Below, one piece after another: positions 1 through 64,000 of a stretch of DNA of 64,000 nucleotides. Numbering within the stretch: position 1 is the first letter of the stretch; each line of letters begins with the position of its first letter. This DNA is from Hysterangium stoloniferum. Taxonomy: Eukaryota; Basidiomycota; Agaricomycetes; Hysterangiales; Hysterangiaceae. The translations under genes and the position numbers were made by a program. Under the pieces are notes generated by a model. That model was not told the origin of the DNA, ran no database searches, and was given only the letters and a program-made list of their open reading frames with translations. The stretch spans positions 186,001-250,000 of the forward strand of contig WHVD01000066.1 in the NCBI GenBank assembly GCA_015178975.1, given 5' to 3'.

Positions 1-1575
1 AACTCAAGTGACTTCTGATAATGAGTCTTCTCCAACATGGATACTTTCTTTGTTGCAGTGTAAAAACCATTGTTCTTGAGTACATTCCTAACTTTTGGGG
101 AGTGACAGAGTTGGGGATAGTAGAATTAATGAATCGGGTAGCTTGAACAGCATTGTCAAGATTTCCAGAGCTAATTGATAGACAATTGACTATTTGTTGT
201 TGAGTAATAAGCTTGGAAGGATGACCAGCTAGAGTGTTTTCTTTATCCAAAAGTACTTCAACCTTGATCACACATATTGTATCTCTTTCTGAGTCAGTGT
301 TAGTCTGGATTTGAGGATAGGAACACCCCTCTGGAAGAAGAGAGATAATATCAATGTGCTGAGTAGCAGAAATAGCTTTCATAGTGATGGTAAAAGCTAA
401 GAAGTGGTTGTGTTAAGGGTACATACATGGCAGGTTTCTGGGGAAACCCATGGGAAATCTGGTAGGACTTGGCTTCAGCTTATAGGCTGTGCCCTCGCAA
501 GATTGTGTTGTCCAATTTCAAACAGGTGGACAGGAAACCCGGGGAGTCTGGGCAGAGTTCATGGGTCGAGGGATCATAGGTTGGAGGTCATGGGTCAAGA
601 GGTTAGGGAGTCGAGATAAATAAGTTGGAGGTTGAGAGATAGATGTGTCAGAGCCCATGGGCTCTGACTAGTGAGAGTGGTGTAATTCAAGGAGGAGTTT
701 AGAGCAGAAAATGTACTAGATTACTGGGGAGAATCTAAGCTGATTTTCTGACTGGATTGTATGTACAACATCTGCCAGACTATATAGACTGTGGAATTAA
801 TAACATACCAAATCCAGTAATAATGAAAATGAAACTAGCAAACATAAAATGAGATAAGTAAACACCAAATTTGGTGTTAGGAATGGGACAGAATGGAGCG
901 GAGTCCAAATCGTGACAGGTCATAAACCATAATGGGAAATGGAGCGGGAGTGGAGTCTGAATTGTGGCAGGTCATTGACTAAAACAGGAATGGGGCTTAG
1001 TTAGATGGATGACGGGTTTTCCGAGCAGGGTCTGGTGACTGACGCATGGGATGAGGTCGGACATAGACAGGGATGGAGTCCGGCAGTTATTCTGGTGACT
1101 GATACATGACATAACAAAGTCGAATGTGCTGATGTATGGAGTCTGGTGGGAATTCTGGTAAACTGACAATTGGTGCGTATAGGGCACAGGTGAGTATAAG
1201 TTAGTGCCTGGAGTCCGGTAGGAATTCCAGTTGTAACAGGTTGAACCAACTGTCAACATGTCAAACAGATGTAAACAAAGTCACATGACATGCTCATTAT
1301 TATTACAATTGGTTTAGACTTATATTTTTACTGAAATAGTGGCTTTTCTGTTAAAATAATATAGGGTCAAAAAAATTGTTCCAATGAGTGATTATTTTGT
1401 TTCATTTATTATTCCACCATTTTGGCTTCAAATTACATAAGCTAAGCATCCATTTCAAACTAATATGCTATACTAGGTGGGGTAATATTTTAAGAATGTT
1501 CTGATGTCTGGCATGTGTATTGTGAATCAATCTTTCCAAAACAACAAAACATTGGAACAATTTTTTGAGCTACTG
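1..1575 (-). mobile_element. Tc1/mariner-type transposon, 5' part, split by a solo LTR
   Basis: A DNA transposon related to the one at 41082-42687. On the minus strand a transposase start (ATG at 382-380) opens with MKAISATQHIDIISLLPEG and continues as a helix-turn-helix-like N-terminus to the window edge, with readable blocks such as SSGNLDNAVQATRFINSTI that match the 41 kb transposase closely. Its 5' inverted end lies at about 1345-1575, closing with CAGTAGCTC beside a TA, and the leader between end and start codon is split by the LTR at 411-1238. It sits inside a gypsy reverse-transcriptase fragment whose sequence resumes at 1578. The frame is decayed near position 60. The catalytic DDE part lies outside the window. 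Confidence 0.8.
411..1238 (-). mobile_element. Solo LTR, family A (Ty3/gypsy chromovirus)
   Basis: Begins TGTTAAGGGT and ends TTGTAACA, with a perfect 5-bp duplication ggttg at 406-410 and 1239-1243. It aligns along its length with the LTRs of the chromovirus at 31735-40313. It sits in the 5' leader of the Tc1 element. CpG sites are largely replaced by TpG/CpA, so it looks old. Confidence 0.9.
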
Positions 1576-1577
1576 TA

Positions 1578-2680
1578 AATTTGGGCTTTTCATGGGGCAT
1601 CAAGTAAATCTGTGATGAGCAGGAGTGGATATGTATTTGTCTTTCTGTGTTATGGAATTTAGGCCTTGTACATAAATCAACACAGGCAAAGGGATCTGGG
1701 CACTCCAAAAGGAGACTTGGAGGGCCAGATAAAACCTATCAATCCAGGAACTCTTGGATAGAAGAAAGTTCCAATTGGGACAAAGGGTAAATAGGCCCTA
1801 GAGGAGTGTTTAAACCAGGCTCAATATCAATTTTTAAGTCATAAGGCCTATGAGGTGCAAGCTGGTCAGCTTTTTGCTTACTGAAAACATCCACAAAATT
1901 GTGGTATTTTTTGGGAACTCCTTCCAGATTGGTATTTAGCTTGGATAACTCTGGAGTTTCAAAACATGCAGATGCTTCATCAGCTTGTAAGCTGATTGAA
2001 AAACACTGGGAACCATCCAATTTACCTGCCCAAAAAAATGCTGTAGCATTGATGAGGGAAATCTTTGAAGGCTCAGATATCTTCAGAGAAGCCAGAATTA
2101 CTGTTGAGACTGAAGAGGCTCTGGCCAGAATAGATGCTGCAGGAGGAACAGAAGTGTCAGGAATTTGGAAAGTTATACTGCCCAATGCCCAGTCAATTAA
2201 CAGATTGTGTCAGGTAAGCCAGTTGTATCCTAGAATGACTGAACAACTAGAGTCCAACTGTGTTACAAAAAATGTAACTGTCTGAGATGTTCCACACAGG
2301 AACTGGATAGGCATGTCACAAGCTTGAGTAATAGCTACTGCATATTGCTGGTGCCATCAAATAAGTGCAAGGAAATTGGGAATACAGATCAGAGTTTCAG
2401 ATTATGTTTCATGAAAGTGGTATCTACAAAACAGTGTGTGGTGCTGGAATCTATAAGAGCTCAGAACACTAAATTTCCAAGAAGGTCAGAAATGCATTTT
2501 ACAAATAATGAGTCAGGATTGGAAAGAGTGGAAGCATTGAGACAGATAATCTTGGAAGGATGGAGAGAGTCAATACAACTGTCTGTCCATGCAGAATCCG
2601 GAGGATTGCTAACTCTTTTTTTTTTTTGACTCTGTGGCAGGTTTTCCTTGGAGGTAGTTGTCAGAGGTACTGTAGTTGGT
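1578..2680 (-). mobile_element. Ty3/gypsy pol fragment (protease to early RT)
   Basis: Minus-strand remnant aligning with 37040-38150 of the chromovirus. It carries the region before and at the start of reverse transcriptase (GVPKKYHNFVDVFSKQKAD at about 1850-1910). It is broken in several places. The Tc1 element inserted at its left edge: the alignment runs straight up to the TA at 1576-1577. Confidence 0.85.
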
Positions 2681-2920
2681 GTTAAGGGTCATGCAAGGCT
2701 TAACGAAGGGTTTCCAGAGAAACCTGCAGGAATTCTGGCAGGACTCAGCTTCAGCTTATAGGCTGCACCCTCACAAGATCATCATGTCTAACTTCAGATG
2801 GGTGGATGGGAAACCTGGGGAGTCCAATGTGAATGATAGGTCAGAGGTTGATAGGTCAGAGAATGATATTGAAGGACCTGTCAGAAAGCCTATGGGCTCT
2901 GACAAGGTCAAGCGTTTGAG
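2681..2920 (-). mobile_element. LTR-A fragment
   Basis: Starts TGTTAAGGGTCATGC and shows the family-A U5 end including the conserved tail block (AAGCTGAAGC on the minus strand). It stops at about 2920, less than a third of the full LTR, and follows directly on the gypsy fragment. Confidence 0.65.
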
Positions 2921-3519
2921 AGATGGAGCAGGTATGTAAAGTAACTGTAATGTATTAGCCTTATTTTAATACTATTTTCCGAAAAAGGAGTCCAATGCTC
3001 TATCAAAATGTGCAAATACTCAATTCACTGCAAGATAAAATAATTTAAGTATTTGATATTAATCAGTGGCAGCCTAAATAGACTTAGAACCCCTGAAGTC
3101 AAGAGTTTACTTGAATATATGCACCCTACTTCGCAAAGAAGGTTTTGAGAGCTGCTTGTGCAAGCTTGTTCTTTTTCTGTGACAACAACTATTAAAATAA
3201 GAATAACAATTTACTGATTCCGAAGCTAGATTTAACTTCAATACTAGCTAGTTTATATATATTTTATACTATTTATCAAACAGTAAAAATATTTATAAAC
3301 AGGTCAAAAGATTAGATGTAGAATAAAACACTATTTGGCTAATATATGCTTTATTTACACTAACCTACAGGGTCTACTGTGATATTAACTTATCAGGATC
3401 TTAATGTAGTCTTAGGATCTTGCAAGGATATTCTCAGTATTTGTTTATGTGAATATGCTTTACTGATTCACAATGAATGAACAATGGAACAAGGATTATT
3501 TGCAATGTAATAATCAGTC

Positions 3520-3890
3520 AAATTACTCAACTAGAGGTGACTGAAGTCTTAGAATACAAATAACAATGTAGAGAAAACTAATAATCAGTACTCAATTAAG
3601 AGATGACTATAGTATGAGATTATTTATATATTATTAGTTGATAACCAACAACTCTAACTGAGGTGGAAATAATATATAAAAGATAGCCAACTATTCAGTT
3701 AAGAAGTGGCAAGGTGGAACAAAAGTCAACAACTCAGATTGAGGTGACAAGGGAACAGCAGATCAGTCAACAGCTCAGATTGAGGTGACAAGGGATCTGA
3801 TTGGCCAACAACTCTGATAGAGGTGGCAAAGGTTTCCAACAGCTCTGATAGAGGTGGAATTAGATGTCCAACTGCCCAGATAGGGGTGGA
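3520..3890. repeat. Degenerate tandem repeats, about 38 bp
   Basis: Repeated blocks of the form CAACAACTCAGATTGAGGTG followed by a short purine run recur about six to eight times with drift. The best copies are at 3727-3890. On the minus strand they lie downstream of a TATA-like site at about 3970, so they would be transcribed leader sequence if that promoter is real. Confidence 0.6.
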
Positions 3891-3964
3891 GTAGCCTGCT
3901 TGCTGCAGTGACACACAGATATGGTGAGATGATATGATATTTGGATGATATTCAGGGCTGGAGC

Positions 3965-4165
3965 TGAGCTCCTTATATACATTTTGTTCTGAGACATTTA
4001 GAAGATTCTAGAAGATTGAATGATGTCATTCTGGAAGGAATGATGTCATTTAGAATTTTCTAGAATTTTCTAGAGCATTGTGGAAGGTTCTAACTACTTC
4101 TAAGACACTAGAATATTCTTGGCATAATAGAACTTTCTGGAATCTTATAGAATATTCTACAATAT
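3965..4165 (-). promoter_or_regulatory. Promoter-like block with heat-shock-element-like pentamers
   Basis: On the minus strand a TGTATATAAGG box (about 3972-3982) is preceded within 150 bp by repeated TTCTAGAA and TTCCAGAA words, i.e. inverted nGAAn pentamers typical of heat-shock factor sites, plus two copies of ATGACATCATT. This could be the U3 promoter of a decayed LTR. Function is inferred only from motifs. Confidence 0.4.
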
Positions 4166-4310
4166 TCTATCTATTATTAGTACCTACTATCTACTACTCC
4201 TTTGGAAGCCACTGGAATACTCCAGGGAATTTCCAGTTTTTGCTATAGTAGCATATATGATGACATAATGCTCTCGCGCTTGTGCATGCGTATGACACCC
4301 TTCACATCTT

Positions 4311-4439
4311 GTGACTGTCACGTGTTGTGACCGTTGTGCGCCTTTGTGACCATTGTGCGCCTCTGTGACCGTCACACACCTCTGTGACCATCCCGCGCCC
4401 TTGTGACAACTGTCACTTGTTGTGACGATTTTCCCGTGC
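4311..4439. repeat. 19-bp tandem repeat, about seven units
   Basis: Seven consecutive units each begin TGTGAC; units 2-7 are 19 bp long (for example TGTGACCGTTGTGCGCCTT). The array is CpG-rich in an AT-rich setting. There is no spacer structure, so it is not a CRISPR array. Confidence 0.85.
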
Positions 4440-4863
4440 ACCATGTAATAAATGCCAGGTGGCCAGTTTGATATTATTATATAATTATTATATTTACTTT
4501 TAGTTAACTATAAATATAATAATATTTATTATAATAATATAAATATATATATTGCCTTGAAATTGCGTGATTAATTCACATCGTGTTTTGTCGGCATCGG
4601 TGTTTGAAATGTCATGTGAATATCACGTGATCACTCACGTGTTGTGAATAAGTGCTGAGTCGCTGACATATTAATCAAAAAAGAATAAAAGATAGAAATT
4701 TCGTAGCTCTCTCAATTTATTAGATAAAAATACAAAGTAAATTGTATAATTTCAAGATAAATCAAGAGAATATTGTACAATTTTGTCATCATGATATAAT
4801 TACATTTAAATATTCTTTTTTGCAATTTGTTAGGGGAGATTGGTTAAAAAATCAGAAAAAACC

Positions 4864-5681
4864 TGTTACGACCGGACAATCCTGCCGGACTCTGGGCACT
4901 AACCTGTACGCCCCCACGCGCTACAAGCACCAATCGTCTGTTTATAGGATTTCCCGCCTGGACTCCATTACGTCAAGACTAGTTACGTTCGACCTCATTA
5001 AGACACATATCAGTCACCGGACTTCCCCCGGACTCCGTCTCTGTCTATGTCCGTCTTCATCCCACGCATCAGTCACCGGACCCTGCTTAGAATCCCGTCA
5101 CCGCTCTAATCAAGCCCTGTTCCCATTTTAGTCAAATGACCTGTCACAATTTAGGATTCCGCTCCCGCTCCGTTTCCCGTTATGGGTTATGCTTTGTCAC
5201 GATTCGGACTCCGCTCCATTCCATTCTGTTCCTAACACCAATTTGGTGTTTACTATTCCCGTTTCATGTTTTGTTAGTTTCGTTTCACCATTACTGGATT
5301 TGGTATGTCATTCACTCCATGGTCTATATAAACTGGCAGATGTTGTACATACAATCCAGTTAGAAAATTAGCTTAGATTCCCCCCAGTAATCTAATAACA
5401 TTTTCCGCTCTAAAACCTTATTTAATTCACATCGCTCGCACTAGTCGGAGCCCACGGGCTCCGGCGCATCTATCTCTCTCAACTATCTCGACTCACGACC
5501 CACGACCTCCAACTTATGACCCACGACCCACGAACCCGCCCGGACTCCCCGGGATCCCCGTCCATCCGTTCGAAATTGGACAACACAATCTAGCAAGGGC
5601 GCAGCCTATAAGCTGAAGCCAAGTCCTACCGGATATCCCGCGGGTTTCTCTGGAAACCCGGCCTGTGTGTGTATCCTAACA
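4864..5681 (+). mobile_element. Solo LTR-A, young
   Basis: TGTTACGACCGGAC to GTATCCTAACA, flanked by a perfect aaacc duplication (4859-4863 and 5682-5686). It has a TATATAAA box at about 5324 and the family tail block AAGCTGAAGCCAAGTCC near 5612. CpG content is high compared with the other family-A copies, so it is one of the youngest insertions here. Confidence 0.93.
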
Positions 5682-5689
5682 AAACCTAG

Positions 5690-6349
5690 AAATACATAAC
5701 AGTAACTGAGGGGGATTTAGTCTGAAAACTTAGTTGATTATCTGACCGGATTGTATGTACAACATTAGCTAGTTTATATAGACTGCAGAATGTATGCAAT
5801 ACCAAATCTGGTAATAATGAGATCCAAACAAGTAATCATGAAACAAGATAAGTAAACACCAAATTTGGTGTTAGGAATGGAATGGAGCAGAGTGGAGTCT
5901 GAAACATGACAGGTCATTTGACCACAATGGGAACGGGGCTCAGTTAGAGAGCTGACAGGTTTTCTGAGTGGAGTCTGGTGACTGAGGTGTGGGACAGCAG
6001 GGATAGACAGGGATGATGTGTGTGGGGTCCGGGTGGGTATTCTGGTGACTGGTACATGAGATAACAAAGGTGTTAGAATATTGCAAGCCGTTGAGAGTGC
6101 TCACAGTCTGACTACACTCAGCTATTTAGTACTGTACAGTAGCTTAGTCATCACATGTATTTCGGTAGGGACTTTGTCATCCCCTCACCCACATGAAATC
6201 CTGTTGCATATTCTTACAAAAGGTTGGGGATGGACAGGTCTGACATCTGGGTTCTGGCAGGAATTCTGGTAAACTGATAACTGGTGCATAAATGGTGTGG
6301 GTGTGTATAGAGTAGTTCCCAGAATCCGGCAGGTTTTCCAGTCGTAACA
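5690..6349 (-). mobile_element. LTR-A fragment with an internal insertion
   Basis: Matches the R-to-U3 part of LTR-A and ends CAGTCGTAACA. Its U5 part is missing on the left. The 148-bp element at 6071-6218 interrupts it. It lies next to a gypsy gag fragment. Confidence 0.8.
6071..6218. mobile_element. Very short LTR-like element with exact TSD
   Basis: TGTTAGAATATTGC at one end and GCATATTCTTACA at the other give imperfect inverted ends with TG..CA termini. The flanks are aaagg on both sides (6066-6070 and 6219-6223). Length 148 bp. Most likely a solo LTR of a small (TRIM-like or copia) element; a foldback-type element with 5-bp duplication is the alternative. Confidence 0.75.
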
Positions 6350-6635
6350 GTTGGCACATAAGCCTTCAAAGAGTTCACATTGACAGTGCATTCAGAAACC
6401 TTGTGTCCACCTTTTCTGCAGAATAGGCAGAGGTTGTTATCCATGCATTGCTGTTTCTCCTTGGTGTGAGTTTCCATTGGAACCTAACAAATGAGACATG
6501 TCAGGTTTTTTGGAAGTTGACTGTTTGCCCTTATTGCTATTTGCAGACTTCTTGTCATTCTTCTGATAGGAATTTGATTTGCCAGTATTATTATTGCCAG
6601 AGTCATTTCCAGAAGACTTGCCATTTGATGCCTTG

Positions 6636-7358
6636 TGTTAAGATCTACTGTAAGCAGAGGGTTAAAGGGGGCTCTATGTTGGGAGGCTGACAATAGAGAG
6701 GATACTAGTTGGGAGGTCCAAATCTATAAAAATAGGTGGAGCTTAGCTTCAACTTATGTGTTGCACCCTTGTATGAACTGTTAAGGTGCTCTGGTATTTC
6801 AAACAGAGTGGATAGTACAATAACAACTGAAGACAACACTTAGCTCACTCAAATGGAGGGCCAATATGCTAAGAGTTGTAAGGTAGAGAGAGGGTTGCAG
6901 TTTGCTGATGACACCTTAGGGGATATTGGAGAGGGAGTAAGAAGGCTCAAGACTAAATGGGGGTAATATAAGTCATATTAGAACTGAAGAATAGTAGCAT
7001 ACATAGTAGGAACTTTATACAAAGGTGTACTGGATGAATGGAGGGCCAATCAAGGAAACAGAAGTAGTGACAGGTCAAAGGAAGTATGGGAAAGGGTAGG
7101 GATCAGGTTAGAACTATATATGATGTAGTAAAAGTATTCTAGAGGGTATGAGGTGGCAAATATTATTCACAAGTAGAATGGGTGATGGGAGAGCATTGGG
7201 ATGGAGGTGGGACAGGATGATGGAGGAAAACCATAGTGGAACAAGTGTCAGGGTGCTGTGGATGGTGACACCATTGTTGGGGGGTACCAATGGTGGGATG
7301 CCAGAGGGTGGGGAGAGTAAAATGAGATTTCAGGGGGCTGAATGGCTGGATCCTAACA
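6636..7358 (-). mobile_element. Solo LTR, family B
   Basis: TGTTAAGATCTACTG to TGGATCCTAACA with perfect ccttg duplication (6631-6635 and 7359-7363). Same family as 24850-25680 and 26806-27556. Confidence 0.92.
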
Positions 7359-7525
7359 CCTTGTTATTTTGAGAGCATTCCATCAGATTTTCTTGGGAGA
7401 TTTATGCATGACACTCCCAATAGCAGGCATCAGATTTCTGAGCTTTCATCTGCATGAGTTGGAGAGTTTTAGATTTCCTTCTTTAAGGTGAGATGGAAGA
7501 CTGATATAAAAATGGTGTCTAAGGG

Positions 7526-8144
7526 TGTGAGGAGTATGCTTTTACCACAGTTTCATTGTAGTAAAACACTCCTTTTATTTCATTTATATTTTACATATTT
7601 TACTCACATTTTCCTATCCTTTACATTCTTCAACTATTGCACCATTTCATTAGTTCGAAGCTCTGTGTATACTTGTGGGCACTCTCAGCACCAAATGGAA
7701 CAGACACTTTTACCCCGTAACCACGACTTGCCCAGACACCCACTTAGTGTCCTGCAAGTTGTGATTAGGGTATCATCTCGACCATCACAGACAGGCCTTA
7801 ACTATCAGTGCAATCACAGTTTTGAACTATACTAGTCAAAACTCGAACCGTTATCTCAATCCATGTGGACTACATCTGCACTACTCTGTTTGTTCGACTC
7901 TCTTGTTATTTCCTTAATCACTTGAACAGTTGCTCAGAATTGCACTTTAAAGTCGATTCTCTTTCAGTCTTCTTAGCTATCTATTTTACTTAAGATAGCT
8001 AATCCTTTTAACCATATTGAACTAGATAGTCAATACACATTTTGGTCTGTATTAGACTTAGATAGTCAATACATCATCGTGTCATACCTAAACAGTCAAT
8101 ATTCTTCATATATAGAATGGTTATAACTTCCACCACTCTTCACA
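7526..8144 (+). mobile_element. Solo LTR, family C (copia-like)
   Basis: TGTGAGGAGTATGC to CACTCTTCACA, with perfect aaggg duplication (7521-7525 and 8145-8149). The ends form the inverted TGTGAAG..CTTCACA pair of the family, which recurs at 18316, 20172 and 26329. Orientation is inferred from the direction of the promoter-like AT-rich part and is uncertain. Confidence 0.9.
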
Positions 8145-8398
8145 AAGGGTGATCATCCCAACCACAGCATGCAGAAAGGGTGTTGAACTTAACAAGATAA
8201 TCGGAAACTCATTGATTGTCCTTCATCTTGAGTGTCATAAGTTCATTTTCCACATCACTGAACTGATCATAAGGTTGGAAGTTAGTTTCCAGTTCTTCAA
8301 CAAATTCTTGAAGATGTCATTGGCCAGCCACAACTCTTATCCCCATGATCCTTAGGATTTTGGCCTCCCAGTCGATTTAGCTAAGTATTATCTTCAGT

Positions 8399-9214
8399 TG
8401 TATGACCCATTCCTGGATACTTCAATATCCAATATTATCCAAAACATCTGACTTCTGCCCCAAGCCTCCAATCTGACTTCCTGCCTCAATATCCAATCCC
8501 GACTTCCAACTATGGAACATTTATATTACCTGTACATCCAGATCTCATCCTTATTCTGCATTTGGTAACCTGTCGGTCAGCAAGTATTCACTCATTTGTT
8601 TATTGTATTCCCATTTCAGAATATTTTCCTTAGTCTGTCTTATTGTACTCCCATTTTAGAATACTACTGATTCCGTCTTATTGTGATCTTAGTTTGTAGT
8701 ACAATAACACGAAAACTGTAAGCCTGGCACCCCAGTCTTACTCATTGTCCCTTTGTTCCACTCCTTTGTTCCACTCCTTTTGTTCTACCACGTGATCACA
8801 GCATATAAAGCCTAGGTAGTTTTCCTTCTCTTTCCTTACCGTACGCTGCATCTGCCTGTATCCTGTTCTTGTTCTGGACAATACACATGGTCCTGTCAAC
8901 TCGTGTGACCGCCAGTGATCCCAATTGATGACGGGATTACGAAAACTTATATTAGTTTCTGCAAATTTGTACTTTACATTAGATCTGATATCAACTTAGT
9001 CTCTTATTCCTTCTTTCTTTCTATATGCTCGATATTCGGAACTCTTCAGAACTCTGAATATCTGTACTCTTCCAGCATAAGTCCCATCTTTGAAATTAAG
9101 GACATTCTGAGCATTTGCATAGAGGTGCAGCACATAAGCTGAAGCCAATGTCCTGAACCTATTCCAAGGTTTCTGAGTTCTCAGACATTATAGTTCTGGA
9201 ATAAGTTCCTGACA
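8399..9214 (+). mobile_element. LTR, family D, with start of its internal region
   Basis: TGTATGACCCATTCC to AGTTCCTGACA. Directly behind it lies TGGCACTTAACA, which also follows the family-D LTR at 28360-28867 on the other strand; this is the expected place and TGG start of a primer-binding site. A GCATATAAAGCC box lies at about 8802. This was probably the 5' LTR of a plus-oriented element lost behind position 9226. Confidence 0.75.
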
Positions 9215-9226
9215 TGGCACTTAACA

Positions 9227-10330
9227 TCAGTCTAAAATTGTACTACTTGCTCTTCCCAAAATACCAGAGCACCCTAACAGTTTGTGTGAGGGCACAACAC
9301 ATATTGTAAGTTGAAGCCAAGCTCCACTTGTTTTGTAGAACCAGTTGAGTATGAAATACCTGTTGGCTCTCTGACATCATTCCCCCTCTTGTCTTTAGAT
9401 CTTAGATCTTAACACTTCACCCTTGTTCCATATTTGGTAACTTGATAACTTGTCTGTTGACAAGTATTCATTTGTTTGCTTATTGTGTTCCCAATTCAAA
9501 ACCCCTATCCTAACCCATCTTATTGTGATCTCAGTTTGTAGTATAATTAGAAGAAAGCCTATATGTATTAGTTCCATGTATTTGTAGTTACATACACCTC
9601 AGATTTGATATTGGCTTAGTTAGCCTATTCCTCTTCTCTTTCTGCACACTTGATATTCAGAACTCTTTGGAACTCCAAATATCTATAAACTCTCCAGCAT
9701 AAATGGACCTTCTGAAATTAAGGACATCTGAGAATTTGCATAGGGGTGCAGCACATAAGCAGAAGCCAATCCCTGACCTCTACCTGGAAGTATCCAAGTT
9801 CTGAGTTGTTTTCTGATAGTTTCTGGAATACGTTTCTGACATAGCACTTATGATCACTCATTATTGGTCCCAAATATAAAGCTACCAAGGACCATCTCAA
9901 CTTCAATCTCCTTTGCAACTCTATACCACCCAGCCAGGGTTATAAGGGTAAAACCAAGTGGCAGGGGTCTGAAATGATAGGATCCTAACACAAAGTTCTG
10001 GGAATTGATAGGTTTCTAGAGGCAGGAATTGCACCAGAATATTGAGATATCTGGGAACAGAGAATTATATTGGAGAACTGAAATATCTGGCAATGGATCA
10101 TAACATATATGGATGATATAACAGGGATCTCTTCATCAAAGGAGGAAGCAGACTGGGTGACATGAATTGGATTTTTGTCAATAAAGTCAAATATCAATTG
10201 AAGGATACTCTACTAAATTGAATACAGTACAAAAGCCTCATTCAATGAAGTATATATTTGTCCTGTTGATGAAGTGAGAGGCAAATACCAGATGTGAAGG
10301 CTCACAGATAGGATGTTGAAGTATTACGCT
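9227..10330. mobile_element. Mosaic of LTR-B and LTR-D fragments
   Basis: 9227-9413 is the tail of a plus-oriented LTR-B (ends AGATCTTAACA). 9414-9842 is a 5'-truncated plus-oriented LTR-D with its TAGCACTTA follow-on. The tract to 9990 ends with the GATCCTAACA end of a minus-oriented LTR-B. 9991-10113 resembles a minus-oriented LTR-D end (GGATCATAACA), followed by sequence like that beyond 28867. No intact gene. Confidence 0.6.
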
Positions 10331-10632
10331 AATACAAGACTCAGATTATAAATACAATTACTTAATATACAGATGAGGTTGAGATTCTCTGACTGACTTC
10401 CCACTCCTATCATTGTCCTTTGGTGCCTTTCATCATTTACCTATAACTATGTTATGACTTAAGAATGAAATCATTCATGACATCAAATTGAGATGAGACA
10501 AGTTGAAAGTTAGTCAAAGTTGTTGAATAAAGTTAAATGTTTGTTGAGTTGAAGGGTTGTTGAAATTGATCTTGTACATTTTTGGCATTTTGTGACAGTT
10601 GTGACAATATCCTCCCTTTGTGACAGAGCCCC

Positions 10633-11087
10633 ATGAGGTCAGAGTTTGACAAATTTTCATCATCAATTTTCTCCATCAATCAAATGTCTGATATTGAATT
10701 CAAAGGTTTTCATTCAGAATCTGAATTCTGTGGTTTTGGAAGTGATAATATGGAGGTTGATGATACTGGTAAGTGCTATCTTTTGTTTTCTTGGAATTAG
10801 TGTTAATTAGTTATTTCTTTAGAAGAAATTCCAATAAAATGGTTGATTGATTGTAATGAGCCATTTGACAAGGTAACATGAAAAGCTCTTCAGATGCAAT
10901 GGGAATTTGAAATTAGGTTGAAAGATTTGTAAGTTTTTTCTTTCATTGAATTTTCTTTGATTTTGATAATTTTCTGTTTAGTTACACATGTGTTACAACA
11001 CTGGCATATTGTGCAAGAAAATGAATGTGTTGGGTGAATTGCAATCATTGCCGCCAAATGCATTGAACTGTTATCAGGCCAGCTGGG
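10633..11087 (+). pseudogene. Unknown spliced gene fragment
   Basis: I do not recognise the product. From ATG 10633 a frame (MRSEFDKFSSSIFSINQ, then an acidic stretch with NMEVDDT) runs to a GTAAGT donor. Two introns with consensus ends are visible, 10769-10822 (54 nt) and 10929-10981 (53 nt). The second exon reads EEIPIKWLIDCNEPFDKVT and then meets TGA where TGG would keep it open, so it looks like a decayed copy. The LTR at 11088 cuts off the rest. It could be a host gene piece or an accessory gene of a transposon. Confidence 0.4.
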
Positions 11088-11295
11088 TGTTAAGTTCCAG
11101 ATCTCTGGGTGGAATTTCCAGACACTTCCTGGAAATATGTCCACAGAGTTTCTGGATATTAGTTCAGGGAGTATCAGAATATTACTAGAGTATGAGATGG
11201 ACTTGGCTTCAGCTTATGTGCTGCACCCTCGTGCACTCACTCAGGCATCTATATTTTGGGGGGCAGATATATGCTGGAGTGTTTACAGATACTCA

Positions 11296-11545
11296 GAGTG
11301 CCAGAGGGTTCTGGATATCCAGAGTCTGGAGGGTTCTGGATATCCAGAGTCTGGAGGGTTCTGGATATCCAGAGTCTGGAGGGTTCTGGATATCCAGAGT
11401 CTGGAGGGTTCTGGATATCCAGAGTCTGGAGGGTTCTGGATATCCAGAGTCTGGAGGGTTCTGGATATCCAGAGTCTGGAGGGTTCTGGATATCCAGAGT
11501 CTGGAGGGTTCTGGATATCCAGAGTCTGGAGGGTTCTGGATATCA
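11296..11545. repeat. 25-bp minisatellite, nine identical units plus a partial tenth
   Basis: The word GGATATCC recurs every 25 bp from 11313 to 11513, with identical sequence between, and a decayed tenth copy at 11538. Each unit contains the 14-bp palindrome TCTGGATATCCAGA and the near-palindrome CCAGAGTCTGG. No stop codon occurs in any forward frame of the unit, so it produces spurious reading frames. Perfect copy identity inside an old LTR implies recent expansion. Confidence 0.95.
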
Positions 11546-12162
11546 AGTGTATAGAAAGAACAAAGGAGCAGATTGACTAAGTTGAGAAACAAACTAATTT
11601 GAGATTAAAACTGAGGAGTAAGTATGTACATGACTATGGAAGTCTATATATGTAGATGTTCCAAATATTGTACTACAAGTCTGGGAGTATAATAAGACCT
11701 ATTTGGAACTGTTTCCAAAATAACATATAATAACAAGTCAGATAAATGAGGATACAATGATGGGGACAGATCAGGGAATAAGGACAATAACAATAAACAA
11801 ATGAATGAACCAACCAGTTAGTTACCAAATGTGGAACAAAGGAAGTGAGTTGGAATATCCACAGATATCTGATACTATCTGGAAATGGATATTAACACTA
11901 TAATGACTAAGTGTGCATATTTCTGGGAAAGCCATGGGTTCTGGGCAGGTTGGAACATTGGCATAGAGAATTGACAAGGGTTGACAGGGATGATCAAGTG
12001 AAGGTTGGGTCATGGATTAAAGATGTATATGTTGGATATGGTTGGTTTGACAGCCTAGACTCAGCTTTAGGGCAGTGCGAATGTGTGACTGTCTTTCACA
12101 GTTTCTGTGTATATGGAATGTTAATGGCCATATAGAGTTGACTTCACTACTGAGTATCTAAA

Positions 12163-12234
12163 GGGTTGGTAGCTCAGTGGTAGAGCATCCAGTCTAGATT
12201 ACAGATGGTCCCAGGTTCAATTCCTGGCCAGTCC
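12163..12234 (+). tRNA. tRNA-like sequence (pseudogene or SINE head)
   Basis: A 72-nt block has a pairing acceptor stem (GGGTTGG with CCAGTCC, wobble pairs included), a D arm GCTC/GAGC, a perfect A box TAGCTCAGTGG, and a T arm CCAGG/CCTGG with loop TTCAATT (B box GGTTCAATTCC). TTTT follows seven bases later. The anticodon stem does not pair well: 19-20 nt lie where 17 are expected, so the anticodon cannot be read safely. It lies inside a decayed LTR, which favours a tRNA pseudogene or the head of a SINE over a working gene. Confidence 0.55.
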
Positions 12235-12362
12235 AATATTTTCCAATAGTATATAGAACAAATGTAGGGAGTCTGGCTGGAGTCCAGGTTGGAAAATGAC
12301 CAAGGTGACTTGGAGATGCTAGCTGGGAAAGGGCAGAGTCTGATGGGTTCTGGGTCATAACA

Positions 12363-12784
12363 GGAGGTGTCTAGTCAAGGGCAGAATACCAGATTGGGAT
12401 TTGAGTTGAAGGGTACTTGAGGGATGAGGGTCAGGTTCCAGTGGATTCTGGATCTTGATACTAGTCTGGAAGATGGTTTTGAACCTGATATGATATCTGG
12501 GAAATACTCTGTAGAGTCTCTGGGAATGGATCTTCACACTGGAAAACCTCATCAAAGTCAAAAGAAAAGCTGAAGGGTCATCAAAGAGTTGGATGATGAT
12601 AGGAATGACAATAGTCCTGGAATTCATAAACTTGGTCAAAGGAAGAAATCTCATTGAAATGTCATTTTGAAGATGTCAATTTTTTTCAAGAAGGTCAAAC
12701 AGGTCTAGAAGGTCAGGAACAATTCATTGTACATATGTATGTTGGAAAATAGGTTCAAATAATGGCTTGTAAAATCAAATCAAA
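12363..12784. other. Unassigned sequence between transposon fragments
   Basis: No gene or repeat boundary recognised. It lies between the end of LTR-E and the antisense-type reading frame at 12785, so it is probably the 3' part of the degraded gypsy copy whose pol begins at about 13060. Confidence 0.35.
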
Positions 12785-13060
12785 TTGATGCACAAAGAAA
12801 TGTCAAAGATACAAGAAATGATTGAAGATTTGGTTGATGAAATAAAAATGTTCAAAGAAAGATTTTTGGTAATGTCAAAGAAATTAATCAAATATGGGGA
12901 TTATAGCAAAGGGACTGATGTAAGTGTTCATAGTAGAAGTTTTGAGAAGGCTTGGCATAAGAAGATGGCAAATTTGAGGGGAGAGGAAATTGAAGACTTG
13001 TATATTTTTTTGAAATTTGATTTTAATTTTTTGCAATTTTTGAATTTCAACTTGAATTGA
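12785..13060 (+). CDS. Antisense accessory-gene fragment of a gypsy copy (third lineage)
   Basis: A 91-codon frame lies on the strand opposite the gypsy pol fragment and directly beyond its chromodomain end, the same place occupied by the antisense genes at 16976 and 34137. It is strongly helical and coiled-coil-like (KIQEMIEDLVDEIKMFKER) and ends with LRGEEIEDLYIFLKFDFNF. It lacks the cysteine cluster seen in the other two and is not clearly alignable with them, so homology is inferred from position and helical character only. Confidence 0.4.
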   Translation: MMHKEMSKIQEMIEDLVDEIKMFKERFLVMSKKLIKYGDYSKGTDVSVHSRSFEKAWHKKMANLRGEEIEDLYIFLKFDFNFLQFLNFNLN

Positions 13061-14210
13061 GATTTTTAATGTCTTGGAAGGTTTGGATAAATTCTTCAAT
13101 AAGATCAAAAGCATGTTTGAAACCTTGAGAGCCTAACCAAGAAGTGTCTTTGTCTATTCCTTCATAAACTGTCCTTGTATCTTTTATTGAAATTTTGAGT
13201 CCAAAATTTCTTGAATTTCATATTCAGGTTCTTCTTCAATATAAATCAGTGGTGGAGGTGGTTGTTTTTGATTTGGGAAATTATTGAATCTTTCCAATAA
13301 TCTTTTTGACAGTTGAGTTGTTCAAATAAAATTGGATCATACAAAAACTTGATTGGAAAGTCGAATGATTCTTTTCAATGTATATTGGTATATTGTTGAT
13401 AACATTTTTGAGCTTTCTGGACATTTGGTTTGAGATGTTTATGTAGAGCTTCAAGGTCTGTCATATAATCACAAGCTAGAGCAGAAGCTAGATCTTTTTC
13501 AGGGTGAATTTTTAATAATGATGTTTCACCAGTTGTTTCAGATAGTGCATTGTTATAAGTGAATTCTGCAAGGGGAAGTAGTTCTGCCCAATTGTCTTGT
13601 TGATAATTGCAGTATATTTGTAAATATTGTTCAAGGGTTTGATTGACTTGTTTGGTTTATCCATCACCTTCAGGATGCTATCCCGAAGTAAAATGTAGTT
13701 TCATGTTGAGTGTCAGGGGACGAGATCACTCTCAGACAAAGGATAAGGGCAGAGGTCCTAGTCGATAAATCAACAGGAGTAGTCCTCCCAGCTATGCTAG
13801 TGGAGGCCCTAATCCCACTATTAAGGAGTCACCTGATACGACATAAGAGCCCTCGCACAACCGCTGCCTAGGACAAGCGTGGGACGGACGAACCTAGTCG
13901 ATATCAAGCTAGCGAAAGTACATGAGCTAGCTACTCCTATATAGCCACTAGGGCATAGGGTACACTAAGTATAGCAATCCACTATCGTAAGTGCCGGAGC
14001 CTGATAACAAGGAAGAACCTTGTTAGTCAGAAGATACCAATAATAGTCGAACTCTAAACTACTAATCAGGAGAGCGGAACAATATTAAGGAGATGAGCGT
14101 TATGCTAGTGTTCTCGTAGGCGCTAACTAGCTAGGTAAACGGGGGATACGTCCACAATGCGTACCCTTACATTGAGTGCCATTCTGAGGGATCAAAGGAA
14201 ATATGACACA
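13061..14210 (-). mobile_element. Ty3/gypsy integrase-chromodomain fragment
   Basis: Minus-strand remnant. It holds the end of the integrase core with PEGDG near 13660 and NQTLEQYLQIYCNYQQDNW at about 13595-13650, then the C-terminal domain and a decayed chromodomain-like end (EPEYEIQEILDS) at about 13190. LTR-F (13711-14171) interrupts the integrase, whose sequence resumes to the right until about 14205. Broken in many places. Confidence 0.8.
13711..14171. mobile_element. Solo LTR, family F
   Basis: TGTCAGGGGACGAG to GTACCCTTACA with perfect ttgag duplication (13706-13710 and 14172-14176). 461 bp. It keeps many CpG sites in a CpG-poor neighbourhood, so it is young. Superfamily not determined; copia seems likely from its size. 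Confidence 0.9.
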
Positions 14211-16975
14211 AGGGAGACAATTGGAAAACCACATTCTGGACCTGTTACAGAGCTTTTGAATGGTTAGTAATGTCCTTTGGGCTAACCAACACTCCATCTG
14301 TTTTTCAATGTTTTATTAATGATGTTTTGTCTGACATGCTTGATATATGTGTCATTGTTTATTTGGCCAACATTCTTATCTACTCTGAGGACTCCGCAAC
14401 ACACGATAAACAAGTCCATGAAGTTCTCTAGAGATTCCAACAACATAGTCTTTTTGCTAATGGTAAAAAGTGTACTTTTGACACAGACTCCATGGAGTAT
14501 CTAGGTTTCATAATGGGACCTGATGGGCTCTGCATGGATGAAGCTAAAGTACAAGTTATCAAAGATTGGCCAGAACCCAGAAAGGTTAAATATATACAAT
14601 CTTTCCTCAGATTCACCAATTTTTACCAGCAGTTTATCCATGGATATTCTGAAATCACGGTTCCCCTTACTTGTCTTACTCATAAGGATGTCCCATGGAA
14701 TTTCAATGATAAGTGTTATACATACCTCTTTCAATCTTTTAAAAGATTCCTTTTTATCAGCCCCAATCCTTTCACATTGGAAACCAGGCCTCCTGCTCAT
14801 TATTGAAACAGATGCCTCAGATTATGTGCTAGCCACTATTTTGTCTATCCAGGACTCCAATGGTGAGATTCACCCCATGGCTTTTTTGTCCCAGACTTTT
14901 ACCAGACCAGAGCTCAATTATGATGTCCATGACAAGGAACTCCTTGCAATATTTGAAGCTTTCAAATCATGGTGACATTATTTGGAGGGCATGGAAATTC
15001 CAGTTGACATTGTAACTGATCACAAAAACCTGGAATATTTTTCAACTACAAAAATTTTGACCTGCCAGCAAGCCCATTGGTCTGAATATTTATCTGCTTT
15101 TAATATGGTCATCCACCTTCGACCCAGCCACCTTGGTGGAAAACCTGACACTTTGACTAGATGATGGGACGTCTATCCCAAAGAGGAGAGTAATGACTAT
15201 GCCATGGTAAACCTGCACAATTTGAAACCCATATTCATGAATTCAGAACTTACCACATTAGTCTGTGCTACTTACCTCATTCATCCAGTCATCCACAGAA
15301 TAATAATTATGGATATTGAGAAATTACATCAAGATATCCTATCAGCAATTCTGCTAGACCTGGTAACCAAGGCACACCTCAACAACCCCATGGACCCCAG
15401 TCAACCCTGGTGGTCTCTAGACCAGCATGGTTTCATAAGACTTGATGATCGCATATATGTATGTACCAGACTCTGGTGGCCTTTACCTCAGAATCACCCA
15501 GTACAAACATGATCATCTACTCTCTAGACATTTTGGGCTCAATAAGACTCTATCAATAATAAGAAGAGAATATACTTGGCCCGGACTCTGAGACTTTATT
15601 AAGCACTATTGTAAATCTTGCATTACTTGTTTACACTCCAAATCACAGCATCACAAGCCATATGGCCTTCTGAAGCAACTTCCAGTACTGGAACATCTGT
15701 GGAATTCAATCTCTATGGATTTCATTGAATACCTACCAGACTCCAAGGCCTATTCCACCATCCTAGTCATTGTTGATAGATTTTCCAAGCAAGATATTTT
15801 CATCCCCACATATGATACCATTACATCCATGCAACTAGCAGAGCCTTTCATTATCCACATATTCTCCAAGCACAGGGTCCCATCCCATGTAACTTCCGAT
15901 AGAGGTTCTGAATTCATATCTCATTTCTTTAGATCCCTCAGAAAATCCTTGGACATCAAGTTACACTTCACATCGAAGGTGACGGACAAACCAAGTGTGT
16001 CAATCAGACACTGGAACAATACCTCTGTGTATATTCCAATTATCAACAGGACAATTGGAAATCCCTATTACCCCTTGCAGAATTCACACACAATAATGCA
16101 CCCTCTGCAACTACAGGCATTTCCCCATTTTTTGCAAATAAAGGTTATAATCCAAATATCACAGTGTGCCCAGAATGGAATCTTGCCTCTGCCTGTGCTC
16201 AGGAATTTGTAACAGACCTTGATGAACTCCACCAAGAACTCCAGAAAGCGATAATATCCATGCAAGAACAATATCAATGTTCAGCAGACTGAAACTGGAT
16301 TCTTCCACCTAATTTCAAAATTGGTGATCATGTTTTTGTTAAAGCACAATTTTTCTGGACTACCCATCCATCTAAAAAACTCACTGAGAAATATTTAGGT
16401 CCTTTTGAAATAATAGCACAAGCCAGTTCTGTATCCTGGACCCTGCAGCTTCCAGACAATATGCATGTGGTACATCTGGTATTTCATGTCTCTATGTTAG
16501 AACTGTGTACCGCTAACACAATTCTGGACTGAGTGCAACCTTCACCCCCTCTGGTCGTTATAGACAGAGAACCCCAGTTTGAAATCTCACAAATTTTAGA
16601 CTCAAAAATAGATAACCATTGACATGCTTGTAAATTGCTCTACTTGGTCAAGTGGGTGGGCTTCAAGGGCACCAACAAAGAAACTTCCTGGATTTTGGCC
16701 ATGGAGCTTGGAAATGCCACAGAGATCATTACTGATTTTCACATGGCTTACCCACTCAAACCAGGGCCACTGTCCTCACTCTGACCACCTTATCTGCAGA
16801 CCCCAGACCCATTTCATTTTTCCTTGCCACCCTATATCTCTCTTGCTTTACAGGTTTGACTTTGTCTTATTTTGCCTTTCATGGAAATCCCACAGATTTT
16901 CCCTATCTTTTCATGCTTTTTGATTTTTTCTTAAAAATAATAATAATAAGAAACTTATTATTTAGTCTTCTACTT

Positions 16976-18040
16976 CTATAGGTGGCTTTTCTGTTTTCTC
17001 ACCCTAACAAACTCTTCATGGAGTCCTCTCAACTCCTGAACATCCACACCCTCCACTTCTTCAGACTCCTCAGACTCTGCTTCCTTGGCCAGGTCATAGG
17101 CCTTTTCACCTTGCATATACTCATGGAAATATCCACAGAACATTGCAAGACTGCCCACTAACTCTTGTAAGAGACCATTGGTCTCTTCCATCAAGTAGTT
17201 CTGGGCCTCTATGGCCACTGCAATCTGTCCCATTACCTCCCCTGACACCCACCTTTTCCAGGGTACCCATGGCTTCCTGAACCTTGGATCCAGATGCTTC
17301 CTGTACCAGTGAGCACCTGGCTTTCAAGTGCACACAGGGCCAGCAGCCTGGGCCCTGGCCAGATTTTTGGAAGCAATCAGTGTTCTGGTCATTACAACTG
17401 GAACACCACAGGATGTTTTTGGTGCTCAGATAGGTTAGGGCATTTTTCCAGGCCTTCTATCCAAGGACCATTAGTAATGATGTTCTCTGCAGATCACCCA
17501 CTTACCTTTTGAGGACTCCCTGTATCACCCTCAGACTCCGATTCCACCTCAGCCACTTTGTGCTATTTAAAATATATCAGTAAGAATTGATATTGAGAAG
17601 GGGTACTGGCTTTTCCCGTGGCCACTGTGGACACCTTGGCATGTTCCACAGCAACCCAAGCAGCTTCTGCATCTGCTGCAACTTTTAAAGCCACCTCCTC
17701 TTCTTCTCTCTTCCCCTTCTCCTCTGCCTCTGTGGCCTCCTTCTCTGTGGTCAATGCTGCCTGGATCTCCCTATCCAGCTCCTCCTCCTCCTCCTCCTCC
17801 TCCTCCTCCTCCTCCTCCTCCTCCCTCACTTTACATGTGGCCTTGTCTCATTGATGCCATTGTTCTTTGCATTGCTCAAGTAATTGAGCAGCAGATAGAG
17901 ATGCTCAGTAGGTGGACCCTGTGGATGATCCGGCAATATGGGACAGTTTGTGAGGCATCAGTTTTGGTCCCATAGTGACAATGATGGGGTATTGGAAGAA
18001 AAAGAAAATTGAATATTTTCAATTTCTTATAGGTGGTTTG
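16976..18040 (-). CDS. Antisense accessory gene of the chromovirus, copy 2 (Zn2Cys6-like)
   Basis: On the strand opposite pol, between the chromodomain end and the 3' LTR. From 5' to 3' it shows a start region near 17980 (ATGGGACC as in the other copy), a glutamate-rich helical part (17563-17829), an exon with a six-cysteine array spaced C-x2-C-x6-C-x9-C-x2-C-x6-C at about 17310-17415, and a helical acidic tail (VMGQIAVAIEAQNYLMEETN, then acidic, 16976-17248). All six cysteines match the 34 kb copy. The spacing fits the fungal Zn(II)2Cys6 consensus. The copy is broken. A DNA-binding role is inference from spacing only. Confidence 0.65.
17780..17823. repeat. (CTC)n microsatellite
   Basis: About 14 perfect CTC/TCC triplets, which encode the glutamate run in the antisense accessory gene on the minus strand. 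Confidence 0.95.
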
Positions 18041-18122
18041 CTTTTGAACTTTACCTTCCAGATCACCTGACATTTTGACACATAAATGTAACCAACAAAC
18101 TCTAACAAGTTCTAGGGCCTCT

Positions 18123-19521
18123 TGTTACGACCATGTCACAACCGTGTCGCAACCCGACGGTCCCTGAGGTTATTGCCACCTATTGATATTTCAAGTTATT
18201 GATCAAGTCATCACATCGGAAACCGTCGGTTGCCCGATGCTGATGTATGCTTTCATGGCGATCAAACCCTGTTTACGCCCCCATCAAATTATACTTGTAC
18301 TATCTGGTTATACTCTGTGAAGGGTATGCATATATGCATACCTGGATTAAGGAATAATAGTTGGATTATAGTACTTTATTATTTACTTTTTATTTTCTTC
18401 ATTTACATTCTTTCTATATTTCGAGCATACCCTTATTTTGTAGTTCGAAGCTTTGTGTATACGTATGGGCGCTCTCGGCGCCAAACGATAGACACTTTTT
18501 ACCCAGCAGACACCACCTTGTAAACGACCCAGACGTCAAATAGCGAGAGGTGTCAAGGGTAACGTCTCAACTACCTGTAAAGGTAGTGTTCTCTCACACA
18601 CTAACGTACTTTGAACTCGAACCGTGAAGGTCGAGTTCCCTTCTAAGGTCTTTGCGCTCGTCGACACTATCATCGACTCACGCTACTGTTTCTTTACTTT
18701 AGATATTCAGTTTCTCGTTGATTATCTATCCTACGTCTAGCTACGAGTTGTACCGTGAAGGTCAACTCTTTCCTTCTTTCATTCTAGCCGTCAAGAGCAA
18801 CTGTACAGTTGCTCTTGTGACGCATAGCGTGTCTCATTACTAGTACTGCCAGTCTAGTAATCTACGGTACTGTACTGTACAGTCAATACCTGCTAATAGT
18901 AGTTGAATAAACACTATTCTTCGTATATTGAACGGTCAGAATCTATCGACTCTTCACATACTCTGATACATCCCTTTTATTATGATGATCCATTCTACAC
19001 TATGTTTCACATATGCCTGTATATACTTGCAACCCATGGACTATTTCCTTTTCTTGTAATTCCGCTCTCAGTTAAATCATGGCCTCTGAACTTATCGTAA
19101 CCTTCTGGTTCCTAGTCAAGTTTATTTGTCAGTAATGTTTCCGCTCTTCCCTTAGTTAGTATTTTCTAGATGCCAATAACTTGTATATGAATCCCCTGTA
19201 GTTGTAGATACTAGACAATCAGAATATCGACTCAGAACACCCACATACATCTCTATAAGCCTTACACTAAGTATCCCACTCCCCACCTCTGCATGTGCTT
19301 GCCTCTCTTTGGCCTCTGACCCCTTGGCCCAACACACGACTTATCCTTTGGTCCCAATCAGTAACTCACCATGAGGAACTCATTAGGACTAGGCTTCACC
19401 CATCCAAAATTTAAGGACACCTGACAGTTACTTATGAGGGCACAGCACATAAGCTGAAGCCAAGTCCTTCCGATGGGTCCCCATCAGCCTACCAACATTC
19501 GTCAGTTTTCAGTTCTTAACA
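18123..19521 (+). mobile_element. Solo LTR, family G, with a nested LTR-C
   Basis: TGTTACGACCATGTC to CAGTTCTTAACA with perfect cctct duplication (18118-18122 and 19522-19526). About 750 bp remain after subtracting the nested LTR-C. It carries the tail block AAGCTGAAGCCAAGTCC at about 19452, shared with families A, B, D and E. It interrupts the leader of the antisense gene/3' LTR junction of the gypsy copy. Confidence 0.9.
18316..18958 (+). mobile_element. Solo LTR-C nested in LTR-G
   Basis: TGTGAAGGGTATGC to GACTCTTCACA with perfect tactc duplication (18311-18315 and 18959-18963). It is CpG-rich and the best-preserved family-C copy. Confidence 0.93.
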
Positions 19522-19555
19522 CCTCTTTGGGACTTCGGCCATAAAGGGAGGATAC

Positions 19556-20030
19556 TGTTATGACCAGAAAACCTGCCAGCCTCTGGGCACCAGCTTACAG
19601 CATATATACACCTGACTCATTGTAATGCACTAATGATGCACCAGACTCTGCCTGGACATTCTGGATCCCCTTGTTCTCAGTCTGGCTTTGCTGGTTGACA
19701 TCTGGTTTTAGTTTGTCCCTTGTTCCTGATTAGTTTGTAATCTGGTTTATTGTTTTGTTGTATTCCTAATATGTCCTTTTGTATGTCTGAATAAGTATGT
19801 AGTACAATAGTCTACCAATCTATATAGGCAAGTAGCTATCTGTACATTACAATCCAATCAGAATATCGACTTAGCATCTACTCATATATGTATCCTCAGA
19901 ACCCACAGGTTTTCCATTCACTCCTGTTTGAAGTTGGACACTGTGATCTACGAGGGCACAGCACATGAGCTGAAGCCATGTCCTTCCTGGAACTTCCATG
20001 GGTTTTCTCTGGAAACCCACCCATGAACCT
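19556..20030 (+). mobile_element. 3' LTR (family-A-like) of the 14-20 kb chromovirus, shortened
   Basis: Starts TGTTATGACCAGAAAACC right after a leader identical in type to the one before the 3' LTR of the 31-40 kb element (GGGACTTCGGCCATAAAGGG). It has the tail block near 19965. The expected CCTAACA end is not present; similarity stops at about 20030. Confidence 0.7.
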
Positions 20031-21195
20031 CGAGCTGCATATAAATATTTTTTTTATTTTGAGGAGGATGTATTTGTGATTCTATTTGGTAATTCCCTTT
20101 TCTCACTTGTATGAGCTTGTGGGGGTGTGTTATATTTCAAGCATCATCTAAGCTTACAGTATGTCACTCTTTGTGAAGGGTATGCTTTTACCACAGTTTC
20201 ATTGTGGTAAAACACTCCTTTTATTTTATTTATATTTTACACATTTTATTCATATTTTTCTATCCTTTATATTCTTTGAATATTGCACCATTTCATCAGT
20301 TCAAAGCTCTGTGTATACTTGTGGGTGCACTCAGCACCAAACAAACAGACACACTTTTACCCAAGCACCACCACTCAAACCATTCTTCCTCCCCTTCTAC
20401 TCATTTCTTTGTATATAGAATGGTCAGAACTTCCACCACTCTTCACACTCTTTCAAGTTCCCTTTGTTCATTTATCCATTGTTCCTCTTATTGCATATTT
20501 TAGTATTTCCACTGTTCCCATTGTCTGTTGGTTTTAGTTATGTCAATGCTGTAAGTCATTGAGGAAACTCATGATTTACAAAATACACACTTTCTTAGAA
20601 TACACTCAGCTAAAGAGTATGTTATAGTAGCCTAGTGTTTTCTCTATACTGTCAACTTCATACAGGTTATGGGCCCTGCCCCATTGCTTTAAAGAGTTGC
20701 ATTAATACTATCTCATCATCTTATTGTATATCCAATATCAATGCCTTACTTGTGAGTGTTTCCAAACACTCAGGTGACAACTACCATGAGTGGAAGTTTT
20801 CACTATCAATAGTTCTGCAATGTTCTGAATCTTGGAGTGTTGTGAGTGGTGGAATAAAGCCACCTAAGGATGAGGACAACAAGGAGTATTTGGAATGGGA
20901 AAAGCATTCAAAGGATGGTTATACAGCAATTGGGCTCACAATTGTGTCAAGTCAGCAATCATATATTCAGGATTGAACCACTGGGCCCAAGGCATGGCAA
21001 GCACTTGTGAATATTTACCAGGCAAATAATCAGGCCAACTGGATTTCATTAAAATGACAACTTTATATATACCAGTATGATATCAATAAGCCAGTGATAG
21101 ACTATGTCCATGGAATTTTAACTCTTGCCTCACAACTTCAAGTGATTGGAATTGAGTTATGTGAAGACGATGTTCCAGATGTGCTATTGTCTTAC
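20031..21195 (+). mobile_element. Ty1/copia gag fragment and leader
   Basis: A plus-strand gag of the copia (UBN2/DUF4219) type lies at about 20740-21195: LLVSVSKHSGDNYHEWKF is the typical gag opening, and the later stretch VIDYVHGILTLASQLQVIG is the typical middle. The sequence before it (20031-20170 and 20453-20640) is probably its LTR or leader and is split by the LTR-C copy. Broken. It joins a different sequence, shared with 55400-55500, at about 21195. Confidence 0.7.
20172..20447 (+). mobile_element. Solo LTR-C, internally shortened
   Basis: TGTGAAGGGTATGC to CACTCTTCACA with perfect ctctt duplication (20167-20171 and 20448-20452). Only 276 bp, less than half the length of its relatives. 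Confidence 0.88.
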
Positions 21196-21301
21196 ATATC
21201 TGCCTGTGTCTGCCCACCATCAGTCTCTTCATCACCTGTGGTTGCAGCTGGCTTCTCTTTAGACTGCAACATAGATGTTGTTCACCAAAAGATGATAATC
21301 A

Positions 21302-21709
21302 TGTGACAAGGCCCTCTTGTTCTGTGACCACCACCTGCCTCTGGGGTTGGGTCCCCCATGCTTGTGGTAAAAGGACAGAGAGGCGGATGACAGTGAACAG
21401 GCTTGGGGAGCCTCACCTGATTGTAGTTAGATAACCCGATTCATGCAATGTGGTAGCATACTTAGTCAGATTATAGTTTAGCTTTGTACACAGAGTGCAC
21501 AGACCAAACACACAGACCATGTAAGCTAGTATATAGTTAGTTCCAGATGAGAGTAGAATCCTCATCTGGAAGCCTAGACATATCATCAGTTTAACATTCT
21601 ACACCGCTCTACCTAAAGTCACTTTTATAGTGCCTTACTTAGAGAGTCCTTGTACTACGATCTCCAGGCTTGCAGAACTTATAGTCAGATCCTTCGACTG
21701 ACTTTAACA
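21302..21709. mobile_element. LTR-like block, family H
   Basis: TGTGACAAGGCCC to GACTTTAACA. It occupies the place where the duplicate at 55.5 kb has about 90 bp of zinc-finger gene sequence. No duplicated flank is visible (aatca/gtgca), so it may have removed host sequence or be misbounded. Confidence 0.45.
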
Positions 21710-21710
21710 G

Positions 21711-23851
21711 TGCATTCGCACGAATAGAACACCAGGTTCGTCTTCTCATCTTTGCATGACAAATAAATAACTTTGTGTGAGAAGACTCGTTAAATTTCGG
21801 ACATATACTGGAGAGCGCTGTCCGACTAATCTGTTCATATCCACAAGTATGCATGTAATTATACGGCCTGTCAAAGAGGTTCTTGCAAAGCAATGAGTTA
21901 ACGGAATTCCCATATTCATGGCGATGATACAAACGCACGGAGAGAAAAGGAGCGAGAGTGTCACCCTGAGGATTGGGATATCTCTTTTTATCAAGGAAAC
22001 GATGTAGCGAGTAAGACCCAGAAAAGTCCTAGAGATATCGCGGGAGATAATGTGCGTAACAGAGAGTTTCGGTGGTCCGTGATAAATATTCTCCTCTGAC
22101 CTATGTTTATCATGTAGATGAATTGCGCAAATGACCAGCAAACCAGTCATTCGCAATTTGGTGTTAGTTCTTCTACCTTAGATCCATTAAACAATTACAT
22201 GAGCTGGAGCTCACGGAAGGCCGAAGGCGTGCTGAATATGAACAACTCCATGCAGAACTCGTTAGAGACGCCACTCGAAGCCTCGGGAAACCTAGCGCGA
22301 GAACAGTCCATCTTTAGCGTCCCGTCGGTGATGTCGGTATGGGAACGATGCTTTCAATAACGAGCAGTCGTCCTTTTCCTCCTCACCAGACTACGTTCTT
22401 CATACTGGCGTTTGTTTGAGGGAACAAGAGGCGACAGGGCCGGTACCCCCTACATATCGCCACGAGGACTGTCACCAGTCCTATTGAAAGGCTCTCAAAG
22501 CTTCTCACAGTGTTCTGGCCCTGCTTTACCTCCTGTGCCTCTATTAACTCTAGGAGGTCCTGCTATTTCTCGCCTGTGAATCCGCCTGAATAACAAGCCA
22601 GTGCTATGCAGCCTTTCTCCCATCCTGGCTCCGTGCCTGGCTCTCCACGTCCGCATAGCTATTTCCAGTATCCGCGACCCTCTCCCCTATACAATGAGAA
22701 AGATAGGGAAATATATAGATGCTCTAACGGTACTCTATCTCATGGAAGTCCGAATTTTCATTTCAACTCGCGTCCGATGCACGGAATAGTTATTCAGTCC
22801 GGTGTCTCTTATGAACGCAGTACCTCAAGTTCCAATGCGTCGGCCCAATATACTCTCTCGGCATCCCCCTTTCTTCGTCCCTTGCAAGGTCTTGGACTTG
22901 ATAGTCCCACTGTCAGCCCAAAGATGGGACAAGTCCCCCTTGGCACTATAGTACAATATGACTGTGATGTAGAGGTTGGATTGACGAATATCGATGCGCT
23001 TAAGGTTATGCGCATCAAAGAACCTCTATATGGAAAGCGGAAAGAATCGAACTCAGTATGATTTTGCGCGCTCGCATCTGCGTACTGTAATTCCGCATGT
23101 TAAGCCTGAATCGACACTAATGTCTCAAACACCGCTATCACTCTAATCCTAGCCGCGTGTTTGACAGGCCATCGCCTCCCCCTGGAGGATGACCGCTTCC
23201 TCAGCCATGTCATCACCTTCCTCCTAATTCAACTCTAATTCATTTCCGCATACGCCACACCATACACAGGCAGCCACCACACCATCATCGATTAGCCTAT
23301 TCAGTACGCATGGCATTTTCGATGACGCCTATCAGTTATTTACAATCAAGAGCGCCACTCGGCTATCCACGCGTCTCTGCATACCCAGTAATGTTTCCAC
23401 CATCCTCGAGCACCCATAGTTTTTACACCCCATTGCCACGGGTGGCCATTTAACATTTTAGTCACGTGCCGATTTTGTTTTTTTTTTTTTTTTAATTCAC
23501 GTGCCGATTTTCCCCCATAATGTTACCTTGACTCCACACTCCACAGCCACTACCATGTCATCCAGAGCACCATCTCCGTCGAGCTATATCATGTTGCCGT
23601 CATTTAAGACAGTCTCTGGGGGCGGCAACGTTGCAAAGTCCGTGGCGCTCGCACAAATGGAGGGGCTCGTTGTGGAGATCGGCATTCAAAATAATGGCGA
23701 GATCGTGGATGACGACGTAGATATTACTCCAGTTATTATTTATCCAAGCGAGCGAGTCAAACTTCCTGGATTTTCAGAGATTATCCGTGGGCGGAGCCTT
23801 AAATATTGGCCACCGGTACGAAACAATTGTAGCGACCATCACTATATTTAA
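21711..23851 (+). pseudogene. CreA/Mig1-like C2H2 zinc-finger gene, long type, copy 1 (decayed)
   Basis: The exon end AFARIEHQ (21711-21735) followed by an intron matches the RLEHQ end of finger 1 in CreA/Mig1 proteins and the splice position of the short genes at 47.7, 49.4 and 59.8 kb. The next exon keeps TGER-like linker and finger-2 traces (C-NYTA-C, then NELT) but has lost ligands. Behind it are a helical segment (ELELTEGRRRAEYE, 22183-22317), a Ser/Pro-rich frame of 151 codons (22606-23061) and a terminal part (23553-23851) with VKLPGFSEI, a motif shared with the short genes. Finger 1 is cut by LTR-H. No continuous frame remains, so it is probably a pseudogene. Confidence 0.65.
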
Positions 23852-24244
23852 TGGACCCGGGACAGTTAGGAACGTCGTTGTCCACCTCTCAGCTTTTCCA
23901 TTCCTTGGCATGAGTGTCCCTAACGATGGACTTCGACTTGAGGCCTTGTGACCATAGAGGCTGTATTTCGTACTGAAGTATTTTCCACCCTGAATCTCTT
24001 GACACAATTTCCACTCTTTTTGCACTCATCTTATAAAATTAGACGTCTTGGAGGCACAGATAGACGCACCTTCTGCAGCTCTGTATTTTTCATTTTATTA
24101 TCTATCAATAGACGACTCTAGTTCCCCTGGTACTTCATTTACCCCACCCACTATAAAAAGTTTTTGGGGGAGGCCGTCGATACAGATTTTGTCCGGCGGC
24201 GATCATCGACCGAGTTCCCCAGACGTCCAGGTTATCCAATGCTG

Positions 24245-24715
24245 GCTGATTCCAAGAAATGATCAATATACGTACATGTGTTGCCAAAGTTCGAGTGTTT
24301 TCAAAGTTGTGTACTTTGTCAAAGTTTTGCAATGTGACATACGTGTTTTCATATGTACTTGTTGCTGCCAACATATTGTATGACAATGTGTTTTATGTGA
24401 TTTTGATTATTATGATATCGTAATGATAAACATAAGTTGTTCTTTATTAGACTTCATCTGATTGATAGCTCTAGTGGTGCCTCAACATGATCTCCCATTA
24501 TACGATTTTTATTTAGGTACTACAAACGAGGACTTGGACACGTCCCAGCACAATCTGTAGAGCTGTATGCCAATAGCGATAATCGATAAAATTATCGATG
24601 TTTCAATTCTCGGGTACCTTAACTTCAGTGCCGGCAAAGTCTGTGAACTAGCAACCATTGAAGGACTTAATTTCGAAAAACCTATAATAATACAGATTTC
24701 ATCCCATTAGAGTCT
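24245..24715 (+). promoter_or_regulatory. Upstream module P, copy 1
   Basis: About 450 bp that recurs before or near each zinc-finger gene copy (44270-44680, 47300-47640, 59430-59770, and inverted at 48600, 49500-50470 and 53490-53830). Landmarks are ATCGATAAAATTATCGA (a short inverted repeat), GGTACCTTAACTTCAGTGCC and the TATA-like CCTATAATAATAC. Here no zinc-finger exon follows; transposon debris takes over at about 24720. Confidence 0.6.
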
Positions 24716-24849
24716 CCACGTAAGATGAAAGCTGTGACTCCAGAAACCGAGCCACTCATTGTAGACCCCCCCCTACCACCTCAATCCATACCACCATTCT
24801 CGACCTACATACCTCCTCCATCCACACTCCTGACTCCTGAAGTCACTAC

Positions 24850-25680
24850 TGTTAAGATTTAAGCCTAGGGAGAAGCTCTAAGTCAGTGGGGCTGATGATA
24901 AGAAATGAGTTACTGTAATTGGGGGGCCAATGATAGAGATCATACTAGTCAGGAGGTTCAACTCTATAAATGTAGTGGAGCTTGACTTCCACTTAAGTGT
25001 TGTGCCCTTGCACAAACTGTTAGGGTGCTCCGGTATTTCAAATATATCAGATAGTATGATAGAAACAGAGATCAACACTTAGCTCAGTCAACTGGAGAGT
25101 TAAAGTACTAAGAGTCAAGAAGTAAGGGGTCACGGCTTGCCCAAAACACCTAGAGGGTATTTATGAGGAGAGGGAAAAGGCCAAGGATTAGAAGGGGGTA
25201 ATCTAAGTCAATTTTTGAACTGAAGAAACTGTAGCATACATGAAAGAACTTTATACTACAGGGAGACAGACAATTGGAGGGCCAATTAGAGAAGTGAGAG
25301 TGATGACAGGCCAAAAAGAGTAGGGAAATGAACAGGAATCTAAACAAGACTGAATACAATGTAATAAAGTATTGTGAAAAAGTGTGAGGTGGCAAATATG
25401 TGGAATGGTGATGGGGGAGCAAATGGAATGGTGATGGGGGAGCAAATGGAATGGTAATGGGGGAGCAAATGGAATGGTAATGGGGGAGCAAATGGAATGG
25501 TAATGGGGGAGCAAATGGAATCAAGATGGGACAGAAAGCTAATGGGCTGAACTATAATGACAAGTGTTGGGAGTGCTGCAGGTGGTGATACTGTGGGCAG
25601 GGGTACCAATAATGAGAACAATGGAGGGTTTTTGAGTCCAAAACAGATTGTGGGGGTCTGAAATGATGGGGATCCTAACA
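24850..25680 (-). mobile_element. Solo LTR-B
   Basis: TGTTAAGATTTAAGC to GGGATCCTAACA with perfect actac duplication (24845-24849 and 25681-25685). 831 bp, with a 23-bp tandem array inside. Confidence 0.93.
25400..25521. repeat. 23-bp tandem repeat in LTR-B
   Basis: Five near-identical units with core GGTAATGGGGGAGCAAAT. The period is not a multiple of three, so long proline/histidine-rich frames appear on the minus strand without being genes. Confidence 0.92.
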
Positions 25681-26328
25681 ACTACACCAACCAGTTGGAT
25701 GCACATATCTATCAACTACCCTTCCATGCAATTCACAGTGGGGAGAGTATTAATGCAGTTGGGGCAGGTAATACAACAACTGTTGCTCAAGGGAAGTGTA
25801 CAGGGCTACAGTGGGCCACTCATACTAGCAGCTTACATGGAGGACCTGTACAGTACTTGCATGTCAATAATGCGATAGAAAGGGAAAGGTTGGCCAAGGA
25901 TATCGAAAGAATTGAACTCTCAAAGTTTTGATATCTTTTGGTGGACCAATCTTGCACTCCCCCAGGACATACAGATATACTCCAGACTGGGGACCTTGTG
26001 GATCTACTTGAGAAACTTACAACAGACTCAGACATGCCTGCACCCCACTTTACTGGCACTGCCACAAGGTCACAGCAACCACCCATGGAGAATCAGTGGC
26101 CATTGGCCTCCTCATCCCACACAACTATGCTGCCTTCATCTTGACTTCCTCTTACTGCTTTGATTACAGTAACCCCTGCTGAATAAATCAAGCCTATCAT
26201 TTGAATGGGACAGAAAGCTTACAGACATTGGGTCTCCACCATATGCAGGATTGAGGAATCATTGTATGGCCATCACAGTGCAGACCTGGAGGACATCATA
26301 TCGTCATTTCAGAGCAAACATACAAAAC

Positions 26329-27728
26329 TGTGAGGGATACCCCTCTCTGTGCAATGTAACCATTTTATCATATTATTTTTCCTATATTTTTTCTTTATTT
26401 TTCTACTATTTTTTGACTAAGTAAAATCTTCATTTACATGCATTTATATTAGTTCAAAGATCCATGTATGCCTGTGGATACATAGACTCTTGTGGGTGCA
26501 CACTTACTTTCATCTTATGTACACTAGTGGGCATAACAGAGAACTCAGACACTTTTTACCCCATAACCACAACTTGCCCAAGACACCCCTTTGAAGTGTC
26601 CTGCAAGCGATGATTGGGGTCATATCAGCCATTTCAAATGGCTACAAGCTAGAATCTCATTTATCACTATTAGCTTTATACTTACTGTTGAAGCTCAGAT
26701 CTCACTATTTGAGCCTGCTCATCACTACCAACACCTCATCACACTTTTCTACTCTTTCTTGCAAGCTAATTTTACCTTCTTACTCAGCCTTAATTGTACT
26801 GTAAGTGTTAAGATCTAAGCTGGGAAGGGGAGAGTGCTCTAAGACAGAGGGCTGATGAAAGAAACGAGTTAATCAGGAGGCTGATGATAGAGATCCTACT
26901 AGTTGAGAGGTCTGACTCTATAACTGTAATGGAGCTCGGCTTCAACTTACATATGTATTGTGCCCTTGCATGAACTGTCAGGGTGCTCTGGTATTTCAAA
27001 CAGAGTGGATAGTACAATATAAGTATAAATCAACACTTAGCTCAGTTGACTGGAGGGCCAAATCACTGAGAGTCAAAGGTTAAGGGGCTGTGGCTTGCCA
27101 AAGACCACTTCTAAGGGTATAACAGTGAGAGGAGAAGACCGAGAACTAAGAGAGGGTAATCTAAATTGATATTTAAACTGAGGAACTGTAGCATACATGA
27201 AAAGAACTTTATACTACATCAAGACGGATGATCAGAAGGCTGATCAGAGAACTGAAGTGTAAAACAGATCATAGAGAAGTGATGACAAGGTGGGAAGCAA
27301 TGGAAACTAGTGTATAGTACTAAGGAACAGTATTAAAAGGGTGTGAGGTGGCAAGTAAGGTATATATGTAGGGACAGGGGCAGAAGAGTGGATGGGACAG
27401 AGGCAGAATGGGGTGCTGGGGAACTAGGGTAAATGTACACAAGTGTTGGGGGCACTGTGAGGGGTAATGGTGTGGGCAGGGGTTCTGACAATGAGACAAT
27501 GAAGGTTTCTTGGTGACAAACAAGCTGCAAGGGTCTGAAATAATGAGATACTAACAGCAAGTCAATTCCTATTTTCTACTTTAATCACCTCTAGCCACAT
27601 TACAGTTGGTTATGGCAACTAGTCCCCCTTCTACCTGTATTGTACTTTGATAGTCAATACAGTATTATTGTACTAGAGGGTCAATTTCCTTGTATATCAA
27701 GCAGTCAGAATTTCTACAACTCTTCACA
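26329..27728 (+). mobile_element. LTR-C carrying a nested LTR-B
   Basis: TGTGAGGGATACC to CAACTCTTCACA, interrupted by the LTR-B at 26806-27556. The outer flanks (aaaac/gccag) do not match, consistent with a 3' LTR of an element lying to the left rather than a solo LTR. Confidence 0.75.
26806..27556 (-). mobile_element. Solo LTR-B nested in LTR-C
   Basis: TGTTAAGATCTAAGC to GATACTAACA. The flanks gtaag (26801-26805) and gcaag (27557-27561) differ by one transition. 751 bp. Confidence 0.88.
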
Positions 27729-29260
27729 GCCAGTGCATTGACAAATTCCCAATTGCCTGGATTGTTGTGATGTTGCATCTCTAGTGATATCTTCCATTTA
27801 GGGAATCCTGGTGGCATTTCATGTCTTTGACACTGACAGATGGTTGTGGCCATTATGTTGTGCAAGATTGTTAAAATTCTGGTAGGTTTTCCTTGAATTT
27901 CTCAAGCAGATCACTTCATGCTTGCTGGATGTCACTCAAGATCAGGAGTTGTTGTAAAGTGGTCATGTCATTTTGTATGACATGCTGGATGCCCATAGGT
28001 TTATTCCCTCCCTCAGCCAGCATGTCACTCAAAACAGTAATGGTTGATTTATTAAATTTAATACTCCACCTGATAGTCAGCTGCCATTCTGTCTCTTCAA
28101 TGCCTGCTGATGGATCATCAAGCTCACACACCACTGCTTCCATAGTGGCCTCAGGTGGTGTTGAAATCACTGGTACATAGCATCTCATCAAGTTCATTTT
28201 GAGCACTTCATTGATGTGTGGCAATGCTGTGATGGCTTCAGTATTTCTCAGTGACAGTGGTTCTTTCAGCATTGGTACTTGGGAGAATGCCAGTCCATTT
28301 TTCCTGCCTCAGTTGGTCTATGTCTGCCCATGATATCACAGACATATTGTTAAGTGCCATGTTGGGAACTTATTCTGGAACTATTGGGAAATAACCAGGA
28401 ACTTGGAAAATTATAGATAGGGTCAGGATGTTGGCTTCAGCTTATGTGCTGCACCCCTACACAAATGCTTGGAAAGTCCTTAATTTCAGAGGAGGGATTT
28501 ACACAGAAGATTACAGATATTCAGAGTTCTAAAGAGTTCTGAATATTGAGCATACAGAAAGAAGGAAGGAATAAGAAACTAAGTCAATATCAGATCTAAG
28601 GTAGAGTACAAATGCATGGAAACTAATATAGATTCTTCCATTATTGTACTACATACTAGGATCACAATAAGATGGATTAGGATGAATATTCCAAAACAGG
28701 AATACAACAAACAAATGAATGAATACTTGTCAATGGACAAGTTACCAAATGCAGAACAAGGATGAGGTTCAGAAGTACAGAAACTAGGAATGTTCTGTGG
28801 ATGGAAGTTGGGTCAGAAGATATGGATAATTATGGAAGATTGAAGTATTTGGGAATGGGTCATAACACATATACAGATGGAATGCACATCTGATTGATCC
28901 TCACTGACATGTCCAACTCTGGGGTAGGCATGGTGTCCTCCAGATCCTCTAGAGGTTTTATCCTTGAATGTGGGATCTTGCCCCACAGTCCATGTTGTAT
29001 GGGTGTGTCAGTTGGCACATTGTGTACAATGCATTGGGTGTTCATAGAGTCCTTCCCTCCCTCAACCAGTGCATTGTTCAAAATGTTGACAACCAATTCA
29101 TTGAACTTCATGTTTGTTCCACTGTGGTGTGTTGTTTTCCAGGTGAATACATATAATAAGAAAGAACAATAGGTAATTTTTAACAAAAGAGATGTGGAAC
29201 AAAGGAAGTGTGGAACAAAGGGGACAATAAAATACATGCCACATTTCAGTATCTTACTGT
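27729..29260 (-). mobile_element. Family-D element remnant: gag-like frames around an LTR
   Basis: LTR-D lies at 28360-28867 (TGTTGGGAACTT to GGTCATAACA). On the minus strand the internal region starts immediately behind it with ATGGCACTTAACA (MALNNMSVISWADIDQL), and a gag-like frame continues to about 27890. The frame on the other side of the LTR (28868-29237, minus) is a diverged relative of the same protein: MKFNELVVNILNNALVEGG versus IKFNKSTITVLSDMLAEGG. So at least two element copies are stacked. The protein family was not recognised; gag is inferred from position. Broken. Confidence 0.55.
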
Positions 29261-29398
29261 ATAGTATGTGTGCATGTGGTCCCTTTGTGATTTTGACCCT
29301 GCATGTTTTATTCTTCCAAATATAGCAAGGGGGAGTTTTACATTGTTATCCAACACTCCTCCTCACCATAAAAGGCTCCTCCTTGCATGAAAGTCTGG

Positions 29399-30935
29399 TT
29401 ATTTTAGACCTAACAAATCCCTAAGTTTAGCACATTTTGATGGTTCCAAAGCCTTAATAAATATATTGGTGAGGTTGTTTGTAGTATTGATATAACTAAG
29501 AGAAAAATCACCAGCATGGACACATTCATAAAGAAAATAGTATTTAATATTGATATGCTTGACCCAGGAATGCAAGAGAGGATCCTCAGATAAATTAATA
29601 GCTGCATTATTGTTGCAAAACAGAGTGGTGGTCACCATAGGTGGAAAATTGATGCCTGTAAGTAACATGTGGAGCCAAGTGCCTTCCTTGACAGCTTCAA
29701 AAGCAGCAATGTACTCAGCCTTGCATGATGAGGCACCAACAGTCATTTAGGACTCCACTCCTGCCCCATTCCCATTATGGTCTAACAACCTGTCACATTT
29801 CAGACTCCACCACTCCATTCCATTCCTAACACCAAGTTTGGCATTTACTTATCTCATTTCATGTTTACTAGTTTAGATTTCATTATTACTGGATTTGGTA
29901 TGACATACTTTCTGCAGTCTATATAGTCTGGCAGATGTTGTACATACAATCCAGTCAGAAAATCAGCTTAGATTCTCCCCAGTAATCTCAGTACATTTTC
30001 CACTCTAATCTCCTCTTTGAAACACACTGCTATTTACCTCGTCAGGGCCCACAGGCTCCAACCTATCTATCACACAACCTCTGACCCATCTCTGCCTGAC
30101 CCCTTGACTTCCGCAGGATTCCCACAGTCAACCCTCCAACCTCACAACCCACCAACTACCCCTAGACTCCCCAGGATTCCCGTCCACCCATCTGAAATTG
30201 GATGACATGATCTCACAAGGGTGCAGCCTATAAGCTGAAGCTAAGTCCTACTGGCTTTCCTGTGGGTTTCTCTGGAAACCCTCTGATAAGCTCCATGCAT
30301 GACTCTTAACAATTCTCCAAAAAAGACCAGAACTGAGTGGAGGTGAATAGGTTAGATTTAGTAGATGCAGATATATCACAAATGATAATGGATTGGATGT
30401 GATTAAAATCAGCACCAAGAGAGCCCAAGAGAGCAATGCATTTTAAAAGATCTTGAGAGAGATCCCCCATTTCATATGCACAATCAATTAGAGAACAGAT
30501 TTTCTCAACAGTAACAGGAAGAGAGGTGCCATGGGAACAGTGAATGGTGAGTGCTTCTTGTAACAGTTGCACCTGATGAATTGGGCCTGCACTCTGATGG
30601 CACTGTATAAGAACTTTCCAACACTTTAGGGCACCCATTTGCCAATTGACATATTCCTGCTTGGAAGTTTCAACAGTCAAAATAATGAGTGCAGCAGTGA
30701 GAGAATTATTGGATTGCCAATTGGCATGAGTACATGGTTCAGTAGCATCAGGCTCAGGGATCTTCCCTTCAACATTGCCCAAGAGGCCAGTTATCATGAG
30801 GAAGAGATTGGTGGCTTTAAACCAAGAACAATAGTTCAACTTGAATTTGTTGAGCTTTGGTCCAGTATAAGTGATGTTGGAATGTATGAGGGTAATAGAA
30901 GGCACAACAGCATCTGTTGAGTTTGAAGTAGCCAT
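29399..30935 (-). mobile_element. Ty1/copia remnant split by an LTR-A fragment
   Basis: 30306-30935 (minus) is a copia gag opening (KLNKFKLNYCSWFKATN, 209 codons). 29399-29747 is the copia RNase H end (SSCKAEYIAAFEAVKEGTW to NIFIKAL). The intervening pol is missing. A plus-oriented LTR-A fragment (29748-30309, ends GACTCTTAACA) lies between them. Left of the RNase H, 29139-29365 repeats at 40890-41080 and includes a purine tract AAGGGGGAG, from a plus-oriented copia element. Confidence 0.75.
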
Positions 30936-31734
30936 GTAAAAATAATCGCAATGGCAAGTAGGGGGAAAGGATAAAGGAATAGGTTGCTATCCTAGAACAA
31001 TAGGCCCATAACCTGTTAGAAAGCAAGACCTAATAATAATCTCAGTCTCATATATGTTATAATGGACTGTGTTAAGTACCTAATAATAATCTACAGTGCA
31101 TTTAAGTTCACTAAGAAATGAGATAAAGAAAATAAAAGATGGCTCACCCAGTCTCATATACTGTATGTTATAATGGACTGAGGTATAATGTTAGGACCAG
31201 AAAACCTGCCAGGCTCCAGACCCCATCCTACATGCACCTGACTCCCTACACCAGGTAACAGTTAACTGGAAAACCCACCAGCATCTGGATCCCATCCTAC
31301 ATACACCCGACTCCCTATACCAGGTAACAGTTAACCAGAAAACTTGCCGGCATCTGGACCCCACCTTATATGCACTCAACACCCTCTATATGTTACCCAA
31401 GTACAGTCAACCAGAGTACCTGCCAGGACCTGTGCACATCATACCTGTCTATATCTGACTCTGTCTCATGCACTAGTCACCAGACTCTGTTGAAACAGCT
31501 GAATAACACTTTGCAGAATACCCCTATGAGTGTGATTGGAAAGTAAACACTAAGGAGACTTTCCCACACCCACAGTGGACTATACTACTAGGTGCTTATC
31601 TAAGCACCTATATAGTAGTTACTGACCTAAGGTAACTCACTCAATACTGCACCTACAGTGCTGGAAAAAAATACTACAAATATCAGAAAAATATGGAGAT
31701 CATAATAAACTATGTTAGAGCTGTAGTATCATAC
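30936..31734. mobile_element. LTR-E fragment with about 66-bp tandem units, and a Tc1-like end
   Basis: 31192-31490 starts TGTTAGGACCAGAAAACC and contains three to four tandem units with core CAGTTAACTGGAAAACC, similar to the U3 of the LTR at 50562-51615. 31592-31630 is a hairpin with AGGTGCTTA/TAAGCACCT arms. At 31656 TACAGTGCTGGAAAAAAA resembles a Tc1/mariner end, cut by the chromovirus at 31735. 30936-31191 shows nothing recognisable. Confidence 0.5.
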
Positions 31735-33926
31735 TGTTAGGATACACACACAGGCCGGGTTTCCGGAGAAACCCGCGGGATATCCAGTAGGACTTGGCTT
31801 CAGCTTATAGGCTGCGCCCTCACTAGATCGTGTTGTCCAATTTCGAACAGGTGGACGGGGATCCCGGGGAGTCTGGGCGGGGTTCGTGGGTCATAGGTCG
31901 TAGGTCGTAGGTCGGAGGTTGTGGGTTGGAGGTTGTGGGTTGGAGGTTGTGGGTTGGAGGTTGTGGGTTGGAGGTTGTGGGTTGGAGGTTGTGGGTTGGA
32001 GGTTGTGGGTTGGAGGTTGTGGGTCGTGAGTCGAGTTGGTTGAGAGAGGTAGATGCGCCAGAGCCTGTGGGCTCCGACTAGTGTGAGCGATGTGAATCAA
32101 GCAAGGGTTTAGAGTGGAAAATGTTATTAGATTACTGGGGGGAATCTAAGCTAATTTTCTGACTGGATTGTATGTACAACATCTGCCAGTTTATATAGAC
32201 CGTGGAATGCATGACATACCAAATCCAGTAATGATGAAACGAAACTAACAAAACATAAAATGGGAATAGTAAACACCAAGTTTGGTGTTAGGAACGGTGT
32301 AGAGAGTTCAATCGGAAAGAGACTAATATGGCTATAGTTTCAAGTCACGTCACAGCACAAATTCTTATATATACTTTGGCGCTCAAGACGACTTCTACAC
32401 AGCCAAATCAATTTCATCAAACAGATGACTATTACTCCATCATGTTCAACACTGCATCATCCTCCAAAGTAACCCTCAGTTCCTACTCAAAACCAACTCT
32501 ACACTCCCAAATAGAACTCCAGCCAATAACATCTCGCTTCTCCTCATCCTCAGACATCATTTCCAAGCCCCTACCAGCCCACTCATGCTCCTCCAAGAAA
32601 TACCATTGTTTCCTCCGTCGACAAGGTATTCGACTCCCATATGCTCCAGATGATCCTGTCTTCATTCGTATAGAACACTATGATGGCTCCTCCAAAATCC
32701 TCCACTATCGATTTGATCGAGTGTTCTAGCAGGACTGTTCCCCACCGTCATCGGGAATCTGTTACATGGCAACATTCACTCCAATAGGAGATCACAGAGG
32801 ACCCAAGTTATTCAGGACCCCAGTTCCAGAGGGAAGTCAAGTAGAGCCTCGTCGAGGTCGTCATCGTTTTGTGTTCCTTGCGTGGTTGTGGAGCCTACTC
32901 ACCACCTGGTTCTAAAATGGTGATTGATTGTATCCCCTCCTTATACTGCAAAACTAGGAACACAATACATCCAATCTCAGTTCATCGATTGGTGATATTG
33001 TCAAGATTTCGAAATCAAGCATAGCATTTGAGGGTGATGCATTATCGTGGGATTCTTGAGTGTTTCTGACTCATATCATCAATGTTTCATCAGCCATCAC
33101 AGCTTTACTAACCCTCCTATTGTGATGACTCAGAGATGACTCACACCATATCGCATCATTATTGTGTCGTTGTTTGTAGATGTTTGATTTGACCTGTGCT
33201 CTCTCATGTATATAAGGGCCTTTCTTTTACCCACTATTGAACAAGCAATTTCGTTGTATCTCATTTCGAAGCTCATTCTTAAGGACAATCTCTTAAGTCT
33301 TACTCTCAGTCTCACTCCTACGACCAGTAAGGGATACTGTAGTGTCTCTTATTGTTGAAGTTCTACATTCTACGACATTGGGCTTACATCAGCCTTTTGT
33401 ATTCATCTTTGTTTACATCATCCAAGGTCCGATCTCTAGCCTCTCACCCCGAGTGTGTTTGGTTATAGACTGGTTTCAAGAATGACTGTGTCAGTGACCA
33501 TCATAAAGACTTGACCGTTGCACGCAGGTTATTAGGTCTTTTCCTAGTAACAAACTTACAACAGGACAGAACGGAGCAGAGTCTGAATCATGACAAAGCA
33601 TAACCCATAATGGGAGATGGAGTGGGAGTGGAGTCCTAAATCGTGACAGGTCATTTGACTAAAACGGGAATGGGGCTCGATTAGAGCAGTGATGGGATTC
33701 TAAGCGGGATCCGGTGACTGATGCATGGGATGAAGACAGACATAGACAGAGACAGAGTCTGGGGGAAGTCCGGTGACTGATATGTGTCGTAATGAGGTTG
33801 AACGTAACGAGTCTTGACGTAATGGAGTCCGGGCAGGAAATCCTATAAACAGACAATTGGTGCTTGTAGTGCATGGGGGCGTACGGGTTAGTGCCCGGAG
33901 TCCAGTGGGATTGTCCGGTCATAACA
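31735..33926 (-). repeat. 3' LTR of the chromovirus, with insertion
   Basis: TGTTAGGATACAC to GGTCATAACA, about 930 bp plus the insertion at 32298-33560. A 14-bp tandem (GAGGTTGTGGGTTG, about eight units, 31916-32028) is expanded compared with the 5' LTR. Confidence 0.93.
32298..33560. mobile_element. 1.26-kb LTR-like insertion (family J) in the 3' LTR
   Basis: Absent from the 5' LTR. It starts TGTAGAGAGTTC and ends AACTTACA; flanks aacgg/acagg resemble a decayed 5-bp duplication. At about 33206 a TGTATATAAGGGCC box is followed by a pyrimidine-rich leader, as in an LTR promoter. The left half has a 133-codon frame (32328-32729, plus) of unknown nature, rich in Ser, with the end YDGSSKILHYRFDRVF. 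Most simply a solo LTR of another family; another small element is possible. Confidence 0.6.
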
Positions 33927-34069
33927 GCACCCTCCCTTTATGCCGAAGTCCCAAAGAGGCTCTAGACCTAGATAAGGTTCTTGTCAGCTACGCGCATGTG
34001 TCAAAAGTCATGTCGGTTACATGTATGTGTCAAAGAGTCATGTGATCTGGAAGGTAAGGTTCAAATGCG

Positions 34070-35145
34070 ACGTGCCTATATATAAATTTGAAAAAATAGA
34101 AATTTCTTCTTCTTTATTACCCCCAACATCTATAGCATGGGACCAAAGCCCACGCCACGCAAGCCTATGCCAACCGCCGGGCCCTCCACAGGCAGTTCAT
34201 ACCGGGCGCCACTGTCCACTGCCCAAATCTTGGCGCAGCGGGACGAGCAATGTCATCAGCGAGAAGAGGTGGAGCGAGAAGCCCGGGAGGTTGAGGAGGC
34301 CCTGAATAGGGAATACCAGGCGGCTGTGGCCGTGGAGGAAGAGGCTGTGAGGCAGAAGCAGAGGGAGGAGGAGGAGGAGGAGGCTGCGGAGAAGGCCAGG
34401 GTGGCCGCAGAGAAAGCCCGGGTGGCCGCAGAGAGCCGTTGTTGTTGCAGGAAAGGTAAGTCCCATAATTCAACTTGTCATTTTTTTTTTGACTTGGCGT
34501 TTTCAGCACAAGGTAGGGGAAGTCGAGTCCGAGTCCGAGGGGGAGCCAGAAAGCCCCAACAAAGTGAGTCTCAGGTCCGTGGGTATACTGTGGAGCTAAC
34601 CATATCAACAGAAAGCAAGGAAGGTGGCGCCAGTCTGCCTACCAGCTCAGAATGACCCACGGTGTTCTGGTTGTAATGACCGGAACGTTGAGTGTAATCG
34701 GAAGTCCGGCTGGGGCCCAGGGTGTTACCAGTGCATGCACCTCAAGGCGAGGTGCTCACTCGTTCACAAGCAGGCCACGGGGTCCGGTAGTACACGGGAG
34801 AATGGTGGGTTGGACAGATACTCTGGTCTGGAAGAAGTCTTGGGACAGATCGCTGAGGGTATTGAAGCCCAGAATGAGTTTCTCCAGAAGAGCAACAAAG
34901 TCAGCGTCGTCATGGCGAACAATCTCCACGCAATCCGCGGGGATCACTTCAAATTCCTGATGGAGTATGCTGGCTTTGTATATGAGAAGCCAGAGGACGG
35001 GAGTTCCGAGGAGGCCAGTTCAGATGAGGAGGAGGTGCCCACGGAGGTCACAGAGCTACCTGAGGAGATGAATGAGGCGGGAAAGGCTGAGGCAGAAAAA
35101 GAGACAGGGAAAAAAGATAGCCCCATCATTGTAGATGAAGAATAG
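34070..35145 (+). CDS. Antisense accessory gene of the chromovirus, copy 1 (Zn2Cys6-like)
   Basis: Plus strand, convergent with pol. It has its own promoter-like CTATATATAAATTTG (about 34076-34090), a start ATG at 34137 (MGPKPTPRKPMPTAGPSTG), a charged coiled-coil region to about 34450, at least one clear intron (GTAAGT donor at 34455, TTTTCAG acceptor at about 34506) and probably a second (GTGAGT at about 34563 to CAACAG). The last exon (to stop at 35143) has six cysteines at about 34660-34755, spaced C-x2-C-x6-C-x9-C-x2-C-x6-C (opening CSGCNDRNVEC), then a helix (VLGQIAEGIEAQNEFLQKSN) and an acidic tail. The spacing is that of fungal Zn(II)2Cys6 clusters. Function unknown; a regulatory or nucleic-acid-binding role is inference. 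Confidence 0.7.
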
Positions 35146-38100
35146 AAAATAAAACTTAATAATAATTGAACATAAAAGTAAAGCATGAAAAACATACAAA
35201 TAAAAGTCAAAGCCAAAGTCCGCAGAGAGTCCGCTTAAAGACTTGACAAGACATGTCAGAACCTGTAAAAGCAAAGAGAGACATAGGGCGACAGGGAATA
35301 ATGAAAATGAGTCCAAATGTAACATGGGATCCACGGAGTGTGGTCAGAGAGACGATAATGGTCCAGGTTTGAGTGGGTAAGCTGTATGAAAGTCAGTAAT
35401 GATTTCCGTGGCATTACCGAGTTCCATGGCCAAAATCCATGAGGTCTCTTCATCGGTGCCCTCGTAACCCGCCCACTTGACCAAGTAAAGCAGTTTACAA
35501 GTGCGCCAATGCTTGTCAATTTTTGAATCTAAAATCTGTGAGATTTCAAACTCGGGTTCTCTGTCAATGATGACAGGAGGAGGCGGAGATTGCACACGAT
35601 CCGGGATAGTGTTAGCAGTACAAGGTTCTAACATAGAAACATGAAATACCGGGTGTACTGCGCGCATGCTATCCGGAAGCCATAGAGTCTAAGAAACTGA
35701 ACCTACTTGTGCGATAATTTCAAATGGACCTAAATATTTTTCAGCAAGCTTTTTTGATGGACAAGTAGTCTGGAAGAATTGAGCTTTGACATAAACACGG
35801 TTGCCAATCTTGAAGTTGGGTGGTGGGATCCAGTGTTTGTCCGCTGAATGTTGATATTGCTCTTGGGCGGACAATATTGCAGTCTGGAGTTCCTCATGGA
35901 GCTCATGGAGGTCTGTGGTGAACTCTTGAGCGCGAACAGAGGCAAGATTTCATTCTGGATGTACTGTAATATTTGGATTATATCCTTTATTTGCAAAGAA
36001 CAGGGAAACGCCAGTAGTGGCTGAAGGTGCATTGTTGTAAGCAAACTCTGCAAGTGGTAACAAGGATTTCCAATTGTCCTGTTGATAATTGCAATATACA
36101 CGGAGGTATTCAGGCCTGCCGGTGGGTCAAAAGTTTTGTGGTAGAAAAGTATTCCAGGTTTTTGTGATCTGTTACAATGTCAATAGGAGCTCCTGAACCT
36201 TCCAAATAGTGTCGCCACGCTTTGAAAGCTGAAAAGATTGCCAGAAGTTCTTTATCATGAACATCATAGTTGAGCTCTGCTCCGGTAAAAGTCTGGGACA
36301 GAAAAGCCACGGGGTGGACTTCTCTGTCGGAGTCCTAGATAGACAGAATGGCTCCAAGTGCATAGTCGGAGGCGTCCGTTTCAACAATGAGTGGGAAGTC
36401 CAGTTTCCAATGCGACAGAATAGGAGCTGTAGAAAAAGAATTTTTTAAAAGATTGAAAGCTTTTTGACACTTATCATTAAAATTCCATGGAGTACCCTTA
36501 TGCGTAAGACGGGTAAGGGGTACCGTGATGTCGGAATATCCACGGATAAAACGTCTGTAAAAATTGGCAAAGCCGAGGAATGATTGTATATCTTTAACTT
36601 TTCGGGGTTTGGGCCAATCTTTGATGACTTGCACTTTAGTTTCATCCATGCGGAGTCCATCGGGTCCCATCATGAAACCTAGGTATTCCACGGAGTCCAT
36701 GTCAAAAGTACATTTTTTACCATTTACAAATAAACCATGTTGTCTGAGCCTCCGGAGAACTTCACAGACTTGTTTGTCATGTTCCACGGGATTCTCGGAG
36801 TAGATAAGAATGTCATCCAAGTAAACAATGATGCATACATCAAGCATGTCGGAGAAAATGTCATTGATAAAATGCTGAAAAACAGACGGAGCATTGGTGA
36901 GTCCAAAGGGGATGACCAACCACTCGAAGGCCCCATAACAGGTTCTAAAAGTGGTTTTCCATTCGTCGCCCACAGCAATCCAGACCAAATGATAGGTGTG
37001 TTTGAGATCAATTTTGGTATAAATCCGGGCATTCCGCGGAGCATCGAGCAGGTCAGATATAAGTGGGAGTGGATATTTATCCTTCTTGGTGACAGCATTG
37101 AGTCCTCTAAAATCAACACATAGTCGAAGGGATCCATCCTTTTTTCTGACAAACAGAACAGGTGCTCCAAAAGGAGACTTTGAGGGTCGGATAAAACCTA
37201 TGGACAAATGTTCATCCAGGAAATCGCAGATTGCGGATAGTTCTGTGGACGAGAGCGGGTAAATATGTCCTAGGAGTGGCTGGGCGCCATCTTCAAGATT
37301 GATTTTTAGGTCGTATTCTCTGTGAGGCGGAAGCCGGTCAGCTTTTCGCTTGCTGAAAACATCTGCGAAGTCATGATATTTCTCCGGGACGCCTTCTAGG
37401 TCAGCGGCTTGCTCAGATTCAGATACCGGGGTTGAAAAACGTCCAGTTGCTTCATCAATTTTTAAGTTGATAGTGAACGCCTGGGAACCATCCATTTTTG
37501 AAGCCCTAATAAAAGCTGCAGCATTAATCAGAGAAATGGAGAGAGGTGCTGTGGGTTCCGGGGAAGCTATTGGTGCCGTAGGGATCACAGGAGTCCTTGA
37601 GACTGCAGGTGCCGGGAAGGCCATGGGTGCCGTGGAGGCCGAGACAGGCGCAGTTTTCTCAGCTGCCGTGGGAGTCCAGAATGTTATACTGTTAGCTATC
37701 CAGTCAATCAACAGATTGTAGTGGGTAAGCCAGTTATGTCCTAGGACCACCGAGCAACTTGAGTCTAACTGGGTCACATAGAAAGTGACCAATTGAGATA
37801 TTCCACAAGGGAAACTGATGGGTAAATCACAAGCTTGGGTAACAACCAAATTACTTGTGCCATTGAAGAGGTGGAGACCGACGGGATTTATTGAATAAGT
37901 TGACAAAGAATTTTTTTTGCGTGAATTTTGTATCTAAAAAACAATGAGTCGAGCCGGAATCTATAAGAGCTGAAAAAACGAGTTTCGGGATCATATTAGA
38001 CATAAGTTTAACAAAAAATGAATCAGAATGTGAAAGAGCGGATGCATTGAGGTGAGTAAACTCTTGAATGTGCGGAGAGGCAACGCAACCCCCAACCCGT

Positions 38101-39429
38101 GCGGAGTCCACGGGGTTGCTTACTCTTTTTTCAAATCGGCAGCCAGTTTGTCCTTCGACGGGGTTTCCGTGGAGGCTTTGGTTGATTGACCCTTTGAAGA
38201 GTTTGCTTTTGCCAGTGGACATTCCGGGACTCGATGACCGGGTTTCCCGCACAAGAGACAGAGGTTGTTGTCCATACGACATTGTCTTTCCTGTGGAGTC
38301 AATTTGCCATTGGGTCCGAGTTTGCCTGAGAGGTTGGGTTTTCCGGCTTGCTTGCCAGACTTGACCCTTGTTATTGTCCTTATTGTCCTTATTGTTGTTG
38401 TTGTTTGAAGACTTTTTATCATTCTTCTTGTCTGATTGCGTGGAGTTCTGGTTGCTGGTTGATGAATTATTGTTGTTGTTTTTATTGGCCATGGACTTGT
38501 TCACTTTGTCCACGGAGGTCTCGCGGGCAACTTCTGCGCGACGTTCCCAATAACGTGCATCCGTGTTTTGAGCTTTGAGGCACATACAGGACAGGGTTTT
38601 TGGCTTGGCATCTTCTCCTTTTGAGACTTCGTCTTTAAGGCAGGACGGCAGACCGGCGTAGAATTGGTGGCGGAGAGCGGGATCGCCCCACTGACAGCAA
38701 GCTGCAAGATTATTGAATTGGACGATGTAGTCCGTGATGCGCTGCATGTTCTTCATACAAAGATTTGTGAGACTATTCTCGGCTTCTCCTGTCGGGTCAT
38801 ATGGGCCGAAGTTGGTTTCAAGCTCCTCAACAAAAGCTTCCCAATTTTCGAGCCAGAGCAGCTCTTCCTCGGAAATCCCGCTAAAAGCCAGTTCGAACCA
38901 TTTCAATGTGGATCCCAACAAATATGACAGTGCATAGTTGACTTTTCGGGAGTCCATGGAGAATGCAGCAGCACGATCATGGAAATTGAAGTGACATTGC
39001 ATGAGGAAAGTGGAGAGTTTGTTTGGGTTGGAACCCGTGAAGGGTTCCGGAGCATTGACTTTTGACCGTGGAGGTTCTTGTTCCTTTTTCTTTCGTTCTT
39101 CGAGCAGGTGCATCATGAATTTATCTATAGTACCTGCTAAAAACTCAGTAGTAGGATCCCTCGCGTGCGGTCGTTCAATAGGCGGAGAATTTTCAGGAGG
39201 AATTTCAACACCTTTGCCCTTGTCAGGGGCCACGGATTCATCCTCGTGCTCGGATTCGTCCTGGTTTTCCAGGACTTCTTCGATACAGGCTTCTTCCATG
39301 GGTTCCGACTGGTTCACAAGTGTCTGACTGGTATACAGAGTTAACGGGGAATGAAGAGTCAATGGTCCAGGTAATGATGACTGTGTGCGTGTACTTCTTC
39401 TTGGTGGCATAATGCAAACAATCTGCGAG

Positions 39430-39446
39430 TATTAGTCAGAAAATAC
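39430..39446 (-). promoter_or_regulatory. Primer-binding site, apparently self-primed
   Basis: Directly behind the 5' LTR (minus strand) lies ATTTTCTGACT (39444-39434). Its complement AGTCAGAAAAT occurs inside the LTR (39813-39803), 38 nt downstream of the start of the TATATAAA box (39851-39844), i.e. where transcription should begin. This is the geometry of Tf1/sushi-type self-priming, where the transcript 5' end folds back on the PBS. No TGG (tRNA-CCA) start is present. Confidence 0.65.
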
Positions 39447-40313
39447 TGTTAGGATACACACACAGGCCAGGTTTCCAGAGAAACCCACAGGATATCCAGT
39501 AGGACTTGGCTTCAGCTTATAGGCTGTGCCCTCACTAGATCGTGTTGTCCAATTTTGAACAGGCGGACAGGGATCCCAGGGAGTCTGGGCGGGGTTTGTG
39601 GGTCGTAGGTCGTAGGTCGGAGGTCGGAGGTCGGAGGTCGTGGGTCGGAGGTCGTGGGTCAGAGGTCGTGGGTCGTGAGTCGAGTTGGTCGAGAGAGGTA
39701 GATGTGCCAGAGCCCGTGGGCTCCGACTAGTGCGAGCGATGTGAATCAAGCAAGGGTTTAGAACGGAAAATGTTATTAGATTACTGGGGGGAATCTAAGC
39801 TAATTTTCTGACTGGATTGTACTGTATGTACAACATCTGCCAGTTTATATAGACCGTGGAATGCATGACATACCAAATCCAGTAATGATGAAACGAAACT
39901 AACAAAACATAAAACGGGAATAGTAAACACCAAGTTTGGTGTTAGGAACAGGACCGAACGGAGCGGAGTCTGAATCGTGACAAAGCATAACCCATAATGG
40001 GAGATGGAGCGGGAGCGGAGTCCTAAATCGTGACAGGTCATTTGACTAAAACGGGAACAGGGCTCGATTAGAGTGGTGATGGGATTCTAAGTGGGATCTG
40101 GTGACTGATGCGTGGGACGAAGATGGACATAGACGGAGACGGAGTCTGGGGGAAGTCCGGTGACTGATATGTGTCGTAATGAGGTCAAACGTAACGAGTC
40201 TTGATGTAATGGAGTCTAGGCGGGAAATCCTATAAACAGACAATTGGTGCTTGTAGTGCGTGGGGGCATACGGGTTAGTGCCCAGAGTTTGGCGGGATTG
40301 TCTGGTCATAACA
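39447..40313 (-). repeat. 5' LTR of the chromovirus
   Basis: TGTTAGGATACAC to GGTCATAACA, 867 bp. Apart from the insertion and tandem expansion it is very close to the 3' LTR, with differences mostly C/T and G/A. Confidence 0.95.
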
Positions 40314-40318
40314 CATAC

Positions 40319-40858
40319 TCTAACAGACTCCACCCAGACAACCTGTCAGCTCTCTAACTGAGCTCCATTCCCATTATGGTCAGCTGACCTGTCATGTTTT
40401 GGACCCCACTCCCATTCCATTCTATTCCTAACATCTAGTTTGGTGTTTATTACTCTCATTTCATGATTACCTGTTTTGTCTTTAATTACTACCAGATTTG
40501 GTATTGCATACATTCCACAGTCTATATATCCTAGCAATGTTTGTACCTACAATCTGGTCAGAAAATCAATCTAGTTCTCCCCCAATAACTTAGCATATAT
40601 CCCACTCAATTACCATCTCTCATCTTTGAATCACAATGCTATCGACCTCATTGGAGCCCACAGGCTTTCCAACCAACCTCCTGACCTATTGCCTATCAAC
40701 CTAATGACTACACCCAGACACCCTGGGTTTTCCATCCACCCATTTGAAATTGGACATCATGATCTCATGAGAATGCAGCCTATAAGCTGAAGCCAAGTCC
40801 TACTGGATTATCCATGGGTTTCTCCAGAAACCCTTTGTGAGCCTGCACATCCCTTAAC
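40319..40858 (+). mobile_element. LTR-A fragment, plus-oriented
   Basis: 5'-truncated LTR-A ending CATCCCTTAACA, abutting the target duplication of the chromovirus. It is old (CpG-depleted). The sequence to 41080 is the same copia piece as at 29139-29365. Confidence 0.75.
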
Positions 40859-41081
40859 ATATAAGGAGTCAACGACTGTCACATATATACTAAGAAAGAA
40901 CAATAGGTAATGTTTAACAAAAGAGATGTGGAACAAAGAAAGTGTGGAACAAAGGGGACAATAAAATACATGCCACATTTCAGTACCTTATATGTGCATG
41001 TGGTCCCTTTGTGATTTCAACCCTGCATGTTTTATTCTTCCAAATATAGCAAGGGGGAGTTTTACGTTGTTATCCAACATA

Positions 41082-42687
41082 CAGTGGGTCAAAAAACTGC
41101 CCCAATATTTGTGCATTTAAGAAAGATTGATATTGTGTGAAGGAATGACATTAGCAAAAATTCTGAAAAATTCACATGATATACTAGAACATGTTGGCTA
41201 TCTACCAACTTAGGAAATCATGTGATTCCAATCAAAACTCATTGCTCAATAAATCAAACAAAATAATCACTCATTGGGGCAGTTTTTTGACCCTCTATTA
41301 TTTTCTCTGATTTTCAATGTTACACATCAGTATAAGGTAAGAGTGGGTCATGTGAATCATCAACATGTCATGTGACCTTATTTGTATCAATTTGGCATGT
41401 TGAACTTTGTTCATTCATCTCCTTGACTCCTTACCACCACTATGAAATCCATCTCTGCTGAAAAGCATTCTTCTGTTGTTTCTCTCCTCAATGAGGGGTA
41501 TTCCCATCATCAAATTCAAGCTAGGACTGGCATGGGGAAGGGTACTATTGGCAGGATCAGTAGGGAGGTAGAAGAGGATAAGGAAAATCATCCTGGTGGC
41601 TGTCCTTCCAAGCTTTCCCCTTATGATAAACAGTCAATTATCCATCAAATCAGCTCTGGGAAGCTTGACAATGCTGTCCAAGCCACCCAATTCATAAATT
41701 CCATCATATCTACCTCTGTCACTCCTCAGGCTGTTAGGAATGTGTTGAAGGAAGCTGGCTTTAGGTCAGCAACAAGGAAGAAAGTCCCTATGCTCAAGGG
41801 GTCTCATTGTCAGCAACATCTAAAGTTTGCCCAATACCATGAAAATTGGACTATAGAGGACTGGAGAGGGTGTTGTGGACTGATGAGACAAAAATCAATA
41901 GGATTGGGTCAAATGGGAAGGTATATGTTTGGAAGCAACAAGGGGAACCAGTATCAGACAGGACCACCACACCAACTGTCAAACATGGAGGGGGGAATAA
42001 CTTGGGGGTTTGGGGGTGTATGGGCTGGAATGGGGTGGGGAAGCTGATAGAGGGTCAGGGGAACATGGATGCAGTGCAGTATTGTGAGATTTTGGAGGAG
42101 GTAGTGGAGGAGAGCATTGAAAGTTTGGAGATGGCTGAGGATAAGTGGTACTTCCAACAGGACAATGATCCAAAACATACCTCAAAAAAGGCAGACCAGT
42201 GGTTTTCTGACAATAACATCATTACCATGAAGTGGCCTGCCCAATCCCCTGATCTAAATCCCATTGAACACCTCTGGCAACACCTCAAGGCCAAACTCCA
42301 ACAGTATGACATACAATCCAAAGGAGTACATGAATTATGGGACAGGGTGGCAAAGGAGTGGACTGAATTACCACCAGAGACATGCCAGAAGCTAATAGAA
42401 AGCATGCCTAGGAGGATACAGGCAGTTTTAAAAGCAAAGGGGGTCATACAAAGTATTAGATTGTAAAATATTAGAGGGTCAAAAAACTGCCCCAATGAGT
42501 GATTATTTTGTTTGATTTATTGAGCAATGAGTTTGGATTGGAATCATGTGATTTCTTAAGTTGGTAGATAGCCAACATGTTCTAGTATATCATGTGAATT
42601 GTTCAGAATTCTTGCTGATGTCATTCCTTTACACAATATCAATCTTTCTAAAATGCACAAACATTGGGGCAGTTTTTTGACCCACTG
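41082..42687 (+). mobile_element. Tc1/mariner transposon with long inverted ends
   Basis: 1606 bp between TA dinucleotides (41080-41081 and 42688-42689). Ends are CAGTGGGTCAAAAAACTGCC and its inverse. The inverted ends extend about 215 bp each, and the terminal motif (GGGTCAAAAAACTGCCCCAA) recurs at the inner edge of each arm, as in IR/DR-type Tc1 elements. It encodes one transposase. It landed inside a copia LTR start, just behind a purine tract (AAGGGGGAG, 41051-41059). Confidence 0.95.
41442..42466 (+). pseudogene. Tc1-type DDE transposase, one frameshift
   Basis: Cut-and-paste transposase. The N-terminal helix-turn-helix part (MKSISAEKHSSVVSLLNEGY; GKGTIGRISRE) runs in one frame from 41442 to about 41870. 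The catalytic part continues in the next frame from about 41846 to 42466: first Asp in LWTDETK, second in QQDNDPKH, and Glu in SPDLNPIEHLW, with 34 residues between the second Asp and the Glu (DD34E). One missing base near 41866 explains the shift; otherwise it is open to the stop after AVLKAKGVIQSIRL. About 341 residues, the normal family length. The inverted ends are intact, so the copy could be recent though not autonomous as read. Confidence 0.92.
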
Positions 42688-42759
42688 TATGAATGTGACC
42701 CAAAGGATGATGTTGCCACTGCAGGGCCAGAACCACTGGCATTAAGGTATTGAAACAAA

Positions 42760-43259
42760 GGGGAACTAGGTGGAAGACCAGGAAGTCCTTATGTACTTAA
42801 CCAGGGGTCCATTTTTAAAGATATGTGGAGCTTGGCTTCAACTTCTGTGTTGCATCCTTGCGTGAATTGTCTGGGTGCTCTGGTATTTCAGAAACAAACA
42901 AGAAGTATGTTTGAACAAATAATAAACACATACCTGATAACCAGAGGGCCAGAGTCAAAGGTTGAAGATGATTAGAGCCTTAGGCCTGCTGAAGACTGGA
43001 GTATGAGATATTGATAGCAGAGTGGGGTAAGGTAATACCTAAGTCAATATTTAAAAACCCTAATCAGGAAGGTAACTGCTTTGACATACAAGTTTTTGGT
43101 GTAAACCTAGAACCCATGTCATTTAGAAGTTACATTTTGTTATTTTAGACTTTAATAAGTTTATTTGAGTGTTAATATTACTCAAGGAAGAACTAAAACT
43201 AAGGACAATTAAAGTGGTGGACAAGGTATATTTCACCAGGCAACTGTACACTAGATGTA
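42760..43259 (-). mobile_element. LTR-B-like fragment
   Basis: 42825-42900 carries the B-type tail block (GGAGCTTGGCTTCAACTT) and further B-like sequence to about 43090. No ends are preserved. 43090-43259 shows nothing recognisable. Confidence 0.5.
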
Positions 43260-44269
43260 ACAGTTCTCATGTTGATCACCAGTTCGTTCAGTTGAGATGT
43301 GCTGGATGTTCTGCATGAAAGGAGGGTCAGCAACTGTTACAATCCCGTTCAAATCCTCGTCACTCACGTTGCTAAAATGCTTGTTTGGTCGTGCAAGTTG
43401 AATGACGAGTCTGTCATTCACGTGCCAGTGTTTGTGATGGGCTATTAGGACAGTGCTGCACAGGGCGTCGCACTCCCATGCAAGTACTGTGACATGTTTC
43501 CTTTTTCAAAATAACTAGATACTTCATCAATTTTGTATTGGAAATCATAAAAATAAAAGTATATTTGACATTAGATCATACCACTGTGCTTCACTCACTT
43601 CCAGTTATGGAGCCTGCTGTTCTCTCTACGGGTCTGCACCACATGCTGCCTATACAAGCCGGTCAACCCACACTTCATACCTCTTTGGTTTTCCAACCGA
43701 ATGAGGTGATATATGCTGTCTGGACTACGGACGAGACTGACCGACTGTAAGGTTGTAAACTTCAGGAATGTAGGGAGCAGTCTCATGCAGAGATTTTACG
43801 TTCACACGAGCCACTACAGCCCAATGCATCATTCGATATTACGGGATCAGAGTCGTTCTCAGTAATACTGACCATAGCTTTTATCAAACATCATTTGTAT
43901 ACTATCATGAATTTTACGTTTGCGGACTGTTTCGGCCGCCAAAGCGACTGAGCTCGCTGGGACCATAATTAGTCTCAATCTATCTCCATATATTTTAATA
44001 TACTTGAAATTTATTTATTTTCAATTTTTTTGATGCAATGCAGGGGTAAATCCTGAGCTCATTGTCGATGGCAGCGGTGACGACATCGGCAAGTAACGTT
44101 GAGGCGCGTCGGAGCGTTGAAGGGTTGCTGATGTAGTATTGATGGTGACAGCGGTAGGCAGGTTAGATGGAAATCTGCGTGGCCGGCGTTGTCCAGACCC
44201 ATACCTACATGATGAGTTGAAGAATATCTGAATATATGTGTATTGTTGTCAAGGTTTTGGGGCATTTTC
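43260..44269 (+). other. Duplicated block R (inverted partner at 53830-54660)
   Basis: About 1 kb that recurs in reverse complement at 53.83-54.66 kb with scattered substitutions. It contains the 47-codon frame at 43607, a conserved tract near 44050-44220 and, in the other copy, the same order. Together with module P (44270-44680) it makes one arm of a roughly 1.4-kb inverted duplication. Confidence 0.7.
43607..43750 (+). CDS. Small conserved 47-codon frame, copy 1
   Basis: MEPAVLSTGLHHMLPIQAGQ... ending TTDETDRL and a stop. The inverted duplicate at 54326-54469 keeps the same start, stop and length (47 codons), with a handful of replacements. Not recognised. A GTAAGG directly at the stop could be a splice donor, so this may be the first exon of a longer gene. 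No signal peptide or membrane segment is evident. Confidence 0.4.
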   Translation: MEPAVLSTGLHHMLPIQAGQPTLHTSLVFQPNEVIYAVWTTDETDRL

Positions 44270-44680
44270 AAAGTTTTGTACTGTCAAAGTTTTGCAATGC
44301 GACATACGTGTTTTCATATATAGATGTTACTGCCAAAATCCCGAGCATATTGTATGACAATGTATTTTATGTGCTTGAGATTATTATGATATCGTGATGA
44401 TAAACATAAGTTGTTCTTTATTAGACTTCACCTATGCGAACCTCGATGCCTTAACATGATCTCCGATTATACGATTTTTATTTGGGTACTACAAACGGGG
44501 ACTTGGACACATGCCAGCGCAATCTGTAGAGTTGTATGCCAAGAGCGATACTCGATAAAATTATCGAGATAGGTACCTTAACTTCAGTGCCGGCAAAGTC
44601 TGCGAACCAGCAATCATTGAAGGACCTAATTTCGAAAAACCTATAATAATACGGACTTCATCCCATTAGAGTCTCCCCGT
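44270..44680 (+). promoter_or_regulatory. Upstream module P, copy 2
   Basis: Same landmarks as the copy at 24245 (GGTACCTTAACTTCAGTGCC, CCTATAATAATACGGAC). Followed by block S instead of a zinc-finger exon. Confidence 0.6.
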
Positions 44681-45230
44681 GTTCCCCCAACCTTCCTACA
44701 AAAGTCCTTTTGATTCAATTGTCCCTCCCACCGCCTTGAAACCCTCTCCCTTTGCTACCTTCCTGAAGTTTTGCCATCCATTATGGCATCGATTCCGTAT
44801 GCCCTCTTCTCCTTCCATTTCTCTCTCTAGCAAACTGAAATATAAACATAGTATCGTCAATAACCTCCCCTCCGGCGATCCCCCCATCGGCGGCAATGTC
44901 CAAAACCAATCAAGCCGCAACGACCGCAGCCCCTCAACCCACAACCCCCACAATCCCCAACCACAACAGAGGCCGGCCAAAAGATGGCCGCTACAGCCAC
45001 CGCTCCTCCACCTATGTATTAATGTTGATGCACTGTGCGCTACAATTTTGCTGCATATATCACCCTCTTCTGCTGATAGGCGACATTCACAGGTTGAGAG
45101 GGCGCGGGCGGATGCGCTTAGCTAGTTATGATGTCAGTGATTATGTCGCTCGTGCTTATGAAGTTATATTGAGTTATCATTGTACACGGAGTCCGAAGGA
45201 CTCTGGAGAGGGGTGGTGAGCGAAATACGA
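44681..45230 (+). other. Duplicated block S, copy 1
   Basis: Unrecognised GC-rich block, also at 47978-48440 and partly inverted at 48445-48590. It carries open proline-rich frames (for example GDPPIGGNV and PQPTTPTIPNHN) and an intron-like interval beginning GTATTAATG and ending CTGATAG at about 45018-45081. Frames are not the same in the two copies, so coding status is open. Confidence 0.4.
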
Positions 45231-45234
45231 GTCA

Positions 45235-45374
45235 AATACGAGTCATCTATAAAGAATTACCCCGGAATTATCCCATTCGTGAATAAGAATAAGACGTATA
45301 TGTCGTTTCAATTCGTCGTTACGAGCGAATCTCGAGTTGCAGTCAGTGTACGGACATGCAAAAGGTCCTTCCCA
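45235..45374 (-). pseudogene. CreA/Mig1-like zinc-finger exon 2 fragment
   Basis: On the minus strand the finger-2 exon of the short zinc-finger gene is present in part (region of [16 protein letters not shown]), closely like 59968-60099. A foldback element cuts it at 45378. Confidence 0.7.
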
Positions 45375-45377
45375 GTT

Positions 45378-46659
45378 GTGTAATCCCGCAAATGAAATTG
45401 AGATTACACACAACTCGCGGAGTTTGAACGTTGGGAGTTTGTGTGATCCCCAGTTTCAGTCTGCGGAGTTTATATTCCGCGAGGGGAATATTTTCAAACT
45501 CTGCGAGTTGTGTAATCCGTGTCAGTCTGCGGAGTTTGTATGATCCCCAATTTCAGTCTGCGGAGTTTAAACATATTCCGCGAGTTGTGTGATGCGGATC
45601 TTGGTCTTGATAATTATTATTACAGCGCTTTCCATTACGTAAGGCGCGCGCTAGATTTGTGCGGAAATATTGCTGAAAGTTGCGAACCTCGTAGCTTGCT
45701 CAATAATTGACCAATTGTGTTGTAACTTAATATACGTATTTTAATACTATATATCTAGTATATTATGATGTTATAACTCCAAAATTTGACCTACAGCATG
45801 TTTCCCAAAATTGCAGTCCATTTGAGCTTGCGAACCAATTCATGAGCCAACAAATGTGTCACTCCCAATGAGCTTGTAATATGTTGTTTTATATGTATCT
45901 AGGTAGTAAAAAATGACAGCGCCTGGCTTTTGCTGTCTAAATACCAGCTGCAAACCTGTATGAGGGTAGTTGTATGCATTTACTCGGCAACCTCACTCAC
46001 ATTAGCTCTGACCGCAAAAGCCAGGCGCTGTAATTTTTTACTACCTATATACATGTAAAACAACATATTACGAGCTCATTGGGAGTGACACATCTGTTGG
46101 CTCATGAATTGGTTCGCAAGCTCAAATAGACTGCAATTTTGGGAAACATGCTGTAGGTCAAATTTTGGAGTTATAACATCATAATATACTATATATATAG
46201 TATTACAATACGTATATTAAGTTACAAGACAATTGGTCACTTATTGAGCAAGCTACGAGGTTCGCAACTTTCAGCAATATTTCCGCGCAAATCTAGCGCG
46301 CGCCTTACGTAATGCAAAGCGCTGTAAAACCGGGAGCTTTTTGTGTCCTCGATTTCAATCTGCTGAGTTTAAACATGTTCTGCGAGTTGTGTAAATCCTC
46401 GATGTCAGTCTGCGGAGTTTAAAACTATTCCGCAACCGCAGACTGTCATTATTACGAATATGTTTAAACTCCGCAGACTGAAATTGGGGATCATACAAAC
46501 TCCGCAGACTGTCATTGAGGATACTCGCGGAGTTTGAAAATATTCCCCTGACACCTTCGCGGAATATAAACTCCGCAGACTGAAACTGGGGATCACACAA
46601 ACTCCCAACGTTCAAACTCCGCGAGTTGTGTAATCTCAATTTCATCTGCAGGATTACAC
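45378..46659. mobile_element. Foldback element, outer
   Basis: Long inverted repeat: the arm 45378-45605 is matched in reverse complement by 46330-46659. Ends are GTGTAATCC and its inverse, with agtt on both sides (45374-45377 and 46660-46663). The arms contain repeated CAGTCTGCGGAGTTT words. No coding capacity. A second foldback (45622-46325) sits in its centre. Confidence 0.8.
45622..46325. mobile_element. Foldback element, inner (MITE-like)
   Basis: 704 bp with about 315-bp arms; ends ACAGCGCTTTCCATTACG and CGTAATGCAAAGCGCTGT. The inner edges of the arms carry a second related pair (CAGCGCCTGGCTTTT/AAAAGCCAGGCGCTG) around a spacer of about 65 bp. No frame of note. A clear target duplication was not seen. 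Confidence 0.85.
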
Positions 46660-47283
46660 AGTTTTCCTGACCAAAGTCATTTGATCAAAAAATAAGGGAA
46701 ATCTTTTATATTTCTCCATGTGACCTTGGTGACCCAGGATCATCTGATTTGTTGCCGAAAAGGGCGCTCGAGTGATGACCTTGCCGTAGTCTCTCTCTCA
46801 GGACGACGATCAAGAGAAAGGGACCTCCAGTGATGATACGCGCAAAACAGCATCGGTTTGACCGAGAGCCCACCTGCACCCAAGAGATCATCATGAATTG
46901 TGTCACTCGTCGGAAGAAAGCGTAAATTGTTTCCGATGCCCTCTGATGGTATTCAGCAACTGCCATGTCCCATGCTGAATTGTGGGAACTATTGACCGCT
47001 GTATCTGGTGGGCCACACGGATCAACTAGACTAGCTTGCATTACCAGTGCCACAGAGTATTACGTTAGGCTGGTATATGCACCAATGCTACCAAGCTGAA
47101 GTGTCGGTAGGTACGAAGAGCCGTCGTCGCGAGTCGCTTGAAGCTCGGGTCAGTGACAATCCGTACTAAATGCCGATTTTTTGGTGAAACCAGGCATGTA
47201 CATAGATAAATAGAATACAGTACTGGTGAGAAATTTTTCTGGGGTAGTAGCATAGTTCGAGACACAGCGTCTTTGAACCTCAT
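46660..47283 (-). CDS. Block T conserved reading frames, copy 1 (unknown)
   Basis: Two minus-strand frames, 47283-47065 (MRFKDAVSRTMLLPQKNFSP...) and 47053-46706 (MALVMQASLVDPCGPPDTAV... SETIYAFFRRVTQFMMISW), recur at 59401-58865 with the same order and high identity, and the first also at 50434. They could be exons of one gene: a GTACATG..TTTAG interval (about 47165-47200) has splice-like ends. The product is not recognised. It points away from the zinc-finger gene downstream of module P, i.e. a divergent pair. Confidence 0.45.
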
Positions 47284-47299
47284 ATTGGTTTTCGGGAGC

Positions 47300-47690
47300 G
47301 TTCGGTATTGATTGCAGCTTGATCTTTATCAGACTTCATCTATGCGAACCTCCACTTAGATAGCTCTCGTGGTGCCTCGACACGGCCATCTTCGTTACAA
47401 AGGTTATTCTGTACTCTTTAAACGGCCACTACGAACGGGGTCTTGCACACGTGCCAGCCCAATCTGTGATCTGTATAGTCGTCGATCGATAAAATTATCG
47501 ACGTTTCAATTCCCAGGTACCTTAACTTCAGTGCCGGCAAAGTTTGATCTGGGAGCAAGCAACCATTGAAGAACATGACATCGAAAAACCTATAATAATA
47601 CAGACTTCATCTCATTGGAGTCTCCATACAGCTCAGTGTTCCATCCCCAGCCTTCCCTCTTACACAAAAACCCTATCTGTTTACTCGTCT
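47300..47690 (+). promoter_or_regulatory. Upstream module P before zinc-finger copy Z1
   Basis: Contains GATCGATAAAATTATCGACG, GGTACCTTAACTTCAGTGCC and CCTATAATAATACAGAC about 95 bp before the start codon. It lies between the divergent block-T frame and the zinc-finger gene, so it is the likely shared promoter. Confidence 0.6.
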
Positions 47691-47693
47691 GCC

Positions 47694-47967
47694 ATGTCCC
47701 ATGACTCCGAATCAGATAGGAAGCCCTACAAATGCCCGCATCCTAATTGTGACTGGAAGTTCACAAGACTGGTGCATCAGGTTTGTGCATCCTGATGCGG
47801 ACATTCGGTGACTCGATTTGATTCGGGATCTGCAGACGCGTCATTTACGCACCCATAGCGGGGAACGACCCTTTGCATGTTCGTACACCGACTGCAACTC
47901 GAGATTCGCTCGTAACGACGAATTGAAACGACATATACGTCTTATTCGCGAATGGGATAATTCCGGG
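47694..47967 (+). pseudogene. CreA/Mig1-like zinc-finger gene Z1, truncated
   Basis: Exon 1 (47694-47780: [19 protein letters not shown] ...) and exon 2 (47836-47967) are collinear with the open copies at 49461 and 59826. Finger 1 has RLVHQ where the others have RLEHQ, and the last histidine of finger 2 is replaced by arginine (RLIRE for RLIHE), so one zinc ligand is lost. Behind exon 2 the gene is replaced by block S. The 55-bp intron 47781-47835 keeps its GT and CTGCAG ends. Confidence 0.8.
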
Positions 47968-47977
47968 GTAATTCTTT

Positions 47978-48600
47978 ATAAATGGATTCCGTATGCCCTC
48001 TTCTCCTTCCCTTTCTCCCCAGCAAACTGAAATATAAACACAGTATCGTCAATACCCTCCCCTCCGGCGATCCCCCCATCGGCGGCAATGTCCCACAGCC
48101 AAAACCAATCAAGCCGCAGCGACCGCAGCCCCTCAACCCCCAACCCCCACAACCCCCAACCACAACAGAGGCCGGCCAAAAGATGGCCGCTACAGCCACC
48201 GCTCCTCCACCTATGTATTAATGTTGATGCACTGTGCGCTACAATTTTGCTGCATACATCACGCTCTTCTGCTGATAGGCGACATTAGATGGCGCGGTCG
48301 GATGCGCTTAGCTAGTTGTGGTGTCAGTGATTATGTCGTTCGTGCTTATGAAATTATATTGTGTTATTATTGTACACGGAGTCCGAAGGACTCTGGAGGA
48401 GAGAAGCGGTTAGCTTCTGTGAGCTAAATGCGAGTGATACCATAATGGATGGCAAAACTTCAGGAAGGTAACAAAGGGAGATGGTTTCAAGGCGGTGGGA
48501 GGGACAGTCGAATTAAAAGGACTTTTGTAGGAAGGTTGGGGGAACACGGGGAGACTCTAATGGGATGAAGTCCGTATTATTATAGGTTTTTCGAAATTAG
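47978..48600. other. Block S copy 2 and inverted S/P piece
   Basis: 47978-48440 repeats block S (plus). 48445-48550 is the start of S in reverse complement, and 48550-48605 the end of module P in reverse complement. The two S pieces face each other, forming a local head-on junction between zinc-finger copies Z1 and Z2. Confidence 0.6.
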
Positions 48601-48605
48601 GTTCT

Positions 48606-49461
48606 TCAATGGTTGCCCTGTCTCGCAATCTCGGAGAAGCCGGGAAGCTTCGGACGGCGCTCCCTACCGCTATCAGTGGCATACCCATCCTGTTGCTGCA
48701 AAGGCGGTAGTCGAACTGGTGTAAATGGGCGGTTATGGGAAGGTTGCTGGTAATTGATAGGCAATGGCGGATGCATTGGTGCCACGGGCGGCCGCAAGGG
48801 ACTTGGTTGGGCATGGGGATACCGGGAGCTGCTCGCGGGCGGGGGGCCGTATCCAGAATAGGACTGCGACGGGCGATGGCTCATGGATGTCGCTGGCCTA
48901 GTTGGCAATGGTTGTCGTGAAGAGTTCGTGGGCATTCGTTGCGTGTCATGACTGACGGATCGGTTAGTTTATATTTAACCAGACTATTGGGCTAGACATA
49001 CGGGTTTCTATACGGGTCTCTAGCAAATGGTTCTGAGGGACGACGCGAATGGGATCCGCCGGCGTTGTAGACCACTTCATCGGCATCTGCTAGCCCCCCA
49101 TGAGGAGACGGGGAGTCAGAAGGACTCTGCAGGGAGAGAGGCAGTCAGCATCTGTGAGCAAAATATGAATTATCTGTAAAGAATCACCCCAGATTTATCC
49201 CATTCGTGAATCAGACGTATATGTCGTTTCAGCTCGTCGTTACGAGTAAATCTCGCGTTGCAGTCGGTGTACGGACACGCAAAGGGTCGTTCCCCGCTAT
49301 GGGTGCGTAAATGACGTGTCTGCAGATCCCGAATCAAATCGAGCCACCAAATGTCCGCATTTGGATGCACAAACCTGATGCTCTAGTCTTGTGAACTTCC
49401 AATCACAATTAGGATGCGGGCATTTGTAGGGCTTCCTATCTGATTCGGAGTCATGGGACAT
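48606..49461 (-). CDS. CreA/Mig1-like C2H2 zinc-finger protein Z2
   Basis: Spliced gene on the minus strand: exons 49461-49375, 49319-49188, 49126-49002 and 48951-48606 (690 nt, 229 residues), all introns GT..AG of 50-61 nt. Finger 1 is C-x4-C-x12-H-x3-H with RLEHQTR and finger 2 C-x4-C-x12-H-x4-H with RNDELKR, joined by the linker HSGERPFAC. These match the recognition helices of CreA/Mig1 repressors (RLEHQTR, RSDELTR), which bind GC-rich sites in glucose repression. A Ser/Pro-rich tail follows, ending [13 protein letters not shown]. Finger 1 has C-x4-C instead of the usual C-x2-C, and the protein is much shorter than CreA (about 400). The 3' end is cut at a block junction. Target genes are unknown. 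Confidence 0.8.
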
Positions 49462-49489
49462 GGCAGACGAGTAAACAGATAGGGTTTTT

Positions 49490-49694
49490 GTGTAAGAGGG
49501 AAGGTTGGGGATGGAACACTGAGCTGTATGGAGACTCCAATGAGATGAAGTCCGTATTATTATAGGTTTTTGGAAATCATGTCCTTCAATGGTTGCTCCC
49601 AGATCAAACTTTGCCGGCACTGAAGTTAAGGTACCTGGGAATTGAAACGTCGATAATTTTATCGATTATGGCTCTTGGCAAACGACTCTACAGA
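49490..49694 (-). promoter_or_regulatory. Upstream module P of Z2
   Basis: Reverse-complement copy of the module, directly upstream of the Z2 start. It is interrupted by the 550-bp foldback element and resumes at 50245-50430. Confidence 0.65.
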
Positions 49695-50244
49695 CACATC
49701 AGGAGTTACAACATTTAAGGCGGCACTAAGATATTATCTAAACCTGTTTACAAAACTTTAAGTCCTAAAATGGATATGAACTCAGTTATTACTTCAATTT
49801 TAGACATGATCTGAACGTGTTGTTTAGGACACACTTTTACCAGAGTTTTTATTCTAAGTCCAGACAAATGTTTACCCCTTATAAAAACCTCAAGTTTGAA
49901 CATAGGTTTAAAAATAAAATAAAACCCTAAGTTTTGTAATGACCTTAAACTAATTGCCCACTTGGGTGGGTGATGAGTGGGCAATTAGTTTAAGGTCATT
50001 ACAAAACTTAGGGTTTTATTTTATTTTTAAACCTATGTTCAAACTTGAGGTTTTTATAAGGGGTAAACATTTGTCTGGACTTAGAATAAAAACTCTGGTA
50101 AAAGTGTGTCCTAAACAACAAGTTCAGATCATATCTAAAATTGAAGTAATAACTGAGTTCAAATCCATTTTAGGACTTAAAAGTTTTGTAAACAGGTTTA
50201 GATAATATTTTAGTACCGCCTTAAATGTTGTAACTCCTGATGTG
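49695..50244. mobile_element. 550-bp foldback element (near-perfect palindrome)
   Basis: Two arms of about 265 bp separated by roughly 15 bp (centre near 49970). Ends are CACATCAGGAGTTACAAC and its inverse. It sits precisely in module P: aga precedes (49692-49694) and follows (50245-50247), while empty copies at 47470 and 59590 read through. The CAC..GTG ends with a 3-bp duplication recall CACTA-type elements, but the ends lack CACTA proper. The mirrored reading frames in the arms are by-products. Confidence 0.92.
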
Positions 50245-50561
50245 AGATCACAGATTGGGCTGGCACGTGTGCAAGTCCCCGTTCGTAGTGGCAGTTTAAA
50301 GAATACAAAATAACCTTTTCAACGGAGATGGCCATGTAGAGGCACCATGAGAGCTATCTAAGTAGAGGTTCACATAGATGAAGTCTGATAAAGATCAAGC
50401 TGCAATCAATACCAAACACCCCCGAAAACCAATATGAGTTTCAAAGATGCTGTGTCTCGAACTATGCTACTATCCCAGAAAAATTTCTCACCAGTACTGT
50501 ATTCTATTTATCTATGGCACAACCATGCAGAGGAAACGAGTACTTGTATGGTCTGTCTACG
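50245..50561 (+). other. Rest of inverted module P, block-T start and finger-1 fragment
   Basis: 50245-50420 completes the inverted module. 50434-50517 repeats the start of the block-T frame (here MSFKDAVSRTMLLSQKNFSP) in plus orientation. 50518-50561 is a reverse-complement piece of the long-type zinc-finger exon 1 (RPYKYSFPLHGCA read on the minus strand). The join is unlike any other copy and marks a rearrangement breakpoint. Confidence 0.6.
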
Positions 50562-51615
50562 TGTTAAGTTCCCGAACAAAGCTCCACGGATAGTCCTGCA
50601 GAGGTTTCCGGTAACTATTCCGAACACACACTTGCTTCGGGGAATTGTCCCACAGAGTCCCCAGGTAATAGGTCCCGGGAAAGTTCCGGGGATTATTAGT
50701 ACAAGGAACGGTGATATCAGAATAATTACCAGAAAGTATGGTGACTGACTGAGATGGACTTGGCTTCAGCTTATAGGCTGCACCCTCGTACACTCATTCA
50801 GGTGTCCATATTTCGAGCTGACAGAATGCATACAGGAAGATATAGATTCCGGAGTTCCCGTGGGAGTTCCGGGAATCGAGTGTGCAGACAGACAAGAGGA
50901 CTAGAGACTGTTCAAGGATCAAACTTGTTCGGAGGAAAACTAGTTCGAGATTGAAACTGGATTTTAAGTACATGAACATAGCAGACTTATATAGACTGTG
51001 AAATGTAATAATACCAAATCCGGTATTAATGAGAGGCAGAACTATTAAACATAAAATGAAACAAGTAAATACTAAACTGGGAATTAGGGACAGAACGGAA
51101 TGGGAGCGGAGAACGAATCATGACAGATCATTTAACCATAACTGGAGCGGGGCTCAGTTAGAGGGGTTCCGGAAGTCCGGTCGGAGTCCGGTGACTTGGT
51201 GCACAAGATAGTGTCGGGTATAGACAGGCTTGATGTGCAGGAGGTCTGGTGGAGTCTGGTGGGTTTTCCGATGACTGGTGTGTGAGACGCAGAGACAGAT
51301 AACAGGAGCAGGGTTCTATGCTCTGTTAGAGGGGTTCCAGGAGTCCGGTCAGAGTCCGGTGACTGGTACATAAGACACAGAGTGTCGGGTGTATGTAGGG
51401 TGGAGTCCGGAGTCCGGAGGAGTCCGAGGACTGGTGTATGAGACATGGAGGGTTAGGTGCAGACAGGTGGGGTGCGTACAGAGAGTCAGGCATAAACAAG
51501 TTGACATGCGGGCTCCCGTGGGAACTCCGGTTGTTACTATACAATATAGAGGTTCGGGAGCATGTAGGACGGGGTCCGGGGGCCCGGAGGCCGGCGGGTT
51601 TTCCGGTTCCTGACA
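50562..51615 (-). mobile_element. Solo LTR, family E
   Basis: TGTTAAGTTCCCGAAC to GGTTCCTGACA, with flanks ctacg/gtacg (one mismatch). It inserted in the zinc-finger fragment: the sequence beyond 51616 continues as in 55500-55570. It carries the tail block at about 50758-50780 and about three U3 tandem units between 51160 and 51450. CpG-rich, hence young. Confidence 0.88.
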
Positions 51616-51744
51616 GTACGCAACATTTAGCATGGGTGATCATGTGATGAAGCTCACGTGTTTATCATTTTTTTTTCAATACATTTGTATACCACATCGC
51701 ATAATGTAGATACATAGTGGTTGGGAGCAGGTACCCTAATGGTA

Positions 51745-52739
51745 CAGTTGCAGACAATCAAAGTTGGCAAGTTTAATATCTCACAATTGAGAACTTTTGG
51801 CAAGAAACTAATTCCAGCTTTGGATCCAGCTGGTCAAAATATATTGAAAAGCACTTTTCTCATATTTTTCCCATTAGGTTTTAGAGTGGCCAAAATAGGG
51901 TTTAGAACTGCATCAATCAACATCATTGCCATATTAGAAACCTGATGGTGTTGTTTTTGCTTCCTGACCCCATGTGGCAGCACTACCAGTGAGCCCCCTC
52001 CGGTATGCACTCATGAATCACCAGGAATGGTTAATAAACCTCTGGATTACATCAGTAGGGCATGCATTTAGGTAATGGAGGGCGATCTCCTTTGCTTCAG
52101 TGAAATTCTTCTTGGGGACCTCATGGTAACGATATTTGACCCATCCCCAATGCTTAAACAATATATCAGATTTTAACAGCTACATATGAGATATAAGATG
52201 GTTTTAACTTACCATCTCAATTGGATTGAGCTCACAGTGGAACTTGGGTAAAAAAATACATTCATGTTCGGCCTTTTTGATAAGAGACTCGAGCATAGAC
52301 TCTTGGTTCACGAAGTCATCCTGTTTGCTGAGTAGCCGGGCCATGCAGCAATCAGTATTTTCAAATGGGCATACTGGCACACACTTGGTGTGCATTTTGC
52401 GAACATTGAAACCCCACTCAGTAGGTAGCTAAACTTCAAATATATTGTATTGTACTGTTATGCTCAGACAAACCTCAAATATATTTAGTAGAATCATGTT
52501 TGGCTCATAGAAAGCTCTGAATTGCATATTTTTTCAGATTTTTCCTGATTTGTTTTGGGGTGGCTAAAATTTTTGAGGCTGTCTCACTAAATATCTTCGA
52601 AATATGGAAATCGGCTCATTGAAATATCTTCATTACGTCCCAATATACATGTTTTTACAGCTTTTAACTACCCCAAGTGTTTGTGGCAATGTAGAAAAAT
52701 GGGGTAACCAAATTGGCTGACTTTGATTGTCTGCAACTG
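51745..52739 (-). mobile_element. Internally deleted Tc1/mariner-like transposon
   Basis: 995 bp between TA dinucleotides (51743-51744 and 52740-52741), ends CAGTTGCAGACAATCAAAGT and inverse. On the minus strand it keeps the C-terminal end of a DDE transposase (FLPKFHCELNPIEM at about 52215-52250), a GTAAGT..TTTAAG intron (about 52154-52212) and the following exon (WVKYRYHEVPKKNF). The parts with the first two catalytic Asp are missing, so it is non-autonomous. Confidence 0.88.
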
Positions 52740-52799
52740 TAGGTGGATAGGTATGTGGGTCAATTGTAGAGTCACGTGTAAAGGGCCAAAGTCCGCTCA

Positions 52800-53489
52800 G
52801 TTAGAGAATGGGGCAGGGATTGGGCTGCCAAACCCGCACTTGAATGCCTCAGCTCTGGTCCTCACTAGCCCGCCATCACTCAAACTCTCTCCCATCCACA
52901 AGGACTTCCCCGGCTCCCGAGTGCAACACACCCGCCTCATCCAAGCAATCACCGGGCATGGCTTCCTTGGGGAGTACTACTCTCACTTTCTTCCCAACCT
53001 CTCCACTGCCTGCCCATGTGGCTCCGCAGCTCTCCAGACGTGCGAACACATCCTCACCAGCTGCTCCCTCTTTGAAGTACACCACTCCCTCCTGCACAAG
53101 GTCTCGCGTGGACTCGACCTAGCCTTCCTCTTGGGCACGAAGTCGGGGCTCAGGGCGGTTTCTAAGTTCATTTGCCAAACTGCTGCCTTTGCGAAACAGC
53201 CTAACAGACCTCGGAACCCCATTTCGACCCAACCTGGCATGCTTGAAACCACACAGACTCATGACCCACCCTAGAGGCCCCCTCTTGCCACGGACCTCCC
53301 GCTTGACCTATGCCTCCTATCTCCTGGACACAGAAAAGTCTCCTAGCTATTTGTATTTCCTTCGCGTACTTATATCCCCTTCGCATGCTTGTATTATCCT
53401 CTTGTGTCTCTTTCTTTTTGTGCGTACAACCCCCACTTCTCACCTCACACCGAAAACCCAGACTGCTTCCCTCCCACCAAAATCCCTTA
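52800..53489 (+). mobile_element. LINE 3' fragment (Tad1-like)
   Basis: A frame from about 52800 to 53274 shows the end of a fungal LINE ORF2: HTRLIQAITGHGFLGEYY, then a cysteine-histidine motif CPCGSAALQTCEHILTSC, then LLGTKSGLRAVSKF. Such ends follow the RNase H in Tad1-type elements of Agaricomycetes. 5'-truncated, as usual for LINEs. The 3' UTR runs to about 53489, where inverted module P starts at TTAAGGTACC. Confidence 0.8.
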
Positions 53490-54660
53490 AGGTACCTGGG
53501 GATTGAAATGTTGATAATTTTATCGATTATCGCTCTTGGCATACAACTCTACAGATTGTGCTGGCCATATCCAAGTCCCCGTTTGTAGTACCCAAATAAA
53601 AATCGTATAATCGGAGATCACGTTGAGCACACCACTGGAGCTATCTAAGTAGATGCATAGATGAAGTCTAATCTTATGTTTATCATTACGATATCATAAT
53701 AATCAAAAGCACATAAAATACATTGTCATACAATATGTTGGCAGTAACATGTACCATGTACATATGAAAACATGTATGTCGCATTGCAAAACTCTGACAG
53801 CGAACAAAACTTTGAAATTGCCCCAAAGCTTTAACAACAACACACATATATTCAGATATACTTCAACTCATCATGTATCGGTCCGGGCCGGCAATGCAGA
53901 TTTCCATCTAACCTGCCTACCGCTGTCACCATCAATGCTACATCAGCAGCCCCTCAACGCTCCAATGCGCGTCAAGGTTACTTGCCGACATCGTCACCGC
54001 TGCCATCGACAGTGAGCTCACTATTTACCCTGCATTGCATCAGAAAAAATTGAAAATAAATAAATTTCAAGTATATTAAAAGATATGGAGATAAATTGAG
54101 ACTAATTATGGTCCCGGCGAGCTCAGTCGCTTTGGCGGCCGAAACAGTCCGCAAACATAGAATTCATGATAGTATACAAATGATGTTTGATAAAAGTTAT
54201 GGTTAGTATTTTACTGAGAACGACTCTGATCCCGTAATATTGAATGACATCTTGGGCTGTAGTGGCTCGTGTGAACTTAAAATCCCTGTATGAGACTGCT
54301 CCCTACATTCCTGAAGTTGACAACCTTACAGTCGGTTAGTCCCGTCCGTAGTCCAGACAGCATATATCATCTCATTCGGTTGGAAAACCAAAGAGCTATG
54401 AAGTGTGGGTTGACCGGCGTGTATAGGCAGCATGTGGTGCAGACCTGTAGAGAGAACAGCAGGCTCCATAACTGGAAGCGAGTGAAGCACAGCGGTATGA
54501 GATCACCAGTTAGTTCAGTTGAGATGTGTTGGATGTTCTGCATGAAAGGAGGGTCACCAACATGTTACAATCCCGTTCAAATCCTTGTCATTCACATTGC
54601 TAAAATCCTTGTTTGGTCGTGCAAGTTGAATGACAAGTCTCATTCACATGCCAGTGTTTG
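53490..54660 (-). other. Inverted copy of module P and block R
   Basis: 53490-53830 is module P and 53830-54660 block R, both in reverse complement of 43260-44680. Together with the plus-strand arm they form a large interrupted inverted duplication about 9 kb apart. Confidence 0.75.
54326..54469 (-). CDS. Small conserved 47-codon frame, copy 2
   Basis: MEPAVLSTGLHHMLPIHAGQ... ending TTDGTNRL, same start, stop and length as 43607-43750. Most differences are transitions. The match to copy 1 suggests either recent duplication or selection; the two cannot be separated by eye. GTAAGG again overlaps the stop. Confidence 0.4.
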   Translation of the reverse strand: MEPAVLSTGLHHMLPIHAGQPTLHSSLVFQPNEMIYAVWTTDGTNRL

Positions 54661-55399
54661 CAGTCATGAGGTGGAGAAAGATGAAGAGTCTTTGGAAGAT
54701 CAACACACCACTAAAAGATGTCTAATTGCCAAGGTCCAACTGGAATTAAGCTCATAGGGGTCAACAGACATGTGGCAGGTGGTTGATTCCACGGAGAAGT
54801 TGGATGGCATCTCCAGAGAATTGTTAACATGTCACTAAAGATACTTTATTTTCATGCCCAGATTTTGCTACACAGAGTTAATTTATTTCCCAATTATCCC
54901 TCTTTAATACCTCCAGCTTCAATTAATTGTAATTAGTTGTCACCCTACCAGTCCAAAAAAATTAATCTCAAATTCTGGGCATCCAAACCAAAGGTTCAGT
55001 ACAGGTGCATTTGTATTTAAACTGACACTCATGACTTAGAAGAATGACACCAGCCGACAGCCCTCCAATAACTTAATAACTCATGATGAATTCAGGGGCC
55101 ACAGGCTCCATTGCATAAAACATGCTGATGGGGACCATGAGTGAGCCCCAATTTAAACTATGAGTTTTAGGACAATAAAGGAGCAGGAAAGGGTGGAATG
55201 GCGGGAAAAAGAAAATTACTCAAGGGAAGGCTGAGCAATACCTTGAGGGCTGACCATTCAGACAATGGTGGCGAGAGACAAAGGCGGCAAGTGCTGACTC
55301 CACAATGGCAGAGCTTAAAAAGGGGAACATTACAAAGAACACTGGCCTTCAGTCGGAGGTTTTAAGCACGCCACATTTTTTTTGTACAAATCGTAAGCT
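54661..55399. other. No recognisable feature
   Basis: Mixed-composition stretch without convincing frames, repeats or element ends. Confidence 0.4.
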
Positions 55400-55567
55400 A
55401 TTGTCTCACGTATCTGCCCCTGTCTGCCACCATCGGTCTCTTCATCGCCTGTGGTTGCAGCCGGCTTCGCTTTAGACCGCAACATAGATGTTGTTCACCA
55501 AAAGATGATAAACACGTGAGCTTCATCACGTGATCACTCGTGCTAAGGTCGTTAATGTTGCGTAGAC

Positions 55568-57763
55568 GTACCATACAAGTACTCGTTTCCTCTCTGTGGT
55601 TGTGCATTCGCACGAATAGAACACCAGGTTCGTCTTCCCATCTTTGCATGACAAATTATTAACTTTGTGTATGAGAAGACTCATTAAATTTCGAACATAT
55701 ACTGGAGAGCGCTGTCCGACTAATCTGTTCATATCCACAAGTATGCATGTAACTATACGGCCTGTCAAAGAGGTTCTTGCGAGGCAATGAGTAAACAAGG
55801 CATTTCCATATTCATGACGATGATAAAAATGCACGGAGAGGAAAGGAGCGAGAGTGTCATCCTGGTGATTAGGATATTTCTCTTTATCATGGAGACGATG
55901 TAGTGAGTAGGACCCAGAAAAGACCTAGAGATATCGCGGGAGATAATGTGCGTAGCAGAGAGTTTCGGTGGTCCCTGATAAATGTTCTCCTCTGACCTAT
56001 GTTTATCATGTAGATGAATTGCGCATATGACCAGCAAACCAGTCATTCGCAATTTGGTGTTAGTTCTTCTATCTTGGGTCCATTAAACGATTACATGAGC
56101 TGGAGCTCACGGAAGGCCGAAGGCGTGCTGAATATGAACAACTCCATGCAGAACTCGTTAGAGACGCCACTCGAAGCCTCGGGAAACCTAACGCGAGAAC
56201 AGTCCATCTTTAGCGTCCCGTCGGTTATGTCGGTATGGGAACGATGCTTTCAATAACGAGCAGTCGTCCTTTTCCTCCTCACCACACTACGTTCTTCATA
56301 CTGGCGTTTGTTTGAGGGAACAAGAGGCAACAGGGCCGGTACCCCTACATATCGTCACGAGGACTGTCACCAGTCCTATTGAAAGACTCTCAAAGCTTCT
56401 CGACAGTGTTCTGGCCCTGCTTTACCTCCTGTGCCTCTATTAACTCTAGGAGGTCCTGCTATTTCTCGCCTGTGTATCCGCCTGAATACCAAGCCAGTGC
56501 TATGCGGCCTTTCTCCCATCCTGGTTCCGGTGCCTGGCTCTCCACGCCCGCATAGCTATTTACAGTATCCACGACCCTCTCCCCTATACAATGAGAAAGA
56601 TAGGGAAATATATAGATGCTCTAACGGTACTCTATCTCATGGAAGTCCGAATTTTCATTTCAACTCGCCTCCGATGCACGGAATAGCTATTCAGTCCGGT
56701 GTCTCTTATGAACGCAGTACCTCAAGTTCCAATGCGTCGGCCCAATATACTCTCTCGGCATCCCCCCCTTTCTTCGTCCCTTGCAAAGTCTTGGACTTGA
56801 TAGTCCCACTGTCAGTTCACAGATGGGACAAGTCCCCCTTGGCACTATAGTACAATCTGACTGTGATGTAGAGATTGGATTGACGAATATCGATGCGCAT
56901 AAGGTTATGCGCATCAAAGAACCTCTATATGGAAAGCGGAGGGAATCGAACTCACTATGATTTTGGGCGCTCGCATCTGCGTACTGTAATTCCGCATGTT
57001 AAGCCTGAATTGACACTAATTCTCAAACACCGCTATCACTCTAATCCTAGCCGCGTGTTTGACAGGCCATCGCCTCCCCTGGAGGTGATATGACCGCTTC
57101 CTCGGCCATGTCATCACCTTCCTCCCTAATTCAACTCTAATTCATTTCCGCATACGCCACACCATACACAGGCAGCCACTACACCATCATCGATTAGCCT
57201 ATTCAGTACGCATGGCATTTTCGATGACGCCTATCAGTTCTTTACAATCAAGAGCGCCACTCGGCTATCCACGCGTCTCTGCATACCACCCCACACCCAG
57301 TAATGTTTCCACCATCCTCGAGCACCCATAGTTTTTACACCCCATTGCCACGGGTGGCCATTCAACATTTTAGTCACGTGCCGATTTTCCCCCATAATGT
57401 TACCATCATTATCTAGCTTTGACTCCACACTCCACAGCCACTACTATGTCATCCAGAGCACCATCTCCGTCGAGCTATATCACGTTGCCGTCATTTAAGA
57501 CAGGCTCTAGGGGCGGCAACGTTGCAAAGTCCGTGGCGCTCGCACAAATGGAGGGGCTCGTTGTGGAGATCGGCATTCAAAATAATCATGGCGAGATCGT
57601 GGATGACGACGTAGATCTTGCTCCAGTTATTATTTATCCAGGCGAGCGAGTCAAACTTCCTGGATTTTCAGAGATTATCCGTGGGCGGAGCCTCAAATAT
57701 TGGCCACCGGTACGGAACAATTGTAGCGACCATCACTATATTCAACGGACCCGGGACAGTTAG
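55568..57763 (+). pseudogene. CreA/Mig1-like C2H2 zinc-finger gene, long type, copy 2 (decayed)
   Basis: Better preserved at the 5' end than copy 1. Exon 1 ends VPYKYSFPLCGCAFARIEHQ (55568-55627), the equivalent of KPYKC...RLEHQ with the first zinc cysteine read as tyrosine. A 51-bp intron follows at the same position as in the short genes. Finger 2 is recognisable but has lost ligands. The helical segment (ELELTEGRRRAEYE, about 56090-56210), the Ser/Pro-rich part (to about 56950) and the VKLPGFSEI end (about 57647-57675) follow as in copy 1, with different indels. Likely a pseudogene; a shortened product from internal frames (for example 56014-56256) cannot be excluded. Confidence 0.65.
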
Positions 57764-58169
57764 GAACGTCGTTGTCCACCTCTCAGCTTTTCGATTCCTT
57801 GGCATCATATATGAGTGTCCCTAACGATGGACTTCGACTTGAGGCCTTGTGACCATAGAGGCTATATTTCGTACTGAAGTATTTTCCACCTTGAATCTCT
57901 CGACACAATTTTCACTTTTTGTGCACTCATCTTATAAATTAGATGTCTTGGAGGCACAGATAGACGCACTTTTTGCAGCTCTGTACTTTTTATTTTATTA
58001 TATATCAATAGACGACTCTAGTTCCCCTGGTACTTCATTTACCCAATCCACTATAAAATTTTTGTGGGAGGCCGTCGATACAGTTTTCGTCCGGCGGCGA
58101 TCATCGACCGAGCTCCCAGACGTCCAGGTTATCCAATGTTGGCTGATTCCAAGAAATGATCGGCGTATT

Positions 58170-58769
58170 GTGGACTTTATTTCGAACTTCCAGGTCCTAA
58201 TATTATACCAGCCTTGGCAAAAACCATAACAATGCTAATAACAAACAACATACATGCAGGAGTAAGGACGACCACGGTGCAGATTTCGTGCATTTTCTTG
58301 CGATTGACGCTGCATTTTTTTCATTTCGGTACCCTTTTTGCAGCGCAGCTCTGAGAGGACCAGATATTGCACATGACAATATTTAATACATTTTAACAGG
58401 TCACATCATTCCAAGCAGAGCTTTTAGTTGCTTCGGAATTATACGACCTCACTCCTTCATGATGCACAAGTCACATTAATGAAGTCGTGGAGTAGTAATC
58501 TAATATGGAATCAGTACACCATAGTCATTTCTATTGGATGACAACTAGGAAATCGGTCCACAACGAGTTTTTTTCCACAAAAGGAAGTTGGCAGCCATGA
58601 TGCCAAGTTGCATAAAATATGTATGTATATGCCGTCTAAAAAAAGCCATAGTAATTGTGGGACCATTGATGAAGTACTATATTTGTGCATTATGTGGGTC
58701 ACATTGAACTTGACTCAATTCTCCACCACATTCAATCTTTTAGCTAAAATCAATCCATCCAGCCAGTTG
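58170..58769. other. No recognisable feature
   Basis: Sequence beyond the end of the duplicated long-type gene: no frame, repeat or element end recognised. Block T begins abruptly at about 58770 (AGTTTTCCTGACC), the same base at which its other copy begins at 46661. Confidence 0.4.
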
Positions 58770-59419
58770 ACCAGAAGTTTTCCTGACCAAAATCATTTGA
58801 TCAAAAAATACGGGAAATCTTTTATATTTCTCCATGTGACCTTGGTGACCCAGGATCATCTGATTTATTGCCGAAAAGGGCACTCGAATGATGACCTTGC
58901 CGTAGTCTCTCTCTCAGGACGACGATCAAGAGCAAGGGACCTCCAGTGGTGATACGCGCAAAACAACATCGGTTTGACCGAGAGCCCACCTACCCAAGAG
59001 ATCATCATGAATTGTGTCACTCGTCGGAAGAAAGCGTAAACTGTTTCTGATGCCCTCTGATGGTATCCAGCAACTGCCATGTCCCATGCTGAATTGTGGG
59101 AACTATTCGCCGTTGTATTTGGTGGGCCACACGGATCAGCTTGTAGACTAGCTTGTATTACCAGTGCCACAGAGTATTACGTTAGGCTGGTATATGCACC
59201 AATGCTACCAAGCTCAAGTGTCCGGTAGGTACGGAGGGCCGTCGTCGCGAGTCGCTTGAAGCTCGGGTCAGTGACGATCCGTACTAAATGCCGATTCTTT
59301 GGTGAAACCAGGCATGTACATAGGTACATAGGATACAGTACTGGTGAGAAATTTTTCTGGGGTAGTAGCATAGTTCGAGACACAGAGTCTTTGAACCTCA
59401 TATTGGTTTTCGGGGTCAT
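58770..59419 (-). CDS. Block T conserved reading frames, copy 2 (unknown)
   Basis: Minus strand: 59419-59177 (MTPKTNMRFKDSVSRTMLLP...) and 59170-58865 (MALVIQASLQADPCGPP... SETVYAFFRRVTQFMMISW). Same layout as 46660-47283. The two copies differ mainly at scattered sites. Product not recognised. Divergent from the zinc-finger gene Z3, with about 400 bp between the starts. Confidence 0.45.
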
Positions 59420-59429
59420 TCAAGATTGA

Positions 59430-59825
59430 TTGCAGGTTTGATCTTTATCAGACTTCATCTATGCGAACCTCCACTTAGATAGCTCTCGTGGTGCCTCAAC
59501 ACGGCCATCTCCGTCAAAAAGGTTATTTTGTATTCTTCAAACGGCCACTACGAACGGGGAATTGCACACGTGCCAGCCCAATCTGTGATCTGTAGAGTCG
59601 TTTGCCAAGAGCCATAATCGATAAAATTATCGACGTTTCAATTCCCAGGTACCTTAACTTCAGTGCCGGTAAAGTTTGATCTGGGAGCAAGCAACCTTTG
59701 AAGGACATGACTTCGAAAAACCTATAATAATACGGACTTCATCTCATTGGAGTCTCCATACAGCTCAGTGTTCCATCCCCAACCTTCCCTCTTACTCAAA
59801 AACCCTATCTGTTTACTCGTCTGCC
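59430..59825 (+). promoter_or_regulatory. Upstream module P of Z3
   Basis: Uninterrupted copy with ATCGATAAAATTATCGACG, GGTACCTTAACTTCAGTGCC and CCTATAATAATACGGAC about 100 bp before the start codon. It lies between divergent starts at 59419 and 59826. Confidence 0.65.
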
Positions 59826-60732
59826 ATGTCCCATGACTCCGAATCAGATAGGAAGCCCTACAAATGCCCGCATCCTAATTGTGAATGGAAGTTCACAAGA
59901 CTGGAGCATCAGGTTTGTGCATCCAAATGCGGACATTTGGTGGCTCGATTTGATTCGGGATCTGCAGACACGTCATTTACGCACCCATAGCGGGGAACGA
60001 CCCTTTGCGTGTCCGTACACCGAGTGCAACTCGAGATTTGCTCGTAACGACGAGCTGAAACGACATATACGTCTGATTCACGAATGGGATAAATCTGGGG
60101 TGATTCTTTACAGATGATTCATATTTTGCTCACAGATGCTGACTGCCTCTCTCCCTGCAGAGTCCTTCAGACTCCCCGTCTCCTCACGGGGGGCTAGCAG
60201 ATGCCGATGAAGTGGTCTACAACGCCGGCGGATCCCATTCGCGTCGTCCCTCAGAATCATCTGCTAGAGACCCGTATAGAAACCCGTATGTCTAGCCCAA
60301 TAGTCTGGTTAAATATAAACTAACCGATCCGTCAGTCATGACACGCAACGAATGCCCACGAACTCTTCACGACAACCATTGCCAACTAGGCCAGCGACAT
60401 CCATGAGCCATCGCCCGTCGCATTCCTATTCTGGATACGGCCCCCCGCCCGCGAGCAGCTCCCGGTATCCCCATGCCCAACCAAGTCCCTTGCGGCCGCC
60501 CGTGGCACCAATGCATCCGCCATTGCCTATTCATTACCAGCAACCTTCCCATAACCGCCCATTTACACCAGTTCGACTACCGCCTTTGCAGCAACAGGAT
60601 GGGTATGCCACTGATAGCGGTAGGGAGCGCCGTCCGAAGCTTCCCGGCTTCTCCGAGATTGCGAGACAGGGAAGCTATGACCCATATAGACGACAAGTGT
60701 GTAACATTCCACTTCAGCGCTCCTTTATTTAG
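59826..60732 (+). CDS. CreA/Mig1-like C2H2 zinc-finger protein Z3
   Basis: Exons 59826-59912, 59968-60099, 60161-60285 and 60336-60732 (741 nt, 246 residues). All introns are GT..AG; the last has a CTAAC branch site 11 nt before its acceptor region. Two fingers: C-x4-C-x12-H-x3-H with RLEHQTR and C-x4-C-x12-H-x4-H with RNDELKR; linker HSGERPFAC. All eight zinc ligands are present. A Ser-rich segment ([11 protein letters not shown]) and a Pro/Gln-rich tail follow, with [21 protein letters not shown]. Same exon phases as Z2, most differences conservative. Expected role: nuclear repressor or activator binding GC-rich sites, as CreA/Mig1. Much shorter than CreA and finger 1 has an unusual C-x4-C. 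It may continue through a further exon after GTGTGTAAC at about 60697. Confidence 0.82.
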
Positions 60733-62584
60733 CATTGACGCCGCTTATAGTAAAAACGCCCGTCAAAGGGCGAGGCAGCTATTGATTAAAAGTGGCGCCA
60801 GTTATTATTAACATGCAGATTACATGGCTTCTATTCAACTAGTCCTGCCAGTCACACCTTCCACCAAGCTTTCGATTGTAACCGTCTTTAATAATATCCT
60901 ATATTAGAATATGTCGCTGTGCTTAATTGCTTTCATGTTTGTTTTCTTAGCTGTTTGTCGTTTTCGTAATTACAGTGTGGGTTATTTGGGGCATATATCA
61001 TACGCCAGACTTGAAATGTAATTTACCACACAATCAAACCCACCATTTGATCTTATTGAATTATTGAGGAAATAGACGTGGTCTGGGCACATAGGCAACA
61101 CTTTTATGTTGATTTAGCCTTTCGCCACATCCTGGCACTCAAGGGCGTCCAAAGAACCAGCCGCTGAATATGATTGAACACGGAACAAATATGATTCCTG
61201 CCAGACCCTTTTAGGGTGAATTTGTTGTGCCCGCAAACGTCTACCAGAGGCTGTCGAGGCGGTGTAAAGATCACCTGGTTGATCGTCTTATTCTATCCCG
61301 GAACGGGTCGGTGGCATCAGAGTTGTTCGGTGAGCCTATATAAAAAATTTAGACTTTACCTGGTTGGTCTCGTGAGCAATTGCAATTCGTCAACGTGGCT
61401 TTGATATTCGCAACGTGGCTATGAATTAGGCGGTTTAAACAGTCATGAGGCCTACGCGGGGGTCGGAAGCCTCGCTTGAAATCCCCCCGCACTTCTCGAG
61501 ATCTTGAGAACTATAAAGCGACAGAAGCTATAGCAAATTGCCGGAGTGCCTGGGGACAAAGGAAGCTCGAATGCCAAGTGTCGTTTAAATAGTTACTAGC
61601 CCCCCTTATGATAATTCGGGACCCAATAACTAGGCATCAGTCCCCACGTCAGTCCCTAAAACCGTCACGCTCATAACGTCATCACAAAAGCAAACCAAGC
61701 TAACCACTTTTATCTCCCTCTCTTCCGCAGACCCAGATTCCATTGTTGAAATACGTGTGTCTCTATCACGTACTCGAGTTAGCAGAAGACCCCCGTATTC
61801 GCATGTAGCTACGTATGTAAACCCTAAGAACAAGAAAATTCTAAAGGGGGGGACAATGTAGGAAAAAGGGGGATAATGGGACAATAGGGCAAGGGAACAA
61901 AGGAATATGAGTGTCTGATGCTTGAAATCCAACATCCATGGCAGTGCTCATGACTTTGACTCAGAGAAATGGCAAGAGTCAATGAAAGTATGATATAAGA
62001 AAGTAATCAGGGCTGGGCATGGGTCCTAACACCAAGGTCATAGCTGCTCAAAGTCCAAACATCATCAAACATCCCAATACAATTGCTAGCCACATGTGAG
62101 CCCATGTATAAGCTTCATATTGAAGAGATGGAAGTCCGAATATTTAACAACATTATATTAGCAGTAGGTACTATGGGACACATTTATATTTTGTTTAAAG
62201 TCACAGAAACACCATGATCACCGCTCATGGCAAGCGCTAACTAAACTGACAATTTTCCAGGGATTTGTGAGGTCATAGCTTTCGATTGACCCTTGGTTTA
62301 TCAAATTCCATGCAGGGAAAGGCTGGATAAGTGGTGGGCCTGCACCACATTAAAAAAGCCTAATTGTCGGGGACCGAATTGTAATAAGCGGGAGAACTAA
62401 TGTCGTGGTAGCGATCGCCGGAAGACAGTAGGAGGTTGAATACATTGAATTGTCGGCAAATTCTCTCCAAACCTTGCTTATTAAACTTTATGCTTCCGAA
62501 TCTAAGAAGTCAACCGGTGACCTTACTACAAGGCTGTGCATCTGACCTGAAAGCCTCGGTAAACATTGATATCCGTCAAAATAC
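60733..62584. other. Intergenic region
   Basis: No transposon match except a possible short LTR-like block at 61857-62031. A short exon-like frame (KYVCLYHVLELAEDPRIRM, 61738-61808) follows a CTCTTCCGCAG acceptor-like site and could belong to an undetected gene; support is weak. 62210-62584 is probably the promoter region of the WD40 gene. Confidence 0.5.
61857..62031 (-). mobile_element. Possible small LTR-like block
   Basis: TGTAGGAAAAAGG to GGGTCCTAACA, behind a purine run. 175 bp. The flanks (gacaa/ccaag) do not match, so this is tentative. Confidence 0.3.
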
Positions 62585-64000
62585 ATGTTCAACCAACGCG
62601 GCTCTGCTAGTCGAGTTATTGCTCGAAAGTTCTCTGAAGTTGGCACGCCATTTTCACAGCAGGTCTTGGTTTATATGCCTTTGTATGGTCACTAATATGT
62701 AGATGCTTGTATTTTAGAAAACTAAACGGTCACACATCCTGCATTAATGCTTTGACATGGTCCAGGAACGGCCGCTGGCTAGCAAGTTCTGGTGATGGTG
62801 GGCCGGTAAAACCCTTTAGCAGCCCAACAGTACCAACCTTTCTGGGTTAGATAAATGTGTGCTGATATGGGACTTTCATCCGGTTGATGTTCTGTCATCA
62901 CCGTTTATCTTTCACGGTCCTCGAGTATTTAGAGTCGCTTCATGCTGGATCTGTGGCTTAGAACTCACTGTATTCTACTCCATAGGCTAACGTCCTGAGC
63001 TTGGCATTTACTGCATCATGCAACACGCTTCTATCGTTAGTACATTCTCTGTTAACCTGCACCAACACCGTTTAAACAATCCCTGGTGATCAGGGGCGAC
63101 GTAAATGGTACTGTCCTCCAATACGATGTGTCCCGTATGCCACGCACTCCGCCCCTTGGCGCCGAACGGCTCGCCCGTGGGGATTTTGCTCAGGGTGAAG
63201 ATGAGGTATGCGAACTATTCATTATCCTTATGAGGTACCTGATCTGCTTTTCAAAAGGGAATTATTCGCGGTATCACGTCACATCCTCGCACCGACTATT
63301 TGTGTTTGACCGCAAGGTACACCTTTATCTCTGCTCTAGCTTTGTCGATTGATTGCCTAAACAGTGAACAGGGGAGGGTGATCCTCCATGACACACGGGT
63401 CCCTCAAAACTGCCGTGGCGTGGGTATCCTAACTCTCAATGCAGTGGTTACGGGCGTACAGTTCCATCCTGTTCTAGACCATCTATTCGTCATTAGTGAC
63501 GAGAGGGGTCGGTGCAGCCTCCGGGACATTCGCACCGCTTTTACCAATGGAAGTTCTTCTAATCCTGAACCACCAGGATTGGTAAATGTTGGTTCATTGA
63601 TTTGTTCAAGTACTTTTAGGGATTTACCTCATCCTCTCACCCAGTATGTCACCAAGGTAGCAAAATCAGGTCAATCCACTCTCTCTAATCCCGAAGCGGC
63701 TAGTATTGTGTTTGATTCCACCGGTACGGGAGCCACAGTAGTCCCTCATTTATAAATCTCAATATTGATTATTAGGCACCAAACTCGCGGTTACGATGCA
63801 GGTGATGAACTCACACACTTCCCCGCATGGACATTTTAAATTCTCCTAACTCTACAGCACTTCCTCCCCACGATATACACCGTTTGGGATGAATGGCCGC
63901 TTGCCATCTGTAGTGGATCCGACCATCCATCTGTCTCGACAGACACTTACGAGACACAAGCTTCCCCCTCTTGGTCCGGACGTTCCTATGTGAACGCCTG
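62585..64000 (+). CDS. WD40-repeat protein, DCAF-like, 5' part (runs off the window)
   Basis: Start ATG 62585 (MFNQRGSASRVIARKFSEVG). Exons as read: 62585 to about 62682, 62718-62797, 62851-62924, 62986-63035, 63094-63205, 63258-63316, 63365-63723, 63776-63801 and 63858 on; introns 35-60 nt, GT..AG, the last with CTAAC. WD repeats are clear: GHTSCINALTWSRNGRWLAS with VLIWDF; ANVLSLAFT with VLQYDVS; GIIRGITSHPRTDYLCL with GRVILHDTR; GVQFHPVLDHLFVISDERG with SLRDIRTAF. The end reads HFLPTIYTVWDEWPLAICSG. Such proteins are beta-propellers, often substrate receptors of CUL4-DDB1 ubiquitin ligases (DCAF5/6/8, WDTC1). Exact subfamily is not decided. The first splice junction is uncertain. Ordinary host gene. 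Confidence 0.85.

Follow-up and report, generated by a model that had tools for sequence, protein, structure and literature searches.

A chromovirus copy in the window, as we call the whole stretch of 64,000 nucleotides analyzed, carries a gene on the strand opposite to pol, between the pol end and the 3' LTR. This raises the question of whether the gene encodes a protein maintained by selection, and what such a protein might do for the element that carries it.

The host element is a Ty3/gypsy chromovirus, as a sequence-only reading of the window had claimed: gag, the reverse transcriptase and the start of RNase H are carried by two long ORFs on the minus strand and accompanied by LTRs; a domain scan of the reference locus L040 found gag, protease, reverse transcriptase, RNase H and integrase along with LTRs; and in the relative L039 the chromodomain scores above the Pfam cut-off (30.7 versus 25.1 bits). 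The pol end of the window copy, where Pfam gave no match in the ORF 35730–36179, is assigned by homology. The parts of the element are:

36335–37933, minus strand: pol, with the reverse transcriptase and the start of RNase H (Pfam scan)
37851–39431, minus strand: gag and the next coding stretch (Pfam scan)
35349–36179, approximate, minus strand: pol end, integrase C-terminus and chromodomain (homology with L039 and L040, where the domains were scanned)
39443–40313, approximate, minus strand: 5' LTR (LTR comparison)
31731–33926, approximate, minus strand: 3' LTR, interrupted by an insertion at about 32298–33559

The insertion that splits the 3' LTR is about 1.26 kb long, has its own TATATAAGGG stretch and may be a solo LTR. 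Elsewhere in the window, positions 11254–11603 hold a tandem array with a 25-base unit, seen as ten overlapping 125-base matches in 25-base steps.

The antisense gene is small and spliced, has a predicted product of about 300 residues and converges with pol, the two stops being separated by about 200 bp in the window. Its features, together with those of a second copy, are:

34046–34065, plus strand: conserved word TCTGGAAGGTAAGGTTCAAA upstream of the TATA box (word counts)
34077–34086, plus strand: TATA box of the antisense gene (sequence; kept in most of 22 aligned upstream stretches)
34137–35145, plus strand: antisense gene from ATG to stop, between the pol end and the 3' LTR, gag-pol being on the minus strand
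34137–34455, plus strand: exon 1, comprising the N-terminal part and a charged, coiled-coil-like stretch; the window copy has lost phase here
34456–34506, plus strand: intron 1 (GTAAGT...CAG), placed via homology with L040
34507–34563, plus strand: exon 2, acidic segment HKVGEVESESEGEPESPNK (sequence and alignment)
34564–34611, plus strand: intron 2 (GTGAGT...CAG), placed via homology with L040
34612–35145, plus strand: exon 3, six-cysteine array, predicted long helix, acidic tail and C-terminal SPIIVDEE
16979 (approximate)–17973, minus strand: decayed second copy of the antisense gene, the pol of that copy being on the plus strand

The claim that the gene has its own TATA box and one or more introns antisense to pol thus stands, with two introns, and direct reading of exon 3 gives the cysteine spacing described before, C-x2-C-x6-C-x9-C-x2-C-x6-C. 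The first part of the predicted long helix is conserved and the second part is variable. Both introns are in phase 0 in L040, and in 49 of the 51 loci that span both of them all four GT/AG dinucleotides are intact. Mean column conservation in the 51 loci is 0.75 in the intron interiors versus 0.98–1.00 at the intron ends; 31 of them have an intron 1, and 22 an intron 2, whose length is not divisible by three. Exon 3 is open in 40 of the 51 loci spanning the gene, and all three exons are open and in phase in 13; L040 has two stops in exon 1. The window copy is probably broken, since phase is lost where its exon 1 meets intron 1. We infer that introns can persist in this gene because it is antisense to the RNA that is reverse-transcribed.

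Conservation had been claimed for two copies. Both window copies are real, and all six cysteines are indeed present in the decayed one, but the family is far larger: a search of the genome (111.1 Mb) yielded 1408 first-look candidates, and all 150 of those scored are matches, 122 of the 150 matched stretches being without a stop. Queries derived from the 17 kb copy reach more distant families, down to 31–60% identity. The proposed linkage to retroelements was found in most loci. The gene is convergent with the pol end in 58 of 74 distinct loci (79 rows minus five repeats, L010 and L052–L055; a non-random sample drawn from similarity lists), it has no pol in the stretch examined in 15, several of which have short flanks, and it lies on the same strand in one. 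The latter, L076 (C38), is probably a rearranged copy: at 839–1648, a single open frame of 255 residues continues from the gene into integrase-like sequence on that strand.

The upstream word occurs twice in the window versus 0.01 expected and is conserved across element families. For the 17-base word CTGGAAGGTAARGTTCA, the genome holds 579 exact copies versus none for the reversed control. Among the 87 loci examined (eight host loci and five duplicates included), 54 contain the exact 17-base core, each a single time, and the core sits upstream of the gene at every locus where positions were compared by eye. As it occurs only once in L040, which has both LTRs, it is not an LTR feature. The TATA box starts about 30 bases past the start of the upstream word, and we regard the two as the putative promoter of the antisense gene. 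The word at 34046–34065 contains the direct repeat AAGGT-AAGGT, a possible half-site pair.

The antisense gene is a protein-coding gene under purifying selection. Its dN/dS, proposed earlier as a check, is about 0.2–0.3 and not near one; the median is 0.26 for the gene versus 0.25 for the pol end (filtering for pol dS above 0.02 and gene dS below 1.5 left 728 of 899 pairs), and positive selection on the whole gene was rejected on this median. Replacement changes (N, 56/392) are rarer than silent ones (S, 55/118) between L040 and L039 (Fisher 2e-12), the same holds in eight of eight pairs (Fisher p from 1.0e-3 to 2e-12), and third codon positions hold the excess of change in all three exons. 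The array is readable in 71 of 73 sequences, and all six cysteines are kept in 61 of the 71, a count that does not require the pattern; it is the unbiased one, because the pattern behind the spacing count of 57 out of 57 (72 loci scanned, 15 without a match) demands six cysteines and fixes the first two gaps.

These data bear on two explanations that give the protein no role in the element. An antisense transcript, not a protein, could limit copy number via interference or dsRNA, as the convergent layout and the strongly conserved upstream word might suggest; an RNA mechanism alone, however, does not predict a dN/dS of 0.1–0.3, and codon-level purifying selection, the splice sites and the cysteine spacing indicate that the protein matters, so that we regard this explanation as very unlikely. 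Alternatively, the gene could be a passenger, captured from the host and of no benefit to the element, since its six-cysteine spacing resembles that of host Zn2Cys6 genes. This is hardly credible: captured passengers would decay, while selection acts on this gene in several families, and protein identity among the 16 aligned members falls to about 42%; dN/dS across families already contradicts a passenger.

The earlier reading called the gene Zn2Cys6-like, its spacing being the consensus of the fungal Zn(II)2Cys6 family (PF00172). Members of this family bind two zinc ions and CGG-type DNA and have the spacing C-x2-C-x6-C-x5..12-C-x2-C-x6..8-C, with which the spacing of the antisense protein agrees; as in PF00172 proteins, a linker and then a predicted helix come after the array. 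In contrast, the loop past the second cysteine, usually basic in the family, is mostly N-D-x-N-T-[ED] here, and none of 16 members exceeds the gathering cut-off of Pfam Zn_clus, ten of them matching at E <= 1 with the best E at 0.012. Comparison by eye placed no listed gene copy at the site of any of the 42 genomic PF00172 matches in the list. An hhalign comparison with five Zn2Cys6 domains of the same genome, run with no negative control, aligned the six cysteines with a probability of 12.5% and an E of 0.0023. Sequence searches in Pfam, NCBIfam and PDB gave no significant match to any DNA-binding family; the best PDB matches, to Talin-1 (E 0.0011), involve the linker and helix only and were taken as helical similarity. 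As to candidate targets upstream of the gene, counts of CGG/CCG gave little result, and an exact CCGGTGACTGA word stands in four of the 17 stretches compared, many of which are short. The spacing claim stands, and the protein may be called Zn(II)2Cys6 by spacing; membership in the family is not established by a significant test.

Tandem Zn2Cys6 motifs in one frame are unusual for ordinary host regulators. Two such motifs are found in tandem in one frame in L002 (C115), positions 1369–1611, and likewise among the C56 hits.

Comparison of the copies revealed a feature absent from the earlier reading, an apparent exchange of gene classes that is gene-wide and sharply bounded. Elements about 94% identical in the flanks and pol carry either of two gene classes, which are about 75% identical. 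We compared 12 type 1 and five type 2 loci, chosen by us among those spanning the region. Between the types, identity is 94.1% in the 5' flank, 93.2% in the 3' flank and 94.2% at the pol end, and it is 75.4%, 78.1% and 75.2% in exons 1, 2 and 3 and 77.5% and 67.7% in introns 1 and 2; between type 1 loci the 5' flank, 3' flank and pol end are 94.2%, 92.6% and 93.4% identical, and the exons and introns 88–92%. L040 and the type 2 locus L039 are 92–99% identical from pol to the inner LTR and 71–84% in windows over the gene; in their alignment, the drop starts a few bases before the ATG and ends some tens of bases past the stop. Gene dS is at least 0.57 between the types (176 pairs) and at most 0.52 between type 1 loci (231 pairs), with no overlap, whereas the pol dS ranges nearly coincide (0.05–0.26 and 0.06–0.23, respectively).

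Faster local mutation might produce such a sharp divergence without any exchange. Gene dS is 2.3–2.9 times pol dS in other pair classes too, and the gene is CpG-rich, with 6.9 CpG per 100 versus 3.7 and 4.4 in the flanks; the general excess of gene dS goes at least partly with this higher content. However, transversions, which CpG decay does not make, rise between the types from about 1% outside the gene (5' flank 1.4%, 3' flank 0.8%, pol end 0.9%) to 7–17% within it (exons 1 to 3: 10.9%, 7.1% and 10.1%; introns 1 and 2: 17.2% and 12.9%), versus 1.9–3.3% in the gene within type 1. This rules out CpG decay as the source of the jump, which the introns share, and makes faster local mutation highly improbable.

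For 32 loci, the full gene and pol-end trees are mutually rejected (AU 6.5e-7 and 3.3e-6), and in the pol-end tree type 2 falls inside type 1, two type 2 loci adjoining L040 and L013 with support of 89–90. Topology alone was dropped as proof of exchange because the targeted pol-end constraints are not rejected at 0.05 (both types as clades, AU p 0.057; type 2 as a clade, p 0.24); the case for exchange thus rests on divergence, and, as the constraint to two clades is not firmly rejected, a single old replacement would be enough, and more than one exchange is unproven. The simplest account is at least one replacement of the whole gene between backbones; repeated exchange of the gene classes is possible. 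Either way, the pattern suggests recombination that acts on the accessory gene as one unit.

The classes do not differ evenly along the protein. In 21 type 1 versus eight type 2 exon 3 sequences, dN/dS between the classes is 0.09 in the cysteine array, 0.11 in the first helix part, 0.79 in the second helix part (residues 99–128 in L040 numbering; 41% amino acid identity), 0.34 in the acidic stretch and 0.09 at the C-terminus. The variable segment lies outside the cysteine module, and a conserved cysteine module and conserved helix next to a variable helix are what is expected for one fixed and one changing partner. AlphaFold2, run on window sequences only, gave a poor model (mean pLDDT 56.5, pTM 0.28), within which a helix is predicted at 71–119 with pLDDT 72–84. 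At the C-terminus, P172 and I173 are invariant in all 16 aligned members, most of which share a P-I-x-V/I-acidic ending; presumably, this pattern resembles a SUMO-interacting motif.

Such an ending, together with a variable segment of 30 residues between conserved modules, would suit a protein that binds a host restriction or SUMO-pathway protein, the classes reflecting an arms race with host alleles. Yet dN/dS in the variable segment is 0.79 and not above one, and the cysteine module would need a separate role; we consider a target in the host unlikely.

VANDAL elements are Arabidopsis DNA transposons. Their anti-silencing VANC proteins are likewise accessory proteins encoded by the element, and relatives are reported to act on different element sets (PMC5735166). 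A VANC-like protein might free its own copies from host DNA methylation, with the classes corresponding to different targets, for which a fixed module with a variable segment is well suited. Arginine positions of the cysteine array read R, Q or W among the G000 copies, a mark of CpG decay on both strands, and, with the excess of transitions in the CpG-rich gene, this suggests that copies of the element may be DNA-methylated. On the other hand, the sequence between LTR and gene is alike in both classes, and L039, the sole type 2 locus that extends that far, matches L040 at 95% identity in the inner LTR, so that a class-specific DNA target is not seen there. We hold an anti-silencing role to be doubtful, though not as unlikely as a host target. 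The outer part of the LTR (L040 440–800) is 87% identical between L039 and L040, 82–91% in windows, and forms a second, milder diverged block.

For this gene, with its observed structure, selection, conserved splice sites and upstream word and bounded divergence classes, the reading we put first, while holding it tentatively, is a trans-acting self-regulator of the element that has class specificity and is exchanged as a specificity cassette. Integrated copies would express the protein from a promoter belonging to the antisense gene; the Cys6 module presumably binds zinc; the protein would enter the nucleus, dimerize via the helix that follows the cysteine module and bind the DNA or chromatin of the element, so as to regulate the expression of its own element in trans, be it by feedback control or by protection from silencing. 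Partners would be specified by the helix's variable half, with each class acting on, or together with, its own kind. Backbones would trade gene classes as whole genes, perhaps more than once, with template switching while the RNA is reverse-transcribed as the probable route, and chimaeras within the gene would be selected against. A related reading, possible but rather unlikely, is that of a locus of self/non-self specificity, whose logic would be like that of phage immunity regions: the zinc module and helix would stay fixed on a shared target, the hypervariable helix segment would pick which copies interact, and exchange of the whole gene between near-identical backbones would allow copies to escape or maintain cross-control.

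With the self-regulator as our preferred reading, these data suggest that the antisense gene may set how each element controls or recognizes itself. Many copies in one genome form a natural data set, in which a selected gene, conserved introns, a conserved upstream word and discrete classes come on a shared backbone, and comparing the regulator classes makes self-control or self-recognition within a retrotransposon family testable.

Accessory genes in antisense orientation are known from plant LTR retrotransposons, where they have no assigned function, and from retroviruses. In the open-access literature, most subscription journals being outside it, the titles and abstract openings listed yielded no spliced six-cysteine antisense gene that is exchanged as a unit in a chromovirus. 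Novikova et al. 2010 mention an extra ORF, its function unknown, for a fungal gypsy element in the legend to a figure that shows full-length fungal and spikemoss elements (PMC2864245); since the text consulted gives neither the host element nor the orientation or sequence of this ORF, we do not claim that the gene described here is the first of its kind in fungi.

Closest in position are plant retrotransposons of the Retand lineage, for which Grande and RIRE2 are cited: they are reported to carry antisense TRP28 ORFs in the interval from pol to the 3' LTR, and these ORFs, which almost every recently active cluster in that study contains, are suspected of a DNA-binding, regulatory role (PMC11963269). 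The gene in the window has the same position. Unlike these elements, which are not chromoviruses and encode TRP28 (PF04195), its host is a chromovirus in a fungal-type genome, and the gene has a six-cysteine module, two short introns and two classes on one backbone; TRP28 gave no match at E <= 1 in the 16 exon 3 proteins or exon 1 of the window. Among retroviruses, the antisense proteins of deltaretroviruses, such as HBZ of HTLV-1, are reported to be encoded at the 3' LTR end and made from their own promoter via a spliced transcript, and HBZ, a bZIP protein, to be a nuclear regulator that lowers sense expression (PMC10186651). The antisense gene is also near the 3' LTR and, judged from its sequence alone, has introns and a promoter-like region, but with a Cys6 module instead of bZIP, for which no match at E <= 1 was found in exon 1 of the window or the 16 exon 3 proteins; we claim no homology with HBZ. 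By analogy, we think that the antisense gene works like a regulator of the HBZ or Retand type while being a member of neither.
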